DNA of 64,000 bases from the NCBI GenBank assembly GCA_947452995.1, contig CANGEV010000005.1:1-64000 (forward strand). Reading direction: 5' to 3'. Below are positions 1 through 64,000 of this stretch, in pieces; the stretch's first letter is position 1, and every line of letters starts with the position of its first letter. A model generated the notes under the pieces. It saw only the letters and a program-made list of their open reading frames with translations. It ran no database searches and was not told where the DNA came from. This DNA is from Chitinophagales bacterium (GTDB taxonomy: Bacteria; Bacteroidota; Bacteroidia; Chitinophagales; CAIODY01). The position numbers and the translations under genes were made by a program.

Positions 1-713
1 ACATCATAATCAACGCCTGCAGCACGTAAATTTGGGCCTGTAAAACCATAATTTAATGCACGTTCAGCAGTGATAGGTCCGGCACCTTTAGTACGTTCCA
101 TAAAAATACGGTTACGTGTCAAAAGGCTATTAAACTCTTCAAATTTAGCTGGGAACTCCGCCATGAAACGATTCAATTTGTTCCAAGCCTCCGGGGTGAA
201 ATCACGCTCCATACCGCCAATACGACCAATATTAGTCGTTAATCGACTACCACAGATTTCTTCAAAAATTTCATAGATATTCTCACGCTCTTGGAACATG
301 TAGGTGAAACCAGTCAAGGCACCTGTATCTACGCCAATTACAGAATTACATACAAGGTGGTCAGAGATACGCGCTAATTCCATAATGATTACACGCAAAT
401 ACTCTACACGCTTCGGCAATTTAATGCCTGCCAATTTCTCAACCGTCATGTGCCAGCCCATATTATTAATAGGGGAAGAACAATAGTTCAATCGATCAGT
501 GATTGGCGTGATTTGATAATAGTTACGACGTTCCGCCAATTTTTCAAAGGCTCTATGTATATAACCTACCGTTTGCTCAGCACTCTTTACAACCTCTCCA
601 TCTATTTCTAGAATATTTTGAAAGATACCATGTGTGGCAGGGTGGGTTGGACCAAGATTCAGGGTCGTGGTTTCCTCACTTAATTCCTCAACTAAATTTA
701 TATGCTTACTCAT
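1..713 (-). CDS. nuoD: NADH-quinone oxidoreductase subunit D (partial, 3' end off the left edge)
   Basis: This is the 49 kDa subunit of respiratory complex I, part of the peripheral arm that forms the quinone-binding pocket with NuoB. The visible 237 residues start at ATG 713 and run off the left edge with no stop. The start of the conserved region reads NLGPTHPATHG at about residues 19-29, with the two histidines (24 and 28) typical of the quinone site. The region around GRIGGMERDF (about residue 165) is also family-typical. It lies 10 bases after the nuoC stop and is surely co-transcribed from nuoA. It is separate from nuoC, not fused as in enterobacteria. The identification is firm, but the C-terminal half cannot be judged. 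Confidence 0.96.
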   Translation of the reverse strand, partial: MSKHINLVEELSEETTTLNLGPTHPATHGIFQNILEIDGEVVKSAEQTVGYIHRAFEKLAERRNYYQITPITDRLNYCSSPINNMGWHMTVEKLAGIKLPKRVEYLRVIIMELARISDHLVCNSVIGVDTGALTGFTYMFQERENIYEIFEEICGSRLTTNIGRIGGMERDFTPEAWNKLNRFMAEFPAKFEEFNSLLTRNRIFMERTKGAGPITAERALNYGFTGPNLRAAGVDYD

Positions 714-723
714 GATTTAATAA

Positions 724-1263
724 TTAAGCGCCGTGAACGGGATTAATAAGTGCTTCGTTGTTTTGTGTACGACCGAAGAATCGATCTTCCTTATCTGTAC
801 GGAAAGGGTCCTCTAGTGGGAACTCTTTACGCATCGGATGTACAGTCATTTCATCCATATTCAAAATGCGTTTCAAATTTGGATGACCTTCGAAAATAAC
901 ACCATAAAAGTCAAATGTCTCGCGCTCCATCCAATTGGCTGCACTATACAAGTTACAAGCGGTTTTGATACTAGGATTTTCAATAGGCAAGAATGCTTTA
1001 ATACGAACACGGTGATTAAGCGTCATATTGTGCACATGATAAATCACACCTAATTCAGCACCCTTATTTTCAGGATAATGAATACCACACAAATCAGTCA
1101 GAAAATTGAAGCCAAGACGCTCATCTTTATTCAAAAAATGAAGTAAAGGCAAAACAAGATCCTTTTCTACAGTAATATTCAACATTCCAAAAGACTCTTC
1201 GGTATGAAGAAGACCTTCTGTAAAATGTTCCTTTATTGTTTCTAAAACAAATTCGTTAGTCAT
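724..1263 (-). CDS. nuoC: NADH-quinone oxidoreductase subunit C
   Basis: This is the 30 kDa subunit of complex I, a peripheral-arm scaffold without cofactors. It has 179 residues with an ATG start. The family signature lies near residues 118-150, where ERETFDFYGVIFEGHPNLKR leads into a variant of the usual RDFPL segment (here RKEFPLED). It sits 9 bases after nuoB and 10 bases before nuoD in the same operon. Its length is usual for an unfused NuoC. Nothing in it looks damaged. Confidence 0.95.
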   Translation of the reverse strand: MTNEFVLETIKEHFTEGLLHTEESFGMLNITVEKDLVLPLLHFLNKDERLGFNFLTDLCGIHYPENKGAELGVIYHVHNMTLNHRVRIKAFLPIENPSIKTACNLYSAANWMERETFDFYGVIFEGHPNLKRILNMDEMTVHPMRKEFPLEDPFRTDKEDRFFGRTQNNEALINPVHGA

Positions 1264-1272
1264 AAAGTGAGT

Positions 1273-1818
1273 TTAGAGGGAAATTTGATAACGATCCATC
1301 AATTTCTTGTATTCTTCAGAATCGCGACGACGAACACTTTCATTTTCTACCAAAGACTGAATTTTCATGAATCCATCAAGAATAGCTTCAGGTCGGGGAG
1401 GACATCCTGGGACATAAACGTCAACAGGAATAATTTCGTCAATTCCTTGTAATACGCTATAGGTATCAAAAATTCCTCCGCTACTAGCACAAGCTCCAAC
1501 TGCTAGTACCCAACGAGGTTCTGCCATTTGAAGATATACTTGACGGAGAACAGGTCCCATTTTTTTTGAAATGGTACCCATTACCATGAGCAAATCACAC
1601 TGTCGTGGTGAAAAGCCTAAACGTTCGGATCCAAAACGTGCTAAATCGTAGTGACTAGCCATTGTAGCCATAAACTCAATACCACAACAAGATGTTGCGT
1701 AAGGAAGTGGCCAGATAGAATTCTTACGAGCCATTCCCACCACCTTATCCAAGGATGTAGCAAAAAAGCCAGGACCTTCGAAGCCTGGAGGAGCTTTTTC
1801 TAAATTGATTTGAGACAT
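1273..1818 (-). CDS. nuoB: NADH-quinone oxidoreductase subunit B
   Basis: This complex I subunit carries iron-sulfur cluster N2, the last electron carrier before quinone. It has 181 residues from ATG 1818. An upstream in-frame TTG at 1824 is possible, but ATG two codons later is preferred. The N2 ligands are visible: the adjacent cysteine pair in SCCGIEF (residues 44-45), a cysteine in GACASSGG, and the cysteine of VPGCPPRPE. It lies between nuoA (29 bases away) and nuoC (9 bases away), consistent with one transcript. Confidence 0.96.
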   Translation of the reverse strand: MSQINLEKAPPGFEGPGFFATSLDKVVGMARKNSIWPLPYATSCCGIEFMATMASHYDLARFGSERLGFSPRQCDLLMVMGTISKKMGPVLRQVYLQMAEPRWVLAVGACASSGGIFDTYSVLQGIDEIIPVDVYVPGCPPRPEAILDGFMKIQSLVENESVRRRDSEEYKKLMDRYQISL

Positions 1819-1847
1819 ATTCAATCAGGTATTAATCAATGACACAA

Positions 1848-2225
1848 TTAAGATTCCCAATCAAGGGCACCTTTTTTAACAATATAAAAGTATCCGCAAA
1901 GGAAAAATGCTATAAACAACAATACTGCTGCAAAGCCCTCCCATCCAAGATATTTAAAGTTAACAGCGTAAGGGTAGAAAAAGATCACCTCTACATCAAA
2001 TAAAACAAACAAAATTGCCGTGAGGAAGTATTTAATACTAACTGGGCGACGTGCATCATCCACAACAGGTAAACCACATTCGAAGCTATCATTATGCGCT
2101 TTTGAATGTCGCTTGGTGCCTAAAAAATGGGTTATACCCATTGTTAAAACTACAAATCCTGCTGCCATCATAAACAAAATTGCCACAGGTAAAAAATCGC
2201 TCGGAACACTTAATAAAAAATGCAT
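1848..2225 (-). CDS. nuoA: NADH-quinone oxidoreductase subunit A
   Basis: This is a small membrane subunit of complex I with three predicted transmembrane helices (about residues 10-30, 65-85 and 95-115). The family hallmark FECGLPVVDDARRPVSIKYF lies in the loop near residues 48-67, followed by an acidic helix segment VLFDVEVIFFYPYAV. It has 125 residues, the usual length. It is the first gene of the nuoABCD transcript, with a clear Bacteroidota promoter about 28 bases upstream of ATG 2225. Confidence 0.95.
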   Translation of the reverse strand: MHFLLSVPSDFLPVAILFMMAAGFVVLTMGITHFLGTKRHSKAHNDSFECGLPVVDDARRPVSIKYFLTAILFVLFDVEVIFFYPYAVNFKYLGWEGFAAVLLFIAFFLCGYFYIVKKGALDWES

Positions 2226-2252
2226 AATACAGGGGTGATTTACGAATCTTTA

Positions 2253-2284
2253 CAAAAATACAATTTCAGCATCATTTTTCCCAA
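2253..2284 (-). promoter_or_regulatory. Promoter of nuoABCD
   Basis: On the minus strand this reads TTGG, 20 bases, then TATTTTTG, matching the Bacteroidota -33/-7 pattern (TTG ... TAnnTTTG). Transcription would start near 2248, giving a leader of roughly 20 bases before nuoA. It is inferred from motif match and position only. Confidence 0.6.
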
Positions 2285-2362
2285 TCTATTCTTGTGAAAA
2301 ATATCTGCCAAAATAATCTTAAAACTATTCCTCAATTTATTACCATTTCGCCCTCATTTTGT

Positions 2363-2370
2363 TATTTTTG
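2363..2370 (+). promoter_or_regulatory. -7 element of the lysS-icd promoter
   Basis: TATTTTTG fits TAnnTTTG exactly and ends 16 bases before ATG 2386, placing the transcript start at about 2376. It lies inside the longer in-frame reading frame that begins at 2359, so that upstream start cannot be used from this promoter. No good -33 TTG is seen. Confidence 0.5.
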
Positions 2371-2385
2371 CGACGTTTTATACCT

Positions 2386-3927
2386 ATGCAACATTTAAGC
2401 GAACAAGAAATATTAAGGCGCGAGACGCTCTTGCAATTGCAAGAAAAAGGCATCAACCCATATCCAGCAGAGACTTGGGATGTGACTCACAAAAGCACAG
2501 ATTTAATTGCAAAATTTGAAGCAAATCCTGAAGATGAAACTTTGCAACAGGTTACCATTGCTGGTCGCCTAATGAGCAAACGAATCATGGGAAAGGCTTC
2601 ATTTGCTGTAATTCAAGACAGTGAGTCAAAAATTCAGTTTTACCTAAAGGGTGATGAAATCTGTCCTGGTGAAGATAAATTTCTTTATGAAGAATTATTT
2701 AAACACAAACTTGATCTAGGTGATATCATCGGAGTAAAAGGTCGTGTTTTTAGAACTAAAACAGGTGAAATTTCTGTACACGCTACAGAATTTAAATTGC
2801 TTAGTAAATCCTTACGCCCATTACCTGTTGTTAAAACAGATGCAGATGGTACGACCTTCGACGCGTTCACTAATCCAGAACAACGTTATAGAATGCGTTA
2901 TGTCGATTTAATCGTTAATCCTCAAGTTAGAGAAACATTTCGCAAACGCACCAAATTGGTTAATAGTATGCGCGAATACTTGAATCAATTTGATTATATG
3001 GAAGTCGAAACACCTATCCTACAGCCATTGTATGGAGGTGCAGCCGCTCGACCATTTAAAACACATCACAATACCTTGGACATGACCCTGTACATGCGTA
3101 TTGCAAATGAACTTTACCTAAAGCGTTTGATAGTTGGTGGTTTTGATGGAGTCTATGAATTTAGTAAAGACTTCCGGAATGAAGGGATGTCTCGTTTTCA
3201 TAATCCTGAATTCACGCAAATGGAATTGTATGTTTCCTATAAGGATTATAACTGGATGATGAATTTAGTCGAAGAAATGGTAGAAAAAGTAGCAATTGAT
3301 GTAACAGGCTCTACGAAAGTTCAAGTCGGCGATAACCTAATTGATTTTAAACGTCCTTGGAAACGTTTAACAATGTTCGAAGCTATTAAAGAATACACAG
3401 GAGTTGACATCTCAGAAATGAACGAAGAGCAATTGCGCAAAACTGCTGCTGATCTTAAAGTACATGTTGATACTAAAATGGGTAAAGGAAAAATTATCGA
3501 TGAATTATTCGGGACATTTGCTGAACCGAAATTAATTCAACCAACCTTTATTACGGATTATCCGGTGGAAATGAGTCCACTTGCCAAAGCACATCGTAGT
3601 AAACCAGGATTAGTAGAACGTTTTGAAGCAATTTGTAACGGAAAAGAATTGTGTAACAGCTTTTCTGAATTGAATGATCCTATTGATCAACGGAAACGTT
3701 TCGAAGATCAGTTAGAGTTAGGGAAGCGTGGTGACGATGAAGCAATGGTATTAGATGAGGACTTCCTTCGCGCACTTGAATTCGGTATGCCGCCTACTGC
3801 TGGTTTGGGGATAGGTATTGATCGTTTAGCTATGATCATGACAAATTCAAATAGCATCCAAGAAGTACTTTTCTTCCCGCATATGCGTCCGGAAAACACA
3901 ACTAACGAAAATCAAAATCAACAATAA
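2386..3927 (+). CDS. lysS: Lysine--tRNA ligase, class II
   Basis: This cytoplasmic enzyme charges tRNA-Lys with lysine using ATP. It has 513 residues. ATG 2386 was chosen because the reading frame opens at 2359 but a -7 promoter element lies between the two. The N-terminal OB-fold anticodon-binding domain covers about residues 50-150. The class II core follows: motif 2 around [18 protein letters not shown] (about residue 265) and motif 3 [11 protein letters not shown] near residue 485. The gene is followed 15 bases later by the isocitrate dehydrogenase gene, so the two are probably co-transcribed. Length and motifs are normal. Confidence 0.96.
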
Positions 3928-3942
3928 GTAAAAACTATAATC

Positions 3943-5175
3943 ATGTCACAAAAAATTAAAGTAGCAAATCCAGTTGTAGAATTGGATGGCGATGAAATGA
4001 CTCGAATTATTTGGAAGTTCATCAAAGAAAAATTGGTTCTTCCTTATTTGGATATCGATATCCGCTATTATGATCTTGGTATCGAATACCGTGATGAAAC
4101 TAATGACCAAGTTACTATCGATGCTGCGAATGCAATCCGTGAATTTGGTGTGGGTATCAAATGTGCAACTATTACTCCTGACGAAGCTCGCGTTAAAGAA
4201 TTTAACTTGAAGCAAATGTGGAAGTCACCGAATGGAACGATCCGTAACATTTTGGATGGTACCGTTTTCCGTGAGCCAATCGTATGTAATAATGTTCCTC
4301 GTTTAGTTCCTAACTGGACAGCGCCAATTTGTATCGGTCGTCATGCATTTGGTGATCAATATCGTGCAACAGACTTTACTACAAAAGGTAAAGGAAAATT
4401 GACTATCAAATTTGAAGGAGAAGACGGAACAACGCAAGAGTTCGAAGTTTACAATTTCAAAGGTGATGGCGTTGCTTTGGCAATGTACAATACGGATGAA
4501 TCTATTCGTGGATTCGCTCGTGCGTGCTTCAACCAAGCCTTAATGAAAAAATGGCCTTTGTATTTATCAACTAAAAACACCATTTTGAAAAAGTATGATG
4601 GTCGTTTCAAAGATATTTTCGAAGAGATCTATAATGGTGAATTCAAGTCTTCTTTCGAAGCTGCAGGTATTGTTTACGAACACCGTTTGATTGATGACAT
4701 GGTTGCTTCTGCATTGAAGTGGAATGGTAACTTTGTTTGGGCTTGTAAGAACTATGATGGGGACGTTCAATCTGATACAGTTGCACAAGGTTTTGGTAGT
4801 CTTGGTTTGATGACTTCTACCTTAGTTACACCTGATGGAAAAGTGATGGAAGCTGAAGCTGCACACGGAACAGTTACTCGTCACTATCGTGATCACCAAA
4901 ATGGAAAGCCTACCTCAACAAATCCAATCGCTTCAATTTTCGCTTGGACACGTGGATTAGAATTCCGTGGTAAATTGGATAACAATCAAGAATTAATTAA
5001 TTTCTGTCATGCTTTAGAGCAAGTATGCGTAGAAACAGTTGAATCAGGTGCAATGACTAAAGACTTAGCTGTTTGTATCCATGGCAATAAAGTTACACAT
5101 GGTGCACATTATTTGTATACTGAAGAGTTTTTAGATGTTTTAGATCAAAACTTGAAAAAGAAATTGTCTAAATAG
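3943..5175 (+). CDS. icd: NADP-dependent isocitrate dehydrogenase, eukaryote-like homodimeric type
   Basis: This enzyme oxidises isocitrate to 2-oxoglutarate and CO2 with NADP in the citric acid cycle. The 410-residue protein begins [20 protein letters not shown] and contains [20 protein letters not shown] near residue 95, which mark the subfamily shared with cytosolic and mitochondrial eukaryotic enzymes rather than the E. coli Icd type. [21 protein letters not shown] near residue 310 is the cofactor-binding region. It follows lysS by 15 bases with no promoter in between and ends at a strong bidirectional terminator. Confidence 0.95.
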
Positions 5176-5195
5176 TTTGATTTATTCTAATTCTT

Positions 5196-5228
5196 AAAAA
5201 AGCCCTAGAAATTCTAGGGCTTTTTTAT
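5196..5228. terminator. Bidirectional terminator between icd and the FAD-dependent dehydrogenase gene
   Basis: A perfect inverted repeat (AGCCCTAGAA and its complement around one base) is flanked by an A-run on the left and a T-run on the right. It therefore serves both converging genes. Confidence 0.85.
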
Positions 5229-5229
5229 T

Positions 5230-6801
5230 TTATGATTTCAAAAAATTGGAAATTGCTGTAGCACAATTCTCCCCATCAATAGCCGCAGATACAATTCCTC
5301 CAGCATAACCAGCTCCTTCACCACAAGGAAAGAGTCCAGTAACAGTAGGGTGTTGTAATGTTGTACTATCTCGAGGAATTCTAACTGGAGAAGAAGTCCG
5401 TGATTCAGTTGCAACTAATATTGCTTCGTTAGTATAATACTGTTTTATTTTCTTGCCAATTTGTTTTAATGCTCCTCGTAGTGCTTCATGGACAAACGGA
5501 GGCAAGACTTCGTTTACATTCGATGCAGTTAAACCAGGCAAATATGAATTCTCTGGAAGATCGCTGGATGTTTTCTTGTTTACAAAATCGATTAGTCGCT
5601 GTGCTGGTGCTTTGATAGTATTATTGGCTGCCTTGAAAGAACGTTGTTCGACCATAGATTGAAATCGTAACCCCGTTAAAGCATCATCTGGAACACCATA
5701 TTGTTTTGTAAAATGTATATAATCTTCGTCATTTATTTGTGTGACAAAGCCGCTATTTGCAAATGCATTATTTCGTTTCGAAGGACTCCAACCATTTACT
5801 ACTACTTCGCCCGGTGCCGTAGCTGCAGGTGCAATTATACCACCTGGACACATACAAAAAGAAAATACACCTCGTCCCTGTACTTGTTCTACTAAACTAT
5901 AAGAAGCTGCAGGAAGATTTTCATCTCTAAATTTCGAATGATATTGCTGTTCATCAATAATTGATTGTTGATGTTCTACACGTACACCCAGCGCAAAAGG
6001 CTTTCTTTCTATTAATATATTATTCGTGTGTAAAATCTCGTAAATATCGCGAGCACTATGACCAGTTGCTAACAAGACAGCATCGAAAGATTCTTTATAG
6101 GAAGCATTGATTGTTAATTCTACACCTTTATTCTTTTGTTGCAAATTGGTAACTTTTGAATTAAACCTCAAAACACCTCCACAGGCAATGATTCGCTCAC
6201 GAATAGCGGCTATGATTTGAGGCAACTTATTAGTTCCTATATGAGGATGCGTATCAATAAGAATATCGGCATCGGCGCCAAACTCGACAAATCTATTTAA
6301 TATTCTTTCTACACTACCTCGCTTAGTACTTCTAGTATATAATTTCCCATCACTGTACGTTCCCGCACCGCCTTCTCCGAAACAATAGTTACTTTCAGGA
6401 TTCACGATACCTGATTTATTGATTGCAGCCAAGTCGCGTCTTCGCGCTCTTACATCTTTTCCACGTTCAAATAGAATCGGCTTTAATCCAAGTTCAATTA
6501 ATCGTAAGGCTGCAAATATTCCTGCTGGACCTGCACCAATAATTGCAACAGACTGTTTTGTACTTACGTCAGGATATTCAAAGGGGTAGGGAGCCTTTAA
6601 TTCAATTTTTTGTTCAATAAAACATGTAATTACTAGATTATAATAAACTTGCTTTTGCCTTGCATCAATACTTCTTCTTCGAATAATGAAACCATTCAAT
6701 TGATTCGTTTTTACACCTAAGAATTGTAAAACCTTAAATCTTATTGCTGCATCATTTTGCCATTCATTCGGCAATATTTTAATCTGTATTTCTTTAATCA
6801 T
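5230..6801 (-). CDS. FAD-dependent dehydrogenase (COG2509-type, function unknown)
   Basis: This 523-residue flavoprotein resembles the uncharacterised NAD(P)/FAD-dependent dehydrogenase family. A distinctive N-terminal domain of about 85 residues precedes the dinucleotide fold, which begins SVAIIGAGPAGIFAALRLIE (about residues 84-103). After it comes the family-typical segment NYCFGEGGAGTYSDGKLYTR near residue 138. A second FAD-contact region near the C-terminus reads GLFPCGEGAGYAGGIVSAAI. The protein should be cytoplasmic, with no signal peptide or membrane helices. Substrate and partner are unknown. It precedes the acyltransferase in coordinates but follows it in transcription, 33 bases away. 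Confidence 0.85.
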   Translation of the reverse strand: MIKEIQIKILPNEWQNDAAIRFKVLQFLGVKTNQLNGFIIRRRSIDARQKQVYYNLVITCFIEQKIELKAPYPFEYPDVSTKQSVAIIGAGPAGIFAALRLIELGLKPILFERGKDVRARRRDLAAINKSGIVNPESNYCFGEGGAGTYSDGKLYTRSTKRGSVERILNRFVEFGADADILIDTHPHIGTNKLPQIIAAIRERIIACGGVLRFNSKVTNLQQKNKGVELTINASYKESFDAVLLATGHSARDIYEILHTNNILIERKPFALGVRVEHQQSIIDEQQYHSKFRDENLPAASYSLVEQVQGRGVFSFCMCPGGIIAPAATAPGEVVVNGWSPSKRNNAFANSGFVTQINDEDYIHFTKQYGVPDDALTGLRFQSMVEQRSFKAANNTIKAPAQRLIDFVNKKTSSDLPENSYLPGLTASNVNEVLPPFVHEALRGALKQIGKKIKQYYTNEAILVATESRTSSPVRIPRDSTTLQHPTVTGLFPCGEGAGYAGGIVSAAIDGENCATAISNFLKS

Positions 6802-6834
6802 AAGTGGTCGGATTTCGATTCCGAAAGTTTAAAG

Positions 6835-7863
6835 TTACGCTATTTTTTGTTTAATCTTAAGAAAGGGCTTTTCAATACAATACCAAGAAAATAGCGCGAT
6901 TAAAATAGTTGATACTAATGACAGAATAAGGTATGTCTGGAATTTACTTTCCGCATAGGGTAGTAATTCAATTATTGATTGTTGAATAAAGAAACCATAT
7001 AAAAATATACCATAAGAGAGATCTGGTAAATCCCACTGGTAAAGAACTTTAATCCTTCTTAATGAAAACAACAACAGATACATGAAAATAGCTTCTATCC
7101 CAAAAATTAGTATCGATTCAAAATTTTTATGATCAATAAAGTTGAGCAAATTGATTAAAATTAGTGCTAGTATTAAATGATATATATTGAATGAATTAGA
7201 AAGAAAAACACCGATAAGAAATGGGATACTAAGATGAACTAAAACATTCAAATCAAATAATGGCAAACGACTAAGGTTGCGATTATTTAGTGCAATAAAT
7301 AGGGATATTACTATAAGCAGAAGGAGGTTTGAGACACGTTTATTAGTAGTAAAAAAAATAATAGGAATGGTGGCATATAAAAGCGTTTCATAAGGAAGCG
7401 ACCATATCGAACCATCTACAGCGTAAAATTTATGTAATTGATTTTGGAATACAGATGGCAGTAAAAAATGTTGATGAAAAAAACTTAAATTTTCTGCAAA
7501 TTGAAAAAGATCATTGCTTGTGATATACTGAATAAAATTTAAATCAGACAAGAAGATACCTGCAATTGATATCAATAAAATTGAAATTAGAAAAGGTGGG
7601 TAAATTCTGATAAAACGTCGTTTCCAAAAATCAATTATTCTTGGCTTATTCGAATAAGCCTCCATCAGTAAAAACCCACTCAATATCATAAAGCAATCCA
7701 ATGCCAAAGTGCCGATTCCATATCGTCCACTAGTTGCTATTAATACTGGTTCTTTCCATGAATTACCTACTAAGGTATAAGCATGGCTAAACCAAACAAG
7801 CATAGCCAGGAAAATCCTGAATAACCTTAGTAAGTTCGAATTATAGGCTAGGGGGGTGTTCAC
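6835..7863 (-). CDS. Membrane acyltransferase, acyltransferase_3 (OafA/YrhL) family
   Basis: The 342-residue protein has about ten hydrophobic helices. It looks like an integral membrane acyltransferase that transfers acetyl or similar groups to surface sugars. The conserved histidine is in VWFSHAYTL near residue 27, and LDCFMILSGFLLM near residue 60 matches the family's DLFFVLSGF element. Arginine-rich KRRFIRIYPPF follows. The start at 7863 is GTG, because no in-frame ATG lies before the first helix. The target is unknown. Exopolysaccharide or O-antigen modification would be an inference from the family. Confidence 0.82.
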   Translation of the reverse strand: MNTPLAYNSNLLRLFRIFLAMLVWFSHAYTLVGNSWKEPVLIATSGRYGIGTLALDCFMILSGFLLMEAYSNKPRIIDFWKRRFIRIYPPFLISILLISIAGIFLSDLNFIQYITSNDLFQFAENLSFFHQHFLLPSVFQNQLHKFYAVDGSIWSLPYETLLYATIPIIFFTTNKRVSNLLLLIVISLFIALNNRNLSRLPLFDLNVLVHLSIPFLIGVFLSNSFNIYHLILALILINLLNFIDHKNFESILIFGIEAIFMYLLLFSLRRIKVLYQWDLPDLSYGIFLYGFFIQQSIIELLPYAESKFQTYLILSLVSTILIALFSWYCIEKPFLKIKQKIA

Positions 7864-7921
7864 TCAAAATTTTTATACTGCAATAATAGGCTAATAAAAG
7901 AATATGACCTAACTTGCGAGT

Positions 7922-8866
7922 ATGATTCAATACTTCAAATATATCAATAACCGCATTGTTGAAGTGCCCGGATATCAACATGATTGTTGGATCAATATTT
8001 CTCCCCCTTTCAATCCAGAAGAATTAAAAAGTTTATCGGATAAATTAACTATCCCAATGGATTTTTTAAATGACTCTATGGACATTGAAGAGCGTCCCCG
8101 ATTTGAAGTTGAAGATGGTGTTAAATTCATTGTAATTAAAACGCCAATAAGTAATGAGCACTCTGCTTCAAGTACAGACACGCTTCATTTTACCGTTCCA
8201 ATAGGAATAATTTTGGTAGGGGATGATGTGGTTACCATTAGTCCATATGTAAACCCTGCGACTCGTTCTTTTTTCAATCAGTATATTAAAAATACAACAC
8301 GTATTAGTAATACCTCATTTGTATTACACTTGCTAGAAAAAAATGTGCTTATTTACATTGATTTCTTGAAAGAGCTAAACGCAAAGCGTATGCGTTATGA
8401 GGCTGAATTGTATGACAGTAATCGTAATGAGGAATTACTGAATTTAATGACCATTCAAAAGAGTCTAGTTTATTTTGTAACAGCCTTACGTTTGAACGAG
8501 TTATTAATGATGAAGGTAAAACGCACAAACTTCCTTGGTTTTAACGAGGATGAGTTAGAGGTTTTTGAGGATGCATTGATTGATAGTAGCCAAGCCTTGG
8601 AAACTGCTAATATATATGCGAATATCTTAAGTGGTACGATGGACGCCTACGCTTCTATTATTAACAATAACATGAACTTAATCCTTAAAAGATTAACTTC
8701 AATAACAATCATTCTTTCTTTACCTGCGCTAGTAACGGGTATTTATGGTATGAACGTAAAAATTCCTGGGGCAGAATGGCCTCATGCTTTTTGGGTCACT
8801 ATTGCAATTTCCCTCGTAATATCTGGTGTGATTTCTTGGTATTTCTATCGCAAAAAATGGTTCTAA
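7922..8866 (+). CDS. corA: CorA-type magnesium/divalent cation transporter
   Basis: This 314-residue inner-membrane channel imports Mg2+ (or Co2+ or Ni2+). A large cytoplasmic N-terminal domain with a long helix (about residues 130-240) precedes two C-terminal transmembrane helices (about 255-275 and 287-305). The diagnostic YGMN signature occurs at the end of the first helix in GIYGMNVKIPG. It stands alone, divergent from the acyltransferase gene with a 58-base gap, and is followed by a strong terminator. Confidence 0.94.
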   Translation: MIQYFKYINNRIVEVPGYQHDCWINISPPFNPEELKSLSDKLTIPMDFLNDSMDIEERPRFEVEDGVKFIVIKTPISNEHSASSTDTLHFTVPIGIILVGDDVVTISPYVNPATRSFFNQYIKNTTRISNTSFVLHLLEKNVLIYIDFLKELNAKRMRYEAELYDSNRNEELLNLMTIQKSLVYFVTALRLNELLMMKVKRTNFLGFNEDELEVFEDALIDSSQALETANIYANILSGTMDAYASIINNNMNLILKRLTSITIILSLPALVTGIYGMNVKIPGAEWPHAFWVTIAISLVISGVISWYFYRKKWF

Positions 8867-8883
8867 ATAATCTTTTATAAACT

Positions 8884-8913
8884 AAAAAAGCCACGTTACC
8901 GTGGCTTTTTTTT
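8884..8913. terminator. Bidirectional terminator after corA and the Calx-beta protein gene
   Basis: The stem AGCCACG/CGTGGCT with loop TTAC is flanked by six As on the left and eight Ts on the right, between converging stops at 8866 and 8931. Confidence 0.88.
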
Positions 8914-8930
8914 ATGCTGAAAGTAATCAT

Positions 8931-10868
8931 TTACTTTACAATCAATTTTCCTGTTTTAAGGATTTGACCATTGAACGATTTTAAAACAAAGAAGTAAATC
9001 CCTTCATTAATTGAATATTCACTTAAACTTACTTTGCTAGCATGTTTAAGATCAATTGACAAACATTTCTGACCCATCAAATTCATCACTTCGAAACTAA
9101 CGGCTTCGGAAGGAACTTGTGTCAATTTCAATGTTCCATTACGTGTTACAGGATTTGGATAAATTGTAAAATCCTTAATTGTGGTAGCACTAATGCCTAA
9201 TCCATCATTATCTTTTAAGAGAATTGTCATGACAGAATCAAAGCCAATGCTTCCAGTAGACGGATTATCTAAATGTAATTCGATTATTTCATCACCTTCT
9301 ATTGACGCATCATCGGTAATATTAATCATTACATTATAATTACTCAATCCAGCAGGAATGTTTACTGGATTTGAAGTTACAAAACCATAGTCTGTATTGT
9401 AAGTAGAGGTTCCTTTAGCTGTGATATGTACATTTTCAGCAGTTGAAGGAGGATTAACAATATGAATACTAGCATAAATATTGCCCGCATTTTCAACTAC
9501 AGTATCACTTATTACATTAAAGAAATAAACGACATTACTAGGTGCTACATCGTTGTCAGTAATATTTTGAGTAAACATACCTATCGCTCCTAAAATTGCA
9601 CCATTAGTTGGATTACTTAGTGTAAATTGGATATTTTCTGCACCTTCAACTAAAAGGTCATCATTTACGGGAACACTAATAGTTTGATTTGAGCTGGAGT
9701 TAGCAGGGAAAGTAACTGTAGTAGGGGAGTTGAAGGTAAAATCAGAACCTGCGGTAGCTACACCTGCAGTTACATTAATATCTACTGTGGTGGCTGTACT
9801 TTTGGGATTGCTAATAGACAGAATTAAATTAAAAGAGCCAGCACTTTCTAAACATGTTGAAGCTGTAGTTGTAAAACTAATAACAGGAATAATCGGTGCA
9901 TCATTATCTATAATTGAACCAGTAAAAATTGAATCGGTTCCTACAAATGCTCCACCGCTAACTGTATCAACGACGATTTGAAAAGTTTCAATAGGTTCGA
10001 TAATCGTATCGTCAATAATAGTCAAACTAACATGCTGCGTTTGGTAAGCAGCTGTGCTTATTGGAAAAGTTACTTGTGTTGAAGCATATGTAAAATCTGT
10101 ACCACTTGTAGCCGAACCAGCTTTAAGTGAAACATTTGCAACTACCGGTTGAGAATTAGGGTTGATTAGGGATACGGCAATTGAAAGTGTACCTGCAGCC
10201 TCATTATAATTGCCAGCTTTAGGACTAAAACTCAACATAGGTTGAGAACCGGCTCCGCAAGGAACCATGGTGTGAGACCCGAGGTTTAAAATAGTGTTCG
10301 GCGCAAAACTAGTCCATTCATTTGCTACGTTAGCCCAATTTTTAGATCCATTATGAATGGTTGCATTTCTAACCAATGTAATATTTTCAGTAGAATCTGT
10401 TCCGAAATGCCAACTACCTGTTGGATTAGCACAAGGCACACCAAAAATATCTAAAGTATCGTTAGTAGGGGAGATGAGCATTAAAGCGTCATTACCATTA
10501 AAGGTTAAAGAACCCCATGAAGTATCCCGTACTGTATTCATATATGCTGAATCGGTAGAACTCATTGCTCCTGTTTTAATGGAGATTACATAAACATCAT
10601 TCGCATTTAATACCTTATTTGGGAATGTGAAAGTGGAGGCGTTACCAGCACAAGCATTTGTAAATAATTTCAATATATAACCACTCAAATTTATGCCTGA
10701 TAAGCTCGGGTTAAATATTTCAATTGACTTCACTCCAGTATGACCGCTAGCAGGTTCGATATATTCGCTAAAAAACAAATCAGCGCATGGAACTCCTGAA
10801 GTTTGTGCACTTAATCGATTAATTGTAATCGATATAAAAACTATAATAAGTAGTATCCCTTTTTTCAT
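8931..10868 (-). CDS. Secreted lamin-tail and Calx-beta domain protein with T9SS type A sorting domain
   Basis: The 645-residue protein is predicted to be exported and then attached or released by the type 9 secretion system. It has an N-terminal signal peptide of about 22 residues (hydrophobic stretch ending LSAQ). A lamin-tail-like domain follows (about 27-185, starting CADLFFSEYIEPASGHTG). Three Calx-beta repeats come next at about 215-325, 330-440 and 448-555, each with the DxxxxExxE pattern as in DDTIIEPIETFQI. The C-terminal sorting domain (about 568-645) starts FTIYPNPVTRNG and ends GKLIVK. It lies 9 bases downstream of the MCE gene, so the two are probably one transcript. No enzymatic domain is visible. 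It may act in adhesion or cation binding. Confidence 0.85.
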   Translation of the reverse strand: MKKGILLIIVFISITINRLSAQTSGVPCADLFFSEYIEPASGHTGVKSIEIFNPSLSGINLSGYILKLFTNACAGNASTFTFPNKVLNANDVYVISIKTGAMSSTDSAYMNTVRDTSWGSLTFNGNDALMLISPTNDTLDIFGVPCANPTGSWHFGTDSTENITLVRNATIHNGSKNWANVANEWTSFAPNTILNLGSHTMVPCGAGSQPMLSFSPKAGNYNEAAGTLSIAVSLINPNSQPVVANVSLKAGSATSGTDFTYASTQVTFPISTAAYQTQHVSLTIIDDTIIEPIETFQIVVDTVSGGAFVGTDSIFTGSIIDNDAPIIPVISFTTTASTCLESAGSFNLILSISNPKSTATTVDINVTAGVATAGSDFTFNSPTTVTFPANSSSNQTISVPVNDDLLVEGAENIQFTLSNPTNGAILGAIGMFTQNITDNDVAPSNVVYFFNVISDTVVENAGNIYASIHIVNPPSTAENVHITAKGTSTYNTDYGFVTSNPVNIPAGLSNYNVMINITDDASIEGDEIIELHLDNPSTGSIGFDSVMTILLKDNDGLGISATTIKDFTIYPNPVTRNGTLKLTQVPSEAVSFEVMNLMGQKCLSIDLKHASKVSLSEYSINEGIYFFVLKSFNGQILKTGKLIVK

Positions 10869-10877
10869 TTATAATGG

Positions 10878-11873
10878 TTATTTCTTTTTGTTGGTGTGTT
10901 TATCTTCTTTAGCTTCTTTGTTATCTTTTCCGAAAACAGAAACTTTAATATAGCGGCCAGGATTTTCTTTTAAGTCAATAACTAATTTATCCAGATCAAC
11001 AGACGTTTGTTGAAGATTCTTGTAAAGTGTTTCGTCGTTAACTAATAAGCCTAAAGAACCTTGACCATTTTTAATCTTAGCAACAACAGCATTTAAATCA
11101 CTAATAGTGGCATTCGTATTTTCGATGGTATTCTTTAAATCAGCCTTTGCCATATCATTCGTAATTTTGTCGATATTTACAATTGCATGCGTGATATCAT
11201 CATTGTTCTTTTTTAAATTATCAGATATACTAGCGACATTTTTTAAAATTTGACTTAAGCGTTCAGATTCACTACCCATTAATTTATTTACTTTTTCTGA
11301 CGTTTCTTTAAGGTTACGAATTGTTACTTCTAAATCACTTACGGTTGATAATAGATTATTACGTCCGCCTTTATTAAACCATGCATGCAATTCGTTAAGA
11401 ATTGAATCCATTCCACTTATTACGTGTTCTGCTTTTCTTTTAACAGGATCAATTTGGCGTGAAAAATCTTCCATCAAAGAGATTTCACTTAAACCAATCA
11501 ATGTATCTCCAGGAGCAATAAAATCTTTTTCAGATGAATATTCTACACGTATAATTTTGGTGCCTAATAAATCAGAACTGGCGATTTTAAAAGTAGAATA
11601 CTTTGGGATTTGGATATCACGACGAAATGAAAGAGTTGCTAGAATGGAATGATTTTGATCATTCAATAAAGTTAAAGATTCGACCTTTCCAATATTTAGT
11701 CCATTTATTAAAACAGGATTTGCAATTTTCAAACCGTCAATTTTATCAAAGCGAACATAGACTTGATCAGTACTTTGAAAGATATTAGTACCTTTTAAAA
11801 AGCTATACCCAAACAAGAGTAGGACAAACGATAATGCGGCAAATAAACCTACTTTAAATTCCTTAGAAAGCAC
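10878..11873 (-). CDS. MCE-domain (MlaD-like) lipid-transport protein
   Basis: The 331-residue protein is anchored by one N-terminal transmembrane helix (about residues 8-26) and carries one MCE domain (about 38-118, with VRFDKIDGLKIANPVLINGL), followed by a long helical, coiled-coil-like region (about 140-290). MCE proteins form hexamers that carry phospholipids between membranes. No MlaE permease or MlaF ATPase gene is adjacent, so partners must lie elsewhere. The start at 11873 is GTG, as no ATG is in frame upstream, and a -7 promoter element sits 18 bases before it. The Lys-rich tail ends the protein. Confidence 0.85.
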   Translation of the reverse strand: MLSKEFKVGLFAALSFVLLLFGYSFLKGTNIFQSTDQVYVRFDKIDGLKIANPVLINGLNIGKVESLTLLNDQNHSILATLSFRRDIQIPKYSTFKIASSDLLGTKIIRVEYSSEKDFIAPGDTLIGLSEISLMEDFSRQIDPVKRKAEHVISGMDSILNELHAWFNKGGRNNLLSTVSDLEVTIRNLKETSEKVNKLMGSESERLSQILKNVASISDNLKKNNDDITHAIVNIDKITNDMAKADLKNTIENTNATISDLNAVVAKIKNGQGSLGLLVNDETLYKNLQQTSVDLDKLVIDLKENPGRYIKVSVFGKDNKEAKEDKHTNKKK

Positions 11874-11890
11874 GTGAAATAATTTGTAAG

Positions 11891-11898
11891 CAAAGGTA
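11891..11898 (-). promoter_or_regulatory. -7 element of the MCE gene promoter
   Basis: TACCTTTG on the minus strand fits TAnnTTTG exactly, 18 bases before the GTG start of the MCE gene. The -33 element is not clear. Confidence 0.5.
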
Positions 11899-12042
11899 CA
11901 TAAGCAACGTCAAACTTGCGTAAAATTAAAGTAAAGAACTTTCTTAATAGATTCTAATCAAAACTGTCCTTTTATCCTATAATTTATATTATGTTAAGTA
12001 AATAATTAGAGTTTATAGGCTTCGTATGTAATAACTACTCAA

Positions 12043-12678
12043 CTATGCTAGTGTAACATACTTCAACCCTAATGGAATTTCTTCTGAAAGCCAAGATTTA
12101 ATCTGCTGTAAATGGGATTCATTATTTACAAAATCTCCCCTACTTGTATCAATGATTAAAATTCGTTGATCTTTTTTTTGTCTGAAATATTGAAAATATT
12201 GTTGCTGGATATCCTCCAAATAAGAATCTGCAATCTGTTGCTCATAGGATCTTCCCCGTAGCTTAATGTTCTTTTGTAAACGTGCTATATCCGAATGCAA
12301 ATAAACAATAACTTCTGGTGCTGGTAATGTTTTATAAATTATATCGAAGATCCGCATGTACAGATTATATTCATCTGGGCTCAAATTCACTTTTGAGAAC
12401 AAAGTTGACTTGACAAATAAATAATCCGTTATAACACCATTATAGAAAAAATCAGTTTGAGTTGTCATTTCACTGAGCTGCTTAAATCGCTCAGCAACAA
12501 AAAATAATTCGAAAGGAAATGCATACTTTTCTGGCTGTTCGTAAAAGTTAGCAATGAATGGATTATCTGCAAATTGTTCAAGCACAAGTTTAGCACCATA
12601 TTCAGCAGCTAAAAGTTTAGCCAATGATGTTTTTCCTGCACCAATATTTCCTTCTATCGATAAGTATTTATAACGCAC
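12043..12678 (-). CDS. Deoxynucleoside kinase (deoxyadenosine/deoxyguanosine kinase-like)
   Basis: The enzyme phosphorylates deoxynucleosides with ATP for nucleotide salvage. GTG 12678 gives 211 residues starting VRYKYLSIEGNIGAGKTSLA, which places the P-loop at the N-terminus as usual for this family. The reading frame can be opened from TTG 12711, but that would add 11 residues overlapping folK. Downstream features include an ERF-type segment (AERFKQL) and RGRSYEQQI in the lid region. It follows folK by 13 bases and is the last gene of the pyrR-pyrB-folK unit. Substrate preference cannot be read from sequence. Confidence 0.85.
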   Translation of the reverse strand: MRYKYLSIEGNIGAGKTSLAKLLAAEYGAKLVLEQFADNPFIANFYEQPEKYAFPFELFFVAERFKQLSEMTTQTDFFYNGVITDYLFVKSTLFSKVNLSPDEYNLYMRIFDIIYKTLPAPEVIVYLHSDIARLQKNIKLRGRSYEQQIADSYLEDIQQQYFQYFRQKKDQRILIIDTSRGDFVNNESHLQQIKSWLSEEIPLGLKYVTLA

Positions 12679-12691
12679 AAAATAGGGTAGT

Positions 12692-13183
12692 CTAAATTTC
12701 AAATATTTCAACCGCTAAAGTATCAGGACATTCATTACTTAATTCCTCAATTGTCTTACCCAACTTTGGATGTAACCACTGCTCCCCTATTTCCTTCAAA
12801 GGTTGTAACGTAAAGTTACGCAAATGTAAATAAGGATGTGGAACTTGTAAACGACTTTCAATAATAATTCTTCTACCATGAAACAAAATATCGATATCAA
12901 TTACACGCTCTCCCCATTTTTCTTCTCGAACGCGCCCTAGTTCAGTCTCAATCTTTAATATTTTATCAATCGCATTTAAAGCATCTCCACTAAATTCAAA
13001 AACCAAAACTTGGTTTAAAAATGAATTTTGATTGGTTTTGCCCCAAGCGGACGTTTGATAAATTTTTGATTTCATTGCCAAATGGCCAAAACAATCTTCC
13101 AATTTGCAACGAGCTTCAATTAAGTTCGTTGTACGATCTCCCAAATTGGTGCCTAATAATAAAACTAAAAAATTGTCTTTCAA
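12692..13183 (-). CDS. folK: 2-amino-4-hydroxy-6-hydroxymethyldihydropteridine pyrophosphokinase
   Basis: FolK transfers pyrophosphate from ATP to 6-hydroxymethyl-dihydropterin in folate synthesis. The 163-residue protein begins with LLLGTNLGDRTTNL (the substrate loop, about residues 8-21). It has NQVLVFEF near residue 58, and RVREEKWGERVIDIDILF near residues 82-99 is the signature with the metal-binding DIDI aspartates. VPHPYLHLRNFTLQPL near 113 completes the pattern. The only usable start is TTG 13183, 11 bases after pyrB ends. Confidence 0.92.
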   Translation of the reverse strand: MKDNFLVLLLGTNLGDRTTNLIEARCKLEDCFGHLAMKSKIYQTSAWGKTNQNSFLNQVLVFEFSGDALNAIDKILKIETELGRVREEKWGERVIDIDILFHGRRIIIESRLQVPHPYLHLRNFTLQPLKEIGEQWLHPKLGKTIEELSNECPDTLAVEIFEI

Positions 13184-13194
13184 ATGCTTTAAGA

Positions 13195-14133
13195 TTAAGC
13201 ATTTTGCAATTCAGCAACCGAAGCTTGGTGCACAAGGTATAAGACAGCCATTCTAACTGCAACACCATTTTCAACCTGATCAAGTATGATCGAATTCTTA
13301 CCATCTGCTACTTCAGAACTAATTTCCACACCACGATTAATTGGTCCTGGATGCATTATAACGATATCTTTACCAATCTCATTTAACAAGGTTTGATTGA
13401 TACCATAATACAAAGAGTATTCACGTAAAGAAGGGAAATATTGAATATCTTGACGCTCTAATTGAATTCGCAATACATTGGCTACATCACACCATTGTAA
13501 CGCCTTTTTAATATCATATTCTACTTCTACACCCAAGCTTTCAATATTTTGTGGCATCAAAGTAGGAGGGCCACACAACTTCACTTTAGCTCCTAACTTT
13601 TGAAGACAGTAAATATTGCTAAGTGCAACACGTGAATGAAGGATATCGCCTACTATTAAAATTTTCTTACCCGTCAACTCCCCTACTTTTTCTCTTATAG
13701 AATAAGCATCTAATAAAGCTTGTGTCGGATGTTCATGTGTCCCATCACCAGCGTTAATAATACTCGCATTAATATGCTTTTGTAAAAAAATGGCGGCACC
13801 AGGACTAGGATGTCGCATAACAACCATATCCACTTTCATGGCTAGGATATTATTTACTGTATCAATTAACGTTTCACCCTTACTAACTGATGAGGAGGAT
13901 GTAGTAAAATTTAAAACATCCGCATTAAGTCTTTTTTCAGCTAGTTCAAATGAAATACGAGTACGTGTTGAATTTTCAAAAAACAAATTCACAATGGTTA
14001 CATCACGCATAGATGGAACCTTTTTTATTGGACGGTTTAGTACTTCTTTAAAATGATCAGCCTGGGTAAAAATAAGTTCTATATCAGCTTTAGAGAGCTG
14101 TTTAATTCCCAGTAAATGCTTAGTTGACAACAT
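13195..14133 (-). CDS. pyrB: Aspartate carbamoyltransferase catalytic subunit
   Basis: PyrB joins carbamoyl phosphate to aspartate, the committed step of pyrimidine synthesis. The 312-residue protein has the carbamoyl phosphate loop FFENSTRTRISFELAEKRL near residues 52-70. It also has DGTHEHPTQALLDAYSI near 133 and the aspartate-site HPGPINRGVEI near 263. No regulatory chain gene (pyrI) is adjacent. It lies 54 bases after pyrR. A catalytically dead dihydroorotase-like gene elsewhere in this window (59831-61093) is a plausible structural partner. Confidence 0.95.
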   Translation of the reverse strand: MLSTKHLLGIKQLSKADIELIFTQADHFKEVLNRPIKKVPSMRDVTIVNLFFENSTRTRISFELAEKRLNADVLNFTTSSSSVSKGETLIDTVNNILAMKVDMVVMRHPSPGAAIFLQKHINASIINAGDGTHEHPTQALLDAYSIREKVGELTGKKILIVGDILHSRVALSNIYCLQKLGAKVKLCGPPTLMPQNIESLGVEVEYDIKKALQWCDVANVLRIQLERQDIQYFPSLREYSLYYGINQTLLNEIGKDIVIMHPGPINRGVEISSEVADGKNSIILDQVENGVAVRMAVLYLVHQASVAELQNA

Positions 14134-14187
14134 ATTAAACGTCTTTAATTCAATTATTACTTTAATTATTGTCTGAAATAAAATTAA

Positions 14188-14721
14188 TTATTCAACGGCA
14201 ATAACAGCATCAATACCATCTTTCTCCTTCCATTTTACCTTCACCTTTTGTTGATTGAAAGTATCAACTGCCTGACCTACGTAATCTGCATGAATAGGTA
14301 AATCACGCGAAAATTTTCGATCAATCAAAACCATTAACTCCACTTTAGCCGGACGACCAAATGCCAAAAGTGCATCAAGTGCTGCACGGATCGTTCTACC
14401 GGTATACAATACATCATCAATTAAAATCACCTTTTTATTAGCGATCGAGAATTGCATTTCTGTAGTATAGGATTTAATATTAGCGTCTTGACGAACATCG
14501 TCACGATAAAATGAAATATCTAATTTTCCGAGGGCTGGTTTATAGGAAGCATTCTCTTCCTGCATTAATTGCATAATTCTATTAGCCATCCAAACTCCTC
14601 GCGGTTGAATACCAACTAAAACCAATTGATTGATGTCGCGGTGTTGCTCAACAATCTGCTGTGCGAGTCGCTTTAAGGTTAAGGCTAACCTTTTTTCATC
14701 TAAAATCAACTTTTCAACCAT
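14188..14721 (-). CDS. pyrR: PyrR-like bifunctional regulator / uracil phosphoribosyltransferase
   Basis: The 177-residue protein has the phosphoribosyltransferase fold with the PRPP loop VILIDDVLYTGRTIRAALDA near residues 94-113 and the hallmark LVGIQPRGVWMANRI near residue 36. In Bacillus, PyrR attenuates the pyr operon by binding mRNA and also converts uracil to UMP. Here I see no attenuator hairpins between pyrR and pyrB, so regulation through that mechanism is not supported. It heads the pyrR-pyrB-folK-kinase unit. The promoter lies so close to ATG 14721 that the mRNA may lack a leader. Confidence 0.9.
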   Translation of the reverse strand: MVEKLILDEKRLALTLKRLAQQIVEQHRDINQLVLVGIQPRGVWMANRIMQLMQEENASYKPALGKLDISFYRDDVRQDANIKSYTTEMQFSIANKKVILIDDVLYTGRTIRAALDALLAFGRPAKVELMVLIDRKFSRDLPIHADYVGQAVDTFNQQKVKVKWKEKDGIDAVIAVE

Positions 14722-14726
14722 CCATG

Positions 14727-14757
14727 CAAAAATAGAAAATTATGTTTGAAGTTCAAA
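14727..14757 (-). promoter_or_regulatory. Consensus promoter of the pyrR operon, abutting the start codon
   Basis: On the minus strand TTTG, 19 bases, TATTTTTG is a full Bacteroidota -33/-7 match. The last base of the -7 element is at 14727, only six bases from the A of ATG 14721, so transcription is expected to begin at or within about two bases of the start codon. Confidence 0.7.
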
Positions 14758-14886
14758 AAAAACACCAAACACTTATATTTATCAAAAAGGAATGATTTTT
14801 TTACCAAATAACCTAAAATAAAGGTAAATAATTTTGTTTTAAGCAGTAATTTAGAACTATTCAAACAAAAAATACCCTAAAAATTA

Positions 14887-14916
14887 TTTGAGATTCTAAA
14901 AAATCGCTTAATTTTG
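14887..14916 (+). promoter_or_regulatory. Consensus promoter of the glutamine synthetase gene
   Basis: TTTG, 18 bases, TAATTTTG matches the Bacteroidota -33/-7 pattern fully and ends 19 bases before ATG 14935. The leader should be about 13 bases and is A-rich with no Shine-Dalgarno sequence. Confidence 0.72.
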
Positions 14917-14934
14917 TAAAAAATAATCCAAATT

Positions 14935-17127
14935 ATGTCTTCATTACGTTTTAATGCGATCAAATCGATCAATCAGATGGCTCCAGTAGTACCTGATTTA
15001 GGCTCACGCGTTTCAGCTTACTACGCGGAGAATGTATTCACCGAAGAAATGATGCGTCAGTATTTAGCTGGCGACACTTTCAAGGCGATTAAAAATGCGA
15101 TCACTAATGGTACGAAATTAGATCGTAAAATTGCGGATGAAGTTGCGAATGCAATGAAGGCATGGGCTATATCAAAAGGGGTATCGCACTATACACATTG
15201 GTTTCAGCCATTAACAGGTGCTACAGCTGAAAAACATGATGCATTTTTCAAACCTATTGCAACCGGAAAAGGAGTTGAAGCATTTGATGGCGATGCGTTG
15301 ATACAACAGGAGCCAGATGCAAGTTCTTTCCCAAATGGTGGGATTCGTTCTACTTTCGAAGCGCGTGGATATACGGCTTGGGATCCAACATCACCTGCAT
15401 TCATTATGGAGGTAAATAATGTTAAAACACTTTGTGTCCCTACCATATTTGTTGCATATAGCGGAGAAGCATTGGATTATAAAGCTCCTTTATTAAAGTC
15501 ATTACATTTCCTAGAAACAGCAGCATTGCCAGTCATTAATTATTTTGACAAAGCCGCAACACGTGTATTTGCTACATTAGGATGGGAACAAGAATATTTT
15601 GTGATTGACGAAGACATGTATCATGCTCGTCCGGACATTATGCTTACAGGACGTACTTTATTTGGACACTCCCCTGCTAAGGGTCAACAATTAGAAGATC
15701 ACTACTTCGGAGCTATTCCACAACGAGTGTTAAGCTATATGGCTGATTTTGAAAAAGAATGTTTCAGAGTGGGTATACCGTTAAAAACTCGTCACAACGA
15801 AGTTGCTCCTGGTCAGTTCGAAGCAGCACCTGTATTTGAAGAGGTAAATATCGCTGTAGATCATAATCAGTTGTTGATGGATGTGATGGAGCGTGTAGCA
15901 CGTAAGCATCGTTTAAAAGTATTATTCCATGAAAAGCCTTTTGCTGGCGTAAACGGAAGCGGCAAACATAATAACTGGTCGTTAGGAACAGATACTGGAT
16001 CAAACTTATTAAGTCCTGGCAAAACGCCTAAAACCAATTTGCAATTTTTAACATTCTTCGTAAATACTATTAAGGCAGTTCATGATAATGCAGATTTATT
16101 ACGTGCATCAATTGCTTCTGCAAATAATGATCATCGCTTAGGAGCCAATGAAGCACCTCCAGCAATTATATCCGTATTTGCAGGAACCTATTTGAGTGAA
16201 GTACTTCGTGAAATTGAAGCGCGTGTTGATGAGAATAAAAAAGTAGCAGATAGTGATAAAGTGATGTTGAAGATGGATATTCATAATAAGATTCCAGACT
16301 TGTTAATGGACAATACAGATCGCAATCGTACGTCTCCATTTGCGTTTACTGGTAACAAATTTGAATTCCGTGCAGTTGGCTCTTCTGCGAATTGTGCTAA
16401 TGCAATGACTGTATTAAATACAATTGTTGCAAAACAATTGGTAGAATTCCATAAGGATGTTGAAGCTATAGCTGAGAAAGGTGAACGTAAAGACGGCGCT
16501 ATTTTAACAGTACTACGTCGTTATATTGCAGCTTCTAAAAACATACTATTCGAAGGTGATAACTATTCTGAAGAATGGGCTAAAGAAGCAGAGAAGCGCG
16601 GTTTAAAGAATATTAAAACAACACCTAAAGCATTAGATGCTTATATTTCTGAGAAATCCGAAAAGTTGTTTGTGGAAAATGGAATCTTTAGTAAAATAGA
16701 ATTGCATGCACGTCATGAAATCATGCTAGAAGATTATGTAAAGAAAGTACAAATCGAAGCACGTGTAATTGAAGATATTGCATTAAATCAAATTTTACCT
16801 GCTGCCATAGCTTATCAATCGAATTTAATTAACAATGTTGTTGGATTAAATTCAATTGGAATGGAAAGTCATAGTGGCGCTCAAAGAGAATTAATCCAAA
16901 CTTTGTCAGAGCGTATGGCTAAAATTAAATCTAATTGCGAAGAAATGAATGAAGCTCGTAAAAAGGCTAATAAGTTGGACAATTTACATGAAAAAGCTAT
17001 AATGTATTGTGATACAATCAAACCTTATTTCGACGTAATACGTTACGAAGTTGATAAACTTGAGGCAATCGTTGATGATAGCTTATGGCCTCTGCCGAAG
17101 TATCGTGAAATGTTGTTTGTACGATAA
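14935..17127 (+). CDS. Glutamine synthetase type III
   Basis: The enzyme makes glutamine from glutamate and ammonium with ATP. At 730 residues it is the large GSIII type, common in Bacteroidota and cyanobacteria, not the roughly 450-residue GSI. Family-typical segments include YTHWFQPLTGATAEKHDAF near residue 82, LGWEQEYFVID near residue 222 (glutamate metal ligands), and NGSGKHNNWSLGTD near residue 338. HNEVAPGQFEAAPVFEEVN (about 285) is the further metal- and ATP-binding part. It stands alone between its own consensus promoter and terminator. No PII or ammonium transporter gene is adjacent. Confidence 0.95.
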   Translation: MSSLRFNAIKSINQMAPVVPDLGSRVSAYYAENVFTEEMMRQYLAGDTFKAIKNAITNGTKLDRKIADEVANAMKAWAISKGVSHYTHWFQPLTGATAEKHDAFFKPIATGKGVEAFDGDALIQQEPDASSFPNGGIRSTFEARGYTAWDPTSPAFIMEVNNVKTLCVPTIFVAYSGEALDYKAPLLKSLHFLETAALPVINYFDKAATRVFATLGWEQEYFVIDEDMYHARPDIMLTGRTLFGHSPAKGQQLEDHYFGAIPQRVLSYMADFEKECFRVGIPLKTRHNEVAPGQFEAAPVFEEVNIAVDHNQLLMDVMERVARKHRLKVLFHEKPFAGVNGSGKHNNWSLGTDTGSNLLSPGKTPKTNLQFLTFFVNTIKAVHDNADLLRASIASANNDHRLGANEAPPAIISVFAGTYLSEVLREIEARVDENKKVADSDKVMLKMDIHNKIPDLLMDNTDRNRTSPFAFTGNKFEFRAVGSSANCANAMTVLNTIVAKQLVEFHKDVEAIAEKGERKDGAILTVLRRYIAASKNILFEGDNYSEEWAKEAEKRGLKNIKTTPKALDAYISEKSEKLFVENGIFSKIELHARHEIMLEDYVKKVQIEARVIEDIALNQILPAAIAYQSNLINNVVGLNSIGMESHSGAQRELIQTLSERMAKIKSNCEEMNEARKKANKLDNLHEKAIMYCDTIKPYFDVIRYEVDKLEAIVDDSLWPLPKYREMLFVR

Positions 17128-17145
17128 TCATACTACTGTCTAAAT

Positions 17146-17177
17146 AAAAAAGCCTCAACAATGTTGAGGCTTTTTTA
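17146..17177 (+). terminator. Terminator after the glutamine synthetase gene
   Basis: A perfect inverted repeat (AGCCTCAACA and complement around one base) is preceded by an A-run and followed by TTTTTT, 20 bases after the stop. Confidence 0.88.
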
Positions 17178-17283
17178 TTTGTATGTAAAATTAAAGTTAA
17201 GTACATTTTCTAAAGACTAAATGTATAGGTATCACTTAAAGGTTTATTCATGTTAAGAAAAAATTAAAGAAAATATAGCTGGG

Positions 17284-17291
17284 TAGTTTTG
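17284..17291 (+). promoter_or_regulatory. -7 element before the glycosyltransferase gene
   Basis: TAGTTTTG fits TAnnTTTG and ends 16 bases before the GTG start at 17307, the same spacing as for lysS. No -33 TTG is evident. The rest of the 17178-17306 gap holds nothing recognisable. Confidence 0.45.
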
Positions 17292-17306
17292 GATAAAATA
17301 AATTGA

Positions 17307-18551
17307 GTGACACGTCCAAAACTAATTAGAATTACGACAGTTCCAATTTCGTTAGAAATTCTGCTGACTGGTCAATTAGACTATATGCAGAATAATGGAT
17401 TTGAGGTTATAGCGGCAAGCTCAAGTGGTCCGGAAATTAAAAAATTAACAGAACAACAAGGAGTCACACATAAAACAATAGAAATGACAAGGACTATCAG
17501 TCCTATTAAAGATGTTGTATCCTTAATAAAGTTGTATCAATTTATTAAAAAGGAAAAACCGCAAATTGTCCATACGCATACACCTAAAGCAGGCTTATTA
17601 GGTATGATTGCTGCTAAGTTAGCAAGGGTACCGATTCGTATACATACAGTGGCAGGATTGCCATTGATGACAAGTACAGGAATTAGAAAAAAAATATTGT
17701 ATTTCACCGAGAAGGTAACCTATAAATGCAGCAGTGAAACGTTAGCAAATTCATTTTCAATCGCAACATTCATGTTAAAAGAACAAATGATTGAATTGGA
17801 TAAATTAAAAGTTCTTGGTAATGGAAGTACGAATGGATTTGATAATAATCGATTTAATCCGGACAATTTAAATTTCGAAAAACTAAATAATGTGAAAGAA
17901 GAGATATCCTATAACGAAGGGCTTTTCTACTATCTTTATGTTGGTCGACTTGTTGTAGATAAAGGAATTAATGAATTATATGAAGCTTTTCATAAATTAT
18001 ATGCGAAGAATAAAAATATACGACTAATAATCTTAGGTAATTTTGAAAAAGAACGTGATTCATTAAATGAACAAAGAGTCATTGAAATAATAAACCATCC
18101 TGGCATTATGTTTTTAGGTTGGAGAAATGACGTTGAATATTTTTTATCAATTGCAAATGTCTTAGTACATCCATCTCATCGAGAAGGTTTCCCCAATATT
18201 TTATTACAAGCAGCTGCAATGAATACACCGATTGTGTGTTCTAAAATTCCAGGTAATATCGATATCGTTAATAACGACAATGCTTCTTTGTTCCAAGTTA
18301 AAAATTCAGATGATTTATTAAATAAGTTGAATGACGTTTTTGTTAACTATTCAATCAAACTCAAGCAAGCTCAATCCTTGAGAACGTCCATCATCGATAA
18401 ATATAGTAGAGATTCTGTACAATTACTAATTTTGGATTATTACAGGGAGCAATTAGGAAGTCTTTCTACCACTAAATCCTTACAGGGTTTAAACCATTCT
18501 GTAAACGAAACAAAGTCATTTAACGAACAGATAAGTTCATATAATTACTAA
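17307..18551 (+). CDS. Glycosyltransferase family 4 (GT-B fold)
   Basis: The 414-residue cytoplasmic enzyme is likely to add a sugar during exopolysaccharide or glycolipid assembly. The N-terminal acceptor domain includes KPQIVHTHTPKAGLLGMIAA near residues 84-103. The donor-binding half has YLYVGRLVVDKGINELYEAF near residue 212 and the E(x7)E region in HPSHREGFPNILLQAAAMNTP near residue 290. The start is GTG 17307. It converges on wzc, which supports a role in the exopolysaccharide locus. Donor and acceptor cannot be named. Confidence 0.85.
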   Translation: MTRPKLIRITTVPISLEILLTGQLDYMQNNGFEVIAASSSGPEIKKLTEQQGVTHKTIEMTRTISPIKDVVSLIKLYQFIKKEKPQIVHTHTPKAGLLGMIAAKLARVPIRIHTVAGLPLMTSTGIRKKILYFTEKVTYKCSSETLANSFSIATFMLKEQMIELDKLKVLGNGSTNGFDNNRFNPDNLNFEKLNNVKEEISYNEGLFYYLYVGRLVVDKGINELYEAFHKLYAKNKNIRLIILGNFEKERDSLNEQRVIEIINHPGIMFLGWRNDVEYFLSIANVLVHPSHREGFPNILLQAAAMNTPIVCSKIPGNIDIVNNDNASLFQVKNSDDLLNKLNDVFVNYSIKLKQAQSLRTSIIDKYSRDSVQLLILDYYREQLGSLSTTKSLQGLNHSVNETKSFNEQISSYNY

Positions 18552-18569
18552 TTAAGCATCAGCAAGAAA

Positions 18570-18601
18570 TAAAAACATTAGTATGGTAAGAAAATACTAA
18601 T
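18570..18601 (-). terminator. Possible weak terminator overlapping the wzc stop
   Basis: An 8-bp inverted repeat ATTAGTAT/ATACTAAT with a 9-base loop is followed on the minus strand by GTTTTTATTT. The stem has few G-C pairs and overlaps the stop codon at 18597, so the call is tentative. Confidence 0.4.
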
Positions 18602-20897
18602 ATTTACCATAACGGTACCCTCCATATTTATAACCATATTTGGATCTATAACCGGATTTTGACTTAGGTATAATTCCATTAAATATGATTGCTTTGCTAC
18701 CGACAATTTTGTTGTCATCATAGGTTTGAATGACCTCTTTAAAGATCTCTTTATTAGTGAAATTTTGACGAACAATAATCAATGATAAATCGACATATGG
18801 TAGAATTATTTCAGCATCACCAACCAAACCCATAGGTGGTGTATCAAGAATTATAACATCAAACTTTTTCTTTAAAGTATAAATTAATTCTTTAAAGCGA
18901 TCATTTTGTAACAATTCAGCTGGATTAGGTGGTACATTACCAACAGGAATAAAATTTAAATTATTAAATGTCGTAGAGTAAATAATTTCCTCAACCTCAT
19001 GACCTCCTACTAAGTAATCGCTCAATCCAATAGTAGTATCAATATTAAGTCTTTTATGTAAAGTTGGTTTTCTGAGATCCGCAGAAACTAAGCAAGTTTT
19101 CTTGTTTGCCAATGTATAAACCAAACCTAAATTCAAAGAAAAAAAAGATTTCCCTTCACCAGGTATAGATGAGCTGACAAGTATTGTATTTTTATTATCA
19201 TATAAATAGTAATTAACTTTCGTTCGGATAGATCTTAATGTCTCCCCTATTGAACTACCCGTGAAATCAAGTTGACTTTCATTGGATAACAGTTTGTCGA
19301 ATAAAATTTCACCTATTATAGGAAGGCTTGTTACAGATGCAATATCTTCTTTAAATTGAACCTTACTTGAAAATTGTTCAGTAATTAAAAAATACAAAAA
19401 AGGAATAAGTACTGCTATTAAAATAAAAACAAGAAACGTGTTAAACCTTTTAGGCGATACAGGAAATGTATTAATTGTTGGCTTTTCAATTATCTTGCAA
19501 TTTGTAATAGTTGAAGCAAATGAAATTGCAGCTTCTTCCCTTTTCTCTAACAAATAAGTATAAATCGAATTTTTAATAGCCTGCTGCCTGGTTATATTTA
19601 TTAGTAAACGTTCTTTTTGAGGTATTCCTTTTAAGGTTGTTTCATTACGTTCGATACTTTGTTCAATCTTACTTTTGGCAATTAATAAATTTGATTTATA
19701 CCTATGAACACTATTTTCAATAGTAGACTTTAAATTATTTATTTGCTTATTTAATATTTCAACAGATTCATCATTGGATCCTGTAAGTTGCTTTTGTTTT
19801 ATTGATTCCAATTCAATTTCAAAAAGTTTTGTCAAATTCTCTTGTAATACAGGATCATCAATACCTATTAATGAAGGAGGTTGTGAACTACTTAATTCAC
19901 TTTTTAAGTGAATTTCAATCTCATCAATTACAGATAATTTAATCAATATTTCATTCAATAAAGCATCATTTGTTTGCACTTCACCTAAATAAACCTTACC
20001 CTGCTCACTGATATCGACAATACTATTAGCCTTTTTAAAAGATTCTAAATTTAGTTCTACACTGTCTAATTCATTACTAATTAATAGCAAACGATCATTA
20101 ATAAAATCAAGAGTGTATTGCGTTATGGAACGTTGATCTTTTAAATTATTCCTTTCATAAGAATTAATCAATGCATTTAAAAACAGCAACCCATTGAATT
20201 GATTTTGTGTTTTGTATTTCAACAAAATAATATTTGAACTTCCATTCAAGGTCTTAACTTCTAATCGTGAAAACCATTCATTACATTTATTATTTAAAGA
20301 ACTAATTTGAATTTCAAATTTATCCTTCGAATTAATTAAATTTTTAAGTCGTGTTTTATTAACGATAATGCGAATAGAATCACCATTCGGGAAAACACAA
20401 ACAGCGTTATTAATTAGTTTGTATTGTTTGCCGTTTATTGAAAAATTATTTAAAGTATTAGATAAATCTAACTTGAGGTTAAGTCCTCCTTTAAGGGAGT
20501 CATAATTTACAGGAATAAATTTTAATGGAAATTCATGCGTTAACTCCATTCTTTTTACGCTACCAACTTTATAAAGTGTAACACAAGAATTAGAATGAAT
20601 AATTGCATCTTCAAGTACTGACTGACTTTTTATTATCTCAATTTCATTTTCAATTTCAGGAACATGATCATCAGGATTCAACAATGCTGAAATTTGATCT
20701 TTTTGATTTGCACTCGATTTAATCAAGATTTTTGCAGAAATTTCATACGTTTTATTTGCGTAGTGCAAATACACGAATGCGAGTAAAATAAAAACTGATA
20801 ATGAGATTAAATATACATGCCAATGCGGCCTTAAGTGCTTCCTAACGCTATTTATAATATCCCCTAAACCTTGTTCTTTATTACTTATTTGACTCAT
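18597..20897 (-). CDS. Polysaccharide co-polymerase and tyrosine autokinase (Wzc type)
   Basis: This inner-membrane protein controls chain length and export of exopolysaccharide. In its 766 residues, a transmembrane helix near 32-50 starts the Wzz domain. Long coiled coils span about 260-420, and a second membrane helix lies near 485-505. The C-terminal BY-kinase domain (about 545-766) has Walker A SSSIPGEGKSFFSLNLG, Walker A' VSADLRKPTLHKR and Walker B FDVIILDTPPMGLVGDA. The extreme tail is a tyrosine cluster with seven Tyr in the last 18 residues, the usual autophosphorylation site. Its ATG overlaps the wza stop by four bases, so the two are translationally coupled. Confidence 0.93.
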   Translation of the reverse strand: MSQISNKEQGLGDIINSVRKHLRPHWHVYLISLSVFILLAFVYLHYANKTYEISAKILIKSSANQKDQISALLNPDDHVPEIENEIEIIKSQSVLEDAIIHSNSCVTLYKVGSVKRMELTHEFPLKFIPVNYDSLKGGLNLKLDLSNTLNNFSINGKQYKLINNAVCVFPNGDSIRIIVNKTRLKNLINSKDKFEIQISSLNNKCNEWFSRLEVKTLNGSSNIILLKYKTQNQFNGLLFLNALINSYERNNLKDQRSITQYTLDFINDRLLLISNELDSVELNLESFKKANSIVDISEQGKVYLGEVQTNDALLNEILIKLSVIDEIEIHLKSELSSSQPPSLIGIDDPVLQENLTKLFEIELESIKQKQLTGSNDESVEILNKQINNLKSTIENSVHRYKSNLLIAKSKIEQSIERNETTLKGIPQKERLLINITRQQAIKNSIYTYLLEKREEAAISFASTITNCKIIEKPTINTFPVSPKRFNTFLVFILIAVLIPFLYFLITEQFSSKVQFKEDIASVTSLPIIGEILFDKLLSNESQLDFTGSSIGETLRSIRTKVNYYLYDNKNTILVSSSIPGEGKSFFSLNLGLVYTLANKKTCLVSADLRKPTLHKRLNIDTTIGLSDYLVGGHEVEEIIYSTTFNNLNFIPVGNVPPNPAELLQNDRFKELIYTLKKKFDVIILDTPPMGLVGDAEIILPYVDLSLIIVRQNFTNKEIFKEVIQTYDDNKIVGSKAIIFNGIIPKSKSGYRSKYGYKYGGYRYGKY

Positions 20898-21685
20898 TTC
20901 TTAAAATTATTTAGCAATAAAATTATTAAGGTAGTTGTACTAATAATAAGCGGCCAACTTTGGTATAATGTATTTGAAGAGTTTCTTTTTTGACTATTGG
21001 GTTCAACATACAACACATCACCATTTTGCATCCAACAAAATTCATTTTTTATCGAATTAGTATCATTCAAATTAATTCTTCTTGTGATTGTATTAATTCC
21101 GTTTGTACGAATCAATAATACATTGGAGCGATTCCCAGTGATATTTAAATCTCCTGCCAAGCCTAATGCTTGTAAAAAATTGATTTTATTATAAGGTACA
21201 TTAAAGGTGCCAGGATTCTTGACATCCCCTAATATTGTAACTTTAAAATTGATAATTCGAACATGGACAATTGGATCCTTTAGCATACTACTTAAACTTT
21301 TGGCAATGCTATTTTCCAATTCATTTATGGTTAAATTAGCCGCTTGAATTTTGCCAATTTTAGGCAATATAATAGTGCTATCTTTTTCCACCAAATATCC
21401 TAAGACCGGGTTCCCTTGCGTAGCCCCTTGTTGCATATTGCTAGAAGCGACGGAAAAATTGGGTAGATTGTAAGTTGCAGAAAGTTCTAAATTATTACTA
21501 CTAACAAACACATAAAGTTGGTCATCAACTTTTATTTTTGTTTCAAAATCAATAGTGTTAATGGACGTATTTGAATTATTTATTCCACCGAAATAAACTA
21601 ATTTCTCATAGGTATTGCAGGATGTTGTCAGGTACATTACAACTAAAAGTGCAATTACTTGCCAATATGGCTTTGTAAGCTTCAT
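20894..21685 (-). CDS. Polysaccharide export outer-membrane lipoprotein (Wza type)
   Basis: The 263-residue protein would form the outer-membrane pore for exopolysaccharide together with Wzc. A lipoprotein signal ends in the lipobox LTTSC with Cys 23. The poly-export domain (about 50-140) contains IKVDDQLYVFVSSNN and the segment GYLVEKDSTIILPKIGKI. An SLBB domain follows (about 145-225, with VTILGDVKNPGTFNVP). A C-terminal hydrophobic helix (about 243-259) ends the protein. It is the first gene of the wza-wzc unit and has a leader of about 90 bases containing a perfect hairpin. Confidence 0.92.
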   Translation of the reverse strand: MKLTKPYWQVIALLVVMYLTTSCNTYEKLVYFGGINNSNTSINTIDFETKIKVDDQLYVFVSSNNLELSATYNLPNFSVASSNMQQGATQGNPVLGYLVEKDSTIILPKIGKIQAANLTINELENSIAKSLSSMLKDPIVHVRIINFKVTILGDVKNPGTFNVPYNKINFLQALGLAGDLNITGNRSNVLLIRTNGINTITRRINLNDTNSIKNEFCWMQNGDVLYVEPNSQKRNSSNTLYQSWPLIISTTTLIILLLNNFKK

Positions 21686-21728
21686 CTACGATTGTTTATA
21701 CTTTTATTAGATTAATCTTTAATTGAAA

Positions 21729-21762
21729 TAAATCATTTAAAGTTTCAGTTTTAAATGATTTA
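21729..21762. promoter_or_regulatory. Perfect 13-bp inverted repeat in the wza leader
   Basis: Arms at 21729-21741 and 21750-21762 are exact complements around the 8-base loop GTTTCAGT. It lies 43 bases upstream of wza ATG 21685 and 110 bases past the tRNA-Arg gene. It could be an operator, an attenuator hairpin, or a terminator for the upstream nuo-tRNA transcript. On the minus strand TTTCAATT follows, only a weak U-tract. Confidence 0.6.
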
Positions 21763-21783
21763 ATTCATTAAGTTAATTCAATG

Positions 21784-21791
21784 CAAAAATA
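21784..21791 (-). promoter_or_regulatory. Candidate -7 element for wza-wzc
   Basis: TATTTTTG on the minus strand fits TAnnTTTG and would give a leader of about 93 bases containing the 13-bp hairpin. No -33 element at normal spacing is seen. Confidence 0.4.
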
Positions 21792-21872
21792 TCAAGCTTT
21801 GCGCTATAGAATGTTACGCAAACGCTAACAGAATAAAACCTAAGTGTAAAATAAGCTAAGAAGAATTGAAAG

Positions 21873-21945
21873 TAGCCCCTACGGGAATCGAACCTGTATC
21901 TGAGGAACCGGAATCCTCCATTTTATCCATTAAACTAAGGAGCTA
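21873..21945 (-). tRNA. tRNA-Arg (anticodon CCG)
   Basis: A 73-base cloverleaf on the minus strand has a 7-bp acceptor stem (TAGCTCC/GGGGCTA, one G-T pair). The anticodon stem GAGGA/TCCTC holds loop TTCCGGT with anticodon CCG at 21911-21909. The T arm has the TTCGATT loop. One A-C mismatch is visible in the T stem. CCA is not encoded. Its 5' end is only three bases after the nuoN stop codon, so it probably shares the nuo transcript. Confidence 0.95.
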
Positions 21946-21948
21946 TTA

Positions 21949-23409
21949 TTACATCAAGAACAAGTCACGAATATAATGAGGCATTAGACCTACAGCAAAT
22001 AAAATTACTATGCCTATAATAAATAAGAAAACATAAGAAGGATTTAATATGATATTAGCTCCATCTGCTTCTTCCATATACATAGCCTTGATTACTTTAA
22101 AATAATAATATAAACTCACTACACTCATTAAAACTGCTATTATAGATAAAATCAAATGTCCACCTTGTAACAATCCTGAAATCATAAAATATTTACCCAT
22201 AAAACCGGCTGTAGCGGGGATACCAGCCATAGAACACATTGCTAAAGTAAGAAAGGCACTTAAATAAGGATTACGTTTAGAAAGTCCTTTAAAAGATTCT
22301 AATTCATCACTACCAGTCGCATCTTTTACTAAAAACAAAGCGGCAAAAGCAATGATGTTAGCAATTACATACCCAGTCAAATACAAGGCCATGTTTGCTT
22401 GGGCGATATGCGTTCCATTTTCATTTACTAAATTAGTCTGAAGTAGTACCATCATTAGAAATCCAGCATTAGCAATACCGGAATAGGCGAGAATTCTTTT
22501 GAAACTTGTTTGACGGGTAGCTGTCAAATTAGGAATGATTAAAGTTAATGCCACTATTACAATAACCGTCGTATTCCATATTGTCGAATTAAAATTAAAT
22601 GCAGAATAGAATAATCGGAAGAAAGCACCAAAAGCAGCAGTTTTTACAACTGTACTCATAAACGCTGTACTTACTGTAGGTGCACCTTGATAAACATCAG
22701 GTGCCCAAAAATGAAATGGAGCAGCTGATACTTTGAACGAAAATGCCACCAATAACAATAATATTCCAACAAAATAAAGGGCCGGTGGATGTATGTTATA
22801 CATAATGGTATAGGCTGCAATTTGTTCTAAATCAAAACTACCTGACATTCCATACACCAAAGTAATTCCCATTAATAAAATACCTGAAGCAAAAGAACCC
22901 ATTAAGAAATACTTCAACGAAGCTTCGTTAGATAAGAGATTTTTCTTGTTGAAACCAGCTAAAATATATGAGGCGATTGAAAGAATTTCAACTCCAATAA
23001 AAAGCATTAATAAATTCTTGAAACTTACCATTATTATACCTCCTATAAGAGCGAATATCATTAGCGCATAATATTCCCCAAGGTGGTTCATTTCAATGAT
23101 CGATTTATGATCAGTTACCAAGAATATTAATATCAGGGTTGCAATCATAATTGCTGTTAGAACAATCGCTCCTCTATCAAATGTTAACATATTGAAAATT
23201 GGAGTTGCTGTTAATGAATTTTCCCAATTCAATAGTGTGATTGACCAACCAGCTAGCAAACCAACTAGACCGATAGTTAGTAACCATTCTTTCATTTTGG
23301 GTATAAGACCCACAAACATTAATATTATACCAAAAATAGCGAGAACCATTAATGGATTATCTGTCAATTGTGACCAAAGATTATTTGAGATAGGCATTGC
23401 TTCGTGCAT
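21949..23409 (-). CDS. nuoN: NADH-quinone oxidoreductase subunit N
   Basis: This is an antiporter-like membrane subunit of complex I, one of the three proton-pumping units. The frame is open to 23505, but the part upstream of 23409 is hydrophilic and overlaps nuoM. ATG 23409 (486 residues), 17 bases after the nuoM stop, is preferred, and ATG 23397 is an alternative. About 14 transmembrane helices are predicted. Conserved features include FIGVEILSIASYILAGF near residue 135 and KVSAAPFHFWAPDVYQGAPT near residue 225, where the pumping lysine and histidine lie. The tRNA-Arg gene begins three bases after the stop. Confidence 0.94.
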   Translation of the reverse strand: MHEAMPISNNLWSQLTDNPLMVLAIFGIILMFVGLIPKMKEWLLTIGLVGLLAGWSITLLNWENSLTATPIFNMLTFDRGAIVLTAIMIATLILIFLVTDHKSIIEMNHLGEYYALMIFALIGGIIMVSFKNLLMLFIGVEILSIASYILAGFNKKNLLSNEASLKYFLMGSFASGILLMGITLVYGMSGSFDLEQIAAYTIMYNIHPPALYFVGILLLLVAFSFKVSAAPFHFWAPDVYQGAPTVSTAFMSTVVKTAAFGAFFRLFYSAFNFNSTIWNTTVIVIVALTLIIPNLTATRQTSFKRILAYSGIANAGFLMMVLLQTNLVNENGTHIAQANMALYLTGYVIANIIAFAALFLVKDATGSDELESFKGLSKRNPYLSAFLTLAMCSMAGIPATAGFMGKYFMISGLLQGGHLILSIIAVLMSVVSLYYYFKVIKAMYMEEADGANIILNPSYVFLFIIGIVILFAVGLMPHYIRDLFLM

Positions 23410-23426
23410 ACGATTCGAAAAAGAAA

Positions 23427-24893
23427 TTAAAATAAGAATTGATTCACCCAATTCGGAAAAATACCACCAATGATGACAAATAACATCAACGGAATAATTA
23501 TCCAATTTTCAGTAATAGTTAGATCACCATTGTAATTATTTCCATTATTAGAACCTAACATGGACTTTTGAAATAGTCTTAACATATATACAGCGCCTAG
23601 GATAATTGATATAGCAGCGATACCTCCGATCCAATAATTATAATGAAATACTGCATTCAATAGAAGAAATTCTCCAATAAAGCCGGAAGTCAATGGTAAA
23701 GCAATAGAACCTAGCAACATTACCATAAAAGCAATCGGTAAGAAACGTTTACCTTCAGCAAAACCTCCCATTTTGTTTAAGTCTAAGGTATTACTACCCT
23801 TCTCAATCCAATCTGCAATCATTAATAAACCTGCTACAATAATGCCATGACTAAATAATTGAAATACTATTGCTTTCAATGTTTGGATTCCGTAGAAGTC
23901 TTTAAACAAAGGAATGTTGATTAGGCCTGCATTTAAATCAAGACTTGCAATTGCTGCTAATATCAATGATAAATGCGATACAGAAGAAAATGCGAGTACG
24001 TATTTGAAGTTATCTTGCTTTATAGCGATAATTGCAGTATAAAGCAAACTAAATACGGCTAGAACAATTACATAGGGCTCTAACATAGTCCAACCTAAGG
24101 TTAAAAATTGAACGTTGAATCGCAAGATACCGTAAGCACCCATCTTAGCCATAATTGCAGACATAATGATAGTAATGGATGTTGGAGCTGTTGCATAAGT
24201 TTTTGCTTGCCATGTATGAAAAGGAAAAACAGGCATCTTGATAAAAAATGCAATTAGAAATAAAATGGAAATCCAAATTTGCTGAGTGCTTGTAAGTAAA
24301 TGCGCTGCCTGATAAATACTATTAAAATCAGTTTGATGTGAAGCCCCTGCGTTAACAATAAGATAAATAATTCCGACTAACATCAGTAAACTACCAAACA
24401 TAGTATAGGCAAAAAACTTAAAGGAAACCGCGGCCTTATCTTCACCATTCCCCCAAATACCTACTAACAAATAGGCAGGAACCAAGCCCAATTCAAAGAA
24501 TATATAGAATAAAATAACGTCTTGCGCCATGAATACGCCATTTAAACCAGCTTGCATTAAAAGCATAAGACCGAAGAAGAAATGGGAGTTTCTTATGGTA
24601 TTACATTTTTGAAAAATAATGATAAGTGGGAAAATGAGGTTAGTTAACAACACTAAAGCCAAGCCTAAATCACCTAAAGACAATAAGGTGAAGTAGCCAT
24701 TATTCTTCTCCTTTACCCATGAAAAATCGAGAAGGTTTTGAGCAGGATGAATATGGAAATATTCACCAGAAACAATAAGTCCTAAGGAAATAATAGATGA
24801 TACTAAAGCTATTATCTTACTCCACTTTTCTTTTACGAAAAATGTACTGATTCCGAAGAATAATGGGATTATTACAAGTAACAAAGAAATCAT
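23427..24893 (-). CDS. nuoM: NADH-quinone oxidoreductase subunit M
   Basis: This antiporter-like proton-pumping subunit of complex I has 488 residues and about 14 transmembrane helices. Conserved segments include FYIFFELGLVPAYLLVGIWG near residue 130 (with the essential Glu) and FFIKMPVFPFHTWQAKTY near residue 215 (Lys and His of the pump). KMGAYGILRF follows near residue 250. It begins 15 bases after nuoL and precedes nuoN by 17 bases, within the nuoIJKLMN transcript. Confidence 0.95.
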   Translation of the reverse strand: MISLLLVIIPLFFGISTFFVKEKWSKIIALVSSIISLGLIVSGEYFHIHPAQNLLDFSWVKEKNNGYFTLLSLGDLGLALVLLTNLIFPLIIIFQKCNTIRNSHFFFGLMLLMQAGLNGVFMAQDVILFYIFFELGLVPAYLLVGIWGNGEDKAAVSFKFFAYTMFGSLLMLVGIIYLIVNAGASHQTDFNSIYQAAHLLTSTQQIWISILFLIAFFIKMPVFPFHTWQAKTYATAPTSITIIMSAIMAKMGAYGILRFNVQFLTLGWTMLEPYVIVLAVFSLLYTAIIAIKQDNFKYVLAFSSVSHLSLILAAIASLDLNAGLINIPLFKDFYGIQTLKAIVFQLFSHGIIVAGLLMIADWIEKGSNTLDLNKMGGFAEGKRFLPIAFMVMLLGSIALPLTSGFIGEFLLLNAVFHYNYWIGGIAAISIILGAVYMLRLFQKSMLGSNNGNNYNGDLTITENWIIIPLMLFVIIGGIFPNWVNQFLF

Positions 24894-24908
24894 ATCTCGT
24901 AAAGAATA

Positions 24909-26789
24909 TTATAATTTAAAAAGAAGGTTATAGGCTAACATAACTACAATAGCTATGCTCATCATTAAGAAATAAAATCCAGTTTGCCCATTCTGAATAT
25001 AACGCAATGTGGTACCACTCCATGTCACAAATTTCCCAGTGAGGAATACCATTCCATCTACAATTTTATTATCGACAACTTTACTTAACAAAACAGAGAT
25101 ATGTTCAAGTGGTTTTACAAAAAGAAAACTATAAATCTCGTCTACATAATATTTCTTTTCTAATACGCCTGCCAAACCTGTATATTCTTCGCTAACTGAT
25201 TCTTTCTTTCCAAACAACTTGAATGTCCAAGCAAACATAAAAATGAGAACCACAATAGTTCCACCAAACAAGGCCCATTCAAAAGTTTCATGACCTTCGC
25301 CACTATGCTCAGCAACCATATTTGAAACAACTGGTTTTAAGTATTCAATTAGATAAGGATGACCATGAAACAGTTCAGGCAACTGAATAAATCCACCAAC
25401 AATACTTAATACAGCTAGAACCATTAAAGGCAAAGTCATGTTTAGCGGTGATTCATGTAGATGATCCATTTGTTCTTTGCCACCACGGAAATTACCGAAG
25501 AAAGTTAAATACCAAAGACGTAGCATATAAAAAATAGTCAATACTGCTCCAAATGCAGCAAGGTAGAAATACATTGGATTAAATGCATAAGTTGCGTTTA
25601 GTATTTCATCTTTAGATACGAAGCCAGATGTAAATGGAATTCCAATAATAGCAAAAACGCCTATTGTGAATGTCCAAAATGTTAATGGAATTTGTTTACG
25701 TAAACCACCCATTTTGGCGATACTTTGTTCTCCGCTCATTGCATGAATAACAGATCCTGCACCTAAGAACAATAATGCCTTGAAGAAGGCATGTGTCATC
25801 AAATGAAACATTCCTGATGTAAATGCACCAACACCTAAACCTAAAAACATAAATCCTAACTGACTAACCGTTGAGTAAGCTAGTACTTTCTTAATATCAT
25901 TTTGGAATAAGGCAATAGTTCCTGCAAATAATGCAGTTGCTAAGCCAATAGTAGCAACAAAATGCATGGTGAAAGGAGCCAAAGCAAAAATTGCATTACT
26001 ACGAACAATCATATAAATACCTGCAGTAACCATGGTTGCAGCATGAATTAAAGCAGAAACTGGAGTTGGACCCGCCATCGCATCTGGTAACCAGGTGTAT
26101 AAAGGAATTTGCGCTGATTTACCCATCGCACCAACAAATAGTAATAGCGTGATAGCCGTGGCCATACCTGTACTGATTTGTAAGTGACCCGCTTTTAAAA
26201 CTGAATAATCTAAGGACCCGAAATTTTGCAAGAACAAGAACATACCCATTAAAAATCCAAGATCACCAATTCGATTCATTACAAATGCCTTTTTTGCAGC
26301 ATTCGCGTAGTCCCCATTTGTAAACCAAAATCCAATTAACAAGTAAGAACAAAGTCCAACACCTTCCCATCCAAAGAACATAAGAGTGTATGAACTTCCA
26401 GCAACTAACAAAATCATTGAAAAAATGAACAAATTCAAATAGGCAAAGAATTTGGCCATCCCTTTGTCGTGCTGCATATATCCTGCAGAGTACAAATGAA
26501 TAAGGAACCCTATTCCTGTTATGATACTCATCATCATTAATGACAAATGGTCGATCAAAAATGCGGCATCTAAATTGAATGCTTCAAGTTTTAAAATATT
26601 AAAAAACTGAATTCGCACTCCATTTTCAGGCACCGATTTAAACAATAATATAGTGCAGATAAAGGAGATCAAAATGGCTGAGCTACCAATAATGGCTGCG
26701 AGTGTTTTAGATAATTTATGACCGTAAAGTCCGTTTATCAAAAAACCGACAACAGGTGCTATTATTAAAAGGGCTAAAATCGTGTTCAT
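24909..26789 (-). CDS. nuoL: NADH-quinone oxidoreductase subunit L
   Basis: This is the distal proton-pumping subunit of complex I, 626 residues, with 14 or more helices and a C-terminal extension carrying the long lateral helix and a final anchor helix (about 600-622). Typical segments are FFGWEGVGLCSYLLIGFWF near residue 138, AQIPLYTWLPDAMAGPTPVS near residue 227 and ALIHAATMVTAGIYMIVR near residue 247. It follows nuoK by 15 bases. Length and motifs are normal. Confidence 0.96.
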   Translation of the reverse strand: MNTILALLIIAPVVGFLINGLYGHKLSKTLAAIIGSSAILISFICTILLFKSVPENGVRIQFFNILKLEAFNLDAAFLIDHLSLMMMSIITGIGFLIHLYSAGYMQHDKGMAKFFAYLNLFIFSMILLVAGSSYTLMFFGWEGVGLCSYLLIGFWFTNGDYANAAKKAFVMNRIGDLGFLMGMFLFLQNFGSLDYSVLKAGHLQISTGMATAITLLLFVGAMGKSAQIPLYTWLPDAMAGPTPVSALIHAATMVTAGIYMIVRSNAIFALAPFTMHFVATIGLATALFAGTIALFQNDIKKVLAYSTVSQLGFMFLGLGVGAFTSGMFHLMTHAFFKALLFLGAGSVIHAMSGEQSIAKMGGLRKQIPLTFWTFTIGVFAIIGIPFTSGFVSKDEILNATYAFNPMYFYLAAFGAVLTIFYMLRLWYLTFFGNFRGGKEQMDHLHESPLNMTLPLMVLAVLSIVGGFIQLPELFHGHPYLIEYLKPVVSNMVAEHSGEGHETFEWALFGGTIVVLIFMFAWTFKLFGKKESVSEEYTGLAGVLEKKYYVDEIYSFLFVKPLEHISVLLSKVVDNKIVDGMVFLTGKFVTWSGTTLRYIQNGQTGFYFLMMSIAIVVMLAYNLLFKL

Positions 26790-26804
26790 AATTGCTTTCT
26801 TTGA

Positions 26805-27116
26805 TTACCATTTTAATTTATTCGCGTCTCCGATATCGATACTACGCGTGTTACGGTAAAGCATTACTATAATTGCTAATCCTACTGCTACTTCGGCAGC
26901 TGCAACAGTCATAATAAAAAATACAAAAATCTGACCTGCGGCATCCCCCATTCTTGAACTAAATGCTACCAATAAAAGGTTTACTGAGTTTAGCATCAAT
27001 TCAATACTCATAAATAATACTATCGCATTTCGGCGAATTAATACGCCAAGAATACCTATACAAAACAACGTTAAGGCTAGATAGATATAATGATCGATAA
27101 AGACTTCTTTAAGCAT
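26805..27116 (-). CDS. nuoK: NADH-quinone oxidoreductase subunit K
   Basis: This small complex I membrane subunit has 103 residues and three transmembrane helices. The conserved acidic residue lies in [19 protein letters not shown] (about 33-51), and a second lies in [18 protein letters not shown] near residue 70. It starts two bases after the nuoJ stop, implying tight coupling. Confidence 0.96.
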
Positions 27117-27118
27117 AC

Positions 27119-27643
27119 TTATTCGTTTATGGGATTTACTTTTTTGTCCTTTCTACCTAAAACTACAGCACCCATCAAGGAGATAAGAATTAGAATTGAA
27201 ATTACTTCAAATGGAAAAACATATTCACTGAACAAAACCTTACCTAAATTCTGAATCATTCCTTGCTGATTAGGGTTTGGGAACATCAAAGGCGCAGGAC
27301 CTAAATCAGTTTTCTTTAAGGCCATTACAAAAAGAAGCAATAAAGAACCGCCTCCAATTGTAGCAATAAACTTTATTAGGTTTGATTTGACAGGCTCATT
27401 TTCACTACTCAAATTCAAAAGCATGATTGTGAAAAGAAAAAGCACCATTATCGCTCCAGCATATACGATCAATTGAACAACAGCAAGGAACTGGGCATTT
27501 AAAAGAACATAGTTGCCTGCGATAGCAAACATGGTTAATACCAAATAAAGGCACGAATGGATAGGGTTTTTAGAAAAAACCACCAAAAGGGCAAAGAATA
27601 TGGCGATAAAGGCCAAAAAGAAAAACGCGTAAGTTGCTAGCAT
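27119..27643 (-). CDS. nuoJ: NADH-quinone oxidoreductase subunit J
   Basis: This complex I membrane subunit has 174 residues and five predicted helices. The typical third helix reads [21 protein letters not shown] near residues 56-76, with the conserved tyrosine and glycine of the pi-bulge region. It follows nuoI by nine bases and precedes nuoK by two. Confidence 0.95.
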
Positions 27644-27652
27644 ATCCTAAAA

Positions 27653-28144
27653 TTATTGCTTAGGTTGAAGTAATCTGTCTTTGCCATAGATAAAATCATG
27701 ACGTTCAAAACTTGCAGGAGCAGGAGTAGTTTCTAAATAAATGGCCTGCTTAGGACAAGCTTCTTCACAAAAACCACAGAAAATGCAACGCAACATATTT
27801 ATTTCATAGGTTGCAGCATATTTTTCCTCGCGGTATAAATTTTCTTCGCCTTTTACCCGTTCTGCTGCCACCATTGAGATTGCCTCTGCAGGACAACTCA
27901 CGGCACAAAGTCCGCATGCAGTACAGCGTTCAGCACCATTTTCGTCACGTTTTAGTTCATGTAAACCACGAAAAACAGGACTAAAAGGGCGTTGAACTTC
28001 AGGGTATTTGAAGGTTGTTTTCTTTTTAAAAAGGTGTTTGAGGGTAATCAACATCCCACCAAAAATAGCTGGTAGATATAGACGCTCAACCCACGTCATT
28101 TCACGTTGCGAAAGTACCTTTTTTCGATTCGAAAGATTGTACAT
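27653..28144 (-). CDS. nuoI: NADH-quinone oxidoreductase subunit I
   Basis: This peripheral-arm subunit carries two 4Fe-4S clusters (N6a and N6b). ATG 28144 gives 163 residues. A GTG at 28153 is in frame but adds only three residues. The two CxxCxxCxxxCP motifs are CTACGLCAVSCP near residue 78 and CIFCGFCEEACP near residue 120. An N-terminal amphipathic stretch would lie on the membrane. It heads the nuoIJKLMN cluster with its own -7 element, about 26 kb from nuoA and transcribed in the same direction. Confidence 0.96.
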   Translation of the reverse strand: MYNLSNRKKVLSQREMTWVERLYLPAIFGGMLITLKHLFKKKTTFKYPEVQRPFSPVFRGLHELKRDENGAERCTACGLCAVSCPAEAISMVAAERVKGEENLYREEKYAATYEINMLRCIFCGFCEEACPKQAIYLETTPAPASFERHDFIYGKDRLLQPKQ

Positions 28145-28167
28145 AATTAACACTTTTGGGTAGTTCG

Positions 28168-28175
28168 CAAATATA
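28168..28175 (-). promoter_or_regulatory. -7 element of the nuoI-N promoter
   Basis: TATATTTG on the minus strand fits TAnnTTTG, 24 bases upstream of nuoI ATG 28144. No -33 TTG is evident. Confidence 0.5.
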
Positions 28176-28265
28176 ATTTATTCTGTGGTCTTTTTTAAAG
28201 AAATAATCTAAATTTTAAGTCTTAGCAGGAAAGCGTGGAAAGCGACGAAAACGGCTGTCTCCAAA

Positions 28266-28298
28266 ATTAAAAATGCCGAATTCTCGGCATTTTTAATT
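28266..28298 (-). terminator. Terminator after trhO
   Basis: An 11-bp perfect inverted repeat (AAAAATGCCGA and complement, loop ATTC) with T-run lies 16 bases past the trhO stop and upstream of the nuoI promoter. Confidence 0.85.
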
Positions 28299-28313
28299 GA
28301 ATATTCATTGAAA

Positions 28314-29354
28314 CTAATCTCTTTGTCCTAAAATTGGGCGTAGACGTTGTTTGCTTTTATTGAAAATCATCGCCCCTTTATCTATTCCTCTACGCAAAGT
28401 TGCTTGTTCTTCCTCTGGTAATGTTAATATATGTGCACATTCTGCCGAGCAACAAGCATTATATTTTTTTGCACATTCCTCACACTGAATAAAAAGTAAA
28501 TGGCAAGCGGTGTTTTTACAGTTGGTATGAGTATCAGCGGGCTTGCCACATTGATGACAATTGGAAATTATATCATCAGTAATACGTTCTCCTAAACGTT
28601 CATCAAACACAAAATTCTTTCCTATAAATTGATTTTCTAATCCTTGTTTTTTCGCTTGATTCGCATATTCGATAATACCTCCTTCTACATGGTAAACATC
28701 TTTGAATCCTTGATGTAACATATAAGCAGTAGCCTTTTCACAACGTATCCCTCCAGTGCAATACATAATAATTGGAGCATCTTTTTTATCTTTTAGCATT
28801 TCTGCGGCCATTGGAAGCTGTTCTCGAAACGTATCACTAGGCACCTCAATAGCATTTTTAAAATGTCCAACTTCATACTCATAATGATTTCGCATATCCA
28901 CAATAATCACATCGTCTCGTTTGGTCAATTCATTATAATCAGCTACTTTAAGATACTTTCCTTTATTTTCCATACTGAATGTAGGATCGTCAATTCCATC
29001 GGCCACTATTTTGTTTCGTATTTTAACTTTTAGTACGAAAAATGACTTCCCATCATCATCCACAGCAATATTCAATCTTAAATTATCAAGTCCTTTAACG
29101 GATTCTAAATAATTTCGAAGTGATTCAACATTGGAACTTGGCACTGAAATTTGTGCATTAATACCTTCATTAGCAACATAAATCCGACCAAAAACCTTTA
29201 AAGCGTCGAGATTTAGATAAAGTTCGTTACGAAAAACTTCTGGGTCCAAAATAGGAAGATAACGATAAAAAGAAATGGTCGTGCGAGGTTCTGTTTCTTC
29301 CATTAAACGTTGCTTCAGCACCTCTGCTGATACGCGATTATGTAGATGTTTCAT
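28314..29354 (-). CDS. trhO: tRNA uridine(34) hydroxylase / rhodanese-like protein TrhO
   Basis: TrhO (YceA) hydroxylates uridine at the tRNA wobble position, using oxygen. The 346-residue protein has an N-terminal acylphosphatase-like domain (about 25-115) with [10 protein letters not shown]. The rhodanese domain (about 140-240) carries the active-site loop [15 protein letters not shown], with cysteines near 199 and 205. The C-terminal cysteine-rich region (about 265-310: CHQCGK, CKNTAC, CEEC, CCSAEC) probably binds zinc. It is a single-gene unit with promoter and terminator. Confidence 0.92.
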
Positions 29355-29377
29355 GCCAATTACAGGTTAGCTTTATG

Positions 29378-29407
29378 CAAAGATAAAGAAACAATTGAGC
29401 GTTTCAA
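29378..29407 (-). promoter_or_regulatory. Consensus promoter of trhO
   Basis: On the minus strand TTG, 19 bases, TATCTTTG matches the -33/-7 pattern, with the -7 element ending 24 bases before ATG 29354. Confidence 0.65.
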
Positions 29408-29463
29408 TATGATATTGATCAGCGTATTTTCAAATTATGCTGACAGTTTTTTATCTTAGCAAT

Positions 29464-30483
29464 ATGATACGTTGTAAAGCCCCCTTAAGAATTGGATTAG
29501 CCGGTGGAGGAACTGATGTAAGTCCGTATGCAGACGAATACGGTGGAGCAATTTTAAATGCGACAATCAACCTTTACGCATATGCAACCATTGAACCCTT
29601 AACAAGTGGACAGATTATTTTCGAAAGTATTGATCGTGTAGAGAAAGTGATTTACAATTCATTCGATGAATTGCGTATAGACGGTTATTTAGATTTGCTA
29701 AAAGGAGTATATCAGTATATTCAAAAAACGCAAGCTACTCCCTTGTCCTTTCAACTGACAACTTTTGTAGATGCACCAGCAGGAAGCGGTTTGGGTACAA
29801 GCTCTACATTGGTAGTTGCAATACTTGGCGCATTCAAAGAATGGCTTAACTTACCGTGGGGAGAATATGATATTGCCAAAATTGCTTTCGATATTGAACG
29901 TAATCAATTAAAAATGGCAGGAGGAAGACAGGATCAGTATGCGGCTACATTTGGCGGTTTTAACTTCATGGAGTTCTTTGCGGATGAGAAGGTAATCGTC
30001 AATCCACTTCGAATAAAATCCAGCATCATTGATGAACTGCAAAACAACCTTGTTTTATATTATACTGGTACTTCACGTCTATCAGCAGCCATAATTGAGG
30101 CGCAACAACAAAACGTTGTTGCAAAATCAGTAAGTTCTATTGATGCGATGCATAACCTAAAGGCACAAGCCATTCGTATGAAAGAAGCGCTATTGCAAGG
30201 TAGTCTTAAGGAAATAGGAGAAATATTAGATTATGGCTGGCAAAACAAAAAACAAATGGCTGCTTCTATAACGAATCCGATAATCGATGAGATTTATGAG
30301 GCTGCGTTAAATGCAGGTGCTAACGGAGGGAAAATAAGTGGCGCAGGAGGAGGTGGATTTATGATTTTTTACTGCCCTAATAATACACGTTATAAAGTAA
30401 TTGAAACTCTAAAAGCTTTTGGAGGCGATATACGCAGATTTGAATTTACTGAAGCCGGTGTCCGTGGGTGGACCAGCAAATAA
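29464..30483 (+). CDS. GHMP-family sugar kinase (D-glycero-D-manno-heptose 7-phosphate kinase-like)
   Basis: The 339-residue kinase resembles HddA, which makes heptose 1,7-bisphosphate for surface glycans. The frame opens at 29437, but ATG 29464 (MIRCKAPLRIGLAGGGTDVS) starts at the usual first motif. The ATP-binding motif DAPAGSGLGTSSTLVVAILG lies near residue 103, and the third GHMP motif GGKISGAGGGGFMIFYC lies near residue 290. Heptose-isomerase or GDP-transfer genes are not adjacent, so the substrate remains inferred. A -7-like TATCTTAG at 29452-29459 sits only five bases upstream of the ATG. Confidence 0.82.
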   Translation: MIRCKAPLRIGLAGGGTDVSPYADEYGGAILNATINLYAYATIEPLTSGQIIFESIDRVEKVIYNSFDELRIDGYLDLLKGVYQYIQKTQATPLSFQLTTFVDAPAGSGLGTSSTLVVAILGAFKEWLNLPWGEYDIAKIAFDIERNQLKMAGGRQDQYAATFGGFNFMEFFADEKVIVNPLRIKSSIIDELQNNLVLYYTGTSRLSAAIIEAQQQNVVAKSVSSIDAMHNLKAQAIRMKEALLQGSLKEIGEILDYGWQNKKQMAASITNPIIDEIYEAALNAGANGGKISGAGGGGFMIFYCPNNTRYKVIETLKAFGGDIRRFEFTEAGVRGWTSK

Positions 30484-30484
30484 T

Positions 30485-30518
30485 AAAAAAGCCTCCATCA
30501 ATTGACGGAGGCTTTTTT
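30485..30518. terminator. Bidirectional terminator between the GHMP kinase gene and serC
   Basis: The stem GCCTCC/GGAGGC, extended by TCA/TGA after one A-C mismatch, is flanked by an A-run and a T-run between converging stops. Confidence 0.88.
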
Positions 30519-30536
30519 ATTTCTAAAAATCGTAGA

Positions 30537-31607
30537 TTATGCTTTAGATTTCTCGAACTCTTGCATCGCTTCTACTAAAGCCTTAACACTATCAATACTC
30601 AATGCATTATACAAAGATGCGCGGAAACCACCTACAGAACGGTGACCAGCCAAGCCAATCATATTTCTTTCTTTTGCATAAGCTTTAAAATCATCTTCTA
30701 GCGAAGGATTGTTCATAACAAAATTCACATTCATCCAACTGCGATCTTCGACAGCTGTAGTTCCTTTGAATAATGAGTTACGATCAATTTCATTATAAAG
30801 CATCGTTGCTTTTTCAAGATTTGTTTTCTCAATATTTTCTAAGCCCATTTTCTTAATCCAACGCAATGTAAGCATAGCTACATATACAGAGAAAACTGGA
30901 GGTGTATTAAACATTGAACCATCCTTAATGTGCGTGCGATAATCGATCATAGTTGGAATAGTTCGATTTACCTTACCCAACATGCTTTCTTTAATTGCAA
31001 CAATTGTAGCACCAGCAGGACCAACATTTTTTTGAGCACCGGCATAAATCATATCAAACTGACTGAAATTACGGCGACGACTTAAGAAATCACTACTCAT
31101 ATCAGCTACCATAGGAATAGATGCTGTTGGAATATTATCTTGATATTGCGTACCGTAGATCGTATTATTTGTTGTCAAATGAAAATAAGCCGCATCATTA
31201 GGCACTTCATAACCCTTAGGAATAAAAGAATAGTTTGAATCTTTGCTACTTGCTATTACATTGACGTTACCAAACAACTTTGCTTCCTTTATAGCTTTAT
31301 TTGCCCACGTTCCAGTATCTGCATAAACAGCAGTACCATCTTGTGGTAAGCAGTTATACGGTAACATCATAAATTGTGTGCTTGCCCCACCTTGCAAAAA
31401 CAAAACTTTGTATTCATCACTTAATCCACAAAGTTCCTTCACTAAAGCACTTGCTTCATCCATTACTGCTATGAAGTCTTTACTACGGTGACTGATTTCC
31501 AATATCCCCATACCGCTATTATTAAAATCCAAAACGGCTTTTGCAGCTTCTTGAACGGCTTCTTGAGGAAGTATTGCCGGCCCTGCGTTGAAATTATGCA
31601 CTTTCAT
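30537..31607 (-). CDS. serC: Phosphoserine aminotransferase
   Basis: SerC is a PLP enzyme that converts 3-phosphohydroxypyruvate to phosphoserine with glutamate, and also acts in pyridoxine synthesis. ATG 31607 (356 residues, MKVHNFNAGPAILP) is preferred over an in-frame ATG three codons earlier because family members start there. The PLP lysine is in YAGAQKNVGPAG near residue 190, and LFLQGGASTQFMMLPYN near residue 70 binds phosphate. Serine-pathway partners such as serA are not adjacent. Confidence 0.95.
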   Translation of the reverse strand: MKVHNFNAGPAILPQEAVQEAAKAVLDFNNSGMGILEISHRSKDFIAVMDEASALVKELCGLSDEYKVLFLQGGASTQFMMLPYNCLPQDGTAVYADTGTWANKAIKEAKLFGNVNVIASSKDSNYSFIPKGYEVPNDAAYFHLTTNNTIYGTQYQDNIPTASIPMVADMSSDFLSRRRNFSQFDMIYAGAQKNVGPAGATIVAIKESMLGKVNRTIPTMIDYRTHIKDGSMFNTPPVFSVYVAMLTLRWIKKMGLENIEKTNLEKATMLYNEIDRNSLFKGTTAVEDRSWMNVNFVMNNPSLEDDFKAYAKERNMIGLAGHRSVGGFRASLYNALSIDSVKALVEAMQEFEKSKA

Positions 31608-31627
31608 GAAATTCAAAATTTAATAAA

Positions 31628-31657
31628 CAAAGTTACACTTTACATTTAGTTTACAAA
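31628..31657 (-). promoter_or_regulatory. Consensus promoter of serC
   Basis: On the minus strand TTTG, 18 bases, TAACTTTG is a full -33/-7 match, with the -7 element ending 21 bases before ATG 31607. Confidence 0.7.
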
Positions 31658-31740
31658 AGCTTAATTCATTCATTCTCCACCTACCCAAAAAAGTTGTACA
31701 TATTCTTATCCAATGTTCAGGAAAAATTGTGTGGGATTTC

Positions 31741-31748
31741 TACCTTTG
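31741..31748 (+). promoter_or_regulatory. -7 element before the PD40 protein gene
   Basis: TACCTTTG fits TAnnTTTG and ends only five bases before ATG 31753, so the transcript may start at or very near the start codon. The -33 element is weak. Confidence 0.45.
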
Positions 31749-31752
31749 AAGA

Positions 31753-32841
31753 ATGAAAAAATCACTTCCGTCCATCTTACTCCTATTAACAACATTATTG
31801 AGTTTTATTGGTCATTCTGCTTTTATATCTGCATTACCAATAGAAAAATCTTCAGATTCTTTACAGTTTTATGAAGAAAAGCACTTGACGAATGTACGAC
31901 AACTAACTTTTGGAGGAGACAATGCAGAGGCCTATTTCAGCTTTAATAATAAAATGCTTACGTTGCAAATAACAAATCCAAAGGCGGGATTAAATTGCGA
32001 TAAGATTTTTTGGATGAAATTAAAGGACGGTCAATTGCATGCTGTAAGTAGCGGTAAAGGTCGAACTACTTGTTCATTTTTCATGCCTGGTGACACAAGC
32101 ATTATTTACGCGAGCACCCATGATAAAATGGATACTTGTCCTCCAGTTCCCGATCGTCAGAAAATTAAAAAATATGTTTGGCCCCTCTATCCTTCCTATG
32201 ATATTTATATAGCTGATTTGAATGGGAATGTACGCAAACGCCTTACAAATACGAATGGTTATGATGCAGAGGCTACTCTTTCTCCGGATGGAAAAACTAT
32301 CATTTTCACATCTACTAGAAACGGAGATATCGATCTTTATACAATGGATATTAATGGTGAGCATGTTAAACAGATTACTAATACACTAGGATATGACGGC
32401 GGAGCAAATTTTTCACCAGATGGAAAAATGATTGTGTGGCGTGCCTCTCGCCCAAAAACGGAAGCAGATATAAAAGAATACAAAGATTTATTAGCGAATG
32501 ATATGGTAGCTCCAACACAAATGGAAGTGTTTGTAGCAAACGCTGATGGTGGCAATGTTCGACAGATTACGAATTTAGGTCAGGCTAATTGGGCTCCTGC
32601 ATTTCATCCCTCTGGTAAGAAAATTATCTTTTCCTCTAATCATCAAAGTCCACGTGGATTCCCTTTCAATCTTTATTTAATCAATTTAGATGGCACTGAA
32701 TTAGAAAAAATTTCACATGATGGCGGATTTGATGCCTTTCCAATGTTTTCTCCAGATGGAAAGAAAATCGTATTTTGCTCCAATCGTCACAATGGTGGCG
32801 GAAGAGATACTAATGTATTTATAGCAGATTGGAAAGAATAA
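31753..32841 (+). CDS. Secreted TolB-like PD40 beta-propeller protein
   Basis: The 362-residue protein has an N-terminal signal peptide (hydrophobic residues 5-27) and then WD40-like PD40 propeller blades. Repeated blade motifs are seen as SPDGKTIIFTS, SPDGKMIVWRAS, HPSGKKIIFSSN and SPDGKKIVFCSN (about 175-350). It should fold in the periplasm. No peptidase or OmpA domain is attached, so it may bind a partner or ligand. It is followed four bases later by the methyltransferase gene. The exact role is unknown. Confidence 0.85.
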   Translation: MKKSLPSILLLLTTLLSFIGHSAFISALPIEKSSDSLQFYEEKHLTNVRQLTFGGDNAEAYFSFNNKMLTLQITNPKAGLNCDKIFWMKLKDGQLHAVSSGKGRTTCSFFMPGDTSIIYASTHDKMDTCPPVPDRQKIKKYVWPLYPSYDIYIADLNGNVRKRLTNTNGYDAEATLSPDGKTIIFTSTRNGDIDLYTMDINGEHVKQITNTLGYDGGANFSPDGKMIVWRASRPKTEADIKEYKDLLANDMVAPTQMEVFVANADGGNVRQITNLGQANWAPAFHPSGKKIIFSSNHQSPRGFPFNLYLINLDGTELEKISHDGGFDAFPMFSPDGKKIVFCSNRHNGGGRDTNVFIADWKE

Positions 32842-32845
32842 AATT

Positions 32846-33562
32846 ATGAATAGAAATATAACGAACAGCATTCGTTTCATTTTAGATGAATGCATTCCTC
32901 CAGTAATCAGAGATTCAAGATGGTTTATGTACCCTTTCTTTTATATTTGGTATAAAGGAAAGAAGGTTAAACTATATATGGAATTCAAATCAAAAGTGTA
33001 TTCCATGACGGAGGCTGAATATGAGCAAGCCTATCGCGAATTGGATTGTTTAGCAACAGACCGTCCAACAGACATGAATCAACAAAGTATTGATTTAATG
33101 ATCAGCAAACTACCAACAGAAAGCAATCTTAGCCTATTGGATGTTGGTTGTGGACGCGGGCATTGGTTAGCAGAAGTGAAAAAACACAGACCTAATTTAA
33201 ACTTAATGGGTTGTGATGTGCATGATGGAATAAACGTCCCTAACGTGAATTACACTCGTGGAAATATTGAAAAATTACCTTTTGAAGACAAGTCATTTGA
33301 TTATGTAACTTGTCATCATACTATCGAACACTTAAAAAATGTTCCTTTGGCAGTAGCTGAACTTAAGCGTGTTGCAAAAAAAGGATTGTTTATTGTTACC
33401 CCATGTCAAAAGTATTACTACTATACGTTAGACATGCACATCAACTTCTATCCAATAAAAGAATATTTACAAGAAGCTGTTCAAATGCCACATTATTCTT
33501 GCAAAAACGTGTGGGGCGATTGGGTATATCTTGGGTATTTTGAGGAGGGTAAAACTTTGTAA
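32846..33562 (+). CDS. Class I SAM-dependent methyltransferase
   Basis: The 238-residue cytoplasmic protein carries the SAM-binding motif LLDVGCGRGHWLAEVKK near residue 95. Motif II (acidic) reads MGCDVHDGI near residue 121, and a post-motif reads FDYVTCHHTIEHLKNVPLAV near residue 152, the UbiE/methyltransferase_11 pattern. The first 60 residues are family-unlike and basic. It is probably co-transcribed with the PD40 gene (four-base gap). The substrate is not recognisable. Confidence 0.82.
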   Translation: MNRNITNSIRFILDECIPPVIRDSRWFMYPFFYIWYKGKKVKLYMEFKSKVYSMTEAEYEQAYRELDCLATDRPTDMNQQSIDLMISKLPTESNLSLLDVGCGRGHWLAEVKKHRPNLNLMGCDVHDGINVPNVNYTRGNIEKLPFEDKSFDYVTCHHTIEHLKNVPLAVAELKRVAKKGLFIVTPCQKYYYYTLDMHINFYPIKEYLQEAVQMPHYSCKNVWGDWVYLGYFEEGKTL

Positions 33563-33586
33563 TTGTTAAAATATTCTTTATTTTTG
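33556..33586 (+). promoter_or_regulatory. Consensus promoter of ruvA-sprA
   Basis: TTTG, 19 bases, TATTTTTG is a full -33/-7 match. The -33 element is inside the last codons of the methyltransferase gene, and the -7 element ends 26 bases before ruvA ATG 33612. Confidence 0.72.
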
Positions 33587-33611
33587 GTCAAATCACTTTG
33601 GATAAGCGACC

Positions 33612-34205
33612 ATGATAGCATATTTGAACGGAACTATCCAGCACAAATGCCCAACATACTTCATAATTGAAGTAAATGGGGTTGGCTATCAGGTACACAT
33701 AAGTTTAAACACTTATTCAAAGCTTCAAAACAATACTGCTTGTAAAATTTTTACCCATCTACACATTCAAGAAGATGCACATACTATGTATGGCTTCGCA
33801 GACGAGTTAGAACGCCAGATATTCTTATACTTGATAAGTATTTCCGGTGTTGGTCCGTCAACAGCCAGAATGGTATTGTCCTCAATGGCACCAGAAGATG
33901 TTCAACAGGCCATTGCTCATGAAAGAGCCGATCTTTTAGAAAAAGTAAAAGGAATCGGCCCTAAAACGGCAAAACGAATTGTCTTAGAATTAAAAGACAA
34001 GATGTTAAAAGTTACAGATGCGTCCAACTTAGCCTGGGCCGCACCTGGCGGAGTCGGAAGTCATAAGCAAGAAGCATTGTCGGCATTAATAGCCTTAGGA
34101 TTTGCTAAACAGCAATCTGAAAACGCGATCAATAAAGTGCTAACGAAAGCACCGGATCTCGCATCAGTTGAAGCTATTATCAAAGCAGCACTTCAAGCAT
34201 TGTAG
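33612..34205 (+). CDS. ruvA: Holliday junction branch migration protein RuvA
   Basis: RuvA tetramers bind Holliday junctions and load the RuvB motor. The 197-residue protein has an N-terminal OB fold (about 1-63, starting MIAYLNGTIQHKCPTYFIIE). Two helix-hairpin-helix motifs follow: SISGVGPSTARMVL near 77 and KVKGIGPKTAKRIVLELK near 112. The C-terminal RuvB-contact domain (about 150-197) includes EALSALIALGFAKQQSENAI. It precedes sprA by 33 bases, a gene order seen in other Bacteroidota. Confidence 0.96.
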   Translation: MIAYLNGTIQHKCPTYFIIEVNGVGYQVHISLNTYSKLQNNTACKIFTHLHIQEDAHTMYGFADELERQIFLYLISISGVGPSTARMVLSSMAPEDVQQAIAHERADLLEKVKGIGPKTAKRIVLELKDKMLKVTDASNLAWAAPGGVGSHKQEALSALIALGFAKQQSENAINKVLTKAPDLASVEAIIKAALQAL

Positions 34206-34238
34206 TTCCTTAAACGATTTAAGGTTAGAAAAGCAGGA

Positions 34239-37200
34239 ATGAAACAAAAAAAGATTGGGAATTTATTTTCTGTAAAACAGAAAAAGGGTACAATTACACG
34301 TATTAGTGTTGTAATTGCTATCCTATTATTCTGTTTAGCAATCAGCGATAGCTTTGCTCGACGTAATGGCCTTTCTATACTTTCTTATTATAACCCTAAT
34401 AGCTCTTCCGCTAAGTCTATAGCCGATACACTACCCTTTCCAATTCAAGATCAGGAAGCGAGTTTTGTAAACGGTCCGAACACCCCAGGTATCGATCTTA
34501 ATACACCTTCAAATATTACCAAGAAGGTAGAATATGACCCAAAGACGAACATGTATGTAGTAACAGAGATGATGGGAGATATCCCATATCGTCCACCTAT
34601 GTATATGAGTTTTCAAGACTTCATTAAATATCAATCAACGGAATCACAACGAGATTATTGGCATACAAAAAATAATACAGGCTCCTTAATTGAGAACAAA
34701 AACGCTGTACCGAAGATGTACGTCGGTGGACAATTATTTGATCGATTTTTTGGCGGTAGTCAAGTGGATATTCGTCCATCTGGTAATATTGAAATGACAT
34801 TCGGTTTAAACAAACAACGTGTAGAAAATCCAACGCTAATTGAAGCTGCGAAAAAGCAAGGAGGGTTTGATTTCGACATGAATATAAATTTGAATGTAAT
34901 TGGAAAAATAGGTGATAAGTTAAAGTTTGTTACGAACTATAATACGCAAGCGAATTTCGATTTTGAAAACCAAGTAAAATTAGACTATACAGGCAAAGAG
35001 GATGAAATTCTTCAAAAGGTAGAGGCTGGCAACGTGAGTCTACCCTTGAACAACTCACTGATAACAGGAAGTCAAACATTATGGGGTTTTAAAACTGGAT
35101 GGAAATTTGGTCGACTCAGTGTTACAACAATTGCTTCGCAACAAAAATCGAAGTCGGAAGAAATTAATATTCAAGGAGGTGCTCAAATGCAAAATTATAG
35201 CATTCAGGCCGATCAATATGAAGACAATAAGCACTTTTTCTTGAGTCAATTTTTTAGAGATCATTATAATAAGTGGTTATCTAAACTTCCCATCGTTCAA
35301 TCCGGAATTAATATCACAAGAATTGAAGTCTGGGTAACGAATAAATCAGGCGTTACAGAAAATGTTCGTGATATCGTAGCGTGTATGGACTTAGGCGAAG
35401 GGCTACCGTATCAAAGTTCATTAAAAATACCTTTAGCAGGCGACTCCTTACCAAGAAATGGAATTAACCGATTGTATGGTAAACTAAAAAACAACCCACT
35501 TTGTAGGAATACGAATACCGTTGTTAGTGAAATAACCTCCTCTGGATTTTTCGATGCATCGGAGAAGAAAGAATTGGTTTATATGAAAACCTATGCAAAA
35601 AAACTATCAACAACAGAATATACATTATATCCCCAATTAGGATTCATCTCCTTACAAACAACCTTAAACCCTAGCGATATACTCGCTGTATCATATGAAT
35701 ACACTTACAATGGAAAAACGTATAAAGTGGGTGAATTTTCACAAGATATGCCTACAGTTAACACGAATGGGGATTCTACCGCAATTACTAGTATCTCACA
35801 AAATGTTTTATTCTTAAAACTTTTAAAAGGACAATCACAAAACACTTCAATTCCAATGTGGGATTTGATGATGAAAAATATTTACTCCTTAGGTGCTTAT
35901 CAAATCAGTCCAACAGATTTTAAATTAGATGTAACCTATATCATCGCAGGTTCTGGAGAAAAGCGTTTTTTAAATCAAGGTAGTGTGCAAGGGATTCCTT
36001 TGTTACGATTGTTGAATTTAGATCGCCTCAATAACAATAATGACCCTGTTCCAGACGGAATATTTGATTTCGTACAAAACACAACAATTATCCCTCAAAC
36101 TGGACGATTAATTTTTCCTGTAGTAGAACCTTTTGGCAGTGATTTACGCGCAAAGTTCCAGAATACACAAGATGATCAATACATAGCCAATCAATTTGTT
36201 TATCAAGAATTATATGACAAGACAAAGGCAGAGGCACAACAATTCCCAGAGAAGAATAGATTCAATATTAAAGGGACCTATAAATCTTCTTCCGCATCTG
36301 AAATTTATTTAGGTGCATTCAATTTACCGACGGGCTCAGTGAAAGTAATTTCAGGAGGTCAAGAATTAAGAGAGAACGTCGATTATTCAGTTGACTATAA
36401 TTTAGGTAGAGTAAAAATTATCAATGAAGGGATTTTAAATTCTGGGCAACCAATTAAGATCAAATTTGAAAATAGCGCCTTCATGGGTTTAGGACAGGTA
36501 AGGACTTTATTGGGTAGTAGATTCGATTATTATATCAATCCGAATATGAGTTGGGGAGCTACTTGGTTGCACTTAAATGAAAGACCCTTTACACAAAAAG
36601 TATTAGTTGGCGACGATCCAATCAGTAATGGGATAATTGGCACAGATTTTCATTTTAACAAGGATAATAAGCGCATTACACAGATGCTAGATAAGTTGCC
36701 ATTTTACAGCACAAAAGCAAAGTCAAACATAACATTAACTGCTGAATTTGCAAAACTTAATCCGGGTCACTCCCCTGCTATTGGTAAAGACGGACAGGTT
36801 TATATCGATGATTTTGAAGGTGCTCAGAGCAATTATGATATTAAATTTCCAAGTAATAGTTGGGTTATCGCGTCGACTCCTCGAGATGCGAGCAGAGGAG
36901 CATCAGGAACTGAATTGTTCCCAGAATCAAAATTGAACACCCTTGATTATGGGCATAATCGTGGTAAATTGTCTTGGTATAATATTGATCCATATTTTAC
37001 GAGAACATCGGGAATTGCTGCAAATCTTACAAGTAATGATGAACAATCCAATTTATTTGTTCGAGAGATAGAGCAAAAAGAAATTTTCCCTAATAAAGAA
37101 TTAGAACCGGGCACCCCCTTAACACTAACGACACTAGATCTTTATTTTAATCCTAAACAAAGAGGACCTTATAATTATGACATTACGGGGATGAATGCGG

Positions 37201-40200
37201 ATGGTTCCTTGAAAAACCCTACCAAGCGTTGGGGTGGAATTATGCGTAGCATCGACTATTCAGATTTCGAAGCTTCGAATATTGAGTTCATCCAATTTTG
37301 GGTGATGGATCCTTATTCAGAAGGAGGAACACCTAGTGCGAATTCAGGTGATTTATATTTCAATCTAGGTACAGTTAGTGAAGACATTCTAAAAGACTCT
37401 AGAAAATATTATGAAAACGGTATGCCTCGAAGTGCGGATGATAAGGCCGCTAAGCAAAAAACAGTTTGGGGTTATGTTCCGACAAATCAACAACCTATTA
37501 CAAATACCTTTGATAATTCAGATGCAGTTAGATTAATTCAAGATGTCGGTTATGATGGTATGAATAACGACTCCGAAAGGGTGTTTTACAAATCATATAT
37601 CAACGCATTTCCTGCCGGTAGTAAAGCAAGAATTGCAGCCGAATCAGACCCTTCAAATGATGACTATCATTACTATAGAGGGTCGGATTATGACAATGAA
37701 AAGAAACCTATCATTGAAAGATATAGAAGATTTAACAACCCGCAAGGTAACTCACCTACCGACCAACAATCTCCAGAAACTTATTCAACAGCAGCAACAC
37801 CTACACCAGAAACAGAGGATATTAATCGTGATAATTCACTTAGCGAGACTGAGGATTATTTTCAATACAGAATTCATTTCACCCCCGATATGCAAGTGGG
37901 TAGCAATTTTGTTAATGATATTAAGGTTGCAAATGTTAAACTAAAAAATGGCAGCACTGCTTCTGTTAAATACTATCAATTCAAAATTCCAATTACAAAC
38001 TATGAAAAAAAGGTTGGGATGATTGCCGACTTCAAATCCATTCGATTTATACGGATGTATTTGAATGGATTCTCCGACTCCCTAACACTAAGATTTGCAA
38101 AATTAGAATTGGTTCGAAACCAATGGCGTCGTTATCTTTTTTCTCTTAATAGCCCAGGTGAAATAATTTCAACGGATCATGATGGTGATACATATTTTAA
38201 TGTAACCTCTGTTAACCTAGAAGAAAATGCTACAAAACAACCTGTAGGTTATGTACTACCTCCAGGTATTCAACGAACCTTAAAATTAACCTCACAAACG
38301 AATGTTCGCGAAAATGAACAATCGATGGCTTTGCAAGTTTGCAATTTATTAGATGGTGATGCCCGTGCTGTTTATAAGAATATCAATCTAGATATGCGTA
38401 CATTTAAACGTATTAAATTATTTGTACACGCCGAATCAAAACCTGGAGAAAAGCCGTTAAACAATCATGACGTCTATGGCTTTATACGTTTAGGCGCCGA
38501 CTTCAGTGAAAATTATTATGAATTATCGATTCCGCTTAGGATCACAGATGTAGGTGCAACGGCAGATTTAAATGTTTGGCCCGAGTTAAATAATATTGTT
38601 GTAGAATTAGACTCTTTGTCTTCTATCAAACAACAAAGAAATGCTTCCGGAAAGGCTATTAACGCACCTTTCAGAATCAAATATAAAGATGGATCCATTT
38701 TAACAATTGTAGGTAACCCCAATTTAGGCTTAACAAAAACAGTGATGCTAGGTGTAAGAAATCCTAAAAGGGGATCTACCATTTACGCGGATGATGATGC
38801 GCAATCAAAATGTGCAGAAGTTTGGTTTAATGAATTAAGATTAGATGGATTTGATGAACAAGGAGGGTATGCAGCATTAGTTCGTGCAGATGTACGTCTA
38901 GCGGATTTAGGAAACATAAATGTTACTGGTAATATGCATACCATTGGCTATGGATCCTTGGAGCAAAAATTGGCAGATCGATTCAGAGATAATTTCTTTC
39001 AATATAATGCTTCAACCAATCTAGAACTTGGTAAATTATTGCCAGAAAAATGGGGAATTAAACTTCCATTCTATGCAAGTTACTCTGAGCAAATTTCGAA
39101 TCCTAGATTTGATCCGTTCCAATTGGATGTTAAGTTAAAAGATGAGTTAGCGCAAGCAAAAACTTTAAGAGGTAAAGCATATGCAGACTCCATTAAAAAA
39201 ACTGCTCAGGATTATACCAGTATTTTGAGTTATAACCTCACAAATGTTAAAATTAGTCGCCCAAAGAAAACGAAATTAGGACAACTCAACCTTCCAACAA
39301 ACATTGAAAATTTCAATATCTCATACAGTTATACGGAGACGTTTAAGAGAAATCCTACCTATCAGGGTGATGATCTAAAAAAATACAGAGCAGGTATTGG
39401 TTATAATTATGCAATCAAACCTAAGTTTGTAACGCCATTTAAATGGATACCTTGGAAGACAAAGTATATTAACTTGATTAAGGAGTTTAATTTCAATCTC
39501 CTTCCCACCAATGTTTCATTAAAAGCTGACTTAGATAGACAATTTGGTGAATCACATTTAAGAAAAATTAGTCCAGAAGAAGTCGCAATTTCACCAACGT
39601 TCAATAAGTATTTTAAAATGACACGCACCTATGGTGTGAAATATGATCTAACAAGAAGTATTACTATAGATTTTAATGCATTAAACAATTCTAGAATTGA
39701 TGAGCCATACGGCAGAATCGATACAAAGGAAAAACGAGATACTATTATTAATCGAATAAAGCAATTAAAACGTACTACCGATTATCACCATGATTTGACA
39801 GTAAATTATACATTGCCATTCTCCAAATTCCCACTAACAGATTGGATTAATAGTAGAGCCACCTACTCTGCTGGATATACCTGGCTTACAGCTCCTTTGA
39901 CAATGGAAAACATGGGCAATACCATTCAAAACAATCAAAACAAACAAATTAATGGCGATTTTAACTTTAATAATTTATATAATAAATCAAAGCTACTAAA
40001 ACGCTATAACAGTAAAACACTTATCCAACAAGCAACTGAAAAGAAGAATGGGAATTCGAATAAAACGGGGACTAACGGAAATACTAATGGTAAAAAAGAA
40101 GGTGCTCCAAGCAGTAATATAAACAATGTAATGAAACAACTTCCGGCCAAGGTTGATTCAAAATTCTATCAACAATATTATAGCCTAGATGAGGATATTG

Positions 40201-41822
40201 AAATTACTGAAGACGATGAGATAGAATTTGTCGATGACAATAACTTAAATCTATATCAATATCCATTAATTGATATTCTGGATCAATATACTTTTGATGT
40301 AATTACCAAGAAAGACACTACTAAACCTAGTAATAAAAAAGTTATTGTAAAGAAGAAAAAGAAGAAGAAAGCAAAGGTTGTTAAAATACAGAAAGAAAAA
40401 CCTTTGAATCCTTTACTATATGTAATTTTGAAGCCAATGATGTCCCTAAAAAGAGCATCAATAAATTATTCTGAAGACGCAGGTACTCAACTTCCAGGAT
40501 ATTTCCCTCGTACCCGTTATATTGGAATGGATACTTTTATGCGTTATCCTGGTTACGACTTTATCGCCGGTTTACAACCTTCCCCATCCATCATGAATAT
40601 GTATGGTGGCTATGATATACTTTCTAAAGACTTCATGCAAAATACACCTTTCACGCAAAGGTTAACAAAGACGTTAAATGTGACTGCTAGTTTGGAGCCG
40701 ATGACAGATTTTAAAATCGACCTAACGTTCATGCGTAATTCTTCAAAGAATTTAAGTGAGAATTACAAATATCAGCCAGCTACATCCAATAGTAATGGTT
40801 ACTTCGATGTACAAAGCAAAATGATTAATGGATCATTTTCTGTATCATTCTTTGGGTTGAACACATTCTTTATTCAACCAGATGCCGATAATGTTTCTCC
40901 GTTATTTAAAGAATTTGAAAGAAAACGTAAATTCATTTCGAAGGAACTAGGAATTGCTAACCCATATAGTCAAGATACATTCCCTGGGCATAACGAATAC
41001 TATAAAGGTTATGGCCCCTATTCACAGAGCGTACTCATTCCTGCCTTTTTATCTACGTATACTAGCCCTAAAATGGCTAGTTTGTCAATAGATCAGTTAT
41101 TCAACATACTACCAAAGCCAAACTGGCGTGTTTCTTATAACGGCCTAACTAAATTGCCTGGTGTAAAGAAACTAATTACTTCAGCAACCATTAACCATAC
41201 TTATAATTCTACTTTTAATATTGGAAGCTTTACAACAGCACCTAACTTCCTGCTAGCTCTTGACAATTCAGGATCTATATGGCCGATATTTATTGATACC
41301 GTAGGTCAAAACTTTGTAAATTATTATAATGTTCCTTCGATAAGTATTACAGAACAATTAGCCCCATTAATTGGTATTGATATAACTTGGAAGAATAATT
41401 TCACTACTAAATTAGATATTAAGTTTAGCAGAAACCTAAACATGTCCTTTGTTGATTACCAACTCTCAGAAGCTCGTACACAAGAATTTACGTTTGGTGG
41501 TGGCTATAAAAGAAAGGGCACATCCTTGCCAGTAAAATATCAAGGCAAGCCTGTTAAGTTAGATAATGACCTAACATTCCGACTAGACTTGACATACAGA
41601 AATGATCTAACGATGAATTATAAATTAGATCAAAATTTAAATACTCCAACTAGGGGTATGAAATCAATAGGTATTGCACCATACATAGACTATGTAGTGA
41701 ACAATAAACTGAATATTAGAATTTTCTATGATTATCGTAGAACAATACCAGCTACAAGTGCTAGCTTCCCGATTACTGCTGTAAAGGCAGGTGTTAAGAT
41801 AAGATTCTCCTTAACACCTTAA
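34239..41822 (+). CDS. sprA: T9SS outer-membrane translocon protein SprA (Sov)
   Basis: SprA is the giant beta-barrel of the type 9 secretion system and is needed for export of sorting-domain proteins and for gliding adhesins. The 2527-residue protein has a basic N-terminus and a signal helix (about 18-40, ending DSFA). The long body is rich in aromatic beta-strands. Typical SprA segments are PKMYVGGQLFDRFFGGSQVD near residue 158 and GQVYIDDFEGAQSNYDIKFP near residue 849. The C-terminus ends in barrel-type strands. Residues about 1925-2053 form a low-complexity insert: Asn/Gly/Lys-rich, then acidic, then a run of lysines. That makes it somewhat longer than the Flavobacterium protein of about 2400 residues. 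It lies 33 bases after ruvA, probably on the same transcript. Confidence 0.94.
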   Translation: MKQKKIGNLFSVKQKKGTITRISVVIAILLFCLAISDSFARRNGLSILSYYNPNSSSAKSIADTLPFPIQDQEASFVNGPNTPGIDLNTPSNITKKVEYDPKTNMYVVTEMMGDIPYRPPMYMSFQDFIKYQSTESQRDYWHTKNNTGSLIENKNAVPKMYVGGQLFDRFFGGSQVDIRPSGNIEMTFGLNKQRVENPTLIEAAKKQGGFDFDMNINLNVIGKIGDKLKFVTNYNTQANFDFENQVKLDYTGKEDEILQKVEAGNVSLPLNNSLITGSQTLWGFKTGWKFGRLSVTTIASQQKSKSEEINIQGGAQMQNYSIQADQYEDNKHFFLSQFFRDHYNKWLSKLPIVQSGINITRIEVWVTNKSGVTENVRDIVACMDLGEGLPYQSSLKIPLAGDSLPRNGINRLYGKLKNNPLCRNTNTVVSEITSSGFFDASEKKELVYMKTYAKKLSTTEYTLYPQLGFISLQTTLNPSDILAVSYEYTYNGKTYKVGEFSQDMPTVNTNGDSTAITSISQNVLFLKLLKGQSQNTSIPMWDLMMKNIYSLGAYQISPTDFKLDVTYIIAGSGEKRFLNQGSVQGIPLLRLLNLDRLNNNNDPVPDGIFDFVQNTTIIPQTGRLIFPVVEPFGSDLRAKFQNTQDDQYIANQFVYQELYDKTKAEAQQFPEKNRFNIKGTYKSSSASEIYLGAFNLPTGSVKVISGGQELRENVDYSVDYNLGRVKIINEGILNSGQPIKIKFENSAFMGLGQVRTLLGSRFDYYINPNMSWGATWLHLNERPFTQKVLVGDDPISNGIIGTDFHFNKDNKRITQMLDKLPFYSTKAKSNITLTAEFAKLNPGHSPAIGKDGQVYIDDFEGAQSNYDIKFPSNSWVIASTPRDASRGASGTELFPESKLNTLDYGHNRGKLSWYNIDPYFTRTSGIAANLTSNDEQSNLFVREIEQKEIFPNKELEPGTPLTLTTLDLYFNPKQRGPYNYDITGMNADGSLKNPTKRWGGIMRSIDYSDFEASNIEFIQFWVMDPYSEGGTPSANSGDLYFNLGTVSEDILKDSRKYYENGMPRSADDKAAKQKTVWGYVPTNQQPITNTFDNSDAVRLIQDVGYDGMNNDSERVFYKSYINAFPAGSKARIAAESDPSNDDYHYYRGSDYDNEKKPIIERYRRFNNPQGNSPTDQQSPETYSTAATPTPETEDINRDNSLSETEDYFQYRIHFTPDMQVGSNFVNDIKVANVKLKNGSTASVKYYQFKIPITNYEKKVGMIADFKSIRFIRMYLNGFSDSLTLRFAKLELVRNQWRRYLFSLNSPGEIISTDHDGDTYFNVTSVNLEENATKQPVGYVLPPGIQRTLKLTSQTNVRENEQSMALQVCNLLDGDARAVYKNINLDMRTFKRIKLFVHAESKPGEKPLNNHDVYGFIRLGADFSENYYELSIPLRITDVGATADLNVWPELNNIVVELDSLSSIKQQRNASGKAINAPFRIKYKDGSILTIVGNPNLGLTKTVMLGVRNPKRGSTIYADDDAQSKCAEVWFNELRLDGFDEQGGYAALVRADVRLADLGNINVTGNMHTIGYGSLEQKLADRFRDNFFQYNASTNLELGKLLPEKWGIKLPFYASYSEQISNPRFDPFQLDVKLKDELAQAKTLRGKAYADSIKKTAQDYTSILSYNLTNVKISRPKKTKLGQLNLPTNIENFNISYSYTETFKRNPTYQGDDLKKYRAGIGYNYAIKPKFVTPFKWIPWKTKYINLIKEFNFNLLPTNVSLKADLDRQFGESHLRKISPEEVAISPTFNKYFKMTRTYGVKYDLTRSITIDFNALNNSRIDEPYGRIDTKEKRDTIINRIKQLKRTTDYHHDLTVNYTLPFSKFPLTDWINSRATYSAGYTWLTAPLTMENMGNTIQNNQNKQINGDFNFNNLYNKSKLLKRYNSKTLIQQATEKKNGNSNKTGTNGNTNGKKEGAPSSNINNVMKQLPAKVDSKFYQQYYSLDEDIEITEDDEIEFVDDNNLNLYQYPLIDILDQYTFDVITKKDTTKPSNKKVIVKKKKKKKAKVVKIQKEKPLNPLLYVILKPMMSLKRASINYSEDAGTQLPGYFPRTRYIGMDTFMRYPGYDFIAGLQPSPSIMNMYGGYDILSKDFMQNTPFTQRLTKTLNVTASLEPMTDFKIDLTFMRNSSKNLSENYKYQPATSNSNGYFDVQSKMINGSFSVSFFGLNTFFIQPDADNVSPLFKEFERKRKFISKELGIANPYSQDTFPGHNEYYKGYGPYSQSVLIPAFLSTYTSPKMASLSIDQLFNILPKPNWRVSYNGLTKLPGVKKLITSATINHTYNSTFNIGSFTTAPNFLLALDNSGSIWPIFIDTVGQNFVNYYNVPSISITEQLAPLIGIDITWKNNFTTKLDIKFSRNLNMSFVDYQLSEARTQEFTFGGGYKRKGTSLPVKYQGKPVKLDNDLTFRLDLTYRNDLTMNYKLDQNLNTPTRGMKSIGIAPYIDYVVNNKLNIRIFYDYRRTIPATSASFPITAVKAGVKIRFSLTP

Positions 41823-41842
41823 CCTTAAAGCAATTTTATAAA

Positions 41843-43930
41843 TTAATAACGTTTTTTAGGGCCGTCTTTTTTCCCTTTATAACTTGATGAACCGCCGCTA
41901 GAACGAGCTCCATCTTTCTTAGGTCCTCCTTTATAAGAAGAACTAGAGCCGCTGCGTGAGTCGCGATCGCCACCTGACCTTGGCGAACCTCCAAATTTAC
42001 TATCTCCGCGACTTGAGCTACTCGAGCGTGAGCTACTTCCACGTGATGAACTAGACGAACTGCTGCTCGATCTTTCACGTCTTTCGAAAGGAGCTCTTTC
42101 GCCTCTTTCTCCGCCGCGATCACTTCTTTCACTACGTTCGCCACTACCTCTTCTTTCTGATCTTTCAGGACGATCACCGCTCGAACGTGATCCTTTAAAA
42201 TCACCACTTTCGAAATATCCAGAACCGAAAGAACGGCTAGAACCTCCGCTTGAAGGACGACGGGAGCGAGGACGGCTGCTAAAGCTGCTATCATCACCAT
42301 CCATCTTGGCATCCATACCACTCTTCTCCATGCGTATCTCACGACCATTAAACGTGCTTCCAGGAAGCATTGACATCATTGGCTCTACCGCTTCATCCTT
42401 TACAGTTAAGTAGCTATAAACACCTTTAATATCCACATTCTTAAGCATTGCAGGATTTATACCTGTATTACTCATAACGAAGGTCTTCATCGAAGCTGCA
42501 GTAAATCCGTCACGTTTACCAAGATTGATAAACAAACGAGTTCCAGCAACGACATCTAATACGCGATTCGGATCATTTTGACCAGAACCACCTTTTTCAT
42601 TACCACGGTTCAAATCTTCACGATCAGCACCAATAATAGTTTTACCAGAGAACAAGAAATGCAACATTTGACGCATTAATGTATCTGAATCAGGTAAAGT
42701 AATATCAGCTAATGCTTCATTGATAGCAACTTCGATAGCTTCCTCAATATGAGGATGCGCAAAAATCTGTTGGATTTTAGAATCAATTAAGTGAGTGGCA
42801 ACTTCAGAGAAAGTTGGAATTGGTTTAAGTACGAAAGCAACTTTTGCCATTCTTTCAATCTGACGCATAACATGTACTTCACGAGCAGAAATCAATGCCC
42901 AAGAAACACCCGTCTTTCCAGCGCGTGCTGTACGTCCACTACGGTGCGTATAATTCTCAATATCATCTGGTAGATCAAAATGAATAACGTGCGTTAGTTC
43001 CTTAACGTCTATACCACGTGCAGCAACGTCCGTAGCCAACAAAATCTTTACACTACGCTGACGAAACTTTTGCATTACACGTTCACGTTGATTCTGATTT
43101 AAATCACCATGTAAACAATCAGACATGTAACCATCTTTGTTTAATTTATCGGCAATTTCCTGCGTTTCTCGCTTAGTAGTACAAAAGATGATACCGTAAA
43201 AATCTGTTTGATGATAATCAAGTATACGACGGAGTGCCATAAATTTATCCTTACCGTGCACAAGTGCATAAGCATGGGTAATATTTTGGTTGGTCGTGTT
43301 TTTGCTACCTACAGAAATTTCTTTCGCATCCTTTAAAAAGCGTTCTGCAATTTGACGTACACTTGCAGGCATTGTAGCACTGAACAAGAAAGTACGCTTC
43401 TCTGCCGGAGTATATCCTAAGATATATTCGATGTCATCACGGAAGCCCATATTGAGCATTTCATCTGCTTCATCTAATACGCAAAAACGAATTGCACCGA
43501 AATTGATTTCACCTCTTTGCATAAGGTCCATCAGTCGTCCAGGTGTTGCCACAATTACTGAAGGCTTGTTACGCAAAGACTTAATCTGACGCATCATATC
43601 TGAACCTCCATAAACCGCCACACTAGAAAACTGTGGGACAAACTTGGCGAACTTGTTCAAATCTCGTTCGATTTGCAAACACAATTCACGTGTAGGACAA
43701 ATAATAAGCGCTTGTGTAGTCTTCTTGCTTAAATCAATCAGATTTAAAATTGGCAAGCCGAAAGCGGCAGTTTTCCCGGTTCCGGTCTGCGCCAATGCAA
43801 GAATATCCTTATCGTCGGAAAGAATAGCTGGTATTGATTGTGCTTGAACAGGGGTAGGTTCTGTAAAACCTAATTCCTCAATTGCTTTGAGGATTTCTGG
43901 GTTAAGTCCCAGGTCTGAAAATAATGTCAT
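41843..43930 (-). CDS. DEAD-box ATP-dependent RNA helicase with Ser/Gly/Arg-rich tail
   Basis: The 695-residue helicase probably remodels rRNA or mRNA structure. Core motifs are the Q motif with FTEPTPVQAQSIP, Walker A AQTGTGKTAAFG near residue 46, PTREL near 81, DEAD near 153, SAT near 184 and HRSGRTARAG near 331. A DbpA-like RNA-binding domain lies at about 465-545. The last 150 residues are low-complexity, rich in Ser, Gly, Arg and Lys (SSSSSSSSSRGSSSRSSSSS), ending GPKKRY, a disordered RNA-binding type tail. It is convergent with sprA, 20 bases apart with no terminator. Related proteins are often called CsdA/DeaD in this phylum. Confidence 0.93.
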   Translation of the reverse strand: MTLFSDLGLNPEILKAIEELGFTEPTPVQAQSIPAILSDDKDILALAQTGTGKTAAFGLPILNLIDLSKKTTQALIICPTRELCLQIERDLNKFAKFVPQFSSVAVYGGSDMMRQIKSLRNKPSVIVATPGRLMDLMQRGEINFGAIRFCVLDEADEMLNMGFRDDIEYILGYTPAEKRTFLFSATMPASVRQIAERFLKDAKEISVGSKNTTNQNITHAYALVHGKDKFMALRRILDYHQTDFYGIIFCTTKRETQEIADKLNKDGYMSDCLHGDLNQNQRERVMQKFRQRSVKILLATDVAARGIDVKELTHVIHFDLPDDIENYTHRSGRTARAGKTGVSWALISAREVHVMRQIERMAKVAFVLKPIPTFSEVATHLIDSKIQQIFAHPHIEEAIEVAINEALADITLPDSDTLMRQMLHFLFSGKTIIGADREDLNRGNEKGGSGQNDPNRVLDVVAGTRLFINLGKRDGFTAASMKTFVMSNTGINPAMLKNVDIKGVYSYLTVKDEAVEPMMSMLPGSTFNGREIRMEKSGMDAKMDGDDSSFSSRPRSRRPSSGGSSRSFGSGYFESGDFKGSRSSGDRPERSERRGSGERSERSDRGGERGERAPFERRERSSSSSSSSSRGSSSRSSSSSRGDSKFGGSPRSGGDRDSRSGSSSSYKGGPKKDGARSSGGSSSYKGKKDGPKKRY

Positions 43931-43947
43931 TGTAAAATTATAAGCTA

Positions 43948-43955
43948 CAAAGGTA
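43948..43955 (-). promoter_or_regulatory. -7 element of the DEAD-box helicase promoter
   Basis: TACCTTTG on the minus strand fits TAnnTTTG, ending 18 bases before ATG 43930. The -33 element is not clear. Confidence 0.5.
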
Positions 43956-43995
43956 CGATTTATTAGCGCAATCCTTGGATTTTAATTGATAATTG

Positions 43996-44403
43996 TTAAT
44001 TATACGGAAAGAAAGCGTCCTTAATATGCTCCAATTCAAAGCTTTGCTCATTCTTCATTAATATGGAAATAACATCAAATCGAACGTCCAATTTCCATTT
44101 TTCTTTCTCGATATAGGCTTTTGCCAGTCGAATATACTGCTGTTGCTTTGCTCTATTCACTGCCCTTTCTGGATATCCAAATTTAGCTGACTTTCTAGTC
44201 TTTACTTCAATAAAAATGAGGAACTGCTGATGCTGAGCAATAATGTCAACTTCGGCGGTTCCCCATTTCCAGTTTCGCTGTAAAATCGAAAAATTATTAT
44301 TTATAAGATGTTCTGCTGCGATTTGCTCGCCCCAGTTACCTGTTATTTTGTTGTTTTGTTTTGGATTATCCGTACAATTCGTAGTGGATGTCTTTTTTCT
44401 CAT
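43996..44403 (-). CDS. YraN/UPF0102 family nuclease-like protein
   Basis: The 135-residue protein has the UPF0102 endonuclease-like fold. GNWGEQIAAEHLINNNFSIL near residue 23 starts the fold. The catalytic-type signature is GTAEVDIIAQ plus LIFIEVKTRKS (about 48-71, the D-ExK pattern of restriction-like nucleases). The function in cells is unknown. DNA repair or uptake has been suggested for relatives. It overlaps the preceding flavoprotein gene by 38 bases, and no later start codon is in frame before the fold, so the overlap seems real. Confidence 0.88.
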   Translation of the reverse strand: MRKKTSTTNCTDNPKQNNKITGNWGEQIAAEHLINNNFSILQRNWKWGTAEVDIIAQHQQFLIFIEVKTRKSAKFGYPERAVNRAKQQQYIRLAKAYIEKEKWKLDVRFDVISILMKNEQSFELEHIKDAFFPYN

Positions 44404-45091
44404 AACCCATTGCCATTAGGCGGTCTTTAGCTTCATTAATCATAGCTGTCCAACCGCAGATCATGAACTGAGCAGGACGCTTATCACTAAATAAACGCTC
44501 GTACACCTCATGAACGTATCCCTTTTCACCATTCCAACTTTCATCTCCACGAGAAAGTACTGGAATAAAATGGAATCCCGGCATATCTTTTTGAAGTTGT
44601 TCCATCTCTTGACGGTACAAAATATCGCCTTCTACACGTGTTCCAAAAATCATGTAGATATTTTTATGTTGCTTACCATGCATTTTAATATCTTTTACCA
44701 TCGCACGGAAAGGCGCAATACCTGTACCCGTGCAAATGAAACATAAATCATGTTCCAATGGATGGTGTAAAGTAAACTTACCTAATGGTCCACGCATTGG
44801 CACATCCATACCTTCTTTGATTTCATTAAAGAGATGCGTAGTTCCGGCTCCACCTTCTTTCAAAACAATTACTAATTCTAATTTATTTGATTCATCAGGA
44901 TTAGACGCAATTGAATAACTTCTCCAACGAAGATTTTTCTTTTCATGGATTGGTAAATCCATCGTCACAAATTGCCCTGGAGTGAAATCAAATTTTTCTA
45001 ATTCAGGGAATTCTATGTAAAATCTACGAGTGTTTGGAGTTTCTTGTTCAATCTTGTAAAAAACTCCTTTGTGCCATGCTACTTCTGCCAT
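44366..45091 (-). CDS. Ferredoxin-NADP reductase-like FAD/NAD(P)-binding oxidoreductase
   Basis: The 241-residue cytoplasmic flavoprotein has an FAD-binding barrel with the RxYS motif in LRWRSYSIASNP near residue 57, and a nucleotide-binding domain starting LCFICTGTGIAPFRAMVKDI near residue 118. There is no 2Fe-2S domain, so it would pass electrons between NAD(P)H and a separate ferredoxin or flavodoxin. It has its own consensus promoter and leads a two-gene unit with the YraN gene. The physiological partner is not evident. Confidence 0.87.
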   Translation of the reverse strand: MAEVAWHKGVFYKIEQETPNTRRFYIEFPELEKFDFTPGQFVTMDLPIHEKKNLRWRSYSIASNPDESNKLELVIVLKEGGAGTTHLFNEIKEGMDVPMRGPLGKFTLHHPLEHDLCFICTGTGIAPFRAMVKDIKMHGKQHKNIYMIFGTRVEGDILYRQEMEQLQKDMPGFHFIPVLSRGDESWNGEKGYVHEVYERLFSDKRPAQFMICGWTAMINEAKDRLMAMGYEKKDIHYELYG

Positions 45092-45119
45092 TGTATTGTG
45101 TATTGTGTTTTGTGGTCGT

Positions 45120-45148
45120 CAAAAATATAAAAAAGGAGCAAAAACAAA
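45120..45148 (-). promoter_or_regulatory. Consensus promoter of the flavoprotein-yraN unit
   Basis: On the minus strand TTTG, 17 bases, TATTTTTG matches the -33/-7 pattern and ends 29 bases before ATG 45091. The region is very T-rich, so chance matches are possible. Confidence 0.55.
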
Positions 45149-45199
45149 AATAATTTTAAGAAATATCCTTTTTAAATCAAGCTTGTGTTAAATTTAGGA

Positions 45200-48100
45200 A
45201 TGAACAAACATCTAATTAAGCTACAACTACTGCTTGTTATTTTACTTCATTTTATCCCTTCTGTAACGAATGGACAAAATAAAGTCAATAGGAAAATTAA
45301 TTATGGGTTTAGAAACAAAAAAATATGGTTGTTTATAAACGAAAATAAGATTTACAATTTTTATGAGATCAAAAGGCAATTTACATTGCATTGGTTTTGG
45401 AAAGAACGCGAAATGTATCGTGAAAGAAAAAATGGTCAAAAATTTTACTTAGAAAATGAATCAAAGGAATCAGAGTATTTTCATTACAAAAGAAAAGAAT
45501 ACTATTTAAGTTCACGGGTTTATCCTAGTGGTGATATAACCTTACCGAGTAAAACATGGGATTTTTTTGAAAAATATCTTAAGACAAATAAAGTAGCGGA
45601 CAGCATTTATAGATTAAATAGAATAAATAATAATTGGTTTACTAGTAATAATGCTTACAAAAATAGCAGTACATCTAATTTAACAGCTGGCGCAGGATGG
45701 TCATTTGTGGGCCCAATAGGCACTCCCAATGGTGGAGGTAGCGGCCGAATAAATTGCATAAAATTTGTTCCGGGAAATGCCAATACAATTTTTGTAGGTG
45801 CTCCAGTAGGAGGATTATGGAAAAGTACTAATGGAGGTCAAACATGGAACACAAATACAGATTTATTATCAGTTATCGGCGTCTCAGATATTGTAATTGA
45901 TTCAATAAATCCTCAAATAATGTATCTCGCTACAGGAGATGGAGATCATTCCGATTGCTATTCTATTGGCGTATTAAAAACAATTGACGGAGGGTTAAAT
46001 TGGAATCCAACTGGACTTTCGTGGACGGTAAATCAAGGAAGAGTCATTAATAAACTATTAATAAATCCGAAAAATAACAATACAATTTGGGCAGCAACAA
46101 GTAATGGTTTATATAGAACTTACAATGCAGGAAGCACATGGACACAAGTACTAACGGGCCGCTTTTATGATATTGAATACAAAGCGATGGATACAATAGG
46201 CGTCTATGCATGTACAGGTTCACTATTTTATAGATCAATTAATGGTGGTAAAAATTTCACCAATATAACGACCGGTGTACCAACAAGTATTTCTAGACTT
46301 TCAATAGCAGTTACAAATGCTGACTCCTCTTATGTCTATTTGCTTGCTTGTCAAAATTCTGCAAGTAGCTATGGATTCAAAGGAGTATATCTTTCAACAA
46401 ATTCAGGTTTAAGCTTTAGTACGAAATCAACAACCCCAAACTTGCTTGGATGGGCTAGTGCTGGAAATGATGTAGGCGGTCAAGGCTGGTATACACTTTC
46501 AATTGCAGCATCGCCTATTAATAAAAATGAAATTATTGTAGGGGGCGTAAACATTTGGAGATCTACAAATGCTGGTGTCAATTGGACTTTAAATGCACAT
46601 TGGACAGGAAGTGGTGCCCCATATGTACATGCTGACATTCACGCATTAGAATACCTTCCAAATAACTCAACCTATTTTGCAGGGACGGATGGCGGGATTT
46701 TTAAAACATCAAACAATGGAAACGCATGGAGCGATCTTTCCAACAACTTATGCATTGCTCAAATATATCGTGTAGGACAATCCTTTACAAATTCCGGGTT
46801 ATTCATTACGGGCCATCAAGACAATGGTACAAATTTGCATCTCAATATTAACGCCTATAATTATGTTTTAGGTGGAGATGGGATGGATTGCTTCATAGAT
46901 AAATTAAACCCATCAATAATGTATGGTGAACAATATAATGGGAATTACAATAGATCAACGAACGGAGGAAGTACTTGGACAAATATTGTTGCAGGTATTT
47001 CTGGTACAGCTGCATGGGTTTCACCATGGTATCAAGACCCCAATAACTCAAATACAATATTTGGGGGTTATAATAATCTATTTAAATCAACCAATAAAGG
47101 CACATCTTGGATACAGCTAGGAACACAACCTAGTGCAACACCTAATATTGTAGACTTTAAAATCGCGCCAAGCAACTCACAAATTATTTATGTTATCAAA
47201 GACACTAGTATATCGAAAACAATCGATGGAGGTATTACTTGGACTAGAATCAATCGCCCCTTTATGAGCGCCGTATTAAAATCAATAGATATAAAATCAA
47301 ATGATCCTAATTCAATTGTCATAAGTTATTCTGGATATTCAAGCGGCAACAAAATATTCAAATCAACTAATGGCGGAACAAGTTTCACCAATATATCTAC
47401 AGGATTACCTAATCTTCCAATAAATGTAGTTAGATGGGAACCTAACACTCTTAATGATGCAATCTATGCTGGTGCAGACGTGGGCGTCTATTACCTAGAT
47501 AACTCCTATAGTTCTTGGCAGTCATTCTTTACTAATTTACCAAATTGCGTAATTGATGATTTAGATTTTGATTTGAACTCATCTAAAATAATAGCAGCAA
47601 CATTTGGAAGAGGAATTTGGACTTCCCCACTCTATAATCCAACCCAACAAAGCCCTTTTGCTTTCTTCAATGTAAGTAAAACCTCACTTTGTCCAGGAGA
47701 AAATATATCGGTTACAAATCAATCATTATTTAACCCTACCACATATAACTGGAGCTTCCCAGGAGGAGTTCCCAGCTCTTCAACTTCCCAAAATCCAGGC
47801 AACGTCTCCTACAATACACCAGGGTCGTATATAATCACACTAACCGCAAGTAACTCGACAAGTAGTACAACCTATTCACAACAAATTCAAGTTCGAAGTC
47901 CATTAAATTTAAACTATAGTGAAAGCTTCGAAAATAATTTTCTTCCCAATAATTGGAGTGCGCAGAATACTACGAGTAATTGGATGCAAGCAAATAATGG
48001 TAAGAACTCTAGCAAATCAGCTTCCTTTGATAATTATAACGTAAATGGAAGTGGACAAATTGAGGGAATTATTACCCCTTTATTTGCTCTACAAAACTAT

Positions 48101-51100
48101 GCAAATGCAAAATTAAAATTTGATGTTGCCTATGCACCCTATGGAAGTGGCTACTATGATTCACTTTCTGTTGCTGTGAGCAATGATTGCGGGTTAAATT
48201 GGAATATTATTTACACTAAAGGCGGAGCTGGCTTAGCTACTAACGGAGGCACAAATATAACAGCTGCTAAATTTGTACCTACAAATACTCAATGGCGGAC
48301 TGATAGTTTAAATTTATCCTCTTACATCGGCCAAAACATTTTAATTTCATTTAGAAATCACGGGCATTTTGGTCAAGCTTTATACATCGACAATATTAAT
48401 ATATCGGGTACGCCTAACATTCCACTAAGCAATTTTAGTTTGTCTTCTGACACAATCTGCGTTGGGGCAAATTTACAAATAACAAACACTTCAAGTGGTA
48501 TTATTACCTCCTATTCATGGTCTGCACCATTCGCTAATCAATCAACGCCAACGAATTTAAATCCTATTATTAGTTATTCAAGTCCTGGCACTTATACCAT
48601 TACACTTTCAAATTACAATAGCGGAGGAACAAGTACTAGATCACAAACTATTCTAGTATTACCTAATTTAATCCCTAGTATTTCAATTAGTAGTAATTCT
48701 TCGAATTTTTGCCAAGGCAGCTTAGTACAAATAAATGCCAACACCTATAATGCAGGAGCAATACCAACTTATATATTCTTTAAAAACAATACTATAATTT
48801 CTAACAGCAATAACAACACATTATCAATTAATAATATTAACAATCATGATAGTATTCGTTGTTTACTAATAAGTAATAATAAATGTCAAGTTAAAGACAG
48901 TACTTGGAGTAATACATTATTTTTCAATGTAACAAATCCTGTTACTCCAATTATTAGTATTTCAAGCAGTAATAAATGGCATTGCCCAAATCAACCTATT
49001 GTATATCATTCAAATTATATAAATGCGGGTACATCCGCATTGTTTAATTTTTACAAAAACGGAAATTTGATTCAAAGTTCAAATATTGATTCATTAACAA
49101 TTGCAAACTTTGTGAATAATGATATAATATATTGCGTACTAACAAGTAGTATAACTTGTTTAAATAGTAATAATATTGTTTCAAACTACGACACCATATA
49201 CCTTTTAACAAATAATAGCACAATAAATATACAAGCCTCACACAACTATTTATGTCAAACAAATACATTAAACATTAATGCAACAACTAGTAATATTCCT
49301 ACTAACACTCAATTACAACTTTTTATAAACGGGAATTTTCAAACCAGTTTTCCCTCCAATTTAATAACCTTAAATAATTACAATTTGGGAGATACAATAA
49401 GATTAAGATGCTTATTAAATAATAACTGTTTCTCGAATTTATTAATATCAAGCAATGATATTATAATTGATACAAGTCTTTTCTCAATAAAAAATAGCTT
49501 AAAGAAACCATTTGCTAGCTTTACCAATTTAACGTCGAATTCAACAACACTGAATTTAAGTCATAATGATCCATGCGCTACAAGTTATTTAGGGATGATA
49601 TCAACAGCCATAATTAATTTTATTCCGAGTAATTCAACCAATAATTTTTATGGTTCTAGTATTTTTGGGCAAGGTCAGAATATATCCAATAACACATTTT
49701 GTTTTACATCTAGTAACATTTCTAATTACTCCATTACTAACTTATTACCTAGCACAACATATTATGTGCGTCTCTACTCTTACAACAACGGAATTTGGTC
49801 TATTCAACCTTTTGATACAAGTTTTACCACACCAAATGTGGTTATAAGTAATGTAATTGGAGACAATCCATGTACAGCAAGAAACTTTTCAAGCAATAAC
49901 CCTCAATGGGGAGGTGGAAATAATATCTTAAGTGCGTATGATGGTGGATCTACAATTTTCTTAGGTCAAACCAATAATAGTAGTAACTATCCTCCCACAG
50001 GTGTAAATTGTGTATATTTTTCAGGAAACACAAGTAGTGCAAGCAATTTAGGTATTAACGAACCTATTCCCTTATGTGGCATAATGGGTTCAAATTCAAA
50101 AACTTTATGGTTTAAATTCAAAGCTCCAACCATAGGTGGAATCGACATAAGGCTTAGAACTTTATTCAATGGTATACCGACAAACTTCAACACTACAATT
50201 GCTGCTTATTATTTTCCAAACGATCCTTGTAATAGTAATAATTCCTATATTAATCTAGCTTGCTCTACAAATGGAGTTTTAAATTTTCCATCCTCAGTTG
50301 GTATACTAGCACCCTATGCTGGCCAGTTTATTTATGTTCAACTTAGCGGAAATGGAATTACATCACCATTTGGTAATTATGCATTAAGTATTCAAGCTAT
50401 ACCACAAAATATTGCCTTAAGCAACCCAACAACTTCAAGTTTAAGTGTCACAATTCCCACATTACCTGGAGCAACGAATATTTCATTACAATGGCGAATG
50501 CAAGGAACAAATGGCTATAATACGATAAATTTAAATCCTTCCGTAACTGCTTACAATATTACAGGATTACTATCAGGAGTTAATTATCAAGTATGGGCTA
50601 AATATTCGAACTCGACACAGGCCTTTTATAGTAATTATAGTACGCTTTCCACGACAATAGGTTGCTCAGCAACACCTTCAGCACCTACAATAAAAAATGT
50701 ATTAAATCATTGCTCGAGAGATACCATTGAATGGAACCCACATCCACTTGCAAATAATACCTATCCTTATCGCTTATATTGGCTGAATATTAATACTCAA
50801 CCGAATGGCTATAATGTTATTGCTGTACCTAGTTCAGCTTTCAATACTCTAAATAACAAAATTGATGTTCTTTTAAACAACCTAGTCCCTAACAATACAT
50901 ACAATTTTTTTTATAGAGTAATCTGTCAAGGAGGAGCCCAAGTTGTTTCTAATGTTAGCACCTTCAGCCAATGCAATGGCCCTGCCAAAACAAACGAGAC
51001 TTGTAATAATGATTATCAAATAAATGATATTTATTATACCAAACCAACATTCCAAGAAATAGCATTATTAACAGATAATACTCCAAGTGATGGCAAACCT

Positions 51101-51445
51101 CATTATATTGATATTAGTAATTACAAACTTGTTTCAACATCTCAAGATTCGACATACATAAATACTACATATAATTTAAATCTTAATGACGACTTTATTC
51201 TCAACCCAAACCCAGCATCAACAAAAATAAAAGTTCAATTAATGAACCCTGAAATAAAAAACTATGAAGTAGGTGTATATAGCATTCAAGGCACGTTATT
51301 AACATCATTCAAAATATTGAAAAATTACACTAATAACACATTTGAAATAGATATAAACGACTTAACTCCTGGAGTATATTTTATAAATATTGTAACAGAT
51401 ATTTCAAATACAACAAAACAATTAATAATAGTTCCTAGGAACTAA
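45200..51445 (+). CDS. Giant secreted BNR/PKD-domain protein with T9SS type A sorting domain
   Basis: The 2081-residue protein is a predicted cell-surface or secreted T9SS cargo. ATG 45200 was chosen over an in-frame GTG at 45185 because it starts the signal peptide (MNKHLIKLQLLLVILLHF, ends about residue 25). Residues about 160-800 form a sortilin-like BNR propeller with many STNGGxxW-type repeats, such as GLWKSTNGGQTWN. A PKD domain follows at about 815-900. A MAM-like or choice-of-anchor domain lies at about 910-1072, and a second PKD domain at about 1077-1155. Cysteine-poor Ig-like and FN3-like segments lead to the C-terminal sorting domain (about 1998-2081, DFILNPNPASTKIKVQL). It is unusually Asn/Ser/Thr-rich. 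It may be an adhesin or a glycan-binding protein, but no enzyme site is seen. Confidence 0.86.
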   Translation: MNKHLIKLQLLLVILLHFIPSVTNGQNKVNRKINYGFRNKKIWLFINENKIYNFYEIKRQFTLHWFWKEREMYRERKNGQKFYLENESKESEYFHYKRKEYYLSSRVYPSGDITLPSKTWDFFEKYLKTNKVADSIYRLNRINNNWFTSNNAYKNSSTSNLTAGAGWSFVGPIGTPNGGGSGRINCIKFVPGNANTIFVGAPVGGLWKSTNGGQTWNTNTDLLSVIGVSDIVIDSINPQIMYLATGDGDHSDCYSIGVLKTIDGGLNWNPTGLSWTVNQGRVINKLLINPKNNNTIWAATSNGLYRTYNAGSTWTQVLTGRFYDIEYKAMDTIGVYACTGSLFYRSINGGKNFTNITTGVPTSISRLSIAVTNADSSYVYLLACQNSASSYGFKGVYLSTNSGLSFSTKSTTPNLLGWASAGNDVGGQGWYTLSIAASPINKNEIIVGGVNIWRSTNAGVNWTLNAHWTGSGAPYVHADIHALEYLPNNSTYFAGTDGGIFKTSNNGNAWSDLSNNLCIAQIYRVGQSFTNSGLFITGHQDNGTNLHLNINAYNYVLGGDGMDCFIDKLNPSIMYGEQYNGNYNRSTNGGSTWTNIVAGISGTAAWVSPWYQDPNNSNTIFGGYNNLFKSTNKGTSWIQLGTQPSATPNIVDFKIAPSNSQIIYVIKDTSISKTIDGGITWTRINRPFMSAVLKSIDIKSNDPNSIVISYSGYSSGNKIFKSTNGGTSFTNISTGLPNLPINVVRWEPNTLNDAIYAGADVGVYYLDNSYSSWQSFFTNLPNCVIDDLDFDLNSSKIIAATFGRGIWTSPLYNPTQQSPFAFFNVSKTSLCPGENISVTNQSLFNPTTYNWSFPGGVPSSSTSQNPGNVSYNTPGSYIITLTASNSTSSTTYSQQIQVRSPLNLNYSESFENNFLPNNWSAQNTTSNWMQANNGKNSSKSASFDNYNVNGSGQIEGIITPLFALQNYANAKLKFDVAYAPYGSGYYDSLSVAVSNDCGLNWNIIYTKGGAGLATNGGTNITAAKFVPTNTQWRTDSLNLSSYIGQNILISFRNHGHFGQALYIDNINISGTPNIPLSNFSLSSDTICVGANLQITNTSSGIITSYSWSAPFANQSTPTNLNPIISYSSPGTYTITLSNYNSGGTSTRSQTILVLPNLIPSISISSNSSNFCQGSLVQINANTYNAGAIPTYIFFKNNTIISNSNNNTLSINNINNHDSIRCLLISNNKCQVKDSTWSNTLFFNVTNPVTPIISISSSNKWHCPNQPIVYHSNYINAGTSALFNFYKNGNLIQSSNIDSLTIANFVNNDIIYCVLTSSITCLNSNNIVSNYDTIYLLTNNSTINIQASHNYLCQTNTLNINATTSNIPTNTQLQLFINGNFQTSFPSNLITLNNYNLGDTIRLRCLLNNNCFSNLLISSNDIIIDTSLFSIKNSLKKPFASFTNLTSNSTTLNLSHNDPCATSYLGMISTAIINFIPSNSTNNFYGSSIFGQGQNISNNTFCFTSSNISNYSITNLLPSTTYYVRLYSYNNGIWSIQPFDTSFTTPNVVISNVIGDNPCTARNFSSNNPQWGGGNNILSAYDGGSTIFLGQTNNSSNYPPTGVNCVYFSGNTSSASNLGINEPIPLCGIMGSNSKTLWFKFKAPTIGGIDIRLRTLFNGIPTNFNTTIAAYYFPNDPCNSNNSYINLACSTNGVLNFPSSVGILAPYAGQFIYVQLSGNGITSPFGNYALSIQAIPQNIALSNPTTSSLSVTIPTLPGATNISLQWRMQGTNGYNTINLNPSVTAYNITGLLSGVNYQVWAKYSNSTQAFYSNYSTLSTTIGCSATPSAPTIKNVLNHCSRDTIEWNPHPLANNTYPYRLYWLNINTQPNGYNVIAVPSSAFNTLNNKIDVLLNNLVPNNTYNFFYRVICQGGAQVVSNVSTFSQCNGPAKTNETCNNDYQINDIYYTKPTFQEIALLTDNTPSDGKPHYIDISNYKLVSTSQDSTYINTTYNLNLNDDFILNPNPASTKIKVQLMNPEIKNYEVGVYSIQGTLLTSFKILKNYTNNTFEIDINDLTPGVYFINIVTDISNTTKQLIIVPRN

Positions 51446-54306
51446 TTTAAATATGATTTTAAGTATTTGCCTGTATGAGAATCCTTACTATTAATTAATT
51501 TTTCAGGAACACCAGAAAAAAGTAATTTACCACCGCCCGAACCACCTTCAGGACCAATATCCAACAGATAATCCATCGTCTTAATAACATCCAAATTATG
51601 CTCAATTATTAAAACGGTATTGCCCTTATCCACTAAACTTTGCAATACCTCCATTAATATCCGAATATCCTCAAAATGCAATCCTGTTGTAGGCTCATCC
51701 AAAATATAAAACGTACTACCAGTATCATTTTTACTTAATTCTGCAGCTAGTTTTACCCGTTGCGCCTCTCCACCACTTAATGTAGTGGATGATTGACCTA
51801 ATTTTATGTAGCCCAATCCTACTTGTTGTAAAGTTTTAATCTTCTTAAAAATAATAGGATATGCTTCGAAAAAATGTGTAGCTTCTTCGATAGTCATTTC
51901 AAGTACATCTCCAATCGACTTACCCTTATAACGAATTTCGAGTGTTTCTTTATTGAAACGTTTGCCCAAACACTTTTCACAAAGCACTTCCACGTCTGGC
52001 AAAAAATTCATTTCAATCACCTTATGGCCTCCTCCTTCACAAACCTCACATCTCCCTCCTTTCACATTAAATGAAAAACGTCCTGGCTTATAACCGCGAA
52101 TTTTCGATTCAGGTAACTGAGTAAAAAGCGTTCGTATTTCACTAAAAACATTAATATACGTTGCGGGATTACTTCTCGGATTTCTTCCTATTGGGCTTTG
52201 ATCGATTTCAATAATTTTATCAATATGCTCCAACCCTTTCACCTGTTTGTATGAAAGAGGCTTCATTTTAGAATGATAGCAATGTTGCATCAAAATCGGA
52301 TACAACGTTTGATTGATCAAAGTAGATTTGCCAGAGCCTGAAACCCCAGTAACGCCAACTAGTGATCCCAACGGTATTTTGACACTAACATTTTTTAAGT
52401 TATTACCGGAGCAGTTATTTAACTCCAAAAATTTTCCATTACCTTTTCTTCTCTCTTTTGGAACCGGAATTTCCTTGCGTTTATTCAGATAAGAAGCTGT
52501 TAATGAATTGGAATTTAAAATATCCGCATATGTCCCTTCCGCAATAATCTTACCCCCATGCTCTCCTGCTGCCGGACCGATATCAATAATATAATCAGCT
52601 GCTTGCATAATTTCCTCATCATGCTCCACCACTAAAACCGAATTTCCAACTTCAACTAATTGCCTTAACGAATGAATTAACTTTTGATTATCGCGTTGAT
52701 GTAAACCTATACTTGGCTCATCTAAAATGTAAGTAATCCCAGTAAGTTGAGCTCCTATTTGCGTTGCTAAACGAATTCGTTGTGACTCACCACCAGAAAG
52801 CGTTCCACTACTTCTTCCTAAACTCAAATAATTTAATCCTACGTCTAATAAAAATTGTAACCGCGTTTGAATTTCCTTTATTATTTCAGCGGCAATTTGC
52901 AATTGCTTTTTGCTTAATTGAGGACTTATACCTTTAAACCAATCCATCAATTCTTGCAAATCCATTTCCACTAATTCACTAATGTTTCGTTCTGCAATTT
53001 TGAAATGTAAACTTTCTTTCTTGAGACGTCTACCTCGACAACTCGGACATTCACGCATCTCCATAAATTCTTTTGCCCATTCACGTACCTGATCTGAAGC
53101 GGTGTCTTCAAAATATCTTTTAAGCATTGGAATTACCCCTTCAAACGGGCCATCATAATTTTGTGCCCACCCACTATAATTAACTTTTAACGCTTCTTCA
53201 CCAGTACCAAACAAGATTTTAGTCAAAACTTCCTTTGAAAGTTTTGCAGGACTTTCAGAAAGTTTAAATTTATATTTCTTTGCTAATGCATTTAATTGGG
53301 CAAAATGAAAAGAGTCTTTATTAGTACCTAAAGGTACTATCCCTCCATCTTCGATAGGAACGTTAAAATCAGGAATTACCAAACTTTCAGCCACCTCATA
53401 TTGTACACCTAATCCATTACAATCAGGACAAGAACCATAAGGAGAATTAAAACTAAAAGAATTAGGAGAGGGCTCATCATAGGATATGCCGGATTCCGAA
53501 CACATCAAGGTTTTGCTCATTAACTCAGTAAGATCCTTATCCCAATCTAAAATCATTACTTGACCATTCCCTAATTTCAAAGCAAGGCTTAAGGAATCCC
53601 TTAAACGATTAATATCCTCTTCACTAACTTCAAAACGATCAATTACCAATTCGATATCATGAATTTTAAATCGATCCACTTGCATTTTAGGAACGATATT
53701 CTCTACCACCCCATCAACCCGGATTTTTGTATAGCCTTGTTTATGATATTGTTCAAACAATTCACGATAATGACCTTTACGTCCTTTCACTAAAGGTGTA
53801 AGTATGGCGACGCGTTTATTTTCATAGTTAGCAATGATGTGTTCAAGAATTTGTTCCTCCGTAAATCGAATCATCTGTTTGCCAGTAACGTATGAAAAAG
53901 CTTCTCCGGCACGAGCATATAATAGACGAAGAAAATCATAAATTTCAGTAACAGTTCCTACGGTTGATCTAGGATTTTTATTGGTAGTCTTTTGCTCAAT
54001 AGCAATAACCGGACTTAAGCCACTTATTTGATCAACATCAGGACGCTCCAATCCACCTATAAATTGACGTGCATAGGCTGAAAAGCTTTCCATGTAACGT
54101 CTTTGCCCTTCTGCAAAAATGGTATCAAAAGCTAATGACGATTTACCACTACCGCTTACACCGGTGATAACAACCAGCTTATTGCGAGGGATTTTAACTG
54201 AAATATTTTTTAAATTATGTTCTCGCGCACCTTCGACTATTAAGAAAGGAATCTCAACTTCAGATACAGGATTTTCCACCTTTCCACTTGCCAATTTCTT
54301 TGCCAT
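51442..54306 (-). CDS. uvrA: Excinuclease ABC subunit A
   Basis: UvrA is the damage-sensing ATPase of nucleotide excision repair. The 954-residue protein has two ABC ATPase modules: Walker [16 protein letters not shown] near residue 51 and [18 protein letters not shown] near residue 650. Signatures [12 protein letters not shown] and [12 protein letters not shown] are both present. Zinc-module cysteines occur in [16 protein letters not shown] and CEVCEGGG...CEKCLGKRF. It is 23 bases downstream of the E1 gene and probably shares its transcript. Its stop overlaps the stop of the converging giant protein gene by four bases. Confidence 0.96.
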
Positions 54307-54329
54307 TCTAGGTTTAGCTTTACACGTAA

Positions 54330-56705
54330 TTAAAAGGACATCATTTCTTGTACCTTTTCAATTAAATCATCCACTGAAGGTTTGCAAAAATAATCTCCAT
54401 CCGTGCCATATGCGCTACGATGTGCTGCAGCAGAGAGACACTGAGCAGGGGCATCAAGATAGAAAAAACCCTCTTGCTTCTCAATCACCTCTTGCATCAT
54501 GTAAGCACTTGCTCCTCCAGGTACATCTTCGTCAAAGAATAGTATACGATTCGTTTTTTGCAGTGACTTCAATATATCATGATTTAAATCGAACGGTAAT
54601 AATGTTTGAACATCAATAACCTCTATAGAAACACCTAGTTGCGCTAATTGTTCAGCTGCTTCTAAAGCTATTCTCACACAAGAGCCGTAGGTAACAACAG
54701 TAAGGTCAGATCCCTCATTTACTACTTCAATTTTCCCAAGCGGAACTGTGAATTCAGAAAGATTGATAGGCAATTTTTCCTTTAAGCGATAGCCATTTAA
54801 ACATTCAACTACAATTCCTGGTTCATCACTCTTCAACAAGGTATTATACATGCCCGCTGCTTGAGTCATATTACGCGGCGTGCAAACATACATACCACGC
54901 AAAGTACCGAGCATCATTTGCATAGGAGAGCCGGTATGCCAAATCCCTTCTAGGCGATGTCCACGTGTACGAATTATTAATGGTGCACGCTGCCCACCCG
55001 CAGTTCTGTATTGTAAGGTTGCCACATCATCACTTAAAGGCTGCAATCCATATAATAAATAATCTAAATACTGAATTTCAGCTATCGGACGGAATCCGCG
55101 TAATGACAGTCCAATTGCCTGTCCCATAATAGTAGCTTCACGAATACCTGTATCAAAAATACGTTCTACACCATGTTTAGCTTGCAAGCCTGCAAATCCT
55201 TGATTGACATCCCCAATGTAGCCTACGTCTTCGCCAAAAGCAACCACCATAGGATTATTAGCAAATAGTTGATCAAAATAACTATTCAGCACTTCAAAAC
55301 CATTTAAAGATTGTGCATCTTCAGAAAATACAGCTTTGGTCTCTGGAACCAATAAAGCATTTTGAGACGTCTCGCTATGCAAATGTGTAGTATATAATTT
55401 AGAGGATGATTTTTTATAATTATCAATAAATTGAGACAATAAAACGAATTCATGGGCAACGCTATTGGCATTCACCATACGCATTACTTTTCTAGCGCTA
55501 CTTAAAATATCCTTTCTAAATGGCTCACGTATGGATTTTAAACTACTAATTTCTTGCTGAATAAAATAACCTAAAATTGAATGTTGTTCAAATACATTGT
55601 AAACATTCAACAATTCAATCATCTCAGTTTTTATGGGTTGCGCATAATTATTCCATGCTGCTTGTTTAGCCTCTAAAACTTCTTTTTTAGAAACTTCTTC
55701 AATCTCATTTAACTGCTCTTCATTAGCAATTGCATTCGACAACAACCATTCCTTCATTTTTATAATCCCATCGAATTCACTTTCCCATTGTAAGCGCTCT
55801 TTCGTTTTATAACGTTCATGCGAACCAGAAGTGCTATGTCCTTGCGGTTGTGTTACTTCCTCAATATGAAAAAGAACAGGGCGGTGTTCCGCACGTGCTC
55901 TTGCAACACCTTCTTGATATGCTTCAATTAAAGCCGGATAATCCCAACCTTTTACTTTGTAAATCAAAATACCATCACCCACTTCATTTATTTCAAAACC
56001 TGATAGTGCTTCGCTAATACTCGCCTTTGTAGTTTGATATTTTTTAGGAACAGAAATTCCATATCCATCATCCCAAACGTTTACTACTAATGGTACACGC
56101 ATTACAGTAGCTGCATTTAACGTTTCCCAAAAATGGCCCTCGGATGTAGAAGCATCCCCAATGGTCACAAAACAAACTTCGTTACCATTGTGACTAAATT
56201 CTGTTTTTGTGCTAAGTGCTTTATTCTCTCTAAATAATTTAGAAGCTAAAGCTAGACCAAGTGCACGAGGCATTTGACCAGCAGTAGGTGAAGCGTCAGC
56301 AGCTGTATTCTTTTGAGCAGTGAAGCTCTTCCAAGAACCATCATCATTTATAAGACGAGTTGCAAAGTGCGCATTCATTTGTCGTCCACCACTATTCGGT
56401 TCGTTTGCGACATTTGTATCAGCGTATAGCTGTGAAAACAATTGTTGCACACTTACCTGACCAGATGCTAACATGAAGGTTTGATCACGATAGTAACCAC
56501 TTCTCCAGTCCCCATTTTGAAATGCTTTAGACATTGCAATTTGAGGAATCTCTTTTCCATCTCCGAAAATCCCAAACTTAGCTTTACCTGTTAATACCTC
56601 ACGACGTCCTAATAAAGACGCTTCACGACTAACGCAAGCGATTTTGTAATCGTTCAAAACTTCCGCTATAAAATTATCCACTGTATGTTCAGTTTTCAAA
56701 TTCAT
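54330..56705 (-). CDS. 2-oxoacid dehydrogenase E1, alpha and beta subunits fused
   Basis: This thiamine diphosphate enzyme decarboxylates a 2-oxoacid and passes the acyl group to a lipoyl E2. The 791-residue chain joins an alpha-type half (about 1-400; TPP motif [19 protein letters not shown] near 178, then [10 protein letters not shown]) and a beta-type half (about 460-791; [20 protein letters not shown] near 488, [15 protein letters not shown] near 543, [14 protein letters not shown] near 740). Such fusions are common in Bacteroidota. Branched-chain 2-oxoacid or pyruvate are both possible substrates. No E2 or E3 gene is adjacent. Confidence 0.9.
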
Positions 56706-56760
56706 AAAATGAGTATTTATTTGCTATCAATGCTTAACACGCGATTAACAAAGCAACATT

Positions 56761-56768
56761 CAAAGGTA
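56761..56768 (-). promoter_or_regulatory. -7 element of the E1-uvrA promoter
   Basis: TACCTTTG on the minus strand fits TAnnTTTG, giving a leader of about 50 bases to ATG 56705. No TTTG is seen at -33; that space holds a near-palindrome. Confidence 0.5.
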
Positions 56769-56775
56769 CAAAATT

Positions 56776-56794
56776 TGATTCTAAATTTGAATCA
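56776..56794. promoter_or_regulatory. Near-perfect 19-bp palindrome upstream of the E1 gene (candidate operator)
   Basis: TGATTCTAAATTTGAATCA is symmetric around its centre except for one pair. It lies just upstream of the -7 element, overlapping the -20 to -38 zone where RNA polymerase would bind. The regulator is unknown. Confidence 0.4.
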
Positions 56795-56844
56795 TAAAAG
56801 ATAGCTATTCCTTAAGTAGTCTTTCTGAAAAACCATCAAAAACT

Positions 56845-57273
56845 ATGAAGAAACAATTTTTAACTTTTCTTATGATCGTTGCAGTCGGAAATTTATCCGC
56901 AGTAGTAATCGCACAAGAGAACGAACCACAAATTGTTCAAGTAAATGCCTCTAAAGGTGTTTTAACAGTGAACGAAGAAACGCATGATTTTGGCACGATT
57001 CCTGAAGGTCCTGATGCTATGTGCGAATTTATTATTACTAACACAGGAACAGAACCATTAATTCTGAATAGTGTAACTGCGGGTTGTGGTTGTACAGCAC
57101 CAAGTTTTTCAAAAGAACCAGTTTTACCAGGAGCAAAAACAACAATTAAGGTGATTTATCATACAAACGGCAGACCCGGACCATTTACTAAAAGTATTAA
57201 CATATCATCTAACGCAAGCAATGGCGAATCCAAAATTATTTACATAAAAGGAACTGTACAAAACAAGCAATAA
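56845..57273 (+). CDS. DUF1573 domain protein (first of a tandem pair)
   Basis: The 142-residue protein has a signal peptide (ending VVIAQ at about residue 23) and one DUF1573 domain, an Ig-like fold common in Bacteroidota envelope proteins. The core motif is AGCGCTAPSFSKEPVLPGAK near residues 75-94, followed by GRPGPFTKSINISSNA. It is about 60% similar by eye to the next gene. The function is unknown. Periplasmic location is inferred from the signal. Confidence 0.85.
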   Translation: MKKQFLTFLMIVAVGNLSAVVIAQENEPQIVQVNASKGVLTVNEETHDFGTIPEGPDAMCEFIITNTGTEPLILNSVTAGCGCTAPSFSKEPVLPGAKTTIKVIYHTNGRPGPFTKSINISSNASNGESKIIYIKGTVQNKQ

Positions 57274-57306
57274 CCTATTTGTTCTTTCCTTTTTCAACAT
57301 TTTTTC

Positions 57307-57314
57307 TATATTTG
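57307..57314 (+). promoter_or_regulatory. -7 element before the second DUF1573 gene
   Basis: TATATTTG fits TAnnTTTG and lies 43 bases before ATG 57357. A TTTG at 57278 is 25 bases upstream, longer than usual. It suggests the second paralogue can be expressed alone. Confidence 0.5.
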
Positions 57315-57356
57315 CCTAACACGTTAATTTTTAAACTAAATCTAAACCATCATAAC

Positions 57357-57857
57357 ATGAAAAAACTAGCACTTTTACTTCTAGCTTCTGGATTATTTGT
57401 AATCAAAGCTAACGCACAAGCAGTTCCTGCTTCTACACCTGCAGCACAAACAGCACCTGCTGAAAACCCTAATGCTCCAGACATTAAATTTGTAACTGAT
57501 CAACACGACTTCGGTACTGTACCTGAAGGTCCTCAAGCTAAATATGATTTCGAATTCGAAAACACAGGAAAAGAACCATTAATTCTTCAAAACGTACAAG
57601 CTTCTTGCGGTTGTACAACTCCAGAATGGCCTAAAAATCCAATCTTACCTGGTGAAAAAGCAAAGATCATCGCTATCTACAATACACAAGGTCGCCCTGG
57701 TGCTTTCACAAAAACAATCACTGTAACATCAAATGCAAAATCACCTACAAAGGTATTGACTATTCGTGGTACAGTTGAAGCGGCTCCTGCTACAACAGCT
57801 CCTGAAAAAGCTCCTAATATGATTAACACTCCGAATCCAACTAACGGCGGTCACTAA
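57357..57857 (+). CDS. DUF1573 domain protein (second of a tandem pair)
   Basis: ATG 57357 gives 166 residues, beginning with a clean signal peptide (MKKLALLLLASGLFVIKANA). The upstream in-frame TTG at 57279 would bury the signal. An Ala/Pro/Thr-rich linker leads to the DUF1573 domain, with ASCGCTTPEWPKNPILPGEK near residues 81-100 and GRPGAFTKTITVTSNA after it. An Ala/Pro/Asn-rich tail ends the protein. Codon choice looks optimised (many TCT, GCT and GGT codons) compared with the first copy, suggesting high expression. The function is unknown. Confidence 0.87.
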   Translation: MKKLALLLLASGLFVIKANAQAVPASTPAAQTAPAENPNAPDIKFVTDQHDFGTVPEGPQAKYDFEFENTGKEPLILQNVQASCGCTTPEWPKNPILPGEKAKIIAIYNTQGRPGAFTKTITVTSNAKSPTKVLTIRGTVEAAPATTAPEKAPNMINTPNPTNGGH

Positions 57858-57876
57858 TCAGTTTATTACTTATAAC

Positions 57877-57909
57877 AAAAAAGGCTCTTCGAAAGAAGGG
57901 CCTTTTTTA
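57877..57909. terminator. Bidirectional terminator after the DUF1573 pair and the ABC-F gene
   Basis: A 10-bp stem (AAGGCTCTTC/GAAGGGCCTT, one G-T pair) with a GAAA tetraloop is flanked by an A-run and TTTTTT. Confidence 0.88.
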
Positions 57910-57929
57910 GTTTATAACTGTTCAATTAT

Positions 57930-59822
57930 CTACTCCATCATCATCGCCAACTCCAACCAACGCTCTTCCTTCTTCGTTAAATTTGTACTGATTTTTTCTA
58001 ACTCAGCACCAACTGCTTGGATTTTATCGTAGTTGGTTTCATTGTTTAAAATTGCACTAAGCTCAGTTTGCTTTGCTTGCAACTCCTGCATCTCCTGTTC
58101 TATCATTTCGTATTCACGCTGATCCTTGTAAGAGAGTTTCTTTTTTTCTTTTGGCTTTTCTATTACAGGCATAGCCGCCAATTCTTCTTTAATTCGAACA
58201 TTTTCTTCCTTACGTTTTTTGTCAGTATCTCGTTTAAAAACACGATACTCACTATAGTTTCCAGGAAAATCATTCACCACCCCATCCCCTTCAAAAATGA
58301 ACAAGTGATCCACCAATTTATCCATGAAATATCGATCATGCGAAACCATTAAAATACAACCCTCAAAATAAGTCAAGAAATTCTCTAACACTTGAAGCGT
58401 TACCAAATCAAGGTCATTGGTTGGTTCATCTAAAATTAAGAAATTCGGATTCTGATATAATAAGCCCAGTAATTGCAAACGTCGTCTTTCTCCTCCACTT
58501 AATTTAGAAACGTAGGTATATTGTTTTTCAGGCTCAAATAAAAACAATTCTAAAAATTGACCAGCGCTTACTTTGGTGCCATCTGCTAAAACGAAATGTT
58601 CTGCTATATTTTTTACATATTCAATAACTCGAACATCTTCCTTTAACACCAATCCTTTCTGATCAAAATAACCTAGTACGACGGTTTCGCCTAAATTAAT
58701 TTTCCCTGAGTCAGCTTCCTCTTTACCACTAATTAGATTTAAAAAAGTGGTTTTACCAGTGCCATTAACACCTATTATTCCAATTCGTTCTTTACGTTTG
58801 AACGTATAATCAAAGCCAGCAAGTATTTTAAGATCTCCGTAATTTTTGTACACCTTTTTCATCTCCAAAACCTTACCACCTAGACGAGTCATTTTCATAT
58901 TCAGCTCTAGCTGAAGATCGGATTTGCGCTTTAGGGCTTTAACTTCAAGGTCGTCGAATGCCTCCGTTCGGGCTTTTGATTTGGTGGTGCGTGCCTTAGG
59001 TTGTTTTCTAACCCACTCTAATTCTCGACGATAAAGGTTTTTAAGTTTATCTTGTTCACTTGCGGCAGCCGTGATACGTGCATCTTTTTTTTCAAGATAA
59101 TACGCGAAATCGCCATCGTATTCATAAATGGTATTATCATCCAGTTCTACAATTCGGTTACATACATTATCCATAAAGAATCGATCATGCGTAACCAATA
59201 AAAGTGTACGAGACTCATTATTTAAATAATTCTCCAACCACTCTATCATGCCCATATCCAAATGATTCGTAGGCTCATCCAAAAGTAACAAACAATGCCC
59301 TGGATTGAGTTCCATTTCAATCAAGGCCTTGGCTAACGCTAGACGCTTTTTCTGTCCACCCGATAAGGTTCCAATCTTTTGATGAAGAAAGTTGATATTC
59401 AACTTGGATAAAATTGTTTCAATTTGGTTTTCGGTGTCCCAAGCTTGCAAAAATTCTAATTTTTCAGCAGCTAAATGAATTGCTTGTTCGTCGTGCGTTT
59501 CTGCTGACAACAATTCATTATAAAGTTTAAGTGCTCGAACTTTATCATCGTTATGATTAAAGACGTTATCTATCGTTTTCTGATTTTCATCCCAGGCATT
59601 TTCTTGTTCGAGATAGATAAGTCGAATATCCCGATTTACAACAACTTTACCACTTTCAGAAAACTCTTTACCTACTAAAATTTTTAGCAAGGTGCTTTTA
59701 CCTGCGCCATTTCTAGCAATTAAAGCAACACGGTCCCCCTCATTTATATGAAAAGTAATATTCTCAAAAAGCGGTTGAATACCATAACTTTTTGTAAGCG
59801 ATTCAATACTTAAAAAATGCAT
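57930..59822 (-). CDS. ABC-F family ATP-binding protein (Uup-like)
   Basis: The 630-residue soluble protein has two ABC ATPase domains and no membrane part. ABC-F proteins act on ribosomes or, for Uup, in DNA and ribosome quality control. Domain one has Walker A LIARNGAGKSTLLKIL near 35, LSGGQKKRLALAKAL and LLLDEPTNHLD. Domain two has GVNGTGKTTFLNLISG near 350, LSGGERRRLQLLGL and LILDEPTNDLD. The basic linker near residues 260-300 and the C-terminal coiled coil (about 560-630) fit the Uup group. It is eight bases downstream of the dihydroorotase-like gene. Confidence 0.92.
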   Translation of the reverse strand: MHFLSIESLTKSYGIQPLFENITFHINEGDRVALIARNGAGKSTLLKILVGKEFSESGKVVVNRDIRLIYLEQENAWDENQKTIDNVFNHNDDKVRALKLYNELLSAETHDEQAIHLAAEKLEFLQAWDTENQIETILSKLNINFLHQKIGTLSGGQKKRLALAKALIEMELNPGHCLLLLDEPTNHLDMGMIEWLENYLNNESRTLLLVTHDRFFMDNVCNRIVELDDNTIYEYDGDFAYYLEKKDARITAAASEQDKLKNLYRRELEWVRKQPKARTTKSKARTEAFDDLEVKALKRKSDLQLELNMKMTRLGGKVLEMKKVYKNYGDLKILAGFDYTFKRKERIGIIGVNGTGKTTFLNLISGKEEADSGKINLGETVVLGYFDQKGLVLKEDVRVIEYVKNIAEHFVLADGTKVSAGQFLELFLFEPEKQYTYVSKLSGGERRRLQLLGLLYQNPNFLILDEPTNDLDLVTLQVLENFLTYFEGCILMVSHDRYFMDKLVDHLFIFEGDGVVNDFPGNYSEYRVFKRDTDKKRKEENVRIKEELAAMPVIEKPKEKKKLSYKDQREYEMIEQEMQELQAKQTELSAILNNETNYDKIQAVGAELEKISTNLTKKEERWLELAMMME

Positions 59823-59830
59823 TTAGCTTT

Positions 59831-61093
59831 TTAGTTTTGGTGCCAAACATTCTTAGTGAACACCCCTTTCACCTTACCTTGTAGCTGTTTGCCTAACAAA
59901 GCTGAATTTTTAGACTTTGATTTTATATCATTTTGCGTAAGCAAATATGTTTGGTGACGATCTATTAAAGTTAATTCTGCTTTTTGGCCAATGTCGATTG
60001 AATTTAGATTAAGCCCCAATAATTTCCGAGGATTAATACTTAATAATTCAACTATTCTATCATTACTAATTTGATTATCGAAAGCAGTTAATAACGCTGA
60101 AAAACAAGTTTCTAAATTAATACTGCCTGAAGATGCATATGCAAACTCAACAGCTTTTTCTTCGATTGTACGTGGTATATGGTTAGAAATAATAAGCGAA
60201 ATCGTACCATCTAAAACAGCCTTTTTTAGTGCTAAAACGGTATCATTATCTCTCAAAGGAGGCACAATTTTAAAATTAGAATCAAACTCGGATAGTGAAT
60301 CATCAGTTAATAATAAATGTAACGACGATACGCCGGCACTTATATTAAGATGTGAATTAATTGCTTCTTTAATTTCTAAAAGACTCTCTTTGGTGGTGCA
60401 ATTTAAAAAATGCAATTTTGAACCTGCATATTTACACAATTCTATATCACGCTTTACAGCTAAAGACTCCGATAGTGCTGGAATTCCTTTCAATCCAAGC
60501 GTTACATGAATTTTACCTTCATGCATCATACCACCGTTTGATAATGCTGGCGTATCAGGCTGTTGAATAATTAATCCATCAAAAGCCTTGACATATTGCA
60601 ATGCACGAAGTAGTAAGCCCTCATTAGCAAGACCTTTATTAGCATCGCAAAAAGCTAAAGCACCAGCGGTATGCATATCGAATAATTCAGCCATTTGCTC
60701 TCCTTTCAATTGTTTGGAGATTGAGCCTAATGCAGAAAAATCTATTTCTTGATTCTGATTATTTATAAATTCTACGCTCGCTTTACTATCAGTTACAGGC
60801 GAGGTGGAAGGCAAAATTACAAGCTGACTATAGCCTCCGGCCAAAGCTGCTTTTGTGGCGGAGCGAAAGTCTTCCCTATCCTCCTTTCCTGGCTCACCTA
60901 CCCAAGTACCAATATCCACAAAGGATGGCATCAATAGTAGCCCTGTAGCCTCTATTACTTGATGATTGCTGGAAGGAATTGAAGGTTCGATGGCAGAAAT
61001 AATGCCATCAATTACTAATATATCCTTCACTTGCTCGTTGAAGGAAGATCTAGGATCGCAAACAGTTACCTGTCGAAAGAGAAGAGAACTCAT
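59831..61093 (-). CDS. Dihydroorotase-like protein lacking catalytic and metal-binding residues
   Basis: The 420-residue protein (ATG 61093; an upstream TTG is rejected) has the class I dihydroorotase fold. Comparing visible motifs with active enzymes, the HxH metal motif of FVDxHxHxREPG is changed: FVDIGTWVGEPG puts Gly 62 and Trp 64 at the histidine positions, and Gly replaces the substrate-binding Arg. The later VHCED-type histidine is Gln (IIQQPD), the AHVST histidine is Asn (LNCTT), and the catalytic Asp of TDHAPH is Asn near residue 304 (SNHIPR). Known relatives without activity (PyrC' of Pseudomonas) hold aspartate carbamoyltransferase together. A structural role with PyrB (13195-14133) is inferred. 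A true PyrC should exist elsewhere. Confidence 0.88.
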   Translation of the reverse strand: MSSLLFRQVTVCDPRSSFNEQVKDILVIDGIISAIEPSIPSSNHQVIEATGLLLMPSFVDIGTWVGEPGKEDREDFRSATKAALAGGYSQLVILPSTSPVTDSKASVEFINNQNQEIDFSALGSISKQLKGEQMAELFDMHTAGALAFCDANKGLANEGLLLRALQYVKAFDGLIIQQPDTPALSNGGMMHEGKIHVTLGLKGIPALSESLAVKRDIELCKYAGSKLHFLNCTTKESLLEIKEAINSHLNISAGVSSLHLLLTDDSLSEFDSNFKIVPPLRDNDTVLALKKAVLDGTISLIISNHIPRTIEEKAVEFAYASSGSINLETCFSALLTAFDNQISNDRIVELLSINPRKLLGLNLNSIDIGQKAELTLIDRHQTYLLTQNDIKSKSKNSALLGKQLQGKVKGVFTKNVWHQN

Positions 61094-61102
61094 ATCGAAA
61101 AA

Positions 61103-61110
61103 CAAAGTTA
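61103..61110 (-). promoter_or_regulatory. -7 element of the dihydroorotase-like gene
   Basis: TAACTTTG on the minus strand fits TAnnTTTG, ending ten bases before ATG 61093. The leader would be about four bases. The -33 element is weak. Confidence 0.5.
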
Positions 61111-61129
61111 AACAATTTTATGGAAAGCT

Positions 61130-61137
61130 TAAATTTG
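61130..61137 (+). promoter_or_regulatory. -7 element of the TMTC-like gene
   Basis: TAAATTTG fits TAnnTTTG and ends 16 bases before ATG 61153. It supports that start over the in-frame ATG at 61120, which precedes the element. Confidence 0.5.
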
Positions 61138-61152
61138 TGGAGCGACAATATT

Positions 61153-63036
61153 ATGAGTAAAAAGAAAAAAAACAGCATGGTCCAGGCTGCGACCTCGGAA
61201 AATAAGCAATTAGGCGATCAGCCGATCACAAAAGTCAACCTTTTCAAAAACAAAGGAATTTTAGCCTTTTTTGTCTTTATTGTGAGTTTTGCCATTTACG
61301 CGAATAGTATATTCAACGATTATGCGTTAGATGACGTTATGGTTTATACCGGCAACAAATTGGTACAATCAGGCATAGATGGAATTCAAGAATTGTGGTC
61401 GAAAGACTTCCTTTATGGATATAGAGGCTTTCAAAGTTTGGATTTAGCAGGAAGTCGTTGGCGTCCTCTTAGCTTGATTAGCTTTGCACTAGATGTTGAG
61501 CTATGGGGGAATAATCCGCATTGGAGTCACTTCGTGAACGTATTGCTCTTTTCTATTTGTTGTGTACTTTTATTTTATTTTCTTAGCACCTTCATTTTTC
61601 CTAACAAACAGCAGCCCGTATTTTACGCAGTCCTACTGTTTGCTGCATTGCCAATTCATACAGAAGTTGTGGCAAATATAAAATCTAGGGATGAGTTATT
61701 ATGTTTCCTATTTCTTTTCCTAGGTTTAATTGCAATATTCAAATGGGATAAACTAAAAGGAACTGTTTATTTTTCGATTTGTATATTTTTATCATTACTA
61801 GCAAAGGAAAATGCTGTTCCAATGTTGGCAGGCCTCCCCTTACTATTATATTATTTTAAACAACAAAGCACAAAAAAAACAGTCATTGATACTACTATTT
61901 TATTGCTTGTAATTATCATCTATCTACTCTTACGTATACAAATTATCCCAATGGGTAAATTAGAAGCCAGTAAGGAAATCTTGAATAATCCATTTATGTA
62001 TGCAAATGTAGGACAAGCTTTTGCCACAAAGGTTTTCCTGGCTATTTATTCCTTGATAATTTTAATTATTCCGTTTAAATTATCTCATGACTACTCATTT
62101 CAACATTTCGAATATTTAAACTTAAATAGCATCCAATTTATTTTATGCTTAGTCTGCCTAATCGGAATGAGTATATGGTCGTTCGTAAAAATAAAAAGCA
62201 AAAATTTGTTTGCATTCAGTTGGTTCATCTTTTTCATTCTATATTCAATTAGCACAAATTTTGTAATTGAAATTGGCACTCCATTGGCAGAACGACTTTT
62301 GTTTTTGCCCAGTATTGCAATCTGTTTTGTAATAATTTCTCTTTTAACAAAAGCAAAAGAAATCAACTTGCGTAAGCCTTTCCATATTACTATCCTAATG
62401 GTGTTTGGAATATATGCCTTCTTGACCATTCAAAGAAATATGGATTGGAAAAATGACGACACCTTATCCTTGGCTGATTATCCTAAATGTCCGAAATCAA
62501 TTCGTCTTGCAAATCGTGTTGTAACGGCCTATATAAATATGAGTGCTGATACCAACATTAGCGCAATGATGAAACACGAATTATTAGTTAAAAGCATTGC
62601 AATTTGTAAGAAAGCTTTGGCTGTACATCCAGATTATAATGATATGCTTTCAAACATAGGAGTTGCCTATTCGAGAATGGATAGTTTAGATGTTTGTGAA
62701 AAATACTGGAAACAATTTGAAACGGTAGATCGAGGTAATCCTAAATTAATTGAGTTACATCACTTTTTATTTGTGAGGATGTATAATAGAGGATTAAGCT
62801 TTGGAAGTATAAAACCAGATTCAGCATTATATTGGTTTAATAGAGCTTTTGCTTACGCAAAAACAGAGAATGATGCCAATTATTGGTACGACTATGCAGG
62901 TGCAAATTATATGTTGGGGCATTACAAAGAGGCCGCAGATGGTTTTTCAAAAACATTGAAAATTAATCCTGCGAAAAGAGAAGCAGAAATGGGATTAATG
63001 GCGGCTTCGCAAAAAGCAGGGATACCATTAAAGTAA
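61153..63036 (+). CDS. TMTC-like membrane glycosyltransferase with TPR repeats
   Basis: The 627-residue protein has a short basic N-terminus and about ten transmembrane helices (about 35-425). C-terminal TPR repeats follow (about 480-620). The arrangement and motifs match the TMTC/DUF1736 family, relatives of eukaryotic O-mannosyltransferases. DYALDDVMVY in the first extracytoplasmic loop gives the acidic pair of GT-C enzymes. SRWRPLSLISFALD and HTEVVANIKSRDELL then parallel the family's YRPL and HTEAV...R.ELL segments, and KENAV follows near 225. It may transfer a lipid-linked sugar to protein, but this is unproven. The 3' end overlaps the converging GNAT gene by nine bases. Confidence 0.8.
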   Translation: MSKKKKNSMVQAATSENKQLGDQPITKVNLFKNKGILAFFVFIVSFAIYANSIFNDYALDDVMVYTGNKLVQSGIDGIQELWSKDFLYGYRGFQSLDLAGSRWRPLSLISFALDVELWGNNPHWSHFVNVLLFSICCVLLFYFLSTFIFPNKQQPVFYAVLLFAALPIHTEVVANIKSRDELLCFLFLFLGLIAIFKWDKLKGTVYFSICIFLSLLAKENAVPMLAGLPLLLYYFKQQSTKKTVIDTTILLLVIIIYLLLRIQIIPMGKLEASKEILNNPFMYANVGQAFATKVFLAIYSLIILIIPFKLSHDYSFQHFEYLNLNSIQFILCLVCLIGMSIWSFVKIKSKNLFAFSWFIFFILYSISTNFVIEIGTPLAERLLFLPSIAICFVIISLLTKAKEINLRKPFHITILMVFGIYAFLTIQRNMDWKNDDTLSLADYPKCPKSIRLANRVVTAYINMSADTNISAMMKHELLVKSIAICKKALAVHPDYNDMLSNIGVAYSRMDSLDVCEKYWKQFETVDRGNPKLIELHHFLFVRMYNRGLSFGSIKPDSALYWFNRAFAYAKTENDANYWYDYAGANYMLGHYKEAADGFSKTLKINPAKREAEMGLMAASQKAGIPLK

Positions 63037-63471
63037 TTTCGTCATTACACGGTGCGGAATTCCAACTTCCAAAAACTCTTCACCCTCAACCTCGTATCCA
63101 TTACTACTATAAAACGGTATAGCATAGGCGCGAGCATGCATGGTTATTTGATTACCTGCTTTTTCTTTTACCCAATTTTCAACTTCAGATAATAATAAGC
63201 TTCCTAAAGATTGACGCTGAAAATCGGGATGCACGGCCATTTGACGAAGCCGATAGATCGGTTGTAAATTTTCTAAGCAGCAGCATGCGATCAAAGCTCC
63301 GGAATGCATGTCTGTTAATGCAAATAAAAAAAACGCTTGGTCTTTATTTAGGTCGTCCTGTCTATATGTTAAGCCAAGAGGCTTTCTTAATACTAAAAAA
63401 CGGAGCTGTACCATTTGCTGATACAACTCCGTTCCATATTCAATTTGAATAAAACTATAATTAGTTGGCAT
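63028..63471 (-). CDS. GNAT-family N-acetyltransferase
   Basis: ATG 63471 gives 147 residues starting MPTNYSFIQIEYG. The frame extends to 63492, but that would overlap yajC further. The acetyl-CoA motif is MAVHPDFQRQSLGSLLLSEV near residues 83-102 (the Q/RxxGxG/A loop appears as QRQSLGS). It resembles ElaA-type proteins by length and by LRKPLGLTYRQDDLNKDQAF near residue 25. The substrate is unknown. It overlaps the yajC 3' end by 11 bases, so the two are probably co-expressed. Confidence 0.82.
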   Translation of the reverse strand: MPTNYSFIQIEYGTELYQQMVQLRFLVLRKPLGLTYRQDDLNKDQAFFLFALTDMHSGALIACCCLENLQPIYRLRQMAVHPDFQRQSLGSLLLSEVENWVKEKAGNQITMHARAYAIPFYSSNGYEVEGEEFLEVGIPHRVMTKLL

Positions 63472-63784
63472 TCTTAGGATATACCTTAGCACTAACTTCA
63501 GCAGAAATCATCGACTTTTCAATTGTAATAACTGTATTATTAGCAACTTCCAAATCAAAAGTTGATTCATCCGATTTTACAATTTTACCATGAATACCGC
63601 TCATAGTAATTACTTTGTCGCCTTTTGATAATTCTTCCTGAAACTTTTTTTGTTCTTTGGCTTTCTTTTGTTGCGGACGAATCGTTGTAAAATAAAATAC
63701 ACCGAAAAGACCAGCCATTAATAACAACATAGGAATGTTACTTCCACCTTGTGGTTGAGCCGCTAAAATTGTAATGATATGCAT
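63461..63784 (-). CDS. yajC: Preprotein translocase accessory subunit YajC
   Basis: The 107-residue protein has one transmembrane helix (about 17-36, MLLLMAGLFGVFYFTTIRPQ) and the classic RPQQKKAKEQ stretch after it. A small cytoplasmic domain follows with KGDKVITMSGIHGKIVKSDE near residue 57. YajC joins SecDF at the Sec translocon. It starts 39 bases after the rhomboid gene ends. A -7-like TATCTTTA lies between them. Confidence 0.93.
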   Translation of the reverse strand: MHIITILAAQPQGGSNIPMLLLMAGLFGVFYFTTIRPQQKKAKEQKKFQEELSKGDKVITMSGIHGKIVKSDESTFDLEVANNTVITIEKSMISAEVSAKVYPKNAN

Positions 63785-63823
63785 TGCTGTAATTTTTTGT
63801 AAAGATATCTAAAGTATCGAACA

Positions 63824-64000
63824 TTATTTACCGAAGATTCCTTGAATTTCGTGAATAAAAATCAAGGCTTGATAAGGTTCGAAAATCATTGGAAAAACTA
63901 ATCCAAATAATGCTCCGTAAAAATGCGCATCATGATTTACCATATCGTTACCTCTACGACCTAAGTACCATTCAAGTGCTAAATATAGAATTCCGAAAAC
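63824..64000 (-). CDS. Rhomboid-family intramembrane serine protease (partial, 5' end off the right edge)
   Basis: Only the last 58 residues are present, ending at a TAA at 63824-63826. They include NHDAHFYGALFGLVFPMIFE, which matches the rhomboid active-site helix with its catalytic histidine followed by the GxxxG-like packing motif. The preceding segment LALEWYLGRRGNDMV fits the loop before that helix. Rhomboids cleave membrane proteins within the bilayer. The catalytic serine helix is outside the window, so activity cannot be judged. Confidence 0.82.
   Translation of the reverse strand, partial: VFGILYLALEWYLGRRGNDMVNHDAHFYGALFGLVFPMIFEPYQALIFIHEIQGIFGK

Follow-up and report, generated by a model that had tools for sequence, protein, structure and literature searches.

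Why would a bacterium retain a complete gene for a dihydroorotase that has lost its active site? The question is raised by a gene of a Chitinophagales bacterium, located in the 64,000-nucleotide stretch of contig that we analysed and that we call here the window. An initial annotation, made from the letters alone, had suggested that this pseudo-dihydroorotase plays a role like that of PyrC' in Pseudomonas, together with PyrB, the ATCase catalytic chain. We show below that the dead gene is kept across much of its class alongside one type of PyrB, which suggests that it probably survives as a structural partner of ATCase. That a dead type-I dihydroorotase has been kept as a non-catalytic partner of PyrB is the explanation in which, from sequence comparison and analogy, we have good confidence.

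The gene and its predicted fold

The gene (positions 59831 to 61093, minus strand) is intact, as annotated, i.e. an unbroken reading frame of 420 aa from its ATG, or of 424 aa from an in-frame TTG upstream. Its product scores 292 bits with TIGR00857, above the cutoff for type-I dihydroorotases (279), and lies under all equivalog cutoffs among the 25 profile matches listed. Solved type-I dihydroorotases align with it across almost its whole length; with the TIGR00857 score, this agrees with the claim that the dihydroorotase fold is kept. An AlphaFold2 model made with 23 aligned sequences has a mean pLDDT of 91.4, and its best seven PDB matches in Foldseek are type-I dihydroorotases (TM 0.92-0.95). 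The match to 3d6n_A, the Aquifex dihydroorotase in complex with ATCase, has a TM of 0.95 and 29% identity. The protein is a full-length relative of the type-I dihydroorotases, whose fold it is predicted to retain.

Loss of the active site

We give residues of the window protein by their position from the ATG, with the equivalents in Aquifex aeolicus dihydroorotase; all codons lie on the minus strand. The HxH metal motif has become Gly62-Thr-Trp64 (60902 to 60910), with Gly62 for His61 and Trp64 for His63, and the substrate Arg65 has become Gly66 (60896 to 60898). The metal ligands His180 and His232 are replaced by Gln178 (60560 to 60562) and Asn231 (60401 to 60403), the catalytic Asp305 by Asn304 (60182 to 60184), and the equivalent of Asn95 is Ser96. 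Arg65 and Asn95 presumably have the roles that we assign to their positions. Hence all that is expected of an active dihydroorotase (HxH, two more metal histidines, substrate Arg, catalytic Asp) is replaced, and the alignment to active type-I enzymes bears out the catalytic losses that had been proposed. The metal ligands and Asp305 of the A. aeolicus enzyme are as given in excerpts of PMC3880350. The statement that every visible catalytic ligand is replaced was nevertheless slightly too strong, because the equivalent of the metal ligand Asp153 is kept as Asp150 (60644 to 60646), a position occupied by Asp in 48 of 54 degenerate relatives.

In a search of 30 related genomes, including the bacterium's own, 25 have a match below 1e-60, three only weaker ones and two none. 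HxH is missing from 70 of the 71 in-class relatives that were read, window included; these comprise 54 degenerate alignment rows (window included, fragment L017 dropped), 16 further sequences and L166. Among the 54, HxH is complete in none, and 30 keep none of the four metal histidines, 22 keep one and two keep two. Scans of viral contigs and of named genomes with P0001 turned up no relative. When the relative L069 (family f24) served as query, 80 loci were retained, every one bearing the title Flavobacterium, Flavobacteriaceae or [Flexibacter]; reading all 80 showed no histidine at either HxH position. Judging from these titles, the class surveyed would be Bacteroidia. Among 20 loci fetched together, the site is intact at all eight positions in 17 of the 17 that belong to the phylum's other classes, a sample that leaves out type-I matches in several other families (e.g. 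f31, f36, f47), and in none of the three from the class itself.

Of the 67 columns that do not vary in the 17 intact relatives, 59 are non-catalytic and have a low median variability in the 54 degenerate rows, while seven of the eight catalytic columns rank with the more variable there, Asp150 being the exception (one-sided Mann-Whitney p 0.0008 when Asp150 is included and 0.0002 when it is not). In a tree of 94 rows the 70 degenerate ones form one side of a branch (99% SH-aLRT); this tree was made by a quick method, has long branches and leaves out the fragments L167, L170, L172 and L175. This topology suggests that a single, old inactivation of the dihydroorotase in the class is likely. One in-class genome, G099, carries a type-I pyrC with intact HxH (L166; L194:4489-5790) beside its own pyrB, a locus that may have been acquired. 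In G193, from the same genus, neither the dihydroorotase relative nor PyrB is matched.

One might ask whether the protein could still work as a dihydroorotase, or as some other amidohydrolase, through an unusual metal site based on Asp150. The frequent conservation of this residue would fit, as would the Asp that 14 of the 54 degenerate rows and 80 of the 80 Flavobacteriaceae loci have at the position of Asp305, and the A. aeolicus enzyme has a mononuclear metal site, according to the excerpts of PMC3880350. Yet all four metal histidines vary among the degenerate rows and the genome encodes a separate dihydroorotase (see below). We regard residual catalysis of this kind as very unlikely.

Selection and a possible promoter

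Compared with its congener in genome G002, the pseudo-dihydroorotase has 79% identity, a dN of 0.151 and a dS of 1.62, which is near saturation, hence a dN/dS of ~0.09. It evolves rapidly, yet it is constrained. A local pseudogene is ruled out by this ratio. If the gene were instead a functionless paralogue that is decaying and not yet lost, one would understand why the adjacent ABC-F gene evolves more slowly (dN of 0.023 vs G002). But such decay is at odds with the low dN/dS, with the full-length matches in most of the genomes listed and with the invariance of Lys275, Pro278 and Arg281 in 54 of 54 degenerate rows, and we find it extremely improbable. The loss of the catalytic site together with the persistence of purifying selection gives good support to the earlier proposal of selection for something besides catalysis.

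The gene had also been described as promoter-driven. The motif TAACTTTG (61103 to 61110, minus strand) matches TAnnTTTG, a possible Bacteroidota-type -7 element, and 58 of the 60 bases ahead of the ATG are identical in the congener, in a stretch that may overlap the coding part of the divergent gene at 61120. Yet the window has 3 copies of the exact 8-mer vs 4.9 expected, hence no enrichment, and a sigma-70 scan of 59700 to 61300 gave 6 sites vs 4.9 expected. The element is thus a weak hint that the gene may have its own promoter.

A second dihydroorotase and the pyrimidine genes of the genome

If the pseudo-dihydroorotase does no chemistry, another protein should. The initial annotation had itself named the lack of any other pyrC in the genome as an observation that would speak against it. 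We found a separate dihydroorotase, L003 (L003:1351-2724, G000 C1), which scores 679 bits with NF006688 (cutoff 535), a result that speaks for the proposal. It carries Gln-x-His where type-I enzymes carry His-x-His. The same motif occurs in L037 and L038, and the Porphyromonas gingivalis structure 2gwn, a fold-search match, is titled putative dihydroorotase. L003 was the sole other relative found in a protein search of the genome with E up to 1; an amidohydrolase search pointed to six further places, two of which were viewed as ORFs. By its sequence, L003 is likely to be the genome's real dihydroorotase, with putative activity.

The genome also has a pyrF match. In the window, a profile match places pyrB, the proposed partner, at 13195 to 14133 (minus strand), as annotated, with pyrR just upstream (14188 to 14721, minus strand). 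A search of the whole genome (G000) for PyrI (PF02748) gave no match, which confirms the observation of a pyrB without pyrI and sets this ATCase apart from class B.

Co-occurrence with PyrB

We surveyed 247 genomes of the class and counted the gene as present when the alignment matched with an E of 1e-50 or lower. The gene is matched in 213 genomes; part of these matches were read as sequence and the one in G099 is intact. A close PyrB, defined by a threshold of 1e-110 that was chosen after the values had been seen, is found in 203 of the 213 genomes with the gene vs 5 of the 34 without it (Fisher p 3e-24, in genomes that are not independent by descent). PyrI shows the opposite pattern, with 0 of 213 genomes vs 9 of 34; five of these nine are listed as negative for the gene, and the other four, like the other unlisted negatives, are absent from the matches listed. 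In a wider sample of the phylum, 3 of 247 genomes have PyrI.

The five genomes with a close PyrB and without the gene are G298, which has a divergent copy at 4.0e-50, and G365, G391, G406 and G472, which are 67-88% complete; the other 29 genomes without the gene have a weaker PyrB (22) or no PyrB (7). Ten gene-positive genomes lack a close PyrB. Five of them have a weaker one, namely G323, G415 and G426 (two matches each, perhaps pieces), G299, and G099 with its own operon. The remaining five (G289, G408, G460, G477 and G482) have no PyrB match. Within genus g157, gene and PyrB occur together in five genomes and are both absent from G461 (78% complete); in G356 (98% complete) the gene is missing and the sole PyrB is a distant one, located in a different gene cluster. 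Since genomes lacking the gene are spread over several families, several losses of the gene in the class are likely. Two loci deserve mention in their own right. G289, rated 100% complete in 230 contigs, encodes a divergent pseudo-dihydroorotase (L195:217-1446) and gave no PyrB match, which counts against a partnership with PyrB. In G356, the distant PyrB is clustered with carA-, carB- and aminotransferase-like genes, all named by eye (L186:329-6880).

Is PyrB itself of a type expected to associate with a dihydroorotase? In the PyrB tree a branch (100/100) places the window's protein with the pyrC-linked PyrBs and separates it from those linked to PyrI; one of the rows labelled as having the pseudo-dihydroorotase, L118, belongs to G406, which is incomplete and yielded no copy. 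Among the solved relatives of the window's PyrB, the ATC chain of A. aeolicus ranks second and third. Within the group, family f99 has a PyrB whose stem is long, at 1.54 changes per column. The ratio of PyrB to GyrB distances ranges from 0.71 to 1.49 across 13 genomes with the gene and from 1.70 to 4.67 across 6 without it, which come from three families. Ten of 105 conserved PyrB columns, e.g. Lys100 and Pro234, are kept in the 31 rows linked to pyrC or to the pseudo-dihydroorotase and changed in most of the 8 rows lacking the gene, and these are leads only.

Distances of the pseudo-dihydroorotase and of PyrB covary when GyrB is controlled for (r of 0.79 for 12 genomes and of 0.75 when G298 and G364 are excluded). 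We have set this aside as proof of a partnership. Among the nine genomes in which PyrR lies beside PyrB, PyrB gives 0.81 and PyrR 0.66; once the two fast genomes are removed (7 left), the value for PyrR exceeds that for PyrB (0.75 vs 0.55). Covariation is thus unspecific and does not single out PyrB, because PyrR covaries about equally.

Physical linkage gives a mixed picture. In other classes, 8 of the 17 loci with an intact pyrC have pyrB next to it. Within the class we looked at 20 loci of 14-20 kb around the pseudo-dihydroorotase gene, and pyrB was absent from all of them. The two genes are some 32 kb apart on the same contig in G217, and 46 kb apart, hence not adjacent, in the window, the latter as previously noted.

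Precedents and a proposed role

Pseudomonas also carries an active PyrC and is not known to have PyrI, and its PyrC' gene usually adjoins pyrB, which is not strictly defining. In P. aeruginosa and P. putida, as here, PyrC' (pDHO) is a type-I homologue without dihydroorotase activity, and excerpts of PMC7053772 describe the inactive chain as required for PyrB assembly in the class A2 ATCase of P. aeruginosa. The gene studied here differs from it in lying apart from pyrB and in being spread through a class. The class A1 complex of A. aeolicus (DHO-ATC) shares the fold (3d6n_A, TM 0.95) and has a related ATC chain, but its dihydroorotase is active and zinc-bound. Fungal CAD-like proteins (Ura2) have an inactive dihydroorotase fold beside ATCase, according to the same excerpts (PMC7053772), yet as a fused domain of a multifunctional eukaryotic protein.

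The best reading of our data is a putative class A2 ATCase partner in Bacteroidia that is unlinked from pyrB. At the level of sequence the attributes of this class are in place: an inactive homologue with a second dihydroorotase, a PyrB of the dihydroorotase-associated type, and no PyrI. The PyrC'-like role with PyrB that was initially suggested gains support from the co-occurrence, the exclusion of PyrI, the pyrB-pyrC pairs of other classes and the divergence of PyrB where the gene is missing. By homology to the complexes of A. aeolicus and P. aeruginosa, dimers of the pseudo-dihydroorotase would link a pair of PyrB trimers in a dodecamer, and PyrB may depend on them for its assembly or stability, while the separate NF006688-type enzyme would do the chemistry. 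It is from these analogies that we infer binding to PyrB, its stoichiometry and the need for it in ATCase activity.

We lean, with some reserve, towards the following history. At the stem of Bacteroidia an Aquifex-type pyrBC would have lost its dihydroorotase activity once, and the QxH-type enzyme would have taken over. The dead chain would then have become, in most of the class, a subunit that ATCase cannot assemble without, and where it was later lost PyrB would have been replaced or would have evolved faster. If this partnership is true, an inactive dihydroorotase belongs to ATCase in much of Bacteroidia, including Flavobacterium, beyond Pseudomonas and fungi, and the plain label 'dihydroorotase' is wrong for this gene in many genomes. 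Lineages that lack the gene and have a changed PyrB would then offer natural experiments on the contribution of the dead subunit to ATCase. None of the literature matches listed is a publication on this pseudo-dihydroorotase in Bacteroidota, within a scope that excludes older work on ATCase classification and most subscription journals.

Gene neighbourhoods

The neighbours of the gene raise a last alternative, a new function outside pyrimidine synthesis, e.g. with a BatA-like membrane protein and other frequent neighbours. The gene for this protein is the commonest neighbour, present in 14 of 26 loci and directly upstream in 13 (including L195 and L196); two members of its cluster were confirmed as PF07584. 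In 13 of these 26 loci there is a cluster that by eye looks glycosyltransferase-like. Yet the BatA-like neighbour is missing from the window and from its congener, and the presence of the gene tracks the type of PyrB across the class. We thus think a role outside pyrimidine synthesis unlikely, and favour the partnership with PyrB. In the window, the ABC-F ATPase gene lies 8 bases downstream of the pseudo-dihydroorotase gene, on the same strand. Further away, at 56845 to 57857 (plus strand), two adjacent and similar small proteins of 142 and 192 aa belong to one homology cluster, an apparent tandem duplication.
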